IMG/VR virus record: IMGVR_UViG_3300025646_000080
Span: 1-45,993 of that record
Strand: one strand, 5' to 3'
Source: a virus
Length of the DNA: 45,993 bases
In this document: positions 1 to 45,993 of the stretch, in pieces
Layout of the letters: each line of letters opens with the position of its first letter
Numbering within the stretch: position 1 is the first letter of the stretch
The notes under the pieces: generated by a model
What the model was told of the DNA's origin: nothing
Databases searched by the model: none
The model's input: the letters and a program-made list of their open reading frames with translations, nothing else
Program-made: the position numbers and the translations under genes

Positions 1-779
1 CACTTGATGAATGGCTCTACAACGGGGGTCCGTTCCAACTCACAGTGTTCCACTTCCTCATTGGCATCTATGCTTACATGGGACGGGAGTGGGAACTTAG
101 CTATCGACTAGGAATGAGGCCTTGGATCTATGTTGCATATTCAGCTCCAGTTGCAGCCGCTACCGCTGTATTCCTTATCTACCCGTTCGGTCAAGGTAGC
201 TTCTCAGATGCTATGCCTCTCGGCATATCTGGTACGTTCAACTACATGTTGGTGTTCCAAGCCGAACATAACATTCTCATGCACCCGTTCCATATGCTCG
301 GTGTTGCTGGCGTGTTCGGTGGGTCCCTATTTAGTGCAATGCATGGTTCGCTGGTTACGTCCTCGCTTGTGCGTGAGACTACTGAAACGGAAAGTCAAAA
401 CTATGGCTACAAGTTTGGTCAAGAGGAAGAGACGTACAACATTGTGGCTGCTCATGGATATTTTGGCCGCCTCATTTTTCAGTACGCTTCTTTTAACAAC
501 AGCCGCTCCCTTCACTTTTTCCTGGCTGCTTGGCCTGTTGTTGGTATTTGGTTTGCTGCTTTGGGTGTTAGTACTATGGCGTTTAATCTGAACGGTTTTA
601 ACTTCAACCAATCCCTGCTTGACAACAATGGTCGCGTCATTAACACCTGGGCAGACATTCTCAACCGTGCTAACCTCGGTTTTGAGGTGATGCACGAGCG
701 TAACGCTCACAACTTCCCGCTTGACCTTGCTGCAGCAAACACAACTCCTGTGGCACTCACTGCTCCGGTGATTGGCTAA
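1..779 (+). CDS. psbA: Photosystem II D1 protein, first allele (5' truncated by the window edge)
   Basis: D1 is the reaction-centre subunit of photosystem II in the thylakoid membrane. Phage copies replace the fast-turning host D1 and keep photosynthesis running during infection. The window opens in the second base of codon 102, as judged by alignment to the complete copy at 44846. The retained part has YMGREWEL (Glu at the position that distinguishes high-light D1 forms), FQAEHN and HGSLVTSSL, and the C-terminal metal-cluster and processing segment [15 protein letters not shown]. The protein ends [11 protein letters not shown], a cleavable tail of picocyanobacterial type. Bases 1-127 are identical to the second psbA. 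After that, the two genes differ at many mostly synonymous sites, except in a near-identical block at 427-580. The stop overlaps the next start (TAATG). Identity is certain; the missing 5' end reflects assembly, not decay. Confidence 0.97.
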
Positions 780-928
780 TGGCTAAACGTGGTCTCTATG
801 CAAACATCCATGCTAAACGGATGCGTATCAGACAAGGGTCTGGTGAGAAGATGAGGAAGCCAGGAAGCGAAGGTGCTCCTACGGCTGCTCAGTTTAAAAA
901 GGCAGCTAAGACTGCTAAGAAGAAGTAG
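779..928 (+). CDS. Small basic protein (49 aa), conserved type in cyanophages
   Basis: The protein begins [14 protein letters not shown] and continues with GSGEKMRKPGSEGAP; it ends in a Lys/Ala-rich tail (KAAKTAKKK). Its start overlaps the psbA stop codon, so it is probably translationally coupled to psbA. I recognise the GLYANIHAKR...GEKMRKPG pattern as a small protein common in phage structural regions, but I cannot name a function. The strong positive charge would suit DNA or RNA binding or packing in the capsid; that is inference only. It is too short for most automatic gene callers. Confidence 0.75.
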   Translation: MAKRGLYANIHAKRMRIRQGSGEKMRKPGSEGAPTAAQFKKAAKTAKKK

Positions 929-940
929 GTAAGTAAGCAA

Positions 941-1050
941 CGTACGTTCATTCCCGCTCGGTATTATCTGCATTGATTGCTCCGCAAAACATGCATTGTC
1001 TTACCGTTCGGGAACGCATACCGCCTGAGCATGGAACGGGGCTCAGACAC
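941..1050 (+). promoter_or_regulatory. Structured leader before the 34-aa gene (riboswitch-like candidate)
   Basis: CGTTC (945-949) can pair with GAACG (1012-1016), and CCG (954-956) with CGG (1009-1011), giving a long interrupted outer stem. A second hairpin has a 6-bp stem, CTGAGC (1025-1030) with GCTCAG (1041-1046), and an ATGGAACGGG loop. The element ends 18 nt before a tiny gene with a DUF4278-like tail. The CGTTCA start, the small downstream peptide gene and the phage context resemble the glutamine riboswitch / downstream-peptide class known from cyanobacteria and cyanophages. The diagnostic GGAAGUAGG box is not present, so the class assignment is weak. Confidence 0.35.
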
Positions 1051-1063
1051 TTCTTTCCTAACA

Positions 1064-1168
1064 ATGACACAAGTCGAATTGGATGCCCGTGTACGGGAGC
1101 AGAAAGCTGCTGAAAAGGAGCAGAAGCTGAAGTATCGCGGCGTTGCTTACACACCTAAACAAAAATAG
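1064..1168 (+). CDS. 34-aa peptide with DUF4278-like C-terminus
   Basis: From ATG 1064 the peptide starts MTQVELDARVREQKAAEKEQ and ends KLKYRGVAYTPKQK. The YRGVAY core resembles DUF4278, a small family of cyanobacteria and their phages with no known function. The same frame is open upstream to 977, but that extension lies in the hairpin-forming leader, so I prefer 1064. No good Shine-Dalgarno is visible (CTTTCCTAACA precedes the start). It lies between the small basic gene and the capsid leader. Confidence 0.5.
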   Translation: MTQVELDARVREQKAAEKEQKLKYRGVAYTPKQK

Positions 1169-1170
1169 TT

Positions 1171-1449
1171 CCCGCAGTGCGTGCTAACGCACACTAATCG
1201 GGCTGAAATCCACAACGATGTGGTGTCCCCAGTAGTTCAAAAGTAAGAACACCAGAAAGATAAACTGATAATGTGATGGTGCAAATCCTCACCTGGGTAT
1301 TGACTATTGGCCGGTACGCCGATAACCTTTAGTCATGACGGTCTGGAGAGACAGACAATTTTCAAAAAACTTGAATGACAATGAATCCTGAAAATTCGTT
1401 GTAATTCCTATGCGCATAGGGAGATGTAAACAACTCTCTCTTAACTATT
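1171..1449 (+). ncRNA. Structured 5' leader of the capsid gene (possible cis-acting RNA)
   Basis: This 279-nt gap holds no gene but a chain of perfect or near-perfect hairpins. They are: CCCG/CGGG enclosing GTGCGT-GCTA-ACGCAC (1171-1202); CCACA-ACGA-TGTGG (1210-1223); a competing TGGTGT (1221-1226) with ACACCA (1249-1254); GTTC/GAAC (1235-1250); GTGA(T)GG/CCTCAC around loop TGCAAAT (1273-1292); TATTGGC/GCCGATA (1305-1324); GTCTG/CAGAC (1341-1356); AATTTTC/GAAAATT (1357-1396); and the palindrome CCTATGCGCATAGG (1407-1420). The second and third stems share bases, so alternative folds are possible. The capsid GTG start follows without a near Shine-Dalgarno. Function is unknown. Confidence 0.5.
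1402..1424 (+). promoter_or_regulatory. T7-geometry phage promoter candidate upstream of the capsid gene
   Basis: TAAT (1402-1405), 13 bases ending in ATA, then GGGAGA (1419-1424) gives the same spacing as the T7 consensus: TAAT, 13 bases ending in TATA, then GGGAGA starting at +1. T7 has its strong phi10 promoter at the equivalent place before the capsid gene. The middle is the perfect palindrome CCTATGCGCATAGG. Its TATGCGCATA core recurs at 26031-26040 in the early control block. The known Syn5 polymerase promoter looks different, so this is a candidate only. Confidence 0.45.
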
Positions 1450-2574
1450 GTGGCTTTTCAATCTTCTGTGAACCCCGCACAACTGACTGTACCGGGTTCA
1501 GATAATTTCGGCGCGGATCGCCGTGCCCTTTACCTGAAACTGTTTTCGGGTGAAATGTTCAAAGGTTTCCAGAACAATACTATTGCTCGGGACCTGATCA
1601 TGAAGCGTACCCTGAAGAACGGCAAATCTCTGCAGTTCATCTTCACGGGTCGTACTAAGTCGGAGTTCCATACTCCTGGTAACAGCATCCTGGGTGATAC
1701 CAATGGTGCACCCCCGGTGGCTGAGAAGACTATCACCTGTGATGATCTTCTGATTAGCTCTGCTTTCGTGTATGAGCTGGATGAAGTTCTGGCACATTAT
1801 GATCTCCGTTCTGAGATTAGCCGTAAGATCGGTTATGCTCTGGCTGAGAAGTATGACCGCCTTGCTTTCCGTGCTATCACTCGTGGTGCTCGTAAGGCTA
1901 GCCCCATCACCGCTACCAACTATGTAGAGCCCGGTGGTACTCAGATTCGTGTGGGTTCTACCACTAACGATTCTGATGCTTATGTGGCTGCTAATCTGGT
2001 GGCTGCATTCTATGATGCTGCTGCTGCTCTGGATGAGAAGGGTGTGTCTAGCGACGGTCGTGTGGCTGTGCTCAACCCCCGTCAGTACTATGAGCTGATT
2101 CAAGCTGTTGGTACTAACGGTCTGGTGAACCGTGATGTCCAAGGTGATGCCCTGCAGAAGGGTAATGGTATCATCGAGATCGCTGGTATCAAGATCTACA
2201 AGTCCATGAACATTCCGTTCCTGGGTAAGTATGGTACTGCTTATGGTGGTACTACTGGTGTGACCGATCCTGGTAACACTGGTGACTTCGTTGGCGAAGC
2301 CCTGGAGAACGCCTCTGATGCTTCTACTGGTATCAACAACGATTATGGTACTGCCCTTGAGGTTGGTTCCAAGTCCTGCGGTCTGATCTTCCAGAAGGAA
2401 GCAGCCGGTATGGTGGAAGCCATCGGTCCTCAGGTGCAAGTCACCAGCGGCGATGTGTCCGTCATCTATCAAGGTGATGTGATGCTGGGTCGTCTGGCTT
2501 GCGGTTGTGACTATCTGAACCCTGCTGCAGCTGTTGAGCTGTACGTGGGTGCTACTGCTCCTTCCGCTTTCTGA
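1450..2574 (+). CDS. Major capsid protein (T7 gp10-like)
   Basis: This 374-residue protein builds the icosahedral head. The start MAFQSSVNPAQLTVPGSDNF and the RALYLKLFSGEMFKGFQNNT segment are typical of T7-like cyanophage capsid proteins. The body has the expected HK97-fold signatures around QFIFTGR and a Gly/Ala-rich C-terminal half. The start is GTG; no Shine-Dalgarno lies close to it, and a structured leader precedes it. A strong terminator follows at 2592-2619, as in T7 after gene 10. I see no slippery site near the stop that would suggest a 10A/10B frameshift pair. Confidence 0.96.
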   Translation: MAFQSSVNPAQLTVPGSDNFGADRRALYLKLFSGEMFKGFQNNTIARDLIMKRTLKNGKSLQFIFTGRTKSEFHTPGNSILGDTNGAPPVAEKTITCDDLLISSAFVYELDEVLAHYDLRSEISRKIGYALAEKYDRLAFRAITRGARKASPITATNYVEPGGTQIRVGSTTNDSDAYVAANLVAAFYDAAAALDEKGVSSDGRVAVLNPRQYYELIQAVGTNGLVNRDVQGDALQKGNGIIEIAGIKIYKSMNIPFLGKYGTAYGGTTGVTDPGNTGDFVGEALENASDASTGINNDYGTALEVGSKSCGLIFQKEAAGMVEAIGPQVQVTSGDVSVIYQGDVMLGRLACGCDYLNPAAAVELYVGATAPSAF

Positions 2575-2591
2575 TCCATTATTGAATTACG

Positions 2592-2619
2592 GGAGTCTCT
2601 TCGGAGGCTCCTTTTTTTT
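2592..2619 (+). terminator. Rho-independent terminator after the capsid gene
   Basis: An 8-bp stem, GGAGTCTC (2592-2599) with GAGGCTCC (2604-2611) including one G-U pair, is closed by a UUCG tetraloop and followed by eight T (2612-2619). It matches in place the T7 Tphi terminator, which lets capsid mRNA exceed downstream tail mRNA. Confidence 0.95.
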
Positions 2620-2653
2620 AATTCTTTATTGAGAATAACTCTCATTATCAATT

Positions 2654-3538
2654 ATGCCTTTCCCTACTACTGGCTCCAACACTGAGCTACAAGCTGTTAA
2701 TCAGATCCTGGCGTCAGTTGGTCAGGCTCCTGTTACAACGTTGACAACTGAAGAAACTCTTGTAATCAATGAGGTTGATAGGTTTACTGGTTCCATCTCT
2801 GGTACAACCCTTACAACAACTACTGCTAACATTCCAGTTGGTACCTATATTGGTGGTACTGGTGTTGCTAGTGGTACGTCCATTGCTACTGCAGGTGTAG
2901 AAGTTGTACCTGCTACAGACCCTGTTACTTATGAGTACACTGTGAACATCTCACAGACTGTCTCTGAACGGGCTCTCACTCAATCTATTGTTACAAGTAG
3001 AGTTGAAACTCCAACCAACCCGGACGTTGCGATTGCACTCAACACCCTTCGAGAAGTGTCTCGTGAAGTACAGGCAGAGGGATGGACATTCAATAAAGAA
3101 TATGACTATCCCATCACACCTAATTCTAATAACGAAATCCTGATTCCTAATAATGTCCTACAGATGGACTTGAATCAAAACTATCCAATCAACATGAATC
3201 GGGATAGCATCAATCGTGGTGGGAAGCTTTACGATAGAACAGCACATTCATACAAATGGACTGATGAAACTGTCTATGTAGATATTGTTTGGTACTTTGA
3301 TTGGGAGAATATTCCTACTCCTATTCAAGCATTTATTGTAGCACGTGCTGCTTCTATTGTCTCTAGTCGTATTATTGGAGATGGTAATCAGTATCAAATG
3401 CTTCAACAAAAGGAAGCCTTTGCACGAGCTATGGCTCTGGAGTATGAGTGTACCCAAGGAGATCACTCATTCTTTGGTAGTCCCCAAGGTCAGAACTACT
3501 ATCAAAGTTATCAACCTTATCACACACTGTACCGCTAA
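2654..3538 (+). CDS. Tail tubular protein A (gp11-like) with an inserted domain
   Basis: gp11 forms the ring between the portal and the nozzle. The N-terminus (LQAVNQILASVGQAPVTTL, residues 12-30) and the region from about residue 116 (NTLREVSREVQAEGWTFN, then the RGGKLYDR and ALEYECTQGD segments) match T7 gp11. T7 gp11 is about 196 residues and this protein is 294. The extra length is a Thr/Gly/Val-rich stretch at about residues 40-115 that reads like a beta-sandwich insertion. A small GAGA/TCTC hairpin lies just before the start; no Shine-Dalgarno is visible. The stop overlaps the gp12 start. Confidence 0.92.
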   Translation: MPFPTTGSNTELQAVNQILASVGQAPVTTLTTEETLVINEVDRFTGSISGTTLTTTTANIPVGTYIGGTGVASGTSIATAGVEVVPATDPVTYEYTVNISQTVSERALTQSIVTSRVETPTNPDVAIALNTLREVSREVQAEGWTFNKEYDYPITPNSNNEILIPNNVLQMDLNQNYPINMNRDSINRGGKLYDRTAHSYKWTDETVYVDIVWYFDWENIPTPIQAFIVARAASIVSSRIIGDGNQYQMLQQKEAFARAMALEYECTQGDHSFFGSPQGQNYYQSYQPYHTLYR

Positions 3539-6078
3539 TGCCTGCTGTAACCCAATTAACACCTAACTTTCTTGGTGGTGTCTCTAAGCAAAACGATGAT
3601 AAGAAGTTAAACGGTCAGCTTACTGAGTGCATTAATGGTTATCCTGATCCTACCTATGGTCTTTTGAAAAGAACTGGGATGAGGTTTACCAATGTACTTA
3701 AGAAAGCAGATGGTTCTAACTTCACTAAAACTGAGCTAGAAGGTGCTGCTTGGTTCTTCATTGAACGTGATGCTGATGGTTCTTATATTGGAGCTATCAA
3801 AGGTACCAATATTTATGTTTGGACAGCAGCTAATGGTACATGGTGTACTGTCACTAACACAGGTACCAGTTACCTAACTGGCACTGGACAAAATGATTAT
3901 CACTTCCGTAGTGTTCAGGATACAACAGTAATTACCAATAAGGCAGTAAATACCGCTATGCAAGCGGCTGGTACCTATGTTGCTAATACTGTAGCTACTG
4001 TTATCCTCACTACTTTAACAGCTAGCTTCGATTACTCTGTTACTATTCAAGGCATTACCTTTACTGCAACAGCTCAATCTAGTACAACATTCGATGATAT
4101 GTTGATCTATGATTCAGGTAATATCAATCTTAGTCATCATCTAATTGATGAAATTGTTGAAGGAATTAAAGGGCAACACACTGCTGGTAATGCTGATTTT
4201 AATGGAACATGGTATATAGAAAGTTACATAAACAGTATCGTTATCAAGCGTTCTACTGGTACTAATCAAGTTAAGACTGATTACTCAGCTGTTACAGGTA
4301 CACCCACTACCTTTACTATCACAGCAAAAGGTGGTATCACTAATGACTCTCTCTTTGCTTTCCAAGATGAAGCAGAGAATGTTACACGTCTTCCTACTGA
4401 ATCGTTCAACGGTCATGCAGTAAAGATCCTCAATAGTGCTGTAGCTGAGGATGATTATCACGTTGAATTTGTAGCTTATGATGGTGTAAAAGGGCGTGGT
4501 TATTGGAAAGAAGCTAGGGCACGTGATGCCTCACCTGGGCTTGATGCTTCTACAATGCCGTATCAATTGGTTAGAACAGGTGCTACTACTTTTGAATTCA
4601 AACCTATTGCATGGACAGCCCGTGCAACTGGTGATGATATAACCAGCACTATCCCATCATTTATAGGTGCTCCTATTACCTGTACTTTCTTCTACAGTAA
4701 TAGATTTGGTGTACTTTCTGAGGATAATATTTTCCTTAGTAGAGCTAATGATCCATTCAACTTCTTTGTTAAATCGGCTCTTACACAAACAGCATCAGAT
4801 CCTATTGATTTGAATGTTGCTAGCATTAGACCTGTTACTTTGTCTGATGTTCTACCATCTCCACAAGGTCTTATTATCTTCAGTGAACGCCAACAGTTCC
4901 AAGTCTTTTCAACAGATGGCAGTGTCTTGACTCCTACATCAACTATTGTCAGGAACATATCTAACTATGAGATGAATACTAACATTGCACCAGTTGATGT
5001 CGGTACTACATCCGCATTTGTCAGTCGTGTATCTGGTTACAGTAAACTATTTACACTTCAACTTCGTGATGTAGAGCAGAACCCAACTGTTGTAGATATC
5101 AGTAAGGTGGTCCTTGAGTGGATCCCAGAGTCTATCAATGATCTCACTGTAAGTCCACAGAACTCAGTGATCATGCTTATTGATAGGGATACGTCTTATC
5201 TTTACTTATTCCGTTACTATAATAATGGAGAAAAAGACCTCTTCCAAGCATGGACTAAATGGCAACTACCTGGCACTATTCAAAGTGCTAAGATCTTGAA
5301 TGACTCAGTGGTGATTGTTTCTCAACATGAGGATGAGTATACCCTTGGTACCATCACCCTTGATGAGATACCCACAGGAGAGGTTGTAGCGGGCTCTAGT
5401 ACTGTTAACGGTAATCCATGCCTAGATATGTTTACACGCCCAGTACAGCCTGCTGTAGGTGTCAATGCGGTGGTGTATGATGAACCGAATGATGTAACCA
5501 AGATCTACGTACCCTTTACACCATTCCAACAACGTGAAGCTGCAATGCTTCTTACTAAACCTTTAGCAGATATCGGTAACACTGCAGCATTGTTAGAGTC
5601 TGATGCTGGTTACTGGGCAGCAGCTACTGAACGTACTGAACCTGGAACTGGTTATCGTTACTTTGAAGTAAAAGGTAATTTTGTACCTTATGCTGATGGT
5701 ATCGTTGTAGGTTATAACTATGAGTTTGATGTAACTCTACCTAAGTTTTACTTTAGACGTAACGAAACTTCTACCGATTTTACAGCAACACTAACTATAT
5801 CTAGAGCTAAGTTCTCTGTTGGTAGGACAGGTGCTGTTACATTTAAGCTACGCTCTACTGGATCTAATGAGTGGTCTGATGTTCAACACGTAGCAGAAGC
5901 TAATTACTATGGATCAGATACTAATCCAGTTCAACCTGAACACCGCTTTATTGTACCTATCCACCAACGTAATACAAATTTTGAATTAAAAGTGACAAGT
6001 AATTTCCCATATCCTGTATCATTGGTTTCAATGATGTGGGAAGGTAACTATTCACCTCGTTTCTATAGGAGGACTTAA
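3538..6078 (+). CDS. Tail tubular protein B / nozzle (gp12-like)
   Basis: This 846-residue protein forms the tail nozzle. Family features include the N-terminal FLGGVSKQNDDKKLNGQLTE and GYPDPTYGLLKRTG segments (T7 gp12 starts with a similar 'xGGVSQQ...NGxxxxxxGLxKRP' pattern). The SERQQFQVFSTDG segment near the middle and a beta-rich C-terminal half also fit. It is slightly longer than T7 gp12 (794). It overlaps gp11 by the TAATG junction and is followed 2 nt later by gp14, so the three tail/core genes look like one transcription unit. Confidence 0.94.
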   Translation: MPAVTQLTPNFLGGVSKQNDDKKLNGQLTECINGYPDPTYGLLKRTGMRFTNVLKKADGSNFTKTELEGAAWFFIERDADGSYIGAIKGTNIYVWTAANGTWCTVTNTGTSYLTGTGQNDYHFRSVQDTTVITNKAVNTAMQAAGTYVANTVATVILTTLTASFDYSVTIQGITFTATAQSSTTFDDMLIYDSGNINLSHHLIDEIVEGIKGQHTAGNADFNGTWYIESYINSIVIKRSTGTNQVKTDYSAVTGTPTTFTITAKGGITNDSLFAFQDEAENVTRLPTESFNGHAVKILNSAVAEDDYHVEFVAYDGVKGRGYWKEARARDASPGLDASTMPYQLVRTGATTFEFKPIAWTARATGDDITSTIPSFIGAPITCTFFYSNRFGVLSEDNIFLSRANDPFNFFVKSALTQTASDPIDLNVASIRPVTLSDVLPSPQGLIIFSERQQFQVFSTDGSVLTPTSTIVRNISNYEMNTNIAPVDVGTTSAFVSRVSGYSKLFTLQLRDVEQNPTVVDISKVVLEWIPESINDLTVSPQNSVIMLIDRDTSYLYLFRYYNNGEKDLFQAWTKWQLPGTIQSAKILNDSVVIVSQHEDEYTLGTITLDEIPTGEVVAGSSTVNGNPCLDMFTRPVQPAVGVNAVVYDEPNDVTKIYVPFTPFQQREAAMLLTKPLADIGNTAALLESDAGYWAAATERTEPGTGYRYFEVKGNFVPYADGIVVGYNYEFDVTLPKFYFRRNETSTDFTATLTISRAKFSVGRTGAVTFKLRSTGSNEWSDVQHVAEANYYGSDTNPVQPEHRFIVPIHQRNTNFELKVTSNFPYPVSLVSMMWEGNYSPRFYRRT

Positions 6079-6080
6079 CT

Positions 6081-7295
6081 ATGGCAGCAGCAATATTCGC
6101 AGGCATTGGTGCTGCAACAGGTCTTTTTAGTGGCATCTTTGGTGCATCCCAAGCTTCTAAACAAAACGCAGCACAGGAAGCAGCTTATAAAAAGCAGGTT
6201 CAACAGCAAAAAGAAATTGCTAAGGCAACCAATAAGTATAACCGAGAAGTCTTTAGAGCTGATAAAGCTAATTACTACGCTCAACGTGATTACCAGTTTC
6301 AAATTGCTCAGCAAAACTGGCAACGTCAGAATGAAATCCAAGACTTTCAGTATCTCCAATCACTACGTCAATATCAGAAAGATATTCAGATTCGTGATCA
6401 ACAACTGAATTTCAATGATCTAGCAGCTAAGCAAGCCTTTGCTAATGAGAGTGCAGCTCTTGCTGGTCTCTTTACTCAGCAGATGTTCTCTCGTGAAGAT
6501 CAAATAATGGGTCTTCAAAAGACGTTGACTGAGAACGTGTTGAACCGTAGGACGACGCAATTGGAGATGCAAAGTGTTTCCAATAAAGGTATCTTTGGAG
6601 CCACTGAGATCCAAGAAAACCTGAAGGATTTTACACAACAAGTTGACTTTAAAAAGCAAAGTGCTCTTGTAGAGAACCTCCAAGCTCAAGGTCAAAATGA
6701 ATTACGTCAAGCTGGTGGTTCAATGCGTAAAGGTGCTCAAGCAACCATGGCTGACTTCTACCGTGGTATGTCTGAGTTGACATCTACCTTGTCTGGTAGG
6801 CAACGTCAAGCAGCTTTGAAGATGGCTGAACTTGGTGTTGAGACTTCTATCCTTGAGAAGAAGCTTGGTATCCAAATGGAAAGCATTGATAATGCTGCTG
6901 CAAGTGCCGTCTCAGACGCTCAATTCAATATGCGTGTCTTGGATGCTGACATTGCTAGTGCTATCTCTCAATCAGAACGTAACATGCAACAAATTAGTTT
7001 GCAAAAATATGGTGCTGATTTGAATGCTGCTGCACAAGTGATGATTAAACCTGAACGGTTGTCTTATGCGCCACCTCCGACAATGGCACCTGAGCGTATC
7101 TTTGTTAAGCCTATGAAAGTTCTTCCCGGTGCTGTGGCTAAACCTGTTGAGCAAAGTGTCTGGGGTCCGTTGGTTAGTGGTGTTGGTGCTGCTGCTCAAG
7201 GCGCTATGCAAGTTGCTAATATCAACTATATGGGGAATCAACAGAGAACTCTTAGTACCGTTCAAAGTAACCTTTTCAACAATCCTTTTGGTTAA
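6081..7295 (+). CDS. Internal virion protein gp14-like
   Basis: T7 gp14 is ejected into the outer membrane and starts the DNA channel. This 404-residue protein starts with a hydrophobic Gly/Ala segment (IFAGIGAATGLFSGIFGASQ, residues 4-23) that could insert in a membrane. A long Gln/Lys/Tyr-rich helical region follows (AAYKKQVQQQKEIAKATNKY). The C-terminus is Pro/Val-rich, with a hydrophobic GPLVSGVGAAAQGAMQ segment. T7 gp14 is about half this length. A good Shine-Dalgarno (AGGAGGA, from 6068) precedes the ATG. Position after gp12 and before the gp15 candidate supports the call. Confidence 0.8.
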   Translation: MAAAIFAGIGAATGLFSGIFGASQASKQNAAQEAAYKKQVQQQKEIAKATNKYNREVFRADKANYYAQRDYQFQIAQQNWQRQNEIQDFQYLQSLRQYQKDIQIRDQQLNFNDLAAKQAFANESAALAGLFTQQMFSREDQIMGLQKTLTENVLNRRTTQLEMQSVSNKGIFGATEIQENLKDFTQQVDFKKQSALVENLQAQGQNELRQAGGSMRKGAQATMADFYRGMSELTSTLSGRQRQAALKMAELGVETSILEKKLGIQMESIDNAAASAVSDAQFNMRVLDADIASAISQSERNMQQISLQKYGADLNAAAQVMIKPERLSYAPPPTMAPERIFVKPMKVLPGAVAKPVEQSVWGPLVSGVGAAAQGAMQVANINYMGNQQRTLSTVQSNLFNNPFG

Positions 7296-7298
7296 CTA

Positions 7299-10200
7299 AT
7301 GGCACGCTTAAGACACAACCCCACACGTCCTGATTCCGGGTTTAACCCTATTAGACTCGATAGGTCTGAGATCGCTCGAATGCGGGAAGAGACGGATAGA
7401 ATTATCCGTAACATGGATAGGAATAGAATTGCCGAGTATGAACAAGGCAAGGCTAATCTCCAAGCACTAAGAGATAACGAGGAGTACACTCGAAGAGCAG
7501 AGCAGCGTAACTTTGATGTTCAACAACAGAACATGAAAGCTGAGCTTCTCCAAAATCAACTTGATGTTCAAACCTCCCAAAGACAAGCTGATGTAACTTC
7601 TCAAGCATCACAACAGATCTTTGGTAGCCTTGCTGGCTTCAGTAAAACTGCGGCTGATTTGACTGCTAAACGTGAAGTTGAGCAAGAGAAAAGGGATATC
7701 CAAGCAGGATATATTGCTGCTGTTGTTGATCCAGACTACGCTAAACAGGTTGAGTTTAAGAACCTTGAATCTCAAGTTCTACAGCAATCTGAGCTTTTTG
7801 AAGGTATTCTAAAAACACAAGAAGCAGAAGGTGCGGATCCTGAGGCAATTGCAACAGCTAGGTTTGGTAACCCAGCCTTAACCCATTTCTCCAACAAAGG
7901 TCAAGCTTCGGTTATCATATCTAATCAGGTACCTATTGTTGCTGAAGCATTGATGGGTTCTGACCTGACTATTGATTATAAAGGTCAGAAGGTTTCTCTT
8001 GCTAATGCACGTAGAGATCCTGAGTTGATGGATCGTGTCAACCTTCTTGCTCTACGTACTGTCCTTCAAAGGAATAACCTTGTTGGTCTTGAGGATCAAT
8101 TCTTACTTCCTGGTTTGCAGGAGTTCGAGAAGTATCGTCAACTCCAACATGCTTCAGCTAAGAAGTTTAAGATTGAAGATACTTACGCACAACGTAATGA
8201 TCTCATTGAGAGCACCCTTTATAATAACCCAGACGGTTTAGCTAGGTATGGTCCTACTGCATTCCGTCAGTGGGCAGCTGACCCTAACCTTGGATATAGT
8301 GGAGCACTTGATAAATACGAGAAGCTAGCTACTACTCGGGATCAAAACGGTAACCTCCGTTATTCCATGGAGGAACTAGCTGCACTGGATCTCAAAGGTA
8401 ACGGTAGGACATTTGCTGAAGAGTGGCCAGGTCGTTTTGCTGATATGCAAGAAGCTCGGGTTAAATCACAACTTGAGTATGAAAAGCGTCAGCTTCAAAT
8501 GGATGACCTTACTTTTACTAAAGACTCTGAGCGCATCCTTGAAGGTTTGACTCAAGACCCAACTCAATCTAATGCTGATGCTGCTGTTGAGTTCTTCCGT
8601 AATACATACGGTAAAGTACCAGCTGATATCCTAAGGTTCCAAGCTTCTTATACTGTTGAAGCTGTACAAAAAGCTGAGGGTATTAAAAAGCTAGAAGCTA
8701 TTCCTGATGGTCTTATTACACGTGAAGCTGTTGCTGCTGCACAAGCCCTAGATCCTACAGTAGGTAGGGCATTGGCTGAGCGTTATAAAGCACAAGAAGC
8801 ACGTTACAACCAAGGTATCTATAAAGAGACTGCTGAATCTTTCAAAGCTACTGCTAATGGTGTAACCTCTTTTGGTACTAACAAACCTAACACACCTTCT
8901 AGTGTCTTCCTTCAAGAACGTATGAAGGCTGAATACCGGGCACGTGTTGATCGGGCTGTAGCAGGTGGTATGGACTTCAACCAAGCTGCTACTACTATTG
9001 GTCAAGCTTTGGATGCAGAAGTAAAAGCAGGTGCTAGGGATCCCAATAGCCCTTGGTTCCGTAAACCTGATGCTCCTGGTGGTTCTGCAACATTCCCTAA
9101 CCTTAATAAAGGTGCTCTGTCTGCTGTAGAACAGGCTAACCGTAGGTTCAGTGAACTACAAAAGAACATTCGACAGAATGGTTTGGAAAGGGTTATCAGC
9201 ACTAAGAACTCTATTATCACTGCAGAAGAAGCTCCAGTAATTGCTAGGAATTACGGTAAACCTGGATTCACTATCCCTCAAGATGTGCTAGCTGTTGCCG
9301 GTATGTCTAATGGTTTAGACCCTATGGTTATTATTAACCGTCAATTTGCAGCTCTTGGTCTTCCTGCTTTGCAACCACCCCCGTCTCTACAGACTACTGG
9401 GCAAACAGTAAGCCCATCCTTCCAACGTCTTCTTTATAAGACACCTAGTGCTGATCGCTCTGCACGTGGTCTAGGTTCAGCTAATACGTTTAACCCAACC
9501 ATTGTACCTAATAATCTTGGTATGGTTTATCAACAAGCTGGGCAAGCAGTAGGTGTAAATCCTGCATTCCTTGCAGCGTTGGGTGAAATTGAAAGTACAC
9601 ATAAAGCTGATAGTGTTAGCTATAATGGATCTTCCTTTGGTGTGATGCAGATCAATCGTAGGTCTCATCCTAACTTCTTTGCACAGAATGATTGGAAGAA
9701 CCCACAAGCTAACATCACCTATGGTGCACAGTACTTCAAACAGATGCTTGATAGGTATAAGGATCCTGTAGCAGCTGCTATGGCATATAATGCAGGTCCT
9801 GGTAACTATGATGCTTATGTACGTGGTGAGATGCCTGACGGTCCTAAGAAGACTGAGATGATTAACCACGGTAAGAAGTTCACTAAAGCTTTGTATAAGT
9901 ACGGTGGTTCTACAGCTTCACTTAATAACCCACATCTTATGCGTACAAGCAACAGTAACATGCGTCTTACTTCTAGCGCACTTAACTACATTGGTATGGA
10001 TACAAGCGATGGTCCTGATGCTGGACGTAATGCTTGTGTCTGGGCGTTGAATAAAGTAATGCGTGCTGCTGGTATGGATGTACCTTGGGGTAATAGTCTT
10101 TATGTACCTGAGGTAAAGCGAGTCCTTGACGAACGTGGTAGACGTGTCTCTGGTCCTATGCCAGGAGCTATTGCTATCATGCAGGACAATCATCCAACTG

Positions 10201-10346
10201 ACCCTTACCCTCATATCGGTATTGTTGGAGCAGATGGTATGATTATTAGTAACAGCACTTCACGTGCTAGGTTTGATTGGAAAGATACGCCACAAGCGTA
10301 TGAACAAGCTTATGGTAGACCAAACCTTTATTACATGTTGAATTAA
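7299..10346 (+). CDS. Internal virion protein gp15-like with transglycosylase and Cys/His hydrolase domains
   Basis: This 1015-residue core protein is the likely gp15 equivalent. Residues 1-740 are helical with Gln/Glu-rich coiled-coil regions. Residues about 750-855 form a soluble lytic transglycosylase domain: EIESTHKADS with the catalytic Glu at 765, then GSSFGVMQINR, then AAAMAYNAGPGNYDAYVRG. The C-terminus holds NACVWALNKVMRAAG (Cys 913) and PHIGIVG (His 972), which looks like an NlpC/P60 or CHAP-type peptidase. It thus could cut both glycan and peptide bonds of host peptidoglycan during DNA entry. In T7 the transglycosylase sits at the start of gp16, not in gp15. The second domain assignment is from motif spacing only. 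Confidence 0.85.
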   Translation: MARLRHNPTRPDSGFNPIRLDRSEIARMREETDRIIRNMDRNRIAEYEQGKANLQALRDNEEYTRRAEQRNFDVQQQNMKAELLQNQLDVQTSQRQADVTSQASQQIFGSLAGFSKTAADLTAKREVEQEKRDIQAGYIAAVVDPDYAKQVEFKNLESQVLQQSELFEGILKTQEAEGADPEAIATARFGNPALTHFSNKGQASVIISNQVPIVAEALMGSDLTIDYKGQKVSLANARRDPELMDRVNLLALRTVLQRNNLVGLEDQFLLPGLQEFEKYRQLQHASAKKFKIEDTYAQRNDLIESTLYNNPDGLARYGPTAFRQWAADPNLGYSGALDKYEKLATTRDQNGNLRYSMEELAALDLKGNGRTFAEEWPGRFADMQEARVKSQLEYEKRQLQMDDLTFTKDSERILEGLTQDPTQSNADAAVEFFRNTYGKVPADILRFQASYTVEAVQKAEGIKKLEAIPDGLITREAVAAAQALDPTVGRALAERYKAQEARYNQGIYKETAESFKATANGVTSFGTNKPNTPSSVFLQERMKAEYRARVDRAVAGGMDFNQAATTIGQALDAEVKAGARDPNSPWFRKPDAPGGSATFPNLNKGALSAVEQANRRFSELQKNIRQNGLERVISTKNSIITAEEAPVIARNYGKPGFTIPQDVLAVAGMSNGLDPMVIINRQFAALGLPALQPPPSLQTTGQTVSPSFQRLLYKTPSADRSARGLGSANTFNPTIVPNNLGMVYQQAGQAVGVNPAFLAALGEIESTHKADSVSYNGSSFGVMQINRRSHPNFFAQNDWKNPQANITYGAQYFKQMLDRYKDPVAAAMAYNAGPGNYDAYVRGEMPDGPKKTEMINHGKKFTKALYKYGGSTASLNNPHLMRTSNSNMRLTSSALNYIGMDTSDGPDAGRNACVWALNKVMRAAGMDVPWGNSLYVPEVKRVLDERGRRVSGPMPGAIAIMQDNHPTDPYPHIGIVGADGMIISNSTSRARFDWKDTPQAYEQAYGRPNLYYMLN

Positions 10347-10349
10347 ACT

Positions 10350-13300
10350 ATGGAATACGATCCTACAGAGATGTTTAGGGTTGATCCAGGAGAGATGGAA
10401 CTATCTGAGGAAGCACAAGCCCAGATGGAACTTGAGCGGCAATCTGAAGAGGCTGCTGCTCAAGCCGCTCAAATGGCAACTACTCCTACGGGAGGACAAC
10501 CTGGACAAGCTCAAACCCCGCAACCCGCTACGGCTGGGATGCAACAAGAACAACAATTCCCGTGGCAACAAGGTTTTGATATTGGTGATGCTGCACGTCA
10601 AATAACAGAAGGTGCGATGACCGTACCAGCTGGTCTTGTTGATTTTGGTGTAGAAGCTATCAACAAAATTGCTGGTGTTAATGTACCTAAACCACCTGAG
10701 TTTCAAACTAAACATCTCCAAGCACTTCGAGAGATTGCATCAGTTGTAGCACCAACTATTATCCTTTCTAGGCTTGGTATCAGGGGTGGTACTGCAGCAC
10801 ATTCACGTATTGGCTGGTCTCTTGGTAATAATGCTTTCGTTAAAGCAGCTGGTGTACTGGGTGTTGAATCAGCAGCTGGTGTTGCCGTTGGTGCTGTTAG
10901 TAGCGAGTATGAGGAGGATAACCTAACTGGTACTCTTAAACAGAACTTCCCCAATACCTGGGATTTTATTCCTGATTCACTAGCTACACTTAAGGATGAT
11001 CCACCGGACCTTAAGCGTAAGAAGAACATCTACGAAGATCTTGGTATGGGACCGTTTACGGCTCTTGCTGAGGGTGTCGTTAAGTTCACTGGAGCTATGG
11101 TTGATGCAGCAGCTTCTCTACGTCGCTCTAATCGTCTTGTAGGAGAGACACCCCAAGCACGTGCATGGCTCGAAGCTAATGCTCCCAAGCCCTCCTCTAT
11201 GGACCCTGAAGATGCTATTACTGCATCTGCTATCAAACAAGAGGAAGCGTTGGATGAGGTAGGTTATTACAACCTTTCTGAAAGCCCCAACATGGATGTA
11301 CCTCTTAAAGGTGTCCATGATCTCTTTGACTACACAGAACTTGGTGTACGTACTGTAGATGACTTCGGTGTAGTAGGTGCTGCTATCGACCAAGCACGTA
11401 TCTCTAAAAACCTAGATACTGTCTACGGTCGTCTTGGTAATATGATCTCTGAACCTGCTCTTAAGTATGCACTGAAGAGTGGTGACAATGCTCAAGACAT
11501 TGTTCTTGGTCTTGCTGATCAATTGCAGCAAGCAGGTCGTATTGGTATGGAAGGTGATGGTTGGAAGGTCACCTTTGATGATGTAATGGATGCTAACGAA
11601 GATCTGGCAATTCAATTGTTTGATCCTCGGATGAGTAAAGAAGAAGTACGTCAAGTCCTTGAACCATTCATTCTTCGTAGTGAAGATGGACGTGAAGTAA
11701 TGGTTGAGGAAGGCTTCGCTATGGCTGCACGTGCATTGCGTGGGTTTGGTACTGAACTCACCAGTATGGACATTGGTCGTGCTCAATCGTTGCTTGCTGG
11801 TTCTCTGTCTGGACGTATCTCTGACCTTGCAGAAGGTGCACGTCTGATGGAAGGGTCTTCTGCTGTTGAAGCTGCTCAAGAAAAGATTATTGACTTGATG
11901 CAGTATGTCAATCAGTTGTCTGGTTCTGCTAAGTACTACAAGAACCGTAAGGCTAACCTGATCCAACTTGTTCAGAATGGTTTCCGTAACATTGAAGGTT
12001 ACAACCTTGCTACTGTTGATGGAGCTGGTGATGTAGCTAATAAGATCTTCCAAGACTCCCAACGTTTCGCTGATACCTTGAGACAGATCTCTTTCAATCA
12101 ACCTCGTTTGATGGATGAGTTCTTGTTCGCTTATGAACTTACCAATGGTGATATTGACACTATTGTTAAGATGAATAAGTGGATCTCTGAGATGACTACT
12201 GATCTTGGTAAAGGTCTTGTTAACCTTAACCCAGATGTACAGAACAAGCTTGTTGCTGGTGTGTGGTCTAACATCTTCAATAATATGTTGTCTGCCTTTA
12301 AGACACCTATTGAAGCTTTGGTTGGTAACTTTGGTGGTATCATCTCTCAACCTATCTCTCACTTTGCAGGTGCTGCAATGGCTGGAGATATGAAAGCTAT
12401 TCAACGTGGTTGGATTGCTTACAGCTCTATTGGAGATACGTTGAAGAAAGCATTACCTTATGCTGGTGATGTCTTTATGCGTGCATCTAAAGAACCTAAC
12501 TCTGTACGATCTGGTACACGTATCGACCTTCTGCTTTCACAAGAACGGGAGCTTGAATTCCTGAAGATGTCTGCACAACGTCAGGCACAGGAAGGTAACC
12601 ATGGTCTTCAATACTTGGTTAACCAAATGGAGATGTTAAATGATCTTGGTAAGGATCCAGTATTGCGGTTTGGTGTTAATGCCATGACTGCAACTGATGG
12701 TCTTACTGGAGCATTTAATGCATCAGCTGAGGCACGCTTCCGTGCTATGGATGAACTTGTATCTTCTGGTAAGGAAGTAACTAAAGAGAACGTTAAACCT
12801 CTTGCTGATAAGTACTACAGCGAGATGTTTGGTGCTGATGGTCTTCTTAAAGATGAAGCTGTGCAATATGCTACAGCTGAAATGGCATTGAACATTGATA
12901 GCAATCTTGCTAAAGGTGTTACATCTTTGGTTAATACTATCCCTGGTCTACGTCCCTTCATGATGTTTCCTACCACTGGTATGAATTTAATTGATATGGG
13001 TGGTAAGTACGGACCTTGGATGCCATTCCAACGTGATGTTAACGAGCTAGCTTATGTCAAGCTGGATGATCTACTTAGCAACGAAGCACGTGTTGATGAA
13101 CTGCTGCGTGCTCGTAACATTGATGTAGAGAACCTTGATACTATCGCTAAGCAAAACAAAATCGCTGACCTTAAGTACACCACAAGGGGGCGTAAAGCTC
13201 TCGGTGGTCTTGCTGTAACGGGAGCTATTAGTCTCGCTTTGAATGATCGTATCACAGGTGATGGTATCTACGACAAAGAGATCCAACGTGCTCGTGAAAA

Positions 13301-14240
13301 GAACTCCAATTGGAAACCTCGTAGCATCAAAGGTGCTGACGGTAAGTGGTATTCCTATGAAGCAATGGGACCTCTTGCAGATGCTATGGCTCTTGTAGCT
13401 AACATCGCAGATAACTTTGATATGCTTGGTGAAGCAGCTGTTGAACGTCTCTTTGAGAAAACAGCTTTTGTGATTGGTGCATCTATCACTGATCGTACTG
13501 CTTTGTCTACTATCAAACCATTGCTTGATATTGTTAGCGGTAACGAAGGTGCTTTGACTCGTTGGAGTGCTGGATTCCTTAACAGCCTTGGTCCCCTTGC
13601 TGGACAACGTGCTGAATGGTCTCGTATCTTTAGTGAAGGTTTGAGGGAAGTTGATAATGAGTTCTTCTCATTGATCTCTAACCGTAACAGCTACCTTGAT
13701 ATGTCTAACCGTCATCCCTATGTTTATAGTCCGGTGACTGGTGAGAAGGCTAATGGTTATGGTCTTCTGCAACGTATCTGGAATGCTTACAGCCCCATTA
13801 AGGTTCACGCTGAGCAATCACCTGAAGAACGCTTCCTTCAAGAGATGGAGTTCGATATCAACACTACCTTCCGTACCAAGGATGGTGTAAAACTTGAAGC
13901 AACTGAACGTTCTGAACTCTTCCGTCTTATGGGTACTGGTGGTCATTTCAAACGTGCTATCCAAGAGATTATGCGTGACGCTGGTGATTGGGATAGTATT
14001 GCTAAACTACGTGATGCACGTAGAAGTGGTTTGAAATCTGATCAGGTATCAATTAGAAAGTGGCATGATCTTTACACTAGGTTGTCTGAAGCACGTAGTG
14101 CTGCTGAGGAAATCGCTTATAGTGAGATGAGTGCTGAAATGTTTACTCAAATTGAATCTCGTCAAATTGAACGTGATTTGATTGAAGAGGCTAATATTGC
14201 TGGTGAAACACTTAATCCCGCCCTTTCAATTCGTAAGTAA
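10350..14240 (+). CDS. Internal virion protein gp16-like
   Basis: The 1296 residues are close to the 1318 of T7 gp16, and it lies at the same place before the tail fibre. gp16 spans the inner membrane and pulls the leading DNA into the cell. The N-terminus is acidic and Gln/Pro-rich (residues 1-70); after that come long helical stretches and several Gly/Ala hydrophobic segments (GVLGVESAAGVAVGAVSSEY, then IISQPISHFAGAAMAG). No transglycosylase motif is present here; that domain is in the preceding gene. It starts 3 nt after the gp15 stop. Confidence 0.87.
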   Translation: MEYDPTEMFRVDPGEMELSEEAQAQMELERQSEEAAAQAAQMATTPTGGQPGQAQTPQPATAGMQQEQQFPWQQGFDIGDAARQITEGAMTVPAGLVDFGVEAINKIAGVNVPKPPEFQTKHLQALREIASVVAPTIILSRLGIRGGTAAHSRIGWSLGNNAFVKAAGVLGVESAAGVAVGAVSSEYEEDNLTGTLKQNFPNTWDFIPDSLATLKDDPPDLKRKKNIYEDLGMGPFTALAEGVVKFTGAMVDAAASLRRSNRLVGETPQARAWLEANAPKPSSMDPEDAITASAIKQEEALDEVGYYNLSESPNMDVPLKGVHDLFDYTELGVRTVDDFGVVGAAIDQARISKNLDTVYGRLGNMISEPALKYALKSGDNAQDIVLGLADQLQQAGRIGMEGDGWKVTFDDVMDANEDLAIQLFDPRMSKEEVRQVLEPFILRSEDGREVMVEEGFAMAARALRGFGTELTSMDIGRAQSLLAGSLSGRISDLAEGARLMEGSSAVEAAQEKIIDLMQYVNQLSGSAKYYKNRKANLIQLVQNGFRNIEGYNLATVDGAGDVANKIFQDSQRFADTLRQISFNQPRLMDEFLFAYELTNGDIDTIVKMNKWISEMTTDLGKGLVNLNPDVQNKLVAGVWSNIFNNMLSAFKTPIEALVGNFGGIISQPISHFAGAAMAGDMKAIQRGWIAYSSIGDTLKKALPYAGDVFMRASKEPNSVRSGTRIDLLLSQERELEFLKMSAQRQAQEGNHGLQYLVNQMEMLNDLGKDPVLRFGVNAMTATDGLTGAFNASAEARFRAMDELVSSGKEVTKENVKPLADKYYSEMFGADGLLKDEAVQYATAEMALNIDSNLAKGVTSLVNTIPGLRPFMMFPTTGMNLIDMGGKYGPWMPFQRDVNELAYVKLDDLLSNEARVDELLRARNIDVENLDTIAKQNKIADLKYTTRGRKALGGLAVTGAISLALNDRITGDGIYDKEIQRAREKNSNWKPRSIKGADGKWYSYEAMGPLADAMALVANIADNFDMLGEAAVERLFEKTAFVIGASITDRTALSTIKPLLDIVSGNEGALTRWSAGFLNSLGPLAGQRAEWSRIFSEGLREVDNEFFSLISNRNSYLDMSNRHPYVYSPVTGEKANGYGLLQRIWNAYSPIKVHAEQSPEERFLQEMEFDINTTFRTKDGVKLEATERSELFRLMGTGGHFKRAIQEIMRDAGDWDSIAKLRDARRSGLKSDQVSIRKWHDLYTRLSEARSAAEEIAYSEMSAEMFTQIESRQIERDLIEEANIAGETLNPALSIRK

Positions 14241-14245
14241 CAATT

Positions 14246-17200
14246 ATGTCGTGCGCTGACGTACAAACAATTCAAGCGGGTAATGGGACTAAAACACAGT
14301 TCTCATTTGATTTCCCGTACATTTTTAAATCTGAAATCCACGTTTATTTCTGGAACGCTACAACTAAAGAATGGAACGAAAAGCTAACGACTGATGCTAC
14401 CTACCCTTGGCAGGTAACTGATGCTAACCCCACCATTGTAGAGTTTACAGGTACTGCTCCACCGGCTCCTGCTGTACCTGTTGATCCTGGTGAACCTACT
14501 GTTGATAACGTTCGGATTCGTCGTATCACTAATATTGATGATATCCGAGCGTTGTTTAATCCAGGTTCTGCTATCCGTTCAGATGACCTTAATCGAAACT
14601 TTGAACAACTTCGTTATGCTATTCAAGAAGCTAACTGCCAAGGTATTCCCGATGATGTAGATGCTTACCTGAAAGAATACTATTGGGATCGTTTTGATAA
14701 CACCCTTTATGACGGCAATACTTGGGTAAGTAATGATACCAAGATTGCTTCTACAGCTGCTATTGATGATCGAATTGATAGTAAAATTGATGCAGCTATT
14801 ACTAGTGATATTGCTACCGATGGCACAGGTATCACTGTAACTGATGATGGTGATGGTACTATTACTCTTGGTATTGGTGCAGGTTCGGTTGATCTAGATC
14901 GCATTAAGGCTGAAGATATCATCACTTATGCTGAACAGGAAGCTGGTAGTCCTTCTTGGGACAGTGATAGTCGTATCCCTACTACTTATGCTGCTGCTCA
15001 ACGGTTTGACACCTTGGTGCAGGCAAGCACTCCTGTGGGTTCTAACTGGGCTGTAGGTAAGACTTGGTTGCAGAATGACCAAGACCTTACAGTTTCTGTT
15101 TGGAATGGCTCAGCATGGCTTGCAGTAGCCTCTGGTGGTGCGTTCACTAACCAACCTAAGGTTGTTTATGTTGATGCAACTGCTGGTGATGATGGTAATG
15201 ATGGTCACCGTATTAGTCGTCCCAAGCAAACCATTAAAGCTGCTATCAATCAGATCAATGCTGATGCAGCTTATGGTGATGGTAGTGTTGTTGTAGTTGC
15301 TCCTGGTGTCTATCAGGAAGTAGCTCCAATTGATATCACTAAAAAGGATGTGTCGATTATTGGTACAGCCCTTCGTAGTTGTATTATTCATCCTACACCA
15401 GCTACTGAAGAAAATTCACTGTTCCGTGTTAACAGTGGTACCTTCCTTCAAAACCTGACTTTAACTGGTGTTAAAGCTAGTGGTGTACGAGGTGCTGCAG
15501 GTTCTATTGATCCTGATGGTACTTATGGTCTACCTCCTAGCCAAGGTTGGAACGTTTCGTTCTACCCCGGAGCAATGATTTATAAGTCTCCTTATATTCA
15601 AAACTGCACTAACTTCTCTGACTCTGAGATTGATAATGCTAACTTGAATGCACACACCCCTGCTGGTGGTAGTGCTGGAGACACTGATTCTGCACCAACT
15701 GGTGGTGGTCTTTTGATTGATGGTTCTGTTGTTAATAGCAACAGCCCACTTCGTTCTATGGTGTGTGATAGCTACACCCATGTTGGTCTTGATGGTCCTG
15801 GTATCCTTGTTACTAACAATGGTTATTGTCAAGCAACAAGTAGCTATGCATTCTTTAACCACTATCACATTAAGTGTTTAAATGGTGGTCAAGCTAACCT
15901 TGCTGCTTCTACTACTGACTTTGGTCGTTATGGTTTGATTGCTGATGGTCGTTCGACTACTGCAATCTTTACAGCCACAACAACTGCTAATGCAGCTGAT
16001 CAAGCTATTACCTTTACCATTGGTGCTCCGGTTGCTGGCGCTAACTGGCATGGTAGTGCTACACGTCCACAAGGTAATATGCTTGTAGACATCGGTGGTA
16101 ATACTTACCCAATCTTGTCTGCTACTGCTAATGGTGCTGGATGGGATGTTACTATTAGTCGCCCCAACCCTGCTGATAGAACTCAGAACCTTGGTCTTGA
16201 TGGTGCTGTTGCTAGTGGCTCTGCTGTTAGCTTCTACCTACGTTCTATGGTTGCCTCTAGTGGTCATACCATGGAGTACTGTGGTTCTGGCACTAACTAC
16301 TCTGCACTACCTGAGAACGGTGGTGTACCCGTTGATGCTGCTCAAATTGTTGAGTTGAATGACGGTAAGATTTGGACTGCTATTACTGATCAAAACGGTA
16401 AGTTTAAACTAGGTAACTTCTTTGTTGTTGATCAGCAAAGTAATAGTCTTTCTGTTGCTGTTGGTTCATTCCCACTTGATTTGTCTACACTTGCTGTTGA
16501 TCCTAGTGGTAATGCTCTTCTTGGTGCTAACCTTGATTTGAATGGTAATAGTTTGCTAGATGGTACTGGTAATGTCAGCATTAATGATGTGCTGACTATG
16601 AACAGCAATAAGATCATTAATGTTGCTGAACCTTCTAGTGCTCAAGATGCTGCAACAAAGAACTACGTTGATACTACTACAGTAAGCCTTAATGGCGATA
16701 CTATGACTGGGGCTCTTGGAGTTCCTGTAGGTAGTGCTGCATCACCGTCCATTTACTTTGACGCTAATACGGGCATCTACAGCCCCGGCGCAGATCAACT
16801 AGCCCTGAGCACTAATGGCACTGGGCGGTTGTTTGTTGATGCGAGTGGGAACGTTGGTGTAGGAAAGGCGATTCCAGCAGTATTGTTACATCTCGAAAGC
16901 GCTTCCCCAGCAATTAGGTTTACCGACAGTGATGCTGCTGGAACACCTGATTGCCAAATCTCTGGTGCTGGTGGTGATTTATTGCTTGAAGCCGACCGTG
17001 ATAACGAAAAAAGTGATTCGCTCATTAGATTTGCGATTGATGGCACCGAACGCCTGCGCATCACCCCGACAGGGCTCGTAGGCATAGGGACCAGTTCGCC
17101 CCTTGGTATATGCCACGCCTCAACTTCCAGTAGCTCGGTGTATTCGTCTGCGAATATGCTTGCAACAACCTCTACGCTGCGAGCCTCAAATACAAATACG

Positions 17201-18823
17201 ACTGCAGGAGTTGATTCGGGCATAACTTTTGAAGCCACAGGAGATGGCGCTCAACCTGCTCAAGGTGCCATTCGGTTGGTTCATACTGGTAGTGGAGCTG
17301 GAGCCCTAACACTTGGAACAAAAAGGGGAGGCACATCTAGTGTTATTGAAGCAGTAAGAATTGATTCCGCAGGCCGTGTAGGGATTGGCACCTCGAGCGT
17401 TCTTACTGATCTGCATTTACATGGTTCCACGTCTGGTACTGGTCCTATTTTAAATCTCACTAACGACACAGGCGACTGCAGGATCTTCTTTGGGCAAAAC
17501 ACTTCCGCAGGTAGTGCTAACGCAGCAGGACAAATCCGATACAGCGTTGCCAACAACACATTGGCCTTTTATACCAACCTAAACGAACGCTTCAGGTGCG
17601 ATAGTTCAGGACGCCTTTTAGTTGGCACGTCTAGTGAGTCTGCAGGTGTTGCAGCGTCTTTCCAGGGCAGTTCAAGCTCAGCTTCTGGTCCGGGAATTGT
17701 GTCAATAAAAACTGGAACAACAAATCCGACTTCAGGCAATGTTCTTGGTTATTTGCAATTCCGTGATGCTGCGTCGCAGAACGGTGCGCAAATCATCGCA
17801 GTTGCCGATGGAAATTGGGCAACAGGAGATGGTCCTACAAGATTGATCTTCTCCACTGCTGCGGATGGAGCAGCAAGCCCTACAGCTAGAGCAACCATCG
17901 ACAGCTCCGGCAGGCTCTTAGTTGGTACGTCTAGTGCGCGTAGCAATCTTTATTCAGGAGGCCTTGCGCCATCGGTACTACTAGAAGGGACAAACGGACC
18001 AACGAGTAACTCTAGTATCATAAGAAATAGCGCTGATGCTTCTAGTGGCGCTCTTGTACTTGCAAAATCAAGAGGAACAAGTAATGGATCAAATACTCTA
18101 GTTCAGAATGGCGACAGTTATGGAGTAATCTCCTTTCAAGGAAGCGACGGAACAAACTTTGTAGACTCTTGTCGTGTTGCAGCACAATGCGACGGCACCC
18201 CCGGCGCTAATGACATGCCAGGCCGCCTCGTATTTTCTACAACGGCGGATGGGGCGTCTTCTCCGACAACACGTATTACACTTAAGTCTGATGGTCGTTG
18301 TGTTTTTAGCACTGCGCCCGACACAACAATTAGCAGGGCCGCTGGTGGCGTACCTCCCATACTTACAAACTCCTCGTCATCTAGCGTAAACGCTGGTATT
18401 GAAATTGCAACCGACTCTACAGCGACAAGGTATTGTCAGATATTTACCATTGCCACCAGCGTAGTTGGGAGCATTACTACGAGTGGTTCCGCCACCGCCT
18501 ACAACACCTCATCTGACTATCGCCTCAAGGAAAATGTCACCGCTGTCACTGACGGCATCACCCGCCTGCAGCAACTGAAGCCCAGCCGTTTCAACTTCAT
18601 CGCGGATCCCACCAAGACTGTTGATGGTTTCCTGGCTCATGAGGTGCAGAACATTGTTCCTGAAGCCATCACTGGCGAGAAGGATGCAGTGGACGATGAG
18701 GGCAATCCTGAATACCAAGGCATCGACCAATCCAAGTTGGTGCCGCTGCTGACTGCTGCGTTGCAGGAAGCTGTTGCCAAGATCGAAAGTCTTGAGGCTC
18801 GTTTAACTGCGGCAGGCATCTAA
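14246..18823 (+). CDS. Tail fibre with T7-type base, beta-helix and S74 self-cleaving tip
   Basis: This is a 1525-residue receptor-binding fibre. Residues 1-150 match the T7 gp17 attachment domain (TIQAGNGTKTQFSFDFPYIF, IRRITNIDDIRALFNPGSAI, SDDLNRNFEQLRYAIQEAN). Residues about 300-560 look like a right-handed beta-helix of pectate-lyase type (VVYVDATAGDDGNDG, PKQTIKAAINQI, VVVVAPGVYQE). From about residue 820 there are repeated collar units ending in GxVGIGTSS or GRLLVGTSS. The last 103 residues begin SDYRLKENV at Ser 1423 and form a peptidase S74 intramolecular chaperone that should cleave itself off before this serine after trimer folding. Base and codon usage change near 16720, suggesting a grafted distal part. 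Confidence 0.95.
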   Translation: MSCADVQTIQAGNGTKTQFSFDFPYIFKSEIHVYFWNATTKEWNEKLTTDATYPWQVTDANPTIVEFTGTAPPAPAVPVDPGEPTVDNVRIRRITNIDDIRALFNPGSAIRSDDLNRNFEQLRYAIQEANCQGIPDDVDAYLKEYYWDRFDNTLYDGNTWVSNDTKIASTAAIDDRIDSKIDAAITSDIATDGTGITVTDDGDGTITLGIGAGSVDLDRIKAEDIITYAEQEAGSPSWDSDSRIPTTYAAAQRFDTLVQASTPVGSNWAVGKTWLQNDQDLTVSVWNGSAWLAVASGGAFTNQPKVVYVDATAGDDGNDGHRISRPKQTIKAAINQINADAAYGDGSVVVVAPGVYQEVAPIDITKKDVSIIGTALRSCIIHPTPATEENSLFRVNSGTFLQNLTLTGVKASGVRGAAGSIDPDGTYGLPPSQGWNVSFYPGAMIYKSPYIQNCTNFSDSEIDNANLNAHTPAGGSAGDTDSAPTGGGLLIDGSVVNSNSPLRSMVCDSYTHVGLDGPGILVTNNGYCQATSSYAFFNHYHIKCLNGGQANLAASTTDFGRYGLIADGRSTTAIFTATTTANAADQAITFTIGAPVAGANWHGSATRPQGNMLVDIGGNTYPILSATANGAGWDVTISRPNPADRTQNLGLDGAVASGSAVSFYLRSMVASSGHTMEYCGSGTNYSALPENGGVPVDAAQIVELNDGKIWTAITDQNGKFKLGNFFVVDQQSNSLSVAVGSFPLDLSTLAVDPSGNALLGANLDLNGNSLLDGTGNVSINDVLTMNSNKIINVAEPSSAQDAATKNYVDTTTVSLNGDTMTGALGVPVGSAASPSIYFDANTGIYSPGADQLALSTNGTGRLFVDASGNVGVGKAIPAVLLHLESASPAIRFTDSDAAGTPDCQISGAGGDLLLEADRDNEKSDSLIRFAIDGTERLRITPTGLVGIGTSSPLGICHASTSSSSVYSSANMLATTSTLRASNTNTTAGVDSGITFEATGDGAQPAQGAIRLVHTGSGAGALTLGTKRGGTSSVIEAVRIDSAGRVGIGTSSVLTDLHLHGSTSGTGPILNLTNDTGDCRIFFGQNTSAGSANAAGQIRYSVANNTLAFYTNLNERFRCDSSGRLLVGTSSESAGVAASFQGSSSSASGPGIVSIKTGTTNPTSGNVLGYLQFRDAASQNGAQIIAVADGNWATGDGPTRLIFSTAADGAASPTARATIDSSGRLLVGTSSARSNLYSGGLAPSVLLEGTNGPTSNSSIIRNSADASSGALVLAKSRGTSNGSNTLVQNGDSYGVISFQGSDGTNFVDSCRVAAQCDGTPGANDMPGRLVFSTTADGASSPTTRITLKSDGRCVFSTAPDTTISRAAGGVPPILTNSSSSSVNAGIEIATDSTATRYCQIFTIATSVVGSITTSGSATAYNTSSDYRLKENVTAVTDGITRLQQLKPSRFNFIADPTKTVDGFLAHEVQNIVPEAITGEKDAVDDEGNPEYQGIDQSKLVPLLTAALQEAVAKIESLEARLTAAGI

Positions 18824-18849
18824 GTCCCCTTCTCTACTCACCTACACAT

Positions 18850-18880
18850 AGGCACTCCAATGCGGGGTGCCTTTTCTTTT
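18850..18880 (+). terminator. Rho-independent terminator after the tail fibre gene
   Basis: The stem AGGCACTCC (18850-18858) with GGGGTGCCT (18864-18872) is 9 bp with one G-U pair and an AATGC loop, followed by TTTCTTTT. It overlaps an in-frame ATG at 18860 that would extend the next gene upstream, so I place that gene's start at 18902. Confidence 0.93.
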
Positions 18881-18901
18881 ATCTATACAACAACAACAAT
18901 C

Positions 18902-19234
18902 ATGACTACCCCTGGTATTGATTTTCCTTTCACCGTAATCGACATCGCTAACATGGAGCGTACTGTCTCCGATGGTATTGTCTACACGGTTCACTACACT
19001 ATTACTCGTTATAAGGATGGTGAACAAGCCGGTGCCTATGGGTCTCTTGGCTTTGAAGCCCCTGAACCCATCGAGTCTGCCATCCCTTATGCCACCCTCA
19101 CTAAAGAAACAGTAGTGCAGTGGGTGCGTGATCAACTCACGGAAGAGAAAGTCACTGAAATCGAAGAAGCACTTGATGCACAGATTGCTGAAAAGCTTGC
19201 TCCTACTAAAGCTGCAGGTATCCCCTGGGCTTGA
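18902..19234 (+). CDS. Small tail-associated protein (110 aa), DUF7936-like
   Basis: The protein starts MTTPGIDFPFTVIDIANMER and contains TVHYTITRYKDGEQAGAYGS, then ATLTKETVVQWVRDQLTEE and a helical, acidic C-terminus ending APTKAAGIPWA. I recognise this as a small protein that commonly follows tail fibre genes in cyanophages (a DUF7936-like pattern, from memory and unverified). The function is unknown; a fibre accessory or assembly role is inference from position. The start at 18902 follows a CA-rich leader (CAACAACAACAATC) without a Shine-Dalgarno. Confidence 0.8.
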   Translation: MTTPGIDFPFTVIDIANMERTVSDGIVYTVHYTITRYKDGEQAGAYGSLGFEAPEPIESAIPYATLTKETVVQWVRDQLTEEKVTEIEEALDAQIAEKLAPTKAAGIPWA

Positions 19235-19240
19235 TACACC

Positions 19241-19254
19241 TTACCTATAGGTAA
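19241..19254 (+). repeat. 14-bp perfect palindrome before the holin candidate
   Basis: TTACCTATAGGTAA is a perfect palindrome in the 25-nt gap between the DUF7936-like gene and the holin candidate. Its CTATAGG centre resembles the initiation region of T7-type promoters, but the upstream spacing does not fit. It may be a small hairpin or a binding site. Confidence 0.5.
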
Positions 19255-19259
19255 ACCAA

Positions 19260-19460
19260 ATGATTACCATCCTTGGCATTAAAGTGTCCTACGAGGCACT
19301 TGCATTCTTTGCACTGTTTATTGGTTCCGAGATTATTGGTGCCTCTAAATTGCGTGAAAACAGCATCGTACAAGTACTGCTGCGTGGTGTGGAAGCAATC
19401 AAACCTCACCGCACTGAAGACGACAAGATTCAATCAATTAAGGATACATTTCAAAAATGA
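19260..19460 (+). CDS. Holin candidate (gp17.5-like, 66 aa)
   Basis: One membrane segment (YEALAFFALFIGSEIIGAS, about residues 10-29) is followed by a charged helix ending in Lys (TEDDKIQSIKDTFQK). Length, single membrane segment and place directly before the endolysin match T7 gp17.5, the holin that opens the inner membrane at lysis. Sequence alone does not prove pore formation. It overlaps the endolysin start by 4 nt. Confidence 0.72.
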   Translation: MITILGIKVSYEALAFFALFIGSEIIGASKLRENSIVQVLLRGVEAIKPHRTEDDKIQSIKDTFQK

Positions 19461-20020
19461 GTATCAAGCTTCTTGATGTTATCAAAAACTACAAGGGGCT
19501 ACCTCATCAAAAGCAAGCCATTGAGGCTCTAGAGCGTCTTCTGGGGTCTTATGGCTTGTCTGATGATGCGGAGTGGGTAAAGCTGTGGCGTCTTCCTACT
19601 CCTGTAGCTCCTCAACAATTTACTAATACTTGGGAAGGCATTGAAGCTGCAGCTAAGGCAGCCGGTGCTAAGTTCCCAGAAGTAGTCGCTGCACAATGGG
19701 CACTAGAGAGTGCATTTGGTACAGCACTATCCGGTAAGAATAACTTCTTTGGTATTAAAGGTACTGGTACTGTTAAGACCACCTGGGAAGATTATGGTAA
19801 TGGTCCTGTGACTATTAAAGCTTCCTTCAAAGACTTCGCTACTCCATACGACTGTGTAGATCACCTTGTCACACAGTGGTACAAAGATTACAAAGGCTAT
19901 AAAGGCGTCAACCGAGCCACCTCTCGTGAAGATTGTGCATACCTCCTTAAGAAAGAAGGTTACGCCACAGATCCAGTCTATGCACAGAAACTCATTCGGT
20001 TGATGGAGCAGCATGATTGA
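19457..20020 (+). CDS. Endolysin, glucosaminidase (GH73-like) family
   Basis: This 187-residue protein cuts the N-acetylglucosamine bond of peptidoglycan. The domain runs from about residue 55: WEGIEAAAKAAGAKFPEVVA, then AQWALESAFGTALSGKNNFF with the catalytic Glu in ALES, then GIKGTG and SFKDFATPYDCVDHL. These are typical glucosaminidase (GH73) features. T7 uses an amidase (gp3.5) near the polymerase instead, so this phage uses a different lysis enzyme in a late cluster. The N-terminal 50 residues are helical and may be a wall-binding part. No signal peptide is seen, so release should depend on the holin. Confidence 0.92.
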   Translation: MSIKLLDVIKNYKGLPHQKQAIEALERLLGSYGLSDDAEWVKLWRLPTPVAPQQFTNTWEGIEAAAKAAGAKFPEVVAAQWALESAFGTALSGKNNFFGIKGTGTVKTTWEDYGNGPVTIKASFKDFATPYDCVDHLVTQWYKDYKGYKGVNRATSREDCAYLLKKEGYATDPVYAQKLIRLMEQHD

Positions 20021-20246
20021 AGCAGGAGTAGCAGCAGGCATAGCTCTCTTTACAGCTATTGTGTCTGTCCATAATAGACTTTACACTAAAATCGGTGAAG
20101 TCGATAAACGTGTAGATCAGATAGAGCTACGTGTTGCTGAACACTACGTTCAAAAACAAGAACTTTCAGTGGCTCTTCAAAAGATGGAGGATCACATGAT
20201 TCGCATCGAAAATAAATTAGACCAAATCGTACTAAGAAATGGCTAA
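20013..20246 (+). CDS. Rz/spanin-like membrane protein (gp18.5-like)
   Basis: This 77-residue protein has an N-terminal hydrophobic anchor (AGVAAGIALFTAIVSV, residues 4-19). A long heptad-rich helix follows (GEVDKRVDQIELRVAEHYVQ, then MEDHMIRIENKLDQIV). A membrane anchor plus coiled coil between endolysin and small terminase matches the Rz-type inner-membrane spanin or an accessory holin. No separate outer-membrane lipoprotein partner is visible. It overlaps both neighbours by 8 nt. Confidence 0.7.
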   Translation: MIEAGVAAGIALFTAIVSVHNRLYTKIGEVDKRVDQIELRVAEHYVQKQELSVALQKMEDHMIRIENKLDQIVLRNG

Positions 20247-20487
20247 GAAAAAAGCTAGCGAGGATATGTTTAACGAGTTACATAACCTCGTTACTACTGA
20301 GTTCCTTGCACGTATTAAAAGTGGTGAAGCCAGTACACAAGACCTTAAAGCAGCTTGTGATTGGCTTGCTAAAAATGATATCAATGGGGTAGCTCTTGAG
20401 GGCTCCCCTCTTGATAAACTGGCTAATGTATTACCTAAAGTAGATCCTGAACTTGTTCAACGGAGGCTTTATGGGCCGAAAGTCTAA
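20239..20487 (+). CDS. Terminase small subunit (gp18-like)
   Basis: This 82-residue, mostly helical protein (ASEDMFNELHNLVTTEFLAR; DLKAACDWLAKNDINGVALE; LPKVDPELVQRRLYG) resembles T7 gp18 (DNA maturase A), which recognises concatemer DNA for packaging. Its position after the Rz-like gene is exactly that of T7. It overlaps the next small gene by 17 nt. Confidence 0.82.
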   Translation: MAKKKASEDMFNELHNLVTTEFLARIKSGEASTQDLKAACDWLAKNDINGVALEGSPLDKLANVLPKVDPELVQRRLYGPKV

Positions 20488-20716
20488 ATACAGTGGACCT
20501 AAGTACGCTAATGGTAACTATAAATCTTACCAAAAGGCGTATGACTCCTCCGAGCTTCAAATCAGAAAGCGTTCTAACCTAAACAAAGAAAATCGCAAAC
20601 GTGGTACCTACGGTAACGGAGATGGTAAAGATGTATCTCACAAGAAAGATGGGTCTACCGTATTGGAAAAAGCCTCAAAGAACCGTGCACGTGTTGGTAA
20701 AGCTAGAAAAGCATGA
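20471..20716 (+). CDS. Small basic protein (81 aa) between terminase small subunit and HNH gene
   Basis: The protein starts MGRKSKYSGPKYANGNYKSY and is strongly basic throughout (LNKENRKRGTYGNGDGKDVS; NRARVGKARKA). The GPKYANGxYxSYQxxYDSS pattern recurs in phage proteins I have seen near nuclease genes, with no assigned role. The ATG at 20471 is preferred over one six codons upstream because the conserved part starts here. The stop overlaps the HNH start (GCATGA). Confidence 0.7.
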   Translation: MGRKSKYSGPKYANGNYKSYQKAYDSSELQIRKRSNLNKENRKRGTYGNGDGKDVSHKKDGSTVLEKASKNRARVGKARKA

Positions 20717-21039
20717 CACCTCTTCTGCCTAGTCCTGATCACTACCTTCAAAACCTAATAACCATGACAAGTCCCGAAGCAAAACGCCTTTGGAGGCGTG
20801 CTATTAAAGAGCACTTTGATTGTCAATGTGTCTATTGTGGAGAAATTTATGAACTACATGAACTTACTTTGGATCACGTTCGTCCTCGCTGCTTTGGAGG
20901 CGAAGACCTTACATCAAATCTTGTACCCTCATGTTGGAAGTGTAATCAGGCTAAAGGCAGTAACAATTGGCTCACGTGGATGAGACAAACGTTTGGCGTT
21001 ACACCTAGAGAACATCTTATCTTATCGCATATTAAGTAA
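20713..21039 (+). CDS. HNH endonuclease
   Basis: This 108-residue protein has a canonical HNH fold: CQCVYCG, LTLDHVRPRCFGGED, then NLVPSCWKCNQAKGSNNW, with paired CxxC zinc ligands. HNH proteins next to terminase genes often assist cleavage at packaging in tailed phages, which the position here would fit. A free-standing homing endonuclease is the alternative. An internal ATG at 20764 is a possible shorter start. Confidence 0.9.
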   Translation: MTPLLPSPDHYLQNLITMTSPEAKRLWRRAIKEHFDCQCVYCGEIYELHELTLDHVRPRCFGGEDLTSNLVPSCWKCNQAKGSNNWLTWMRQTFGVTPREHLILSHIK

Positions 21040-22281
21040 ATGGACAAGGAACTAGCTCAACTAGAAGAATGGGCTGTAAATCTAATTAATGATTACGAGA
21101 GCACCTTAAAGGCTTCTAAGGCTAAAGGAGAGAGAGTTAGTCAAACTGAATTTAAACGTATTGGCCGTTTTTCTGGTGAGCTAGTCGCTAATCCTGAGGC
21201 TTATGGTGAGCTTTTAGATATGGCTAGATCTAAAAACCTTACCGGAAAAGAATTAGTTCAATCTATCCGTAGTATTGAAGCTAATCTTTTAGACGAAAGT
21301 AGTCGTGGTACTGCTACATCACGTAAGCAAATGATGTCTGATGTAATTCATCATTTGTTCGCTCAGCGTACTGGTGGTGACACCCTACGCAAATTGTCTC
21401 AAGCAGAACGTGGCGAAGCGAGGACTATTTTACGTGATTCATTTGGTCGTTGGGGTAACGTACCTGAAAATTTGCTCAGCCTTTTTCGATCTTGGCACTT
21501 GTCTGGTGATGAGCTGAAGGGACTCGAAGGAGAAGCATTACAAGAATTAGGCGTTACAAAAGCTGGGCAATTAAGTACTACAAAAGCTCATACTACAGCT
21601 CCTGTTAGTAAATTAATTACTGGTACACATGATGTAAGTACTGGTAAAGAGGCTGCTCAATTAATGGCTCCTCAGTTTGAACTCCAACGTAAAGAAGGTT
21701 TAGCAGCTATTGAAGAGTCTAAACCTCTTATGGAAGCGTTAAATAAAATTGCCGGATCAGAATATAGTACTGCTATGACGGCTGAAGAATTGGCTGTACG
21801 TCGAAATATTCTTTCAGCTAATCCTGAGCAAGTTAAAGCTGCTATTCAACAGTATACCTCTCCTTTTATTTTTAAAGGCGGTAAGGCAGTTCTCAGTGCA
21901 CTACCTTTTGGGGCAGCTGTTACAGTTGGTCTAGGTGCTTTAGACGTTGCTCAAGCAGCTGAGGGTATTTCTTCCGTACAACAAGCTACTTCTACACCTG
22001 AAGCTGTAGCCGGTGGGTTAGAAGCTGTGTCTGGTGGTCTCGGTTTAGCTGCTACTAAAGTACCCGCACTTGCTGCTCCTGCTATGGTTGCTGGTGTAAC
22101 AGCTGGAGCTATCCGTATGCGTATGGAGCGTGATGTTCAACGTGAACGGGAACAACAAGTAATGGCAGGTGAAGTTAGCCGTTATGGTCCAGCTGTAACT
22201 GAAACTCCTAAGCTTACTAAACCTATGTCAGCATATCAACTTCGTAGGAAAGCCCGTACTGGCCGCTATACGGCCCTTTAA
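21040..22281 (+). CDS. Unassigned 413-aa protein, HH...N...H nuclease-like pattern plus hydrophobic segments
   Basis: I cannot name this protein. The N-terminal 90 residues are charged and helical. Residues 101-160 carry DVIHHLFAQR (His 104-105), a helix, then GRWGNVPENLLSLFRSWHLS (Asn 140/144, His 153). Paired His followed by Asn and His in this order is seen in AHH/GHH-type members of the HNH superfamily. The C-terminal half has two hydrophobic stretches (VLSALPFGAAVTVGLGALDV; ALAAPAMVAGVTAGAIRM), then a basic tail. It lies between the HNH and large terminase genes and is more AT-rich than its neighbours. It could be an injected effector, a packaging accessory or a structural protein; the nuclease idea is unproven. 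Confidence 0.55.
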   Translation: MDKELAQLEEWAVNLINDYESTLKASKAKGERVSQTEFKRIGRFSGELVANPEAYGELLDMARSKNLTGKELVQSIRSIEANLLDESSRGTATSRKQMMSDVIHHLFAQRTGGDTLRKLSQAERGEARTILRDSFGRWGNVPENLLSLFRSWHLSGDELKGLEGEALQELGVTKAGQLSTTKAHTTAPVSKLITGTHDVSTGKEAAQLMAPQFELQRKEGLAAIEESKPLMEALNKIAGSEYSTAMTAEELAVRRNILSANPEQVKAAIQQYTSPFIFKGGKAVLSALPFGAAVTVGLGALDVAQAAEGISSVQQATSTPEAVAGGLEAVSGGLGLAATKVPALAAPAMVAGVTAGAIRMRMERDVQREREQQVMAGEVSRYGPAVTETPKLTKPMSAYQLRRKARTGRYTAL

Positions 22282-22316
22282 CACCCCTCTACTCCCCCTT
22301 ACGCTAGATTGTACCT

Positions 22317-22823
22317 ATGACCACCCCAATCATTGTTACAGGACCACAGAGAGCAGGCTCACGCATCGCTAGTTACATCCTTGCTCAAGAGATTGGAGGT
22401 GTGTTCGTTGATGAGCTTGACTACCGCTTGCCTTTACCACCTAATGCGGTTGTTCAAGCTCCCTTTCTTTTAAAAGCAGTCGTCGAGCTATCACACATTA
22501 TACCTAACGTTAAATTTGCGTTCATGCACCGTCCTATTAAAGACATTGTAAAAAGCATGGAACGTATTCAATGGTACCAAGATTACACAACTGATCCTGA
22601 CTTTTACCTTAACTACGTTAAACATTGCTACGAATACATTGATCTACTAAAGCGGACGCTACGGAAAGATCAATGGTTTGATATACAATACGACTCCCTT
22701 AAAACACACCCATTGTTTGTCCAGGATAGAACTGGATTTACTGTTAAACAACATTTACCTAACACCCCTAACGGACCAGCTACGTGGAGAAACGATGAAT
22801 ACATTAGAACTCTTGAAAGATGA
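22317..22823 (+). CDS. Sulfotransferase-like P-loop protein (168 aa)
   Basis: The start MTTPIIVTGPQRAGSRIASY has the GPxRxGS-type phosphosulfate-binding loop of sulfotransferases, and FAFMHRPIKDIVKSMERI resembles their second, 3'-phosphate-binding segment. At 168 residues it is shorter than full sulfotransferases (usually over 250). It may be a minimal or degenerate member or another P-loop protein. It overlaps the large terminase start by 29 nt, so it is probably cotranscribed with packaging genes. Target and reaction are unknown. Confidence 0.6.
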   Translation: MTTPIIVTGPQRAGSRIASYILAQEIGGVFVDELDYRLPLPPNAVVQAPFLLKAVVELSHIIPNVKFAFMHRPIKDIVKSMERIQWYQDYTTDPDFYLNYVKHCYEYIDLLKRTLRKDQWFDIQYDSLKTHPLFVQDRTGFTVKQHLPNTPNGPATWRNDEYIRTLER

Positions 22824-24522
22824 TTTTAAACTTTTCCTTCAAGCCCTATGGGATCAGCTAGAGCTTCCATCCCCCACACGTGCTCAATACGCTATTGCTG
22901 ACTACCTTCAATACGGTCCTAAGCGTCTACAGATCCAAGCGTTCCGAGGAGTAGGTAAATCGTGGATTACTGGAGCGTTCGTTCTTTGGACGCTCTTTAA
23001 AGATAACGAGAAGAAGATCATGATTATCTCCGCTTCTAAGGAGCGTGCTGATAATATGTCTATCTTCCTTCAGAAGCTTATTATCGAGACCCCGTGGCTA
23101 ACACATATGCAACCAAAGAGTGATAGTGCTCGGTGGTCTCGTATTTCTTTTGATATTAACTGTCCTCCTCACCAGGCTCCGTCCGTAAAGAGTGTTGGTA
23201 TCACAGGTCAGCTAACTGGTAGCCGTGCAGACCTCATGATCCTAGACGATATTGAGGTACCTGGCAACAGTATGACCGAAATGATGAGGGAGAAACTCCT
23301 TCAACTTTGTACGGAAGCTGAATCTATCCTTACACCAAAGGATGACAGTCGTATTATGTACCTTGGTACACCTCAAACCGTCTTTACCATCTATCGTAAG
23401 TTAGCAGAACGTAACTACCGACCTTTTGTTTGGCCTTCTAGGTATCCTCGTAAGCTATCCCAATATGAGGGACTGTTGGCTCCTCAACTTCAAGAAGACA
23501 TTGATAACGGGGCTGAAGCTTGGGATGTTACTGACCCTGATCGCTTTGATAATGAAGACCTTATCGAACGTGAAGCATCAATGGGTCGTAGCAACTTCAT
23601 GTTGCAGTTTATGCTAGACACAAGCTTAAGTGATGCTGAGAAGTTTCCACTTAAGATGCAAGACCTTGTTATTACAGCAGTTAATCCTACTAAAGCACCC
23701 GATAGCGTTATTTGGTGCTCTGATCCACGTAATGTTATCCGAGAACTCCCAACCGTAGGACTACCCGGTGACTACTTTTACTCACCTATGCAGTTACAAG
23801 GTGATTGGGGTCCATACCAAGAAACTATCTGCTCCGTAGACCCATCAGGTAGAGGTAGTGATGAAACAGCAGCTTGTTTTATCTCTCAACGAAACGGTTT
23901 TCTTTACCTACATGAAGTAAGAGCATACCGGGATGGTTATAGCGACTCTACACTTCTAGATATTCTTAAAGGTTGTAAGAAGTATAACGTTACTAAACTA
24001 GTCGTTGAGACTAACTTTGGTGATGGTATCGTAGCTGAACTCTTTAAAAAACACCTCCAACAGACACAACAAGGTATCGACGTAGAAGAGGTACGTGCTA
24101 ATGTCAGAAAAGAAGACCGTATTATTGATACCCTTGAGCCTGTCCTTAATCAACATCGCCTTATTGTTGATAAGTCTGTGGTGGAATGGGACTACAACTC
24201 GAATAAGGAAGCCCCACCCGAAGCTAGACTCCTTTATATGCTGTTCTACCAGATGTCAAGGATGTGTCGGGAGAAAGGTGCCGTAAAACATGACGACAGA
24301 TTAGACGCCCTAGCACAAGGTGTTAAATACTTCACAGATGCTCTTGCTATTTCAGCTCAAGAAGTAGTCAAAGAACGTAAACGTGAAGAATGGAACGACA
24401 TGCTTACCGCCTTTATGGACGACCCACAAAGTGAGACAAATCATATAGTACTTGGTATGTCTTTAGACCAAAAAAGACAAGCTAGAGGAGGTGGTAAAAA
24501 CTCCATTCCGACGTGGGTTTAA
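22795..24522 (+). CDS. Terminase large subunit (gp19-like)
   Basis: The packaging motor and nuclease, 575 residues, is close to T7 gp19 (586). Walker A is FRGVGKSW (residues 50-57), Walker B is LMILDDIE (147-154), and the coupling motif is near YLGTPQT. The RNase H-like nuclease has VDPSGRGSDE (Asp about 349), VETNFGDG and KHDDRLDALAQG (Asp 500-501). I chose ATG 22795 because GGAG lies just upstream and the T7-like N-terminus begins there. The frame is open further upstream inside the previous gene. In T7 this is the last gene before the right genome end. Confidence 0.96.
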   Translation: MNTLELLKDDFKLFLQALWDQLELPSPTRAQYAIADYLQYGPKRLQIQAFRGVGKSWITGAFVLWTLFKDNEKKIMIISASKERADNMSIFLQKLIIETPWLTHMQPKSDSARWSRISFDINCPPHQAPSVKSVGITGQLTGSRADLMILDDIEVPGNSMTEMMREKLLQLCTEAESILTPKDDSRIMYLGTPQTVFTIYRKLAERNYRPFVWPSRYPRKLSQYEGLLAPQLQEDIDNGAEAWDVTDPDRFDNEDLIEREASMGRSNFMLQFMLDTSLSDAEKFPLKMQDLVITAVNPTKAPDSVIWCSDPRNVIRELPTVGLPGDYFYSPMQLQGDWGPYQETICSVDPSGRGSDETAACFISQRNGFLYLHEVRAYRDGYSDSTLLDILKGCKKYNVTKLVVETNFGDGIVAELFKKHLQQTQQGIDVEEVRANVRKEDRIIDTLEPVLNQHRLIVDKSVVEWDYNSNKEAPPEARLLYMLFYQMSRMCREKGAVKHDDRLDALAQGVKYFTDALAISAQEVVKERKREEWNDMLTAFMDDPQSETNHIVLGMSLDQKRQARGGGKNSIPTWV

Positions 24523-24569
24523 GACACAAATAAGACTCAATAAGACACAAGTCATATCAAGGAGTTTGA

Positions 24570-24594
24570 ACATCACCCATGTAGAGGGGGGAGA
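24570..24594 (+). repeat. 14-bp ACATCACCCATGTA site followed by GGGGGGAGA (copy 1 of 2)
   Basis: ACATCACCCATGTA at 24570-24583 is followed within 3 nt by a G-run and AGA. The identical 14-mer, also followed by GGGGGAGA, occurs inside the RNA polymerase gene at 30277-30302. The GGGAGA ending is like the +1 region of T7 promoters. Promoter function is a guess. Confidence 0.3.
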
Positions 24595-24616
24595 GAAGGG
24601 TGGACTCAAGCCCCGG

Positions 24617-24652
24617 GGGAAGAATCGAGACAAGCTCTATTCTTCCCTTTTT
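24617..24652 (+). terminator. Rho-independent terminator after the large terminase gene
   Basis: GGGAAGAAT (24617-24625) pairs perfectly with ATTCTTCCC (24639-24647). The stem is extended inside by GAG/CTC after one mismatch, has an ACAAG loop, and is followed by TTTTT. It is the likely end of the late transcript, equivalent to transcription ending near the right end of T7. Confidence 0.93.
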
Positions 24653-24653
24653 C

Positions 24654-24704
24654 CTAATGATCAGTGAGGAGGAGCAAAGACAAAGATCTCCCTCTTAGAT
24701 CATT
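24654..24704 (+). repeat. Second stem-loop downstream of the terminator
   Basis: AATGATC (24657-24663) pairs with GATCATT, and an inner GGAG pairs with CTCC. No T-run follows directly, so this is a stem-loop of unknown role and not a clear terminator. Confidence 0.5.
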
Positions 24705-24814
24705 CTATTAACTACTTTCTTTTTACTTACTGAGTACTATTCCTCTCGACCACAGCGAAGCGTGGGAGGATGTAGAGAGTATACCACTACCACCACCTTA
24801 CCTACCACCAATAA

Positions 24815-25468
24815 ATGACTACACACACAGTTAACCTTATCCACATCACCCCCGATGCTGAAGATCTAATTAGTTACATGGCTAGGGTGTCTAACCCTTC
24901 CAATCAAACAAACACTAAGACTAGTGCTAAACTAATTAAGTATCTTATTGATCATCAACATTGGTCGCCCTTTGAAATGGTAAACATGTGTGTCTCTATT
25001 GACACCACTAGGAGTGTAGCAGCACAGATCCTTAGGCATCGTAGCTTCTCCTTCCAGGAGTTCAGTCAACGATACGCTAAGGTAGAGAAACAAGCACAAG
25101 TACCTGAACTACGTAGACAAGATACAAAGAACCGACAGAATAGTATTGATGATCTAGATGAAACAGTAAAGAGAAATCTATCCTATGAGATCTATAAACT
25201 CTATGGTGATTGTTATCGGGTCTATCAAGATCTCCTTGATGCTGGGGTAGCTAAGGAGTGTGCAAGAGAAGTACTCCCAATGGCAGCACCAACTAAACTC
25301 TACATGAATGGTACAATTAGGTCTTGGTTGCATTACTGTGACCTCCGTACCTCTAATGGTACACAAAAAGAACACGCACAGATAGCAGCACAAGTACAAG
25401 ACATTCTCTATTCGCAATTACCAAATGTTTGTGAGGCGATGTGGAACAAAAACTTAAACGAGGCGTAG
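24815..25468 (+). CDS. thyX: Flavin-dependent thymidylate synthase
   Basis: ThyX methylates dUMP to dTMP using methylenetetrahydrofolate and FADH2. The 217-residue length and the signature RHRSFSFQEFSQRY (residues 74-87, the RHRxxSxxxxSxR motif) are diagnostic. HQHWSPFEM near residue 50 and REVLPMAAPTKLYMNGTIRS near residue 160 are also typical. It supplies thymidylate for phage DNA and fits with the ribonucleotide reductase and MazG genes elsewhere. The gene lies after the terminator in its own unit, before the early control block. Confidence 0.97.
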   Translation: MTTHTVNLIHITPDAEDLISYMARVSNPSNQTNTKTSAKLIKYLIDHQHWSPFEMVNMCVSIDTTRSVAAQILRHRSFSFQEFSQRYAKVEKQAQVPELRRQDTKNRQNSIDDLDETVKRNLSYEIYKLYGDCYRVYQDLLDAGVAKECAREVLPMAAPTKLYMNGTIRSWLHYCDLRTSNGTQKEHAQIAAQVQDILYSQLPNVCEAMWNKNLNEA

Positions 25469-25761
25469 CCGAGCTACACCTAGCTGAGTTTAAAGCACTC
25501 TATAAAGCCTGGAAGACAGGTGTTCCTTGGTTGGATCACCTTCTTCTAGGTATTCTAGTGTGGTTGGAACAAAAATTAATTGATAATCGGGTAAAAACCG
25601 AGGTCGATGAAGCGATTAAGACGTGGGAAACGCTTCATAAGGATGAAATAATGTCTCCAGTGTACACAGAAACCCCGTCAGAGACCTCTACAAGGCTCCC
25701 TGAGATGCGTATTACCTCTGCTTGGTATACTGACACCATTAACGAGCCAAAGGGGCGTTAA
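25441..25761 (+). CDS. Unknown 106-aa protein overlapping the thyX end
   Basis: The GTG start at 25441 overlaps thyX by 28 nt. The protein has a charged helix, a mildly hydrophobic segment (TGVPWLDHLLLGILVWLEQK, residues 27-46), another charged helix and a Thr/Ser-rich tail. I do not recognise it. The frame is open for over 100 codons directly after thyX and looks protein-like. A shorter start at ATG 25651 is possible. The stop sits inside a G-rich direct repeat. Confidence 0.55.
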   Translation: MEQKLKRGVAELHLAEFKALYKAWKTGVPWLDHLLLGILVWLEQKLIDNRVKTEVDEAIKTWETLHKDEIMSPVYTETPSETSTRLPEMRITSAWYTDTINEPKGR

Positions 25762-25778
25762 GGGGGCGTTAAAGGGGG
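25750..25778 (+). repeat. G-rich direct repeats (GGGGCGTTAA-type) at the thyX-unit end
   Basis: Three G-tracts are separated by CGTTAA and CGTTAAA: GGGGCGTTAA, GGGGGCGTTAAA, GGGGG. Short repeats next to the terminal redundancy are known in T7 (CCTAAAG repeats). This position between terminase/thyX and the early region makes a similar role possible. Three G-tracts alone do not make an intramolecular quadruplex. Confidence 0.45.
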
Positions 25779-25817
25779 TCCTAAATTTTTACCATAAATT
25801 TCTGAAGCCTTATATCA

Positions 25818-25835
25818 TATAACGCTACCGTTATA
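25818..25835 (+). repeat. 18-bp operator-like palindrome, copy 1
   Basis: TATAACGCTACCGTTATA has 7-bp arms around CTAC. It matches copy 2 at 25999-26016 in 16 of 18 positions; the two changes are in or next to the centre. Two symmetrical copies about 180 bp apart suggest a dimeric regulator, possibly looping the DNA. Confidence 0.6.
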
Positions 25836-25908
25836 ACCCCCCATAGGGGTACCACAATATCGTAATATGTGCCGCTCGGCTACGCCTCGCTTCCTTTACA
25901 CATGTGTT

Positions 25909-25927
25909 GATAATGATTATCACGATC
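25909..25927 (+). promoter_or_regulatory. Fur-box-like sequence
   Basis: GATAATGATTATCACGATC agrees with the classical 19-bp Fur consensus (GATAATGATAATCATTATC) at 16 of 19 positions. It lies inside a larger symmetry, CACATG (25898) to CATGTG (25935). Binding by a host Fur protein is inference; the cyanobacterial Fur consensus is looser. Confidence 0.35.
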
Positions 25928-25998
25928 ATCATGTGCGGTGAGGGAGCGAGCGAAGCGAGCGGGAATGATTCTCAGTGTTGAGATAATCTATGGGTGTA

Positions 25999-26016
25999 TA
26001 TAACACTATCGTTATA
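25999..26016 (+). repeat. 18-bp operator-like palindrome, copy 2
   Basis: TATAACACTATCGTTATA. See copy 1 at 25818. The left half overlaps a TATA-rich stretch 15 nt after TTGAGA (25978-25983), so a bound protein could block a weak promoter here. Confidence 0.6.
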
Positions 26017-26027
26017 TGTGCATATGC

Positions 26028-26043
26028 TTTTATGCGCATAAAA
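26028..26043 (+). repeat. 16-bp perfect palindrome with TATGCGCATA core
   Basis: TTTTATGCGCATAAAA is a perfect palindrome directly after another, GCATATGC (26020-26027). Its 10-bp core is identical to the centre of the capsid promoter candidate (1409-1418). One possible meaning is a left-end phage promoter or origin comparable to T7 phiOL; a shared repressor or activator site is the alternative. Confidence 0.5.
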
Positions 26044-26168
26044 ACAAACACATCTGTCTGCCGATTATAAATATATCTGCTCGCGCCGCTCACTTCGTTC
26101 GCTCTTCGCTCGCACCGATAAGCGCAACTAATGCATAGTAGACACATGACAAAGCAGCACACACCCGC

Positions 26169-26197
26169 TTGCAAACGGTGCAACGCCGTGCCATACT
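26169..26197 (+). promoter_or_regulatory. Host sigma70-type promoter upstream of the antirestriction candidate
   Basis: TTGCAA (-35, 26169-26174), a 17-nt spacer, and CATACT (-10, 26192-26197), followed by ACGTATGT. The same architecture with the same hexamers recurs at 26863-26891. Host promoters ahead of the first genes are expected because the phage polymerase is not yet made. Confidence 0.65.
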
Positions 26198-26220
26198 ACG
26201 TATGTAACTGAGACACACAC

Positions 26221-26658
26221 ATGACTGTCACCCTCACTTCTAACTACCGCGAGATGCTCAACTCTACCACTGTTGAGAAGATCGACGAGCTAATTGATGA
26301 GTCTTATGATCTAGATGCAATGCTCACTTTTATTGATGAGTATAACGAAGCTGCATTCGTTGAGCATTACGAAGAGTATGTGCGTTGTGGTGAAGCTATC
26401 GGCTTCGAGGCAGTTGATGCATTAGCTAGCGAGCTTGGTATTGATTACATCACCGACTGTGATGAGCGTTACCAAGGTTTCTATCGCGATGCTGCACAGT
26501 TTGCAGAGCAGTGGTATACTGAGGTGAACAATGCTTACATTCCTGATGATGTTGTTGTTGATTGGGAAGCAACCTGGGAGCGTAACTTACGTTATGACTT
26601 CACCGAATGTAGCGACGGTTCAACCTATCGTCCTATCCACATCTTCGCTGATAACTGA
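26221..26658 (+). CDS. ArdA-like antirestriction protein candidate (145 aa)
   Basis: The protein is extremely acidic: I count 34 Asp/Glu against 8 Arg/Lys. The second half fits the ArdA C-terminal pattern: CDERYQGFYRDAAQFAEQWY, then VVVDWEATWERNLRYDFTEC and RPIHIF. ArdA proteins mimic bent DNA and block type I restriction enzymes. It is shorter than typical ArdA (about 165-170), lacking most of the first domain. It is the first gene after the early promoter, the exact place of T7 gp0.3 (Ocr), an unrelated antirestriction DNA mimic. The start has no clear Shine-Dalgarno (leader GAGACACACAC). Confidence 0.7.
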   Translation: MTVTLTSNYREMLNSTTVEKIDELIDESYDLDAMLTFIDEYNEAAFVEHYEEYVRCGEAIGFEAVDALASELGIDYITDCDERYQGFYRDAAQFAEQWYTEVNNAYIPDDVVVDWEATWERNLRYDFTECSDGSTYRPIHIFADN

Positions 26659-26667
26659 GGTTAACCT

Positions 26668-26847
26668 ATGCAACGACAGAAACTAAAGGATGTCACATTC
26701 ACGCTCAACGCTAAACCAATGCGTACGCTCTTGTGGTGTGACAAGGTACCAAAGGGTAAGCGTAACAAACCTGCTAAGATTAACGGCATTCAGCATCATG
26801 AAATCAGTGATAGCGTAGAGCATGTGTACTATCAACCACTCAACTAA
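26668..26847 (+). CDS. Unknown basic early protein (59 aa)
   Basis: The protein starts MQRQKLKDVTFTLNAKPMRT and has a basic centre (CDKVPKGKRNKPAKING) and an aromatic end (VEHVYYQPLN). I do not recognise it. It lies 9 nt after the ArdA-like gene in the same unit, and the basic charge contrasts with the acidic neighbours. T7 early genes of this size poison host functions, but no role can be read from the sequence. Confidence 0.6.
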   Translation: MQRQKLKDVTFTLNAKPMRTLLWCDKVPKGKRNKPAKINGIQHHEISDSVEHVYYQPLN

Positions 26848-26862
26848 GTGGCACACTACCAC

Positions 26863-26891
26863 TTGCAAAACGCCTCAAGCTGTGCCATACT
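26863..26891 (+). promoter_or_regulatory. Second host sigma70-type promoter (duplicate architecture)
   Basis: TTGCAA (26863-26868), a 17-nt spacer, and CATACT (26886-26891), followed by ACATATGT. It matches the promoter at 26169 in both hexamers, spacer length and the GCCATACTAC(G/A)TATGT core, while the spacers differ. The transcript would carry a leader of about 90 nt that is CA-rich, with CCTCAC repeated several times (26930-26980). Confidence 0.65.
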
Positions 26892-26993
26892 ACATATGTC
26901 GGTGAGGGAAGCAAGAGCATCACCGCTCACAGCCACCTCACAAGCTGTCCACCTCACCACCCAAACCGCCTCACCACCTGCTATCATTAGTTC

Positions 26994-27194
26994 ATGACTG
27001 ACACGCTCAACCGCTCCCATCTCATCTCTGCTCTTTATCACGAGTATCAGTTTCTATGCCATGACGACTTCGATCCTGAGGTTGATCCTACTCCTGACGA
27101 GTACTTGCTGATGCTTCAACATCTCAGCGATGCCGAGCTTGTCAACGAGGCAAGTGCCGATGACTTAGACGAGTTCATTCGCCACTGGCTTTGA
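26994..27194 (+). CDS. Unknown acidic early protein (66 aa)
   Basis: The protein starts MTDTLNRSHLISALYHEYQF, and the rest is very acidic (DDFDPEVDPTPDEYLLMLQH; ASADDLDEFIRHWL). No family is recognised. It is preceded by the second host-type promoter and a CA-rich leader without Shine-Dalgarno, and followed by the first of three paired-hairpin units. An acidic helical protein of this size fits an inhibitor of a host DNA- or RNA-binding protein; that is inference. Confidence 0.65.
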   Translation: MTDTLNRSHLISALYHEYQFLCHDDFDPEVDPTPDEYLLMLQHLSDAELVNEASADDLDEFIRHWL

Positions 27195-27198
27195 CTGT

Positions 27199-27245
27199 TA
27201 CACTAAGGCTAACTTGTTAGCTTTTCTGTAGCACTCAACAGCTAC
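27199..27245 (+). terminator. Early intergenic paired-hairpin unit 1
   Basis: TTACACTAA, then hairpin GCTAA-CTTG-TTAGC (27208-27221), TTTTCT, then hairpin GTAGC (27228-27232) with GCTAC (27241-27245). The first hairpin plus T-run looks like a weak terminator. The conserved second hairpin suggests processing or attenuation, as with RNase III sites between T7 early genes. Confidence 0.65.
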
Positions 27246-27270
27246 ACCAATCCACTTACTTTCTTTTTAG

Positions 27271-27516
27271 ATGTTTAACACCATCGTTCCTGTTCGTTCT
27301 TCTGATGCTGTATATTTCATGACTGCCAATCCTTTGACTGGTGTCGTTAACGTTACCTTCAAAGGTGGCAACAGCTACAAGTATAGCGGTGTTAGCCGTC
27401 GTGCTATCCTCAACCTTCTTGCCAATCCTAACATGTCTCTTGGCTTCTGGGTTAACGCTAACTGTGTGAATACTAAGCGTGCTAGTGTTGACTTCCGCTA
27501 TGCAATTGCTGTCTGA
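27271..27516 (+). CDS. KTSC-domain-like small protein 1
   Basis: The 81 residues fit the KTSC pattern: TGVVNVTFKGGNSYKYSGVS (residues 23-42), then AILNLLANPNMSLGFWVNAN. KTSC is a short beta-rich domain of unknown function found in phages and bacteria. A second gene with the same pattern follows at 27596, so they are probably paralogues from tandem duplication, each flanked by a paired-hairpin unit. No Shine-Dalgarno is seen (TTTCTTTTTAG precedes ATG). Confidence 0.65.
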   Translation: MFNTIVPVRSSDAVYFMTANPLTGVVNVTFKGGNSYKYSGVSRRAILNLLANPNMSLGFWVNANCVNTKRASVDFRYAIAV

Positions 27517-27527
27517 TAGTTGACAGT

Positions 27528-27571
27528 TACACTAAGCCACTTCGGTGGTTTTCTGTAGCTCTCACAGCTAC
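27528..27571 (+). terminator. Early intergenic paired-hairpin unit 2
   Basis: TTACACTAA, then hairpin CCAC-TTCG-GTGG (27537-27548) with a UUCG loop, TTTTCT, then hairpin GTAGC (27555-27559) with GCTAC (27567-27571). The first stem has a different sequence from unit 1 but the same geometry. Confidence 0.68.
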
Positions 27572-27595
27572 GTTTCACATTCACACACGTTTAAC

Positions 27596-27820
27596 ATGTT
27601 CTTCCAACCTTCCAACTTCACCTCTTCCAACATTCGTTCTATCCGTCTCAATCCTTCTACTAACCAAGTGATTGTTCAATTCCTCAACAACGCTAAGACT
27701 TACCTGTACGATAACGTCAACGCTAACGCAATGACTGAGTTCTTCTTTGGTGATTATGAGTCGGTTGGTAAGTTTGTGAACGCTTACTGTAAGGGTAATC
27801 GTTACACTGTGATTGGTTGA
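27596..27820 (+). CDS. KTSC-domain-like small protein 2
   Basis: The protein starts MFFQPSNFTSSNIRSIRLNP, then TNQVIVQFLNNAKTYLYDNV and AMTEFFFGDYESVGKFVNAY. The order (beta strand, FxNxxxYxYxxV-like, helix, xxGKFVNxx) parallels the KTSC-like gene at 27271. I chose ATG 27596; an upstream TTG/GTG-type extension would run through hairpin unit 2. Function unknown. Confidence 0.65.
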   Translation: MFFQPSNFTSSNIRSIRLNPSTNQVIVQFLNNAKTYLYDNVNANAMTEFFFGDYESVGKFVNAYCKGNRYTVIG

Positions 27821-27831
27821 TCTTCTGTAGA

Positions 27832-27875
27832 TTATACTAAAGCCTACGGGCTTTTCTATAGTCCTCAGTGGCTAT
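27832..27875 (+). terminator. Early intergenic paired-hairpin unit 3
   Basis: TTATACTAA, then hairpin AAGCC-TACG-GGCTT (27840-27853), TTCT, then ATAG-T-CC (27858-27864) pairing with GGCTAT (27870-27875). The second stem differs from units 1 and 2, yet both sides changed together, which supports selection for structure. Confidence 0.65.
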
Positions 27876-27893
27876 GTCCTTTGCTTTTAACTA

Positions 27894-28214
27894 ATGCTGT
27901 TCTACACTGAAGAACTTACCAAAGCTCTTGAAGAACGTTTCGATGACATAGACGAAATCTACGATATTGCCAACCATGGTTGTGCCATTGGTGTGTCTGG
28001 TTTTGTATATTATCACGGGACAACTAAGTTCTTCCATGAGTTTGAAGATGACGTGGAAGATGTATGTCATGACACACTTGGTGAAGACTTTATGGAGCAA
28101 CTCTCCAAAGGTACGACTAGCATTGCCAACCTCATTCAGGTGATGGTTTGGCATACTATCGAGACGTATTGTCAACGAGTTATGAATGATGAAGAGGAGG
28201 CAAAGTACGCCTAA
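27894..28214 (+). CDS. Unknown acidic early protein (106 aa), possible DUF7222-like
   Basis: The protein starts MLFYTEELTKALEERFDDID, and IGVSGFVYYHGTTKFFHEFE in the middle is followed by acidic helices (EDFMEQLSKGTTSIANLIQV). The GxSGFxYYxxTxxFF segment recalls a small phage domain (DUF7222-like, from memory and not certain). It ends with an acidic tail (NDEEEAKYA). It follows hairpin unit 3, with no Shine-Dalgarno. Confidence 0.65.
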   Translation: MLFYTEELTKALEERFDDIDEIYDIANHGCAIGVSGFVYYHGTTKFFHEFEDDVEDVCHDTLGEDFMEQLSKGTTSIANLIQVMVWHTIETYCQRVMNDEEEAKYA

Positions 28215-28262
28215 TAGCTAACCCAAACGGGAATCACATTCATACTATCAAGGACGCAGCTA

Positions 28263-28457
28263 ATGATTAGCAACACGTGCTACGAGTTAATCAACACATC
28301 ACACGATCTCATCAAGTATTGGAAGCGTATCCTAGCTAACCCTGAGCTAGTGTTGTCTACTGTTGATCCATGGCATGAGTATCGTGAGAACCACGTAGAT
28401 TACTATAGGTATCTTGCGTGGGCTGAAGATTACAATCAAAGTGAGGAGAATTATTAA
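28263..28457 (+). CDS. Unknown small early protein (64 aa)
   Basis: The protein starts MISNTCYELINTSHDLIKYW and is helical and Tyr/Trp-rich, ending YLAWAEDYNQSEENY. No family is recognised. Unlike the genes just upstream it has a usable Shine-Dalgarno (AAGGA at 28250-28254), and that box is part of a 12-mer repeated in this region. The stop abuts the next start. Confidence 0.6.
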   Translation: MISNTCYELINTSHDLIKYWKRILANPELVLSTVDPWHEYRENHVDYYRYLAWAEDYNQSEENY

Positions 28458-28604
28458 ATGATTAGTCAAGAAAATCGAGAGTTTGTTAACTTCTTGTTTG
28501 ACAAACTTGTGTCTACTGTTGACACTGATATGATAGACTTGCATGACGATGATTCATGCTGTGATCACATTAACTTTGAACAACTAACTCTTCTTGATGA
28601 CTGA
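28458..28604 (+). CDS. Unknown acidic micro-protein (48 aa)
   Basis: The protein starts MISQENREFVNFLFDKLVST and continues with a run of acidic residues plus two Cys and His (DLHDDDSCCDHINFEQ). It begins directly after the previous stop and overlaps the next start, so coupling is likely. No family is recognised. Confidence 0.55.
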   Translation: MISQENREFVNFLFDKLVSTVDTDMIDLHDDDSCCDHINFEQLTLLDD

Positions 28605-28716
28605 ATCTAACATCATCCTTGCTATTATCGGCTGTGTAGGCTTGTTGTCTACACTAGCTGTATATAGCCGAGCAAACACTGCATCTATTCGTTACGAGCG
28701 TTCACGTACTAAATGA
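28597..28716 (+). CDS. Single-pass membrane micro-protein (39 aa)
   Basis: The protein starts MTESNIILAIIGCVGLLSTL; residues 6-22 form a clear membrane segment, followed by a basic cytoplasmic-type tail (RANTASIRYERSRTK). It overlaps the genes on both sides by 4-8 nt. Such small early membrane proteins can target the host envelope, but no specific role can be inferred. Confidence 0.6.
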   Translation: MTESNIILAIIGCVGLLSTLAVYSRANTASIRYERSRTK

Positions 28717-28919
28717 CTAAATCTAAAGAGTGGCTGATCTTTAACGCTGTTAAATGTTGGCTACATTATTGTGCAAACACAACAGAATACACTGATGAAT
28801 ATTACAAACTACGTGATGAATACGAGGCACTTATCAACAAGAATAATGAGGAGGTAGACAACATCAAGGACGCAGCTCCTAAACCACGTGCAACACGTAA
28901 ACGTCCGTACGCTAAGTAA
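28713..28919 (+). CDS. Unknown early protein (68 aa)
   Basis: The protein starts MTKSKEWLIFNAVKCWLHYC, then an acidic helix (DEYYKLRDEYEALINKNNEE) and a basic Pro-rich tail (KPRATRKRPYAK). No family is recognised. It overlaps the preceding gene by 4 nt (ATGA). It contains the codons for IKDA that form one copy of the ATCAAGGACGCA 12-mer (28863-28874). Confidence 0.6.
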   Translation: MTKSKEWLIFNAVKCWLHYCANTTEYTDEYYKLRDEYEALINKNNEEVDNIKDAAPKPRATRKRPYAK

Positions 28920-28924
28920 TCCTT

Positions 28925-29077
28925 ATGAGTCAACCACGTCTATACGAGGTGACCCTTAGTTCAGGTACCATACACTTATTGGCACCCGATTCTGAAACTG
29001 CTGCATGGATAGCTTTAGAATTGTCCCGTGAACAAGATGATGAACTAATCAATGTGAGGCAAGCTGATGAGTGGTAA
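28925..29077 (+). CDS. Unknown small early protein (50 aa)
   Basis: The protein starts MSQPRLYEVTLSSGTIHLLA, then DSETAAWIALELSREQDDEL, ending VRQADEW. A beta strand pair followed by a helix resembles small single-domain phage proteins of the 'xAxxAxxxAxE' type. No named family. It overlaps the next gene by 11 nt. Confidence 0.58.
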   Translation: MSQPRLYEVTLSSGTIHLLAPDSETAAWIALELSREQDDELINVRQADEW

Positions 29078-29387
29078 ACCGTATTTCCCAAACAACTGGC
29101 AAGAATACAAAGATGCTCCTGATGATGCATTCATCCCGCATACATTTGAGGAGATCATGTCTTGGAAGGTAGCAGGTTGGGAGCTACCAGCTTCTGTGTG
29201 TTGTATCATCCGAGCTACTACACCAAAAGGTAAAATCAAAGAGTATGTCTATCAAAAGCGTCATGCTGCTGAACAAAAGGTAGCAGCGTTGATGGACGAA
29301 GGTGCAGAGTTTGTTGTCTGCACTGATGAACAAATCCATTTTATTTCCTACGATCACGAGAACGAAGATGAGTCTGATTACGAGTGA
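29067..29387 (+). CDS. Unknown early protein (106 aa)
   Basis: The protein starts MSGKPYFPNNWQEYKDAPDD and contains FEEIMSWKVAGWELPASVCC, then TPKGKIKEYVYQKRHAAEQK. It ends very acidic (HENEDESDYE). The AGWELPxSVxCIIR segment looks like a folded conserved domain, but I cannot name it. Overlaps on both sides point to one early operon reading into the RNA polymerase gene. Confidence 0.65.
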   Translation: MSGKPYFPNNWQEYKDAPDDAFIPHTFEEIMSWKVAGWELPASVCCIIRATTPKGKIKEYVYQKRHAAEQKVAALMDEGAEFVVCTDEQIHFISYDHENEDESDYE

Positions 29388-29487
29388 ACAATTCGATGAG
29401 CTTGCTGAGGACTATCCTGAGCTTGCACAGTTGATTCACATTCACGACGTTAAGGAGGATTGTATTGACGACACAAGCCGAGATTGA
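29368..29487 (+). CDS. Acidic micro-protein (39 aa) overlapping the RNA polymerase start
   Basis: The protein starts MSLITSEQFDELAEDYPELA and ends HIHDVKEDCIDDTSRD. It overlaps the previous gene by 20 nt and the RNA polymerase gene by 23 nt. The strong AAGGAGG box for the polymerase lies inside it. Translation through this ORF could open the polymerase start. Confidence 0.55.
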   Translation: MSLITSEQFDELAEDYPELAQLIHIHDVKEDCIDDTSRD

Positions 29488-31804
29488 TGCACAGATTGCG
29501 TTCGAGCGTGAAGCTATCTCACAGGGGCTACAGAAGCTACGTAAGAACACAAACGACTTAGAAGATAAGAGCTACGCTTCAGCTAGTGTATACGGTAACT
29601 CATCTATTGATGCACTGCTACCTAAGCTTTCTGAGTACATCGAAGAGACAACACATGATAGGTTGAAGCGTGGTACAGGGCATCAATTTCAACTCATTAA
29701 AACTTATGTAACACGTCTTGAGTCATCAGCATCTGCTGCCATTGCGTTAAAGATTACCTTTGATAAGGTATTCTCATACAAAGATAAAGCCAATCAACTT
29801 GTTAACGTTTGTGATGCCATAGGTAAAGCGGTTGAGGATGAGTGTCAAATCAGGCACTACGAAACTCATGCACCTGGGTTACTTGCTACGTTAAAGAAGA
29901 ACTACTGGCATAAATCTATTGGTACCCAGCAAAAGATGGTGGTTATCCGTACCCTCATGAACCGCTACAACGTCAAGAAGTGGGAGTGTTGGGGGCGTGA
30001 TAATCGCGTTAAGTTAGGTGCTTGGCTGCTAGATTGCATCATGGTGACTAGTGGTTGGTTTGAGAAGTTCATGCAACAAGAGGGCAAAAGCAAGGTACAC
30101 TATGTCGTACCAAGTGCTCTTTTCATGGACATCAAGGACGCACTGATGAAAGAGGCTGAACTATTTAGTCCTCTTGCATGGCCAATGCTTATACCTCCAA
30201 ATGATTGGACTAATGAGCAAGCTGGTGGGTACCTGCTGAACGAGGTGATGAGGGGTCATGATCTGGTGCGTCGTGGACATCACCCATGTATACAGGGGGA
30301 GAAACCACTGGAGTTTTTGAACAAGATCCAGAAGGTAGCCTACTGTTTAAATCCCTTCATTGTAGAAGTAGCTGAGAAGTTAGATGAGAAAGGAATTCAA
30401 GTAGGTAAATTTCTACCTATAATAGAACATCCTTTACCACCTAAACCTGTAGACATTGCAGAGAATGCAGAGTCTAGAAAGAGCTACAGAAGAGAGGCAG
30501 CTGAAGTAAGAAATAGACAAGCTCAAGAGTTTAGAAAGTCATGTAGAACTCGCATGACAATGGAAGCAGTAAAGAGGTTTAAGGATAAAGAGAAGTTTTA
30601 TATTCCGTGGTCTTTTGACTATAGAGGTAGAGCTTATCCTATACCTGCTTTCTTAACTCCTCAAGATACAGACTTTGGAAAAAGTTTATTGAGAAGTTAT
30701 GAAGAAGCCTACATGACTCCTGAAGCTGAGGACTGGTTAGCCTTTCAAGTAGCTACTACATGGGGTCTTGATAAAGCACCTATGAAGGAGCGACTGGAGT
30801 GGGTAGCTAACAATATCACATTCATCAGCCAACTAGCATTAGATCCTATTGGGCGTCTACCTGACTGGGAGCAAGCTGATGAGCCTTGGCAATTCTTAGC
30901 AGCTTGTGAGGAGTACTACCATTGTGTCGTAGTTTGTGACAGACAGTTCACTGGATTGTTTGTCGCTACAGATGCTACGTGTAGTGGTCTTCAGATCCTA
31001 GCAGGATTAGCAAGAGATAAGTCTACTGCTCAGCTTGTTAATGTCTTACCTAGTGATAAACCACAGGATGCATACAAGGTAGTAGCTGAGACTGCTAAGC
31101 CTTATTGTCCTGCTTCTATTCAACCTCACATCGACAGAAAGACGGTCAAACGAGTAGTCATGACCGTACCTTACAATGCTAAACCTTATTCCAATCGTGG
31201 GTATATCAAGGACGCACTAAAAGAAAAGGGTATTGAGATTGATAAGGATGATCTCACCAAGACTGTTACAGCAGTTAGAGACGCAATGAACGTTGTTGTT
31301 CCTGGTCCTATGGCTGTGATGGATTGGATTGAGAAGGAAGTCGGTAAGGCTATTGATAGCGGTAAGGAGTCGTTGACTTGGACTACACCATCAGGGTTTG
31401 TCGTTACTCAACGTCTAATGAAGAAACGTACAATGGATCTGCAGCTACAGCTGTTGGGTCGTTGTAAGGTACGTGTCGCTGTTGAGGATGACGATAAGGT
31501 GGACAAGCTACACCACAAGAATGCAACTGCTCCTAATCTTATCCACAGCCTAGATGCAAGCTTGTTACATTTGTCTACCCTACGCTTCAATGCCCCTGTT
31601 GCTTTAATCCACGATTCAGTATTGTGTCGTGCTACTGATATGTCTACTCTCAGTACACTTGTGAGAGAGACCTACATGCACCTATTTGCGGAGCATGATT
31701 ACTTGAATGACTTCGCCCAACAGATTGGGGCGGAGACTGATCCACCGATCATCGGAGACTTAGAACCTGAGTCCGTGATCGAATCCACCTACTTTTTTTG
31801 TTAA
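29465..31804 (+). CDS. Single-subunit phage RNA polymerase (T7 gp1-like)
   Basis: This 779-residue polymerase transcribes the middle and late genes. T7 RNAP is 883 residues; the shorter length is like cyanopodovirus polymerases. Motif A is ATDATCSGLQILAGLARD with catalytic Asp 503. Motif B is KRVVMTVPYNAK with Lys 562 and Tyr 570. Motif C is HDSV with catalytic Asp 717. DYRGRAYPIPAF is also characteristic. The start is TTG at 29465, supported by a perfect AAGGAGG at 29454-29460 with a 4-6 nt gap; no ATG fits. A weak start codon with a strong ribosome site may set the polymerase level. It overlaps SSB by one base. Confidence 0.97.
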   Translation: MTTQAEIDAQIAFEREAISQGLQKLRKNTNDLEDKSYASASVYGNSSIDALLPKLSEYIEETTHDRLKRGTGHQFQLIKTYVTRLESSASAAIALKITFDKVFSYKDKANQLVNVCDAIGKAVEDECQIRHYETHAPGLLATLKKNYWHKSIGTQQKMVVIRTLMNRYNVKKWECWGRDNRVKLGAWLLDCIMVTSGWFEKFMQQEGKSKVHYVVPSALFMDIKDALMKEAELFSPLAWPMLIPPNDWTNEQAGGYLLNEVMRGHDLVRRGHHPCIQGEKPLEFLNKIQKVAYCLNPFIVEVAEKLDEKGIQVGKFLPIIEHPLPPKPVDIAENAESRKSYRREAAEVRNRQAQEFRKSCRTRMTMEAVKRFKDKEKFYIPWSFDYRGRAYPIPAFLTPQDTDFGKSLLRSYEEAYMTPEAEDWLAFQVATTWGLDKAPMKERLEWVANNITFISQLALDPIGRLPDWEQADEPWQFLAACEEYYHCVVVCDRQFTGLFVATDATCSGLQILAGLARDKSTAQLVNVLPSDKPQDAYKVVAETAKPYCPASIQPHIDRKTVKRVVMTVPYNAKPYSNRGYIKDALKEKGIEIDKDDLTKTVTAVRDAMNVVVPGPMAVMDWIEKEVGKAIDSGKESLTWTTPSGFVVTQRLMKKRTMDLQLQLLGRCKVRVAVEDDDKVDKLHHKNATAPNLIHSLDASLLHLSTLRFNAPVALIHDSVLCRATDMSTLSTLVRETYMHLFAEHDYLNDFAQQIGAETDPPIIGDLEPESVIESTYFFC
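30277..30302 (+). repeat. 14-bp ACATCACCCATGTA site followed by GGGGGAGA (copy 2 of 2)
   Basis: Identical in 14 bp to 24570-24583, and likewise followed by a G-run and AGA. It lies within the RNA polymerase coding frame (encodes HHPCIQGE), so the match may be chance. Confidence 0.3.
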
Positions 31805-32376
31805 TGGCACAAACCATCCACGTTACCCAACAGCCTGTTGTCCTTGAAGGTTATCAGGCTGTACTGAAGCCCAGCAAGTTCGGTTACTCGCTTGGTGCTA
31901 TTGTTGATCAAGGACTCATTGATAAGCTTGAAGAGGATCGTGCTGATACTCTCAAGTGGGCAGAGTCTAAACTGAAGAACCCGAAGCGTTCCACCCTTAA
32001 ACCTGAACCCTGGGAGGAGGTGTCTGATGGAAAGTACAAAGTCAAGTTCAGCTGGAATGAGGAGACTCGCCCACCTGTCGTTGACACAGAAGGGACTCCT
32101 GTTACTGATCCCAACACGCCTATCTACAGCGGATCTACGGTCAAGCTTGCCTTCCGTCAGAAGCCATACATCCTCCGTGATGGTGTCACCTATGGTACAA
32201 GCCTCAAGCTTCTCGGTGTACAGGTTGTCACGGTTGGATCTTCTGCTGGTGTTGATACAGGAGATCTTGGTGAAACTGAAGTGGCAGCTCTCTTTGGGCA
32301 GACTAAAGGTTACAAGACTTCTGAACCTAACATCACTGCACCACCTGCTGAAATAGACGAGGATGATGACTTCTGA
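31804..32376 (+). CDS. Single-stranded DNA-binding protein (gp2.5-like)
   Basis: The 190-residue protein has an OB-fold-like beta pattern (GKYKVKFSWNEETRPPVVDT; GSTVKLAFRQKPYILRDG; YGTSLKLLGVQVV). It ends in an acidic tail with a terminal Phe (EIDEDDDF), the hallmark by which T7 gp2.5 contacts the polymerase and helicase. ATG 31804 overlaps the polymerase stop (TAATG); two upstream codons in frame are less likely. Placement between RNA polymerase and endonuclease I is as in T7. Confidence 0.92.
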   Translation: MAQTIHVTQQPVVLEGYQAVLKPSKFGYSLGAIVDQGLIDKLEEDRADTLKWAESKLKNPKRSTLKPEPWEEVSDGKYKVKFSWNEETRPPVVDTEGTPVTDPNTPIYSGSTVKLAFRQKPYILRDGVTYGTSLKLLGVQVVTVGSSAGVDTGDLGETEVAALFGQTKGYKTSEPNITAPPAEIDEDDDF

Positions 32377-32732
32377 TGCCTAGGTACCGTTCAGGTCTTG
32401 AAGAGAAGGTTGCTGATCTTCTCTCAAGCTTGAAGGTAGAGTTTGAGTACGAGTCCAAAAAGGTTCCTTACGTTCTTCAATGCAACTACACACCCGACTT
32501 TCTTTTACCGAATGGTGTCTTCTTAGAAACAAAGGGACGCCTGACGGAGGAAGACCGAAGGAAGATGATAGCAGTGAAGAAAGCGAATCCCGACTTAGAT
32601 ATTCGGTTCGTCTTTCAAGCACCCTATAACAAGATCTACAAAGGATCGAAGACTACTTATGCGAAGTGGTGCGAAAAGCATGGCTTCCAATACTGTTCAT
32701 TTCATTCCATCCCACTTGAATGGCTAACGTAG
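32376..32732 (+). CDS. Endonuclease I, Holliday junction resolvase (gp3-like)
   Basis: The 118 residues cover the T7 gp3 core: RSGLEEKVADLLSSL, then CNYTPDFLLPNGVFLETKGR, with the catalytic PD...ExK triad visible in YTPDF and LETKG. It resolves branched DNA and breaks down host DNA. T7 gp3 is 149 residues. It overlaps SSB by one base and the next small gene by 13 nt. Confidence 0.93.
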   Translation: MPRYRSGLEEKVADLLSSLKVEFEYESKKVPYVLQCNYTPDFLLPNGVFLETKGRLTEEDRRKMIAVKKANPDLDIRFVFQAPYNKIYKGSKTTYAKWCEKHGFQYCSFHSIPLEWLT

Positions 32733-32929
32733 AATACGGCACAGCTGATTACTATGCTGAACACTTCAGTGATTGGCTAGCTGATATTGATGCTACCAGA
32801 CCTGAAACCGTAGATAACCTACTTGAAGGTTTCTACCGAGCAATTGATTCCTGGTTTGATTATCACGATGCACAAGCACGCGAATACGCAAAGCTCCGAA
32901 AGCGAGTTCGTGAGGCACTTGCCGTGTGA
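32720..32929 (+). CDS. Unknown small protein (69 aa) between gp3 and gp4
   Basis: The protein starts MANVEYGTADYYAEHFSDWL and is helical and acidic in its first half (DIDATRPETVDNLLEGFYRA), with a basic end (YAKLRKRVREALAV). No family is recognised. It overlaps the primase-helicase start by about 60 nt, so the two cannot both be optimal; the reading frame looks protein-like across its full length. Confidence 0.6.
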   Translation: MANVEYGTADYYAEHFSDWLADIDATRPETVDNLLEGFYRAIDSWFDYHDAQAREYAKLRKRVREALAV

Positions 32930-34466
32930 TGTGTGCGGCAGTAGTGATGCCAACAGTCTTTATGATGATGGGCATACCTACTGCTTTTCTTGTAATACCT
33001 ACGGACACACTGAAGAAGATGTCAATCACATTCACACAAACATGTCGTCAGTCACCATACGTGGTACAGCAACCAGACTAGCAAAACGCAATATCTCCGA
33101 GAAGGTATGCCAACAGTATAAGATCTATCGTGATGGTGACCTACTGAGGTTCCACTACTACGATGAGAACGGCACCCTGATTGGGTGTAAGACTAAGACT
33201 AAAGACAAAGACTTCTACTATGAAGGACAATCCCCTACCTGCCTCTTTGGACAACATTTGTTTCCCGCCTCTGGAAAACGAGTCGTTATCACTGAAGGAG
33301 AACTCGATGCGGCTTCATGTCAAGAAGCTATGCCGGGGTGGCAGATGGTATCTCTACCTAGCGGTGCCGCAGCGGCAAAGAAGTCGATTCAACGGGCTAT
33401 CCCCTGGCTCCAGGGTTATGAGGAGATTGTCTTGTTCTTCGACAATGACGAGGCAGGCCGTAAAGCAACGGAGGATGCGGCAAGCGTCCTACCACCTGGC
33501 AAGACGAAGATCGCAAGACTGGAGAATTATAAGGATGCATCAGATGCCCTACAAGCCAATGACTCTCAAGCAATTCGTGAGTCGATATGGAATGCAAAAC
33601 CTTACCGTCCAGATGGAATCGTAGACGGTAAATCCCTTCTAGATCTAGTTACAACACCTACACCACCAGCAGATCATGACTATCCATTTCAAGGAATCCA
33701 AAGCAAACTACACGGGATCCGGTTTGGAGAACTTGTTACAATCACTGCTGGATCTGGTATCGGCAAGTCCAGCTTCTGTCGTGAACTCGCAACTCACCTG
33801 TTACGTAACGGCGAACGGGTCGGTTACTTGGCTCTTGAGGAATCCAACCGTCGTACAGCTCTCGGACTGATGTCCGCAGCAGTTGGTAAATCACTACACA
33901 TTGGAGAACATGACCGTTCAACACTAACCAAAGCGTATGAGGATACACTTGCTAAGTGGAATCTCTTTCTCTTTGACGGCTTCGGATCCTTTGATCCAGA
34001 CCTCATCTACAATCGTATTGAGTACTTAGCAACAGGTCTTGATACAAAGGTAATTTTCCTCGATCACCTCAGTATCTTGTTGTCTGGTCTTGATGGTGAT
34101 GAGCGCCGTATGATTGATACAACCATGACACGATTACGTTCTCTTGTGGAGCGTACTGGTGTCGCTATGTTCCTTGTCTCACACCTTCGGAGAACATCTA
34201 GTGACCAAAACCACGAAGAGGGTGCACGCGTCACTTTGGGACAGCTGCGAGGATCTGCGGCCATTGCACAACTCTCTGACGGAGTTATTGCACTCGAAAG
34301 AAACCAGCAGAGCACATCTGGTGGAAGTGACACAACTGTGCGAGTCCTTAAGAATCGCTATTCTGGCGAGGTTGGCATCGCGTGCCGACTGAGCTATGAT
34401 CTAAACACCTGTAAATTCAATGAAACTCAAGCAGATGAAGAGTTCAACCCAAGCACCGACTTTTAA
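32868..34466 (+). CDS. Primase-helicase (gp4-like)
   Basis: This bifunctional replication protein is about 532 residues from ATG 32868. The zinc-binding primase domain has CDVC (Cys 20, 23) and CFSC (Cys 39, 42). The TOPRIM part has ITEGELDAASCQE and VLFFDNDEAGR. The hexameric helicase has Walker A GSGIGKS (about 295-301), Walker B VIFLDHLS (Asp about 399) and the LRGSAAIAQLSD segment. T7 gp4A is 566 residues. An in-frame TTG at 32823 would add 15 residues; I prefer the ATG, though no strong Shine-Dalgarno decides it. Confidence 0.95.
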   Translation: MHKHANTQSSESEFVRHLPCDVCGSSDANSLYDDGHTYCFSCNTYGHTEEDVNHIHTNMSSVTIRGTATRLAKRNISEKVCQQYKIYRDGDLLRFHYYDENGTLIGCKTKTKDKDFYYEGQSPTCLFGQHLFPASGKRVVITEGELDAASCQEAMPGWQMVSLPSGAAAAKKSIQRAIPWLQGYEEIVLFFDNDEAGRKATEDAASVLPPGKTKIARLENYKDASDALQANDSQAIRESIWNAKPYRPDGIVDGKSLLDLVTTPTPPADHDYPFQGIQSKLHGIRFGELVTITAGSGIGKSSFCRELATHLLRNGERVGYLALEESNRRTALGLMSAAVGKSLHIGEHDRSTLTKAYEDTLAKWNLFLFDGFGSFDPDLIYNRIEYLATGLDTKVIFLDHLSILLSGLDGDERRMIDTTMTRLRSLVERTGVAMFLVSHLRRTSSDQNHEEGARVTLGQLRGSAAIAQLSDGVIALERNQQSTSGGSDTTVRVLKNRYSGEVGIACRLSYDLNTCKFNETQADEEFNPSTDF

Positions 34467-34566
34467 ACGTCCCAACCCTCCTACTCCTGAGGCAGTAGCA
34501 CGAGCACAATTTGTTGATAAGACCTATGTCTGGAAAGGCGCTGCTCCGAAGGCTCAACCTTCTTGA
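34420..34566 (+). CDS. Unknown small protein (48 aa) overlapping the primase-helicase end
   Basis: The protein starts MKLKQMKSSTQAPTFKRPNP, then PEAVARAQFVDKTYVWKGAA. It is basic and Pro-rich with an aromatic motif (TYVWKGA). It overlaps gp4 by 47 nt; a later ATG at 34435 would leave 43 residues. The FVDKxYxWKG segment looks conserved-type, but I cannot assign it. Confidence 0.5.
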   Translation: MKLKQMKSSTQAPTFKRPNPPTPEAVARAQFVDKTYVWKGAAPKAQPS

Positions 34567-34570
34567 GTTG

Positions 34571-34639
34571 ATGATCTTCATTACAAATATCTTTATTGTT
34601 GCTGGAGTTATCCGCCACTGGAATGACGTTAATTTTTGA
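34571..34639 (+). CDS. Possible 22-aa hydrophobic peptide
   Basis: ATG 34571 opens MIFITNIFIVAGVIRHWNDV and two more codons, overlapping the exonuclease start by 17 nt. It is mostly hydrophobic. Very short ORFs arise by chance, so this may only be spacer; it is listed because it fills the gap and overlaps translationally. Confidence 0.25.
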   Translation: MIFITNIFIVAGVIRHWNDVNF

Positions 34640-35141
34640 CTTAGAATCAAACGGTCTTGTTCATGATGTTACCTGCATCCACTGTCTTGGTATCTATGAC
34701 ACAGAGACCAACGAAACTCTTGTCTATAATGATGAGGGTAATACTGAACCACTTACAAGGGGTATTCAACGTCTTGAAGACGCAGATCTTATTGTGGGTC
34801 ATAACATTATCAATTACGATATTCCTGTTATCCGTAAGCTCTATCCTTGGTTTCAAAACGTGGGTAGGGTTCTGGATACTCTGGTCCTTAGCCGTACTTG
34901 TCACGCTGATATTCTGAAGACAGATCAAAAGCGTAACTGGAAAAACATGCCACTTCAGTTGTATGGTCGCCATAGCCTAGAAGCTTACGGCTATAGACTG
35001 GGTGAATATAAAGGTTCCTTCGGTAAGAACACCGACTGGAAAGAGTGGAGTCAGGAGATGCAAGACTATATGGTACAAGACGTTGTTGTTACTACAAAAC
35101 TTTGGAAACATTTTCAACCATACCTGAATGGATCACGCTAG
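34623..35141 (+). CDS. DNA polymerase 3'-5' exonuclease part (gp5 N-terminal half)
   Basis: The 172 residues match the T7 gp5 proofreading domain. FDLESNG holds the metal-binding Asp 6 and Glu 8. HNIINYDIPVIRKLYP, LDTLVLSRTCHADIL, HSLEAYGYRLGEYKG and MQDYMVQDVVVTTKL follow as in T7. The frame stops at 35141 just where the polymerase domain should begin, and the polymerase continues in the -1 frame. It overlaps the polymerase ORF by 97 nt. It is either a separate subunit or joined by -1 frameshifting. Confidence 0.92.
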   Translation: MTLIFDLESNGLVHDVTCIHCLGIYDTETNETLVYNDEGNTEPLTRGIQRLEDADLIVGHNIINYDIPVIRKLYPWFQNVGRVLDTLVLSRTCHADILKTDQKRNWKNMPLQLYGRHSLEAYGYRLGEYKGSFGKNTDWKEWSQEMQDYMVQDVVVTTKLWKHFQPYLNGSR

Positions 35142-36370
35142 AACATCGCGTTGCTGAAATCCTTACAGAGCAAGAACTTCATGGATGGTACTTTGATGAG
35201 CCTACTGCATGGGAACTTGAATCAACTCTCCGACGAGAGCTTGAAGAGCTTAATAAATTATTACGCCACAGGTACCCTTACGTTGCTGGATCGGAGTTTA
35301 CTCCTAAGAGACCTAACAAAACACAAGGATATGTCGCCGGAGCTACTTTCACTAGACTGAAAGAGTTCAGCCCCTCCAGTAGAGACCACATCTCCTGGGT
35401 GATGCGAACACATCACAACTGGAAACCTGGTAAAACTACCAACACTGGTAAAGCAGTCATTGATGAGACGGTACTCAAAGACATAGGCACAGAGGAAGCT
35501 CTGCAGTTCTTTCGTTGCTTTGAGTTAACCAAACAGCTTGGTATGTTATCTGAAGGTAACAATGCTTGGCTCAAACTTGTAAGAAACAATCGTATTCATC
35601 ACCACTGTTCTGTAGCCACGAATACATTTCGATGTGCTCACCGATCTCCGAATCTTGCACAGGTACCAAGTGATCTTGAATTTAGAAAACTATTTCGTGC
35701 TAGCCCTGGCTATGTCATGGTTGGTGCTGATCTCGCAGGCATTGAACTTAGAATGCTCGCACACTACCTTGCCCGATATGATGGAGGCAGGTACGGAGAT
35801 GTACTTCTCAACGGTGACATACATCAAGAGAATGCAGACAAGATCGGAATCTCACGTCGTCTAGTAAAGACTGTAACCTATGCCTTTTTGTACGGAGCCG
35901 GTGACAACAAGATCGGACTATCTTATGATGCACAACTATCGCCGCAAGCCGCTAAAAAGAAAGGGGCTGAGATACGTCAAGCTTACATGGATGCAATTCC
36001 TGGACTTGAGAAACTGGTTACTGCGGTTAAGTCCAAGGCGGAATCTGGTTACATCAGTTTGTGTGACGGTCGCCGCTGCGCTGTTGATGGTAGCCACAAA
36101 GCCCTTAACTACTTACTCCAAGGGAGCGCGGGTATTGTAGCTAAACAGTGGATGATTCACATTCACAACACAATCAAAACGTGTGATATTCAAGCACATC
36201 AACTAGCCTTTGTGCATGATGAGTTACAGTTTGAATGTCCACCTGAATATACTGATACACTATCATCAGCACTTACTTCATCCTCCCTAATGGCGGGAGA
36301 AACCTATAACCTGAGGGTACCAATCGAAGCAGAAGCTAAGGTAGGTATGACCTGGGCAGATGTACACTAA
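35045..36370 (+). CDS. DNA polymerase, family A polymerase part (gp5 C-terminal half)
   Basis: The ORF opens at GTG 35045. Homology to T7 gp5 starts near EWITLEHRVAEILTEQELHG, directly after the exonuclease part in the other frame. Motif A is GADLAGIELRM (Asp 229 from the GTG). The O-helix is KTVTYAFLYGAG, with Lys 275 and Tyr 279. The Tyr equals E. coli Pol I position 762, the same residue as in T7 and typical of fast lytic phages. Motif C is HDE (391-393). The true start is unclear: GTG 35045, TTG 35102 or a frameshift product. The split may be a lineage trait or an assembly indel. Confidence 0.93.
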   Translation: MESGDARLYGTRRCCYYKTLETFSTIPEWITLEHRVAEILTEQELHGWYFDEPTAWELESTLRRELEELNKLLRHRYPYVAGSEFTPKRPNKTQGYVAGATFTRLKEFSPSSRDHISWVMRTHHNWKPGKTTNTGKAVIDETVLKDIGTEEALQFFRCFELTKQLGMLSEGNNAWLKLVRNNRIHHHCSVATNTFRCAHRSPNLAQVPSDLEFRKLFRASPGYVMVGADLAGIELRMLAHYLARYDGGRYGDVLLNGDIHQENADKIGISRRLVKTVTYAFLYGAGDNKIGLSYDAQLSPQAAKKKGAEIRQAYMDAIPGLEKLVTAVKSKAESGYISLCDGRRCAVDGSHKALNYLLQGSAGIVAKQWMIHIHNTIKTCDIQAHQLAFVHDELQFECPPEYTDTLSSALTSSSLMAGETYNLRVPIEAEAKVGMTWADVH

Positions 36371-36372
36371 TT

Positions 36373-36510
36373 ATGGCAACTAAATCTAAAACCTCACTGG
36401 GACGTATTGAATTCCAGTCCCGTGCAAAATATAAACACACCCGTCAAGGTAATGGTCGTCGCTCCCTTCCTTCGCATGGGCGTAAGCTCAAGCGAGGACA
36501 AGGTAAGTGA
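36373..36510 (+). CDS. Small basic protein (45 aa) between gp5 and gp6
   Basis: The protein starts MATKSKTSLGRIEFQSRAKY and continues KHTRQGNGRRSLPSHGRKLK, so it is highly basic. It lies 2 nt after the polymerase and overlaps the exonuclease GTG by 4 nt. Nucleic-acid binding is the natural guess. Small basic genes at this place are common in cyanopodoviruses; I know no function. Confidence 0.65.
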   Translation: MATKSKTSLGRIEFQSRAKYKHTRQGNGRRSLPSHGRKLKRGQGK

Positions 36511-37274
36511 GTCTACTAATCGACTGTGATTACATTGTCTATAAGTGTTGCGCCGGTACAGAAACAGAAATTGACTTCGGGGAAGATCTTATCGTCGTTA
36601 CCTCCCGATTCTCAGAAGCTTACGAATACGTTGAGAGAGAACTCTACAACATCGCTTCTGACCTTGGATGTTTTGATGATTCTATTTTGTTCTTTTCTGA
36701 TAGTGTCAACTTTCGTAAATCTATTGACCCAACGTATAAAGGACACCGTAATCGAAAGAAACCGTGCGGCTACAAAAGGGTCATCAATAAGCTCAAGGAG
36801 GACTACAACGTTGTTGTGATGCCTACCCTTGAGGCTGATGATGCAATGGGTATCTACGCCACTAAAGAGCCTGGACACATTATCTGCAGTCCAGATAAGG
36901 ATATGAGGCAGATCCCTGGTGAGTTGTATGACCTCAGTGATGGTGTTGTAACTATCACTCCTGAGGAAGGCTATCGTTGGCATCTTATTCAAACTATGGC
37001 TGGTGATCAAACAGATGGCTACGCAGGTGTACCTGGCATCGGCATTAAACGCGCTGCAGAACTTCTATCTAAACACGGTGATAACTGGAAGACTGTCGTA
37101 GATGCTTTCATGGAGAAGGGTCTCGATGAGTCGGTTGCATTGCAGAATGCACGGCTAGCAAAGATCCTTCAATGTGAAGACTATGATTTCACCAATCAAG
37201 AACCAAGACTTTGGTCTCCCAGCTCCAATTGTAGAACTGACAATGGAGCAACAGTTCAAACTAAAACAGATTGA
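36507..37274 (+). CDS. 5'-3' exonuclease (gp6-like)
   Basis: This 255-residue FEN/PIN-type nuclease removes RNA primers and degrades host DNA. The N-terminal LLIDCDYIVYKCC carries the first metal Asp pair. TYKGHRNRKKPCGYKR, VMPTLEADDAMGIYATK and CSPDKDMRQIPG give the acidic cluster. QTDGYAGVPGIGIKRAAELL is the helix-3-turn-helix DNA-binding part. The start is GTG at 36507, overlapping the small basic gene. T7 gp6 is 300 residues. Confidence 0.93.
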   Translation: MSLLIDCDYIVYKCCAGTETEIDFGEDLIVVTSRFSEAYEYVERELYNIASDLGCFDDSILFFSDSVNFRKSIDPTYKGHRNRKKPCGYKRVINKLKEDYNVVVMPTLEADDAMGIYATKEPGHIICSPDKDMRQIPGELYDLSDGVVTITPEEGYRWHLIQTMAGDQTDGYAGVPGIGIKRAAELLSKHGDNWKTVVDAFMEKGLDESVALQNARLAKILQCEDYDFTNQEPRLWSPSSNCRTDNGATVQTKTD

Positions 37275-37458
37275 GGATGCATTACGTCATCCAGAATCAA
37301 AGAAAGAAGATATCATTACGATCTTCCTAGCACTACAGCGTCAATGCTTTGTGCTTAGTAATTCAATGTCTAACCTCGTTAAAAAATGGCCTACACCTCG
37401 CCCAAACACTACGGAAGCAGCTGGGAAGTCGGAGACTTCATCCGACAACAGCAACTGA
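37243..37458 (+). CDS. Unknown small helical protein (71 aa)
   Basis: The protein starts MEQQFKLKQIEDALRHPESK and continues KEDIITIFLALQRQCFVLSN, then LVKKWPTPRP. The helical core (EDIIxIFLALQxQxFVLSN) reads like a real conserved domain, and small genes sit here in T7-like cyanophages. It overlaps the exonuclease by 32 nt and the DUF3310 gene by 73 nt. The Ser/Thr-rich end is read through that overlap, so its end may not be functional. Confidence 0.6.
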   Translation: MEQQFKLKQIEDALRHPESKKEDIITIFLALQRQCFVLSNSMSNLVKKWPTPRPNTTEAAGKSETSSDNSN

Positions 37459-37679
37459 ATTTCCATCTTGGTAATGCAGTAAAGTACATCTGCCGTTGTG
37501 GTAAAAAGGACGGAGAGACCACAATTAACGATCTTACTAAAGCCATCCACTATTTACAAAATGAACTTGAAAGCGAAATCCTTTCTCAGCGTCCAAGCAA
37601 AAGAATTCAGGAAAAGTTTCCAGGTCAGGAACAGTACGAGTCCAGCTTCACGGACTATGCAACGGAGTTTGATCGTTGA
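37386..37679 (+). CDS. DUF3310 family protein (nucleotide-kinase-like annotation)
   Basis: The 97 residues carry the DUF3310 pattern: SPKHYGSSWEVGDFIRQQQL, then NFHLGNAVKYICRCGKKDGE and DLTKAIHYLQNELE. The family is often listed as a phage nucleotide kinase-like or SaV-like protein, but its activity is not established. It overlaps mazG by 119 nt in another frame, which suggests a compact nucleotide-metabolism group. Confidence 0.85.
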   Translation: MAYTSPKHYGSSWEVGDFIRQQQLNFHLGNAVKYICRCGKKDGETTINDLTKAIHYLQNELESEILSQRPSKRIQEKFPGQEQYESSFTDYATEFDR

Positions 37680-37950
37680 GGAATTCAAAGAGTTCCTTGA
37701 GTCAGAAAGCCAACTCATTATGGGTCTCCGTGTTAATGCTTCTGAATGCCTGAAGGAACTAGCTGATCTCGTGTATGTCTGCTATCAATATGCAGAGAAC
37801 CTAGGTTGGGATCTCGATGAAGCTCTCAACCGTGTTCACATAAGCAACATGAGTAAACTTGGCGAGGATGGCAAACCAGTATACCGTGAAGACGGTAAGG
37901 TTCTAAAAGGACCTAACTATCAACCTCCTACTCTTACTGATCTCGTCTAA
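37561..37950 (+). CDS. MazG-like nucleotide pyrophosphohydrolase
   Basis: From ATG 37561 the protein has 129 residues. The MazG helices are visible as EEFKEFLESE, then CLKELADLVYVCYQYAENLG and DEALNRVHISNMSKL, ending with GKPVYREDGKVLKGPNYQPP. The ExxEF and ELADLxYV acidic residues bind Mg2+. Cyanophage MazG is thought to hydrolyse dNTP/NTPs, possibly favouring dGTP/dCTP; effects on ppGpp are disputed. It lies directly before the ribonucleotide reductase genes. Confidence 0.9.
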   Translation: MNLKAKSFLSVQAKEFRKSFQVRNSTSPASRTMQRSLIVEEFKEFLESESQLIMGLRVNASECLKELADLVYVCYQYAENLGWDLDEALNRVHISNMSKLGEDGKPVYREDGKVLKGPNYQPPTLTDLV

Positions 37951-37952
37951 TA

Positions 37953-39344
37953 ATGTCTAAACCCACCAAAGAACTGATTGCCCGAACTGGGCGTGTACAA
38001 TCCTGGATTGATGACCCAACCTCTCGCCTGCCTGTCTCCTGTACCGTCTTCGTTGTGGAAGACACTATGGAAGGACCCAACGGTATCGAAGCTTCATGGC
38101 GCTTCGTCAGCCATGCGCTCCGCTATGGTGCAGGAGTGGCTGTCCACCTTAGCAAACTGCGACCCAAAGGAGCTGAAAATGGTAAAGGACTCGTAGCATC
38201 TGGTCCTGTATCCTTTGCTAAGATCTATTCCACCTTGAATGAAATCCTCCGTAGAGGCGGAGTTTACAAGAATGGCGCTGTTGTATGTCATCTTGATCTT
38301 AGTCATCCAGATGTACTTGAGTTTATTACTGCTAGTCGGGCTGAGCTTCCTTGGGTTAAGCGTTGTGTCAACATTAACCAGCGTTGGTGGGAACTCGCAG
38401 ACCAAGAAGTAAAGGTTGCCCTGCTTGAAGGTATCAAGCGTGGTGACATTTGGCTCAACAAAACTAAGGTTGATAAGAATGGAAATCGAATCAGGGGTAA
38501 CGTTTGCTTGGAAGTGTACCTGCCCTCAAGGGGTACCTGTCTACTTCAACATGTTAACCTCGGCCAGTGCGAACTCGATGACATTCAAAGTGCGTTTGTT
38601 AACGGAATGTCCGAACTGTGCTCACTACACGGCAGAACAGATGTTGGAGCAAGCGGAGAATACCTCCCTCCAGAGACTGATCGCCAAGTCGGTCTCGGAA
38701 TGCTGGGGCTCGCCAACCTTCTCCGACAAAGTGGAGTAACTTACAAACAGTTTGGTAAGGCACTGGCTGATATCAATAGCGGTGGTGAGTATGAGATCAC
38801 ACCTGCTCATATACTTGGCAAAGAGATTGCTGCTGGTATCAAAGCAGCTGCTCAGGTAGCACGTTTCAATAACATGGATCGGGCTTTCGCTATTGCCCCT
38901 ACAGCGTCCTGTAGCTATCGTTATACCGATCTTGATGGGTACACTACCTGTCCTGAGATCGCACCTCCCATTGCCCGCCAGGTGGACCGTGATAGCGGTA
39001 CGTTTGGTGTCCAGAGCTTCGACTATGGTCCTGTTGAGATCGCATCTGAAGTTGGCTGGGATGATTATAAAGCAGTGTGTGATGGTATCATTACCCTGCT
39101 AGATAAGACCGGACTGTTGCATGGTTATTCATTCAACAGCTGGTCAGATGTGGTTACCTATGATGAGCAATTCATCGAAGATTGGTTGGCAAGCCCACAG
39201 ACTTCTCTTTACTATTCGCTTCAGGTAATGAGCGACGTTCAAGATAAGTCTGATGCCTATGCCGCATTGGATGAAGGCGACGTTGACGCATACCTGGAGT
39301 CACTTCTTAATGATCCTGCTCCTGATTGTAATTGCGGCGAATGA
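37953..39344 (+). CDS. nrdA: Ribonucleotide reductase large subunit, class I type
   Basis: This 463-residue catalytic subunit makes dNDPs. NVCLEVYLPS carries the NxCxE active-site motif, SCTVFVVED holds an active-site Cys region, and the protein ends CNCGE, a redox Cys pair. It is much shorter than bacterial NrdA (about 760) and lacks an N-terminal ATP cone. Cyanopodovirus homologues were first called class II, then re-annotated as class I because a small subunit follows. The same arrangement is seen here. The stop overlaps the nrdB start (ATGA). Confidence 0.93.
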   Translation: MSKPTKELIARTGRVQSWIDDPTSRLPVSCTVFVVEDTMEGPNGIEASWRFVSHALRYGAGVAVHLSKLRPKGAENGKGLVASGPVSFAKIYSTLNEILRRGGVYKNGAVVCHLDLSHPDVLEFITASRAELPWVKRCVNINQRWWELADQEVKVALLEGIKRGDIWLNKTKVDKNGNRIRGNVCLEVYLPSRGTCLLQHVNLGQCELDDIQSAFVNGMSELCSLHGRTDVGASGEYLPPETDRQVGLGMLGLANLLRQSGVTYKQFGKALADINSGGEYEITPAHILGKEIAAGIKAAAQVARFNNMDRAFAIAPTASCSYRYTDLDGYTTCPEIAPPIARQVDRDSGTFGVQSFDYGPVEIASEVGWDDYKAVCDGIITLLDKTGLLHGYSFNSWSDVVTYDEQFIEDWLASPQTSLYYSLQVMSDVQDKSDAYAALDEGDVDAYLESLLNDPAPDCNCGE

Positions 39345-40057
39345 ACCCCTATCAAAAACTATTAAATCGTAAACGTAAGTGGTCTCCAGTACAGACCACA
39401 GCTGGTAAACTTGCTGATGGTGCGGAAGAAACTATCTACCGTGCCTTAGCTATTCGGCATATGGAACTGCCGGTTGGTGACTTTATCAAAGATGCTATTA
39501 AAAATGAAGTTCCGAAAATGGCAAGGGATCTCCTTTTGTCCAATATCAAGGACGAAGAGAACCACGACCTTGCTCTCGGCTACATCGCCAACGCTATCGG
39601 CGTTGATGAAAAAGCTGAAGCTGAAGCGAAAAAACTCCGTGATGCCTGGATTGCTCATCCAGATCACACGCTCCTCAAAGCACTTGTTGCCGAGCGTGCA
39701 GTTTTCTTCGTGCTCCTCCCGTTCTTCCGATTTAACGGTGATGCTGGTCTCCGAACAGTAAGTGCTGATATTAGTCGTGATGAACAAGTACATGTGGCAA
39801 CGAATAGCTTGGTATGTACTGAGCTTGGTCTCAATTGGAGTCCTTCTCTCGATAAGCTCCGGAAGGCAACTATTAACTGGGTTCTTGAACCACTAGGTAG
39901 AAATACTTCCAATAAATATTTGGACAAAAAATTTTGGCTGGATTCCAGCGACAACTTAATGTATCAGGGCAAGGCTCCCGAACTTTCTGACACACGTAGA
40001 GCTAGGATGCCTGCTTTCTTTGAACATGCAAACCCCAATCTCCCTCAGTATGCTTGA
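39341..40057 (+). CDS. nrdB: Ribonucleotide reductase small subunit, class I type
   Basis: The 238-residue ferritin-like protein provides the radical or metal cofactor. Ligand motifs are visible: DGAEETIYRALAIRHME, KDEENHDLALGY (ExxH) and SRDEQVHVATN (ExxH). It is shorter than usual NrdB (about 340-380) and ends NPNLPQYA. Start ATG 39341 overlaps the nrdA stop. Together with thyX and the DNA-degrading nucleases it turns host ribonucleotides and DNA into phage dNTPs. Confidence 0.93.
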   Translation: MNPYQKLLNRKRKWSPVQTTAGKLADGAEETIYRALAIRHMELPVGDFIKDAIKNEVPKMARDLLLSNIKDEENHDLALGYIANAIGVDEKAEAEAKKLRDAWIAHPDHTLLKALVAERAVFFVLLPFFRFNGDAGLRTVSADISRDEQVHVATNSLVCTELGLNWSPSLDKLRKATINWVLEPLGRNTSNKYLDKKFWLDSSDNLMYQGKAPELSDTRRARMPAFFEHANPNLPQYA

Positions 40058-40223
40058 GACCCACGGTCTCCAGCTAACTGCTATTCTCCAACAACTTGAA
40101 GAGAACTTCCCACCACTTAATCCCCACCCGGATGACTCACACTCATTAATTATGTACCGCTCCGGTCAACGTTCAGTTGTGGAGTGGATTCAACACTACC
40201 TCACTGAAGAGAACAATGGCTAA
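40026..40223 (+). CDS. Unknown small protein (65 aa)
   Basis: The protein starts MQTPISLSMLETHGLQLTAI, then LQQLEENFPPLNPHPDDSHS and MYRSGQRSVVEWIQHYL. The MYRxGQRSVVEWI segment looks like a conserved small domain found in cyanophages; no function is known. It overlaps nrdB by 32 nt and the next gene by 8 nt. A second in-frame ATG at 40050 is possible. Confidence 0.65.
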   Translation: MQTPISLSMLETHGLQLTAILQQLEENFPPLNPHPDDSHSLIMYRSGQRSVVEWIQHYLTEENNG

Positions 40224-42015
40224 AAACAACCAAGCGCAACGAGAGCGTGAGCGTGAGCGTGAGCGTCAGCAACGAGAACGTGAGCGTGAGCGTCAGCAAC
40301 AAGAACGAGAACGGGAACGTGAGCGTGAACGAGAACGTGAGCGTCAGCAACGAGAACGTGAACGAGAGCGTGAACGAGAACGTGAACGTGAACGTCAACA
40401 ACGGGAACGTGAACAACGTGAGCGTCAACAACGGGAACGTGAACAACGTGAGCGTCAACAACGTGAGGCTCAGCAGCGGGCTGAGCAGCAACGTCGTCAA
40501 GCTGAACAGCAGCGTAAAGCTCAGCAAGAACGTAAAGCTGCTCAAGAACGTAAAGCTGCTCAAGAACGTAAAGCTGCTCAAGAACGTAAAGCTGCTCAAG
40601 AACGTAAAGCTGCTCAAGAACGTAAAGCTGCACAAGAACGTAAAGCTGCACAAGAACGTAAAGCAGCTCAAGAACGTAAAGCAGCTCAAGAACGTAAAGC
40701 TGCACAAGAACGTAAAGCAGCTCAAGAGCGTAAGGCTAAAGAAGATCTTAAAATTAAAAAAGATCAACAAGCTAAGCAGCAACGAGAACGTGAACGTCAG
40801 CAACGTGAACGTCAGCAACGTGAACGTCAGCAACGTGAACGTCAGCAACGTGAACGTCAGCAACGTGAGCGTGAGCAGCGGGCTGAGCAACAACGCCGTA
40901 AAGCTAAAGAAGATCTTAAAATTAAACAGGATCGACAAGCTAAACAGCAACGAGATCAACAAGCTAAACAGCAACGAGATCAACAAGCTAAACAGCAACG
41001 AGATCAACAAGCTAAACAGCAACGTGAACGCCAAGCTCAACAGAACAAAAACAAAAACACTGGTAATGTAAAGAAGGTTATTCGTGAGGCTGGTCAAGAC
41101 ATCTCTAGAAAAGAGATGAAGGACATCATCAAAGCAGCTGGTGGTGATGTTAAAACAGCACTTAATCGTATTGATTCTGTTCAGCAGAATATGAAGGAGA
41201 AAGGTGGTGTTGTACCTAACCTTGCTTCTGGTGCTGCAAACATGTTGATCAAACAGGCAGAGGAATCACCCCTTCGTACTGGCACTGACTTTGGTGATAG
41301 CAAGCTGGGACAAACTTTGCAGGGTATGGTAGCACAACCTGCTTCATCTGGTGCGATGATTGAAGGTCAGCGGGTTGGAGCAACACCAGCACAAGCCGGC
41401 TCTTTAGTCCCTGGCGGGATGGTGATCCGTCCTGGTGGTAACCTGGCTGTAAATCCGACAACAGCGGTAACACCTACCCCTACTCCTACCCCTACTCCTA
41501 CCCCTACTCCTACCCCTACTCCTACCCCCACACCTACTACTACTACCGAAGAAACTCCAGTCAATCAGTATCAAGAAGTAATTGATGCGCTGACCAATCA
41601 GATTACTGGTCTAGAAGATACGATCGCCCTGAACGATCAGTACATGCAAGACTTCATTAATCAAACCACTCAACAAGCTCAGCTACAAGCTCAGCAAATG
41701 AGTGAGATGTTTGGCACACAGCTTGCTGAACAAGAAGCGCGGTATCAACAAGGGGTACAACAAGCTGATCTTCTTGCTCAACAGGAACAGGAAGCTGCAC
41801 GTGCCTTTATGATCAATCAAAATCGTATGATTAATCCTGCTAACCTCCAGATTGGTGCTACCTATGGTGCACCTCAACTGGCTGGTACTCAAGGATTTAA
41901 GTATCGTCCACGAACTACCACTTCTCAAGGGACTACTGCTTTCACTGCACCTACCTTGGCTGCAGCAGCAATGACCCCTCAACAACAACTACAACCTACA
42001 GTACTTAACGTCTGA
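40216..42015 (+). CDS. Low-complexity repeat protein in the T7 gp7.3 slot (599 aa)
   Basis: From ATG 40216, residues 8-95 are almost only Arg, Glu and Gln (RERERE and QQRERE runs). Residues 108-173 are eleven exact AAQERK repeats. Residues 180-275 are QQRER and AKQQRDQQ repeats. Next comes a short folded-looking segment (VIREAGQDISRKEMKDIIKA), eleven Thr-Pro dipeptides (41470-41535), a Gln-rich helix, and an Ala/Thr-rich C-terminus. It lies directly before the portal gene. T7 has gp7.3, a small repeat-rich virion/tail protein, in this position, so a virion role is likely. The N-terminal half would form a long charged single helix. Confidence 0.75.
   Translation: MAKNNQAQRERERERERQQRERERERQQQERERERERERERERQQRERERERERERERERQQREREQRERQQREREQRERQQREAQQRAEQQRRQAEQQRKAQQERKAAQERKAAQERKAAQERKAAQERKAAQERKAAQERKAAQERKAAQERKAAQERKAAQERKAAQERKAKEDLKIKKDQQAKQQRERERQQRERQQRERQQRERQQRERQQREREQRAEQQRRKAKEDLKIKQDRQAKQQRDQQAKQQRDQQAKQQRDQQAKQQRERQAQQNKNKNTGNVKKVIREAGQDISRKEMKDIIKAAGGDVKTALNRIDSVQQNMKEKGGVVPNLASGAANMLIKQAEESPLRTGTDFGDSKLGQTLQGMVAQPASSGAMIEGQRVGATPAQAGSLVPGGMVIRPGGNLAVNPTTAVTPTPTPTPTPTPTPTPTPTPTPTTTTEETPVNQYQEVIDALTNQITGLEDTIALNDQYMQDFINQTTQQAQLQAQQMSEMFGTQLAEQEARYQQGVQQADLLAQQEQEAARAFMINQNRMINPANLQIGATYGAPQLAGTQGFKYRPRTTTSQGTTAFTAPTLAAAAMTPQQQLQPTVLNV
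40537..40734 (+). repeat. Eleven-unit 18-bp tandem repeat (encodes AAQERK)
   Basis: Eleven direct units of GCTGCTCAAGAACGTAAA with only third-position T/A or A/G changes, preceded by one variant unit (AQQERK). No spacers are present. Such arrays change length by slippage or unequal crossing-over, and short reads may collapse them. Confidence 0.95.
41470..41535 (+). repeat. Thr-Pro dipeptide repeat (12-bp DNA unit)
   Basis: Eleven ACN-CCN pairs, mostly as the 12-bp unit ACCCCTACTCCT. It encodes an extended, stiff linker between the charged N-terminal rod and the C-terminal region of the same protein. Confidence 0.93.
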
Positions 42016-43589
42016 TGTCTGCTAAAATACGTTATGACAGACTGTCTTCAGACCGTGCCCAGTTCCTTAACACTGCTAGACAAGCAGCAGATCTAACTCT
42101 ACCTTACCTTATTCGAGAGGATGAGGTTTATACCAAAGGTTCTATCAAACTAACAACTCCGTGGCAAAGCGTTGGTTCTAAAGGGGTAGTCACTCTGGCA
42201 TCTAAATTGATGCTAGCTCTACTACCTCCTCAAACCAGCTTCTTTAAACTACAGGTTAATGATATCAACCTTGGTCAAGAACTAGGTCCTGAAATTAGAT
42301 CAGAACTTGACTTGTCGTTTGCTAAAGTAGAGCGCACTATCATGGAAGCTATTGCAGCTTCTGGTGATCGTGTTGTTGTACACCAAGCACTAAAGCATCT
42401 TGTTGTAGCTGGTAATGCTCTTATCTTTATGGGTAAGGATGGACTTAAACTTTATCCTTTGAACCGTTATGTAGTAGATAGAGATGGCAACGGTAATGTT
42501 ATTGAGATCGTAACAAAGGAGACAGTCTCGAAAAAATTACTCAAAAAATTTTACCCCAATTATACTGAGACTCAACCTAATGAACCCATGGTGGATTCAC
42601 GGGCTCAAGATGATGAGGTAGATGTTTATACCCATTGTACTCTTGATAACAATCGTTGGATTTGGCATCAAGAAGTAAATGGTGAAGAGCTTCCTGGGTC
42701 TCAAGGTAAAGCTCCAAAAGAATCAAGCCCTTGGTTGGTCCTTAGGTTTAACCACGTTGATGGTGAAGTCTATGGACGTGGTAGGGTAGAAGAGTTTATC
42801 GGTGACCTTAAGTCACTTGAAGCACTCTCTCAGGCAGTCGTAGAAGGCTCTGCAGCAGCCGCTAAAGTTGTCTTCACTGTATCACCCTCAAGCACTACCA
42901 AACCAGCCACGCTGGCTAAGGCAGGCAACGGTGCGATTATCCAAGGAAGACCTGATGATATCGGTGTTGTACAAGTTGGTAAGACAGCTGACTTCCAAAC
43001 AGCCTATCAAATGATTGGCACACTATCTCAACGTCTTAGTGATGCTTTTCTTGTGCTTACTGTACGACAAAGTGAGCGCACTACAGCTGAAGAAGTACGC
43101 CTCACTCAACTTGAACTTGAACAACAACTTGGTGGACTATTTTCTCTACTTACTGTAGAGTTCCTTGTACCTTACCTTAATCGTAAACTTAGTGTTGCAC
43201 AAAAGGTAGGAGACATACCTCGTCTACCTAAAGGTGATATCGTTAAGCCGACTATTGTCGCTGGTATTAATGCACTTGGTCGTGGACAAGACCGTGAAAG
43301 TCTTGGACAATTCCTTGCTACCATTGCTCAAACAATGGGACCTGAAGCCATTCAAACTTACATCAATCCTGAAGAAGTTATCAAACGTCTTGCAGCTTCT
43401 CAAGGTATTGAAGTATTGAACTTGGTTAAGACAATGCAAGAAGTTCAGCAACAACAACAAGCCGCTATGCAGCAACAGCAGCAGATGGCTATGACACAAC
43501 AAGCTGGACAACTAGCACAAGTTGAGCAACGTCGTGAACAATCAAACGTAGAGATGGCTCAACAAATGATGCAACAACCACCACAATAA
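42015..43589 (+). CDS. Portal protein, head-tail connector (gp8-like)
   Basis: The 524 residues are close to T7 gp8 (536). Family features: RQAADLTLPYLIREDEVY, then TPWQSVGSKGVVTLASKLML and LLPPQTSFFKLQV; RFNHVDGEVYGRGRVEEFIG; and LTVRQSERTTAEEVRLTQLE. The C-terminus is Gln-rich (QQQQQAAMQQQQQMAM). The dodecamer is the DNA gate and the docking site of the terminase. Start ATG 42015 overlaps the previous stop (TGATG). Confidence 0.97.
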   Translation: MSAKIRYDRLSSDRAQFLNTARQAADLTLPYLIREDEVYTKGSIKLTTPWQSVGSKGVVTLASKLMLALLPPQTSFFKLQVNDINLGQELGPEIRSELDLSFAKVERTIMEAIAASGDRVVVHQALKHLVVAGNALIFMGKDGLKLYPLNRYVVDRDGNGNVIEIVTKETVSKKLLKKFYPNYTETQPNEPMVDSRAQDDEVDVYTHCTLDNNRWIWHQEVNGEELPGSQGKAPKESSPWLVLRFNHVDGEVYGRGRVEEFIGDLKSLEALSQAVVEGSAAAAKVVFTVSPSSTTKPATLAKAGNGAIIQGRPDDIGVVQVGKTADFQTAYQMIGTLSQRLSDAFLVLTVRQSERTTAEEVRLTQLELEQQLGGLFSLLTVEFLVPYLNRKLSVAQKVGDIPRLPKGDIVKPTIVAGINALGRGQDRESLGQFLATIAQTMGPEAIQTYINPEEVIKRLAASQGIEVLNLVKTMQEVQQQQQAAMQQQQQMAMTQQAGQLAQVEQRREQSNVEMAQQMMQQPPQ

Positions 43590-43601
43590 TAACCACCAAA
43601 C

Positions 43602-44240
43602 ATGAGTGAAACCCTAACTTATAACGATGCACCTGCAGATCAAGGTGAACTGAACGCTGATGAACAGGACTCCCTGGCTGTAGCCGAAGCGGCTGAAGGT
43701 GAGCGTACACAGATGTATGCTGGTAAGTTCAAAGATGCTCAATCTCTTGAACAAGCTTACATTGAACTTCAAAAGAAACTAGGTGAACCACGAGATGAAT
43801 CAGCACAAGATGATGATGATAGTGGAGAAGAGTATGAAGAAGAAGATCAGACTGAGGAAAACCCTGAAGACAACATCCTGACTCAAGAACAAGCAGACAA
43901 ACTGTTTGAAATGGTAGGTGGTAAGAAAGCCTATCAAGCTATGATTGAATGGGCTGGTCAAAGTCTTTCTGAAGGGGAGATCCAAATGTACGATTCAGTA
44001 ATGGGTCGTGGTGATCCCAGTGCTATCTTTTTTGCTGTTCAAGCCTTGGCTAGTAAGTACAACGATGCTGTTGGTAAAGACGGTAACCTGTTGACTGGAC
44101 GTAGTGCTAGCAAAGAGGGTTCTGCTTTCCGTAGTCAAGCTGAGCTTGTTCAAGCTATGAGTGACCCTCGTTACGATAAAGATCCTGCATATCGTCAGGA
44201 CGTTATGCGTAAACTGGAAAACTCTGACCTTCAATTCTGA
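43602..44240 (+). CDS. Scaffolding protein (gp9-like)
   Basis: The 212-residue, highly acidic protein has an Asp/Glu-rich segment (residues 66-92) and a helical C-terminal half (LFEMVGGKKAYQAMIEWAGQ) ending in short basic helices (QDVMRKLENSDLQF). Charge, length and position between portal and capsid-side genes match T7 gp9, the internal scaffold that leaves the head before packaging. The stop overlaps the hli start (TGATG). Confidence 0.9.
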   Translation: MSETLTYNDAPADQGELNADEQDSLAVAEAAEGERTQMYAGKFKDAQSLEQAYIELQKKLGEPRDESAQDDDDSGEEYEEEDQTEENPEDNILTQEQADKLFEMVGGKKAYQAMIEWAGQSLSEGEIQMYDSVMGRGDPSAIFFAVQALASKYNDAVGKDGNLLTGRSASKEGSAFRSQAELVQAMSDPRYDKDPAYRQDVMRKLENSDLQF

Positions 44241-44413
44241 TGAACGACACTAACATCTGGGCTAAAGAACCCCCTATCTACATGGACCCTAACTATCTCG
44301 AATCTCATAACGAACGTGCTGAGCGTCTGAATGGTCGCCTTGCTATGCTTGGTGTCATCGCAGCAATCGGTGCTTATGTCACCACTGGTCAACTGATTCC
44401 TGGAGTATTCTAA
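44240..44413 (+). CDS. hli: High-light-inducible protein
   Basis: The 57-residue thylakoid protein has one chlorophyll-binding helix: ERAERLNGRLAMLGVIAAIG carries the ExxNGRxAMxGxxA signature, followed by GAYVTTGQLIPGV. HLIPs protect photosystem II assembly and dissipate excess light. In cyanopodoviruses hli and psbA sit together between scaffold and capsid genes, as here. It overlaps scaffold and the next micro-gene by one base each. Confidence 0.96.
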   Translation: MNDTNIWAKEPPIYMDPNYLESHNERAERLNGRLAMLGVIAAIGAYVTTGQLIPGVF

Positions 44414-44460
44414 TGTCTTGCGGAAAGAAAGGACACAAAGGCGGCGGTAAGAAAAAGTAA
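44413..44460 (+). CDS. Possible 15-aa basic peptide
   Basis: MSCGKKGHKGGGKKK is read from an ATG overlapping the hli stop (TAATG). It is entirely Gly/Lys with one Cys and one His. Similar tiny Lys/Gly ORFs follow structural genes in cyanophages, but coding is unproven at this length. Confidence 0.35.
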   Translation: MSCGKKGHKGGGKKK

Positions 44461-44465
44461 CCGTC

Positions 44466-44502
44466 ACAACCCGTTGGTTCTGCGAGTGGGCTAACGGGTA
44501 GT
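44466..44502 (+). promoter_or_regulatory. Hairpin leader upstream of the RlpA-like and psbA genes
   Basis: ACCCGTT pairs with AACGGGT (7 bp) around a 17-nt loop and is followed by AGTAGGAGC. The ACGGGTAGTAGG segment resembles the ACGGAAGTAGG box of glutamine-riboswitch RNAs. Another possibility is a PhotoRC-type RNA, known upstream of psbA in cyanobacteria and cyanophages. Neither match is tested. Confidence 0.35.
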
Positions 44503-44539
44503 AGGAGCAATCAATATTAAAGTTCTTCGCTTTATTATT

Positions 44540-44836
44540 ATGATTCCTGTTCTAACTACTCTATCGGTGATCGCTAGCTGGTATGGTCCTGGCTTCCATG
44601 GTAACCTTACTGCTAACGGTGAGCGGTATAATCAACATGCCCTTACTACTGCGCACAAGACACTACCCTTTGGAACTAAACTTCGTGTTTGTTTCAAGAG
44701 GTGTGCCGTTGTTCGGGTGAATGATCGTGGTCCCTACATTCCTGGTAGGAACCTAGATCTAAGTAAAGGTGCGGCTGATGCTATCGGTCTCACTGGTTCT
44801 GGAGTTGGACAAGTCAAAGTAACTCGTCTTAATTAA
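44540..44836 (+). CDS. RlpA-like double-psi beta-barrel protein (98 aa)
   Basis: The sequence matches the RlpA domain throughout: ASWYGPGFHGNLTANGERYN (residues 12-31), then HALTTAHKTLPFGTKLRVCF and VVRVNDRGPYIPGRNLDLSK, ending AADAIGLTGSGVGQVKVTRL. Conserved His in TTAHK and Asp in VNDRGP are the residues important in bacterial RlpA, a lytic transglycosylase acting on stem-peptide-free septal glycan. The whole protein is this domain, with a short hydrophobic start (IPVLTTLSVIA) that may or may not be a signal. It lies between hli and psbA, 9 nt before psbA, so it is expressed with the photosynthesis genes. Confidence 0.88.
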   Translation: MIPVLTTLSVIASWYGPGFHGNLTANGERYNQHALTTAHKTLPFGTKLRVCFKRCAVVRVNDRGPYIPGRNLDLSKGAADAIGLTGSGVGQVKVTRLN

Positions 44837-44845
44837 CTTCAAATT

Positions 44846-45928
44846 ATGACTGCAACAATCGCAGCCCCTCAGTCCCAAGAATCGCCTTGGGACATTTTTT
44901 GTAACTGGGTCACCTCGACCGACAACCGTCTTTATCTGGGCTGGTTTGGAGTACTGATGATTCCGTGTCTCCTTGCAGCCACCATTTGTTTTATCATCGC
45001 CTTCATTGCCGCACCTCCGGTGGACATTGATGGTATTCGTGAGCCTGTAGCTGGCTCTCTTCTCTATGGAAACAACATCATATCGGGAGCCGTCGTTCCG
45101 AGCAGCAATGCCATCGGACTACACTTCTACCCAATTTGGGAAGCTAATTCACTTGATGAATGGCTCTACAACGGGGGTCCGTTCCAACTCACAGTGTTCC
45201 ACTTCCTCATTGGCATCTATGCTTACATGGGACGGGAGTGGGAACTTAGCTATCGACTAGGAATGAGGCCTTGGATTTTCGTCGCCTATTCCGCACCAGT
45301 GGCAGCAGCTACTGCAGTCTTTTTGGTTTATCCATTTGGTCAGGGTTCCTTCTCGGATGCTATGCCTCTTGGAATCAGTGGGACCTTCAATTATATGCTC
45401 GTCTTTCAAGCAGAGCACAACATTCTCATGCACCCCTTCCATATGTTGGGAGTAGCAGGGGTGTTCGGTGGGTCGCTTTTCAGTGCGATGCATGGTTCTC
45501 TTGTGACTAGCTCACTTGTACGTGAGACAACTGAAACTGAATCTCAAAACTATGGCTACAAATTTGGGCAGGAAGAAGAGACGTACAACATTGTGGCTGC
45601 TCATGGATATTTTGGCCGCCTCATTTTTCAGTATGCTTCTTTTAACAACAGCCGCTCCCTTCACTTTTTCTTGGCTGCTTGGCCTGTTGTTGGTATCTGG
45701 TTTGCTGCTTTGGGTGTCAGTACTATGGCATTTAATTTGAATGGGTTTAACTTCAACCAAAGTCTTATCGACTCTCAAGGGCAAGTGATCAATACCTGGG
45801 CTGATGTTCTCAACCGTGCTAATCTTGGTTTTGAAGTGATGCACGAGCGTAATGCTCATAACTTCCCGCTTGACCTAGCAGCTGCTGATTCCACTCCGGT
45901 AGCACTTACTGCTCCTACTATTGGTTAA
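44846..45928 (+). CDS. psbA: Photosystem II D1 protein, second complete allele
   Basis: The full-length, intron-free 360-residue D1 has ordered features: N-terminal [19 protein letters not shown], then five membrane helices. YMGREWEL has Glu 130 (high-light D1 type). [14 protein letters not shown] includes Asp 170, FQAEHN Glu 189 and His 190, and [19 protein letters not shown] the QB region. [15 protein letters not shown] carries the Mn-cluster ligands and the CtpA cleavage site, followed by a 16-residue tail. It differs from the first allele mainly at synonymous sites and in a few tail residues ([13 protein letters not shown] against [13 protein letters not shown]). Confidence 0.98.
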
Positions 45929-45930
45929 TC

Positions 45931-45993
45931 ATGGCTTACAATCCTTCTAATCTTACTGCTGGTATGGCGGTTAAATACTGCACTATTGATAGC
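45931..45993 (+). CDS. Truncated ORF after the second psbA (runs off the window)
   Basis: ATG 45931 starts MAYNPSNLTAGMAVKYCTID; 21 codons are visible without a stop. It is different from the gene that follows the first psbA copy. I cannot assign it; too little is present. Confidence 0.5.
   Translation, partial: MAYNPSNLTAGMAVKYCTIDS

Follow-up and report, generated by a model that had tools for sequence, protein, structure and literature searches.

What function is served by three structured units that punctuate the early genes of a T7-like cyanophage? Phages of the T7 type that infect Synechococcus and Prochlorococcus are abundant; the organisation of their early transcripts is little known, and no processing sites were given in the open-licence literature searched. 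The locus lies in a single virus record of 45,993 bases, analysed over its whole length and referred to here as the window. The record was identified as a T7-like cyanophage from its gene content, which includes a T7-like RNA polymerase gene (29465-31804) and a flavin-dependent thymidylate synthase gene (24815-25468), and from its closest relatives, the Synechococcus phages S-RIP1, S-CBP3 and S-CBP4 (Autographiviridae). The units lie among small plus-strand ORFs 5' of the RNA polymerase gene. An ORF of phrog_734, function unassigned in PHROG, ends at unit 1 (26994-27194); a KTSC-like early ORF (phrog_7365, 27271-27516) separates units 1 and 2; a KTSC-domain early ORF (PF13619 / phrog_7365, 27596-27820) separates units 2 and 3; and a DUF7222 early ORF (27894-28214) lies 3' of unit 3. 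The two adjacent paralogous KTSC-type genes at 27271-27820 have one unit apiece, which suggests that gene and unit may duplicate as a module. Two further features were recorded in the window: a Glutamine-II riboswitch aptamer (RF01704, 942-1046, plus strand), carried by this T7-like cyanophage genome and scoring above the gathering cutoff at 37.5 bits, and a 64-nt direct repeat 3' of the thymidylate synthase gene (26149-26212 and 26843-26906, 72% identity, spacing 694 nt).

The preliminary description had presented each unit as a leader, TTAYACTAA, followed by two paired hairpins. A sequence check found all three units and every named stem as written, each behind the stop codon of a gene (TGA at 27192-27194, 27514-27516 and 27818-27820). 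The leader reads TTACACTAA at 27198-27206 and 27527-27535 and TTATACTAA at 27832-27840; by itself it was not enriched in the window (22 one-mismatch sites versus 27 expected). Hairpin 1 has the core that had been described, but it continues outward: beyond a 2x2 CU/UC loop come lower stems that had been overlooked, TGTTACA/TGTAGCA, AGTTACA/TGTAGCT and GATTATA/TATAGTC in units 1, 2 and 3, and then a 1x1 mismatch. Hairpins 1 and 2 share one strand, B (URUAGNN), which can pair either with strand A upstream or with strand C downstream, the two pairings being mutually exclusive.

Unit 1 occupies 27192-27246 on the plus strand; it opens with the stop TGA and closes with strand C. It scored 59.9 bits with R1, a covariance model whose 47 training units include the three of the window, and 63.1 bits (E 5.6e-15) with model R2. 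Strand A (TGTTACA, 27196-27202) is assigned to partner B by fold and covariation. The internal loop, CT at 27203-27204 opposite TC at 27225-27226, parts the upper stem AAGGCTAA-CTTG-TTAGCTTT (27205-27224) from A and B, and beyond a C-C mismatch (27195/27234) TGA 27192-27194 and TCA 27235-27237 add three more pairs. Strand B (TGTAGCA, 27227-27233) has A as its predicted partner in intact RNA and strand C (GCTACA, 27241-27246), the 3' arm of hairpin 2, when A is unavailable; the intact RNA gave a computed probability of 0.999 for A:B, and the RNA cut in silico gave the same value for B:C.

Units 2 and 3 have the same layout, also on the plus strand. Unit 2 (27521-27572; R1 67.5 bits, R2 68.5 bits) begins with a TGA at 27521-27523 that is distinct from the gene's own stop at 27514-27516. 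Strand A, AGTTACA (27525-27531), is followed by CT, the upper stem AAGCCAC-TTCG-GTGGTTT (27534-27551) by TC, and then come strand B TGTAGCT (27554-27560), TCA (27562-27564) and strand C AGCTACG (27566-27572). Unit 3 (27825-27876; R1 59.7 bits, R2 61.3 bits) consists of CTG (27825-27827), strand A GATTATA (27830-27836) with CT, the upper stem AAAGCC-TACG-GGCTTT (27839-27854) with TC, strand B TATAGTC (27857-27863), CAG (27866-27868) and strand C GGCTATG (27870-27876). It differs from units 1 and 2 by a triple change across the strands, C/G/C to T/A/T. Model R1, with which these three score 60-68 bits, gave no further unit in the window.

Pattern scans of IMG/VR and model searches gathered 129 matches, 107 of them distinct, in cyanophage contigs and in five reference genomes: S-RIP1, S-CBP3, S-CBP4, KBS-P-1A (with S-RIP2) and MedDCM-OCT-S04-C24. 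The covariance search for relatives that had been proposed was productive with the 47-unit model, which also matched members retrieved without any RNA criterion, and the absence of family members from related genomes, named earlier as the outcome that would speak against the idea, is contradicted by these genomes. Every member follows a stop codon, and most are found near small genes with a KTSC domain, 5' of the phage RNA polymerase; units also adjoin DUF7222, antirestriction-like and unrelated genes. To keep the RNA itself out of the selection, 77 loci were retrieved by KTSC protein only; of the 73 searched, 25 contained a unit of the kind described here (class 1), 44 a class 2 unit (below) and four neither, so that 69/73 had one or the other. 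Units are also present in L192, a 64.6-kb phage whose tested proteins had no PHROG match, and the element may reach beyond T7-like phages. L192 has a third unit at 10017-10080 (CTGCA / TGCAGAG / CTCTGC) that the models did not catch.

The RNA family is undescribed: none of 4227 Rfam models matched the units at gathering cutoff, a relaxed search gave chance-level matches only, and no account of such cyanophage sites was found in the open-licence literature searched. Conserved structured RNAs known from cyanophages and marine cyanobacteria include manA, wcaG, PhotoRC-II, Cyano-1, Cyano-2 and Downstream-peptide (PMC2864571), and none of these matches the units in the Rfam searches. Plain BLAST of one unit returned near-identical phages only, so sequence search does not reveal the family; a loose IMG/VR pattern was flooded by chance matches. 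No host copies turned up when 84,980 genomes of bacteria and archaea were scanned with a strict pattern, although diverged copies could escape such a scan. Several reference T7-like cyanophages (S-SBP1, S-TIP37, P-SSP7, P-GSP1, Syn5 and P60) gave no convincing model match, and the element is therefore not essential to T7-like cyanophages.

Other structured elements were seen in this group. One (CTGATCCGTTCAAGCGGG...GGCAAGGTGCGAACCCTTGCC...CACGCACTGAGCGGGG), mostly directly 3' of a stop codon, occurs in S-SBP1, S-TIP37, MedDCM S45-C4 and L192, at early intergenic spots where others carry the three-strand unit; its positions are L304:1319-1395, L305:about 1460-1515, L308:3635-3710 and L192:about 9310-9420, and neither Rfam nor ARAGORN gave a call for it in S-SBP1, S-TIP37 or S45-C4. 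Hairpins resembling a tRNA T-arm (GGTTCRANTCC) stand in the early leader of unit-less phages, at L304:585-635 (S-SBP1), L307:620-650 and 1015-1045 (P-SSP7) and L308:2925-2950; they are possibly an RNase P/Z-type processing alternative.

Comparison of the members defined the common architecture. The A:B hairpin is imperfect and about 20 layers long, with UGA/UCA, a 1x1 mismatch, 7 bp, a 2x2 loop of CU opposite UC, 6-8 bp and usually a UNCG loop. Strand A (UGA-n-NNY-UAYA) overlaps or trails the upstream stop codon, strand B reads URUA-GNN-n-UCA, and strand C (NNCUAY), 3-10 nt beyond B, has complementarity to the segment of B that A also uses. The UGA is often the stop codon itself, and in some units UGA/UCA is swapped for UGU/ACA or UAA/UUA. 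CU lies opposite UC in 88/96 units, some members have a 1x1 rather than a 2x2 internal loop, and the 1x1 mismatch site is paired in just 4/96 units versus 16.3 expected.

Both helices bear signs of selection. Across the whole extended hairpin, 97.6% of cells in the 47-row alignment were paired, compared with 79.7% in shuffles and at most 51% in slid versions; for the upper stem plus hairpin 2 the value in the 47-row alignment was 94.3% versus 76.5%. The upper stem had 99.6% of cells paired, with double changes in 5/6 pairs. At A:B positions never fixed by any search pattern, pairing was found for A-2:B7 in 84/96 units (58 when shuffled), for A-3:B8 in 88/96 (59) and for A-5:B10 in 87/96 (62). 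B7:C1, likewise at positions that the patterns left free, was paired in 95/96 versus 69; it was already a pair in the search model, whereas A:B was not in that model. A-2:B7, A-3:B8 and B7:C1 were still significant in 29 and in 11 dissimilar representatives; with the smallest set, neither the mismatch nor UGA/UCA varied enough for covariation testing. Whole helices were replaced across A/B/C, with TACA/TGTA/CTAC, TATA/TATA/CTAT (window unit 3), TGCA/TGCA/CTGC (S-CBP3, L127:3668; L192:9672) and CTCA/TGAG/CCTC (L182:8236). A-1 is U in 83/96 and C2 is always C, both pairing with an invariant G, so it is pairing and not repeat identity that is conserved. At the level of sequence comparison, the A:B and B:C pairings were both shown to be preserved by compensatory change. 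The earlier proposal of selected RNA structure is thereby strongly supported, the compensatory changes extending across dissimilar members. The reading of TAYACT as a sigma-70 -10 box was rejected, since its bases covary with strands B and C; a promoter pattern scan found no excess of promoters, and no tRNA was found.

The same layout recurs with other sequences. Class 2, recognised at loci lacking a match to the covariance model, has unrelated helix sequence (CTCTC/GAGGG/CCCTC) and reads UGAC-N(C/U)UCUC, mismatch, 7-10 bp upper stem, mismatch, GAGGGN-CUCA-CCCUC; it lies 5' of the KTSC gene in P-SSP7-related phages. A third version, TGATTATTC / GAGTAATCA / TTACTC, was found in L397. Over 369 kb of protein-retrieved loci and reference early regions, a sequence-free three-strand descriptor matched 55 times on the coding strand and 16 times on the opposite strand, against 4 matches in shuffles, duplicate loci being counted. 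Within the window alone the strict descriptor gave 2 matches with no separation from window shuffles, and a loose one was non-specific, so that the weight rests on the homologues.

Folding energies were then compared for the alternative structures. With the nearest-neighbour model, the A:B hairpin was more stable than the hairpin 1 core plus hairpin 2 in 102/102 units, by a median of 5.1 kcal/mol; median P(A:B) was 0.999 in intact RNA, and median P(B:C) was 0.999 without the 5' side. In class 2 the extended fold won in 18/21 units (median 3.0 kcal/mol), hairpin 2 being lower in energy in the other 3/21. For the intact RNA, A:B is thus the predicted ground state; B:C is predicted to form only once A is removed or occupied. 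The 'paired hairpins' described earlier are accordingly the wrong picture for intact RNA: the two are alternatives with a common strand, and hairpin 2 is unformed in the predicted ground state. Since B:C is selected yet rarely the ground state, some event must remove or occupy A. That event could be either cleavage or the presence of a ribosome. We prefer cleavage, because the extended hairpin matches T3/T7 RNase III sites in size, mismatch, loop, upper stem and position.

We therefore favour, with a probability of roughly 0.55, the reading that the units are mRNA processing sites of the same type as the RNase III sites of T7, each with an added refolding arm. An equivalent of the T7 sites had been suggested before; architecture and position support it, and cleavage is argued by analogy. 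Host RNA polymerase presumably makes a polycistronic early transcript. Host RNase III would cut it on the 3' strand at the internal loop, leaving the upstream mRNA with a short stable hairpin at its 3' end. The downstream mRNA would start with B, which could exchange A for C; hairpin 2 would then form no more than 1-2 nt from the newly made 5' terminus and guard it against 5'-end-dependent decay by RNase E/J. The early transcript would in this way be split into short mRNAs with both ends capped. A 3'-side cut that lets the new 5' end refold would also account for hairpin 2 lying directly next to the internal loop and having a strand in common with it. At T7-type sites RNase III usually makes a single cut, on the internal loop's 3' side. 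RNase III genes are found in all sequenced cyanobacteria, and both RNase III proteins of Synechococcus PCC 7002 cleave many E. coli RNase III substrates, at sites that are not always identical (PMC10989914); the cut position in the units is a guess, because cyanobacterial sites may differ from those of E. coli. According to the same study, Synechococcus PCC 7002 stays viable when its RNase III genes are absent. More tentatively, and at somewhat less than even odds, we propose a combined cut-and-refold design in which B would be half of the nuclease substrate and then half of the protective 5' hairpin, so that one cut seals both ends, and in which T7-like cyanophages would have kept this logic while replacing all three strands together, in at least two sequence classes.

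The main rival to a cut is a ribosome-gated switch without cleavage, which we regard as unlikely, though far from negligible. A ribosome terminating at the UGA or a little before it would cover A and give B:C, its absence would give A:B, and translation of the upstream and downstream genes would be coupled. The stop codon lies exactly 7 nt before TAYACT in 57/98 units (most others at -5 to -19), the UGA is itself within the A:B hairpin, and folding gives B:C when A is unavailable, all of which suits such a switch. However, about 25 units, window units 2 and 3 included, have the real stop 9-16 nt upstream and mostly keep the -7 to -5 pairing (UGU/ACA, UAA/UUA). Ribosome-binding sites and start codons usually fall some 20-35 nt past C, and in neither state are they visibly hidden; a simple switch has no need of the conserved CU/UC loop and 1x1 mismatch.

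Less probable again is the action of another nuclease, RNase E cutting the UCU linker between the hairpins as single strand, or hairpins that merely stabilise the 3' and 5' ends of the mRNAs. Host RNase E is raised by P-SSP7 infection (PMC10989914), and the linker is short and conserved; in the predicted ground state, however, it forms the internal loop of one hairpin and is not single-stranded, and independent stabilisers would need no common strand. We give very little credence to a binding site for an RNA-binding protein, for example in autoregulation by the flanking KTSC proteins: the units lie mainly around KTSC genes and the CU/UC loop is nearly invariant, but the helix sequence can be replaced wholesale, and the units next to other kinds of gene and in L192 do not fit a KTSC regulator. 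Weakest are intrinsic (graded) terminators between the early genes, the other reading offered before: TTTTCT follows the upper stem in window units 1-3, but a GC-rich hairpin with a direct U-tract was rejected because at least five T occur in the 8 nt past the upper stem in 7/96 units only, the commonest 3' flank is CTC-TCTGTAG, and termination would not select the lower stem and the A/B/C triple.

The family offers unusually clear evidence for two mutually exclusive helices that are both selected, and a single unit RNA with a single enzyme is enough to put the question of early-transcript organisation to direct test. Refolding, if true, would be a simple natural design for processing polycistronic RNA while protecting its products, and a usable intercistronic part for cyanobacterial synthetic biology.

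The units were compared with the early T7/T3 sites R0.3, R0.5, R1, R1.1 and R1.3. Both are imperfect hairpins of some 20-22 layers, about two helical turns, with a lower stem that often has a 1x1 mismatch, an internal loop, a similar upper stem and a small loop; both sit in the gaps between early genes, close to or at the stop codon of the preceding gene, in hosts that possess RNase III. T3 R1, an annotated RNase III stem-loop, starts 3 nt past the end of the upstream gene (R0.5 and R1 both start at or just past the stop codon) and folds as 5 bp, 1x1, 5 bp, 2x3, 9 bp and a tetraloop, compared with 3 bp, 1x1, 7 bp, 2x2 and 6-8 bp in the units. The helix of the units is slightly shorter, the internal loop is smaller (2x2, some 1x1, versus 2x3), and UNCG loops are usual, unlike in T7/T3 sites. 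As model R2 had no match in the T7 or T3 records and cleavage is deduced by analogy, we describe the units as resembling the T7 RNase III site in anatomy and do not claim membership of that class. The units further differ in the covarying extra strand C, a second partner for the 3' half of the lower stem; 9/10 of the T3/T7 early sites examined show no such arm and no comparably strong downstream hairpin, T7 R1.1 being a possible exception, so that this comparison gave no firm precedent for the refolding arm. In T7 (L309) a possible 5' hairpin at 5888-5910 (ATTGACC...GGTTAAT) would be exposed after the R1.1 RNase III cut; it overlaps promoter phi1.1B and may be a coincidence. Transcription attenuators likewise have three strands and two alternative helices with a common middle strand. 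Unlike attenuators, most units have no U-tract terminator and no leader peptide or ligand domain was seen, and the units sit after a gene within the early cluster rather than only ahead of an operon.
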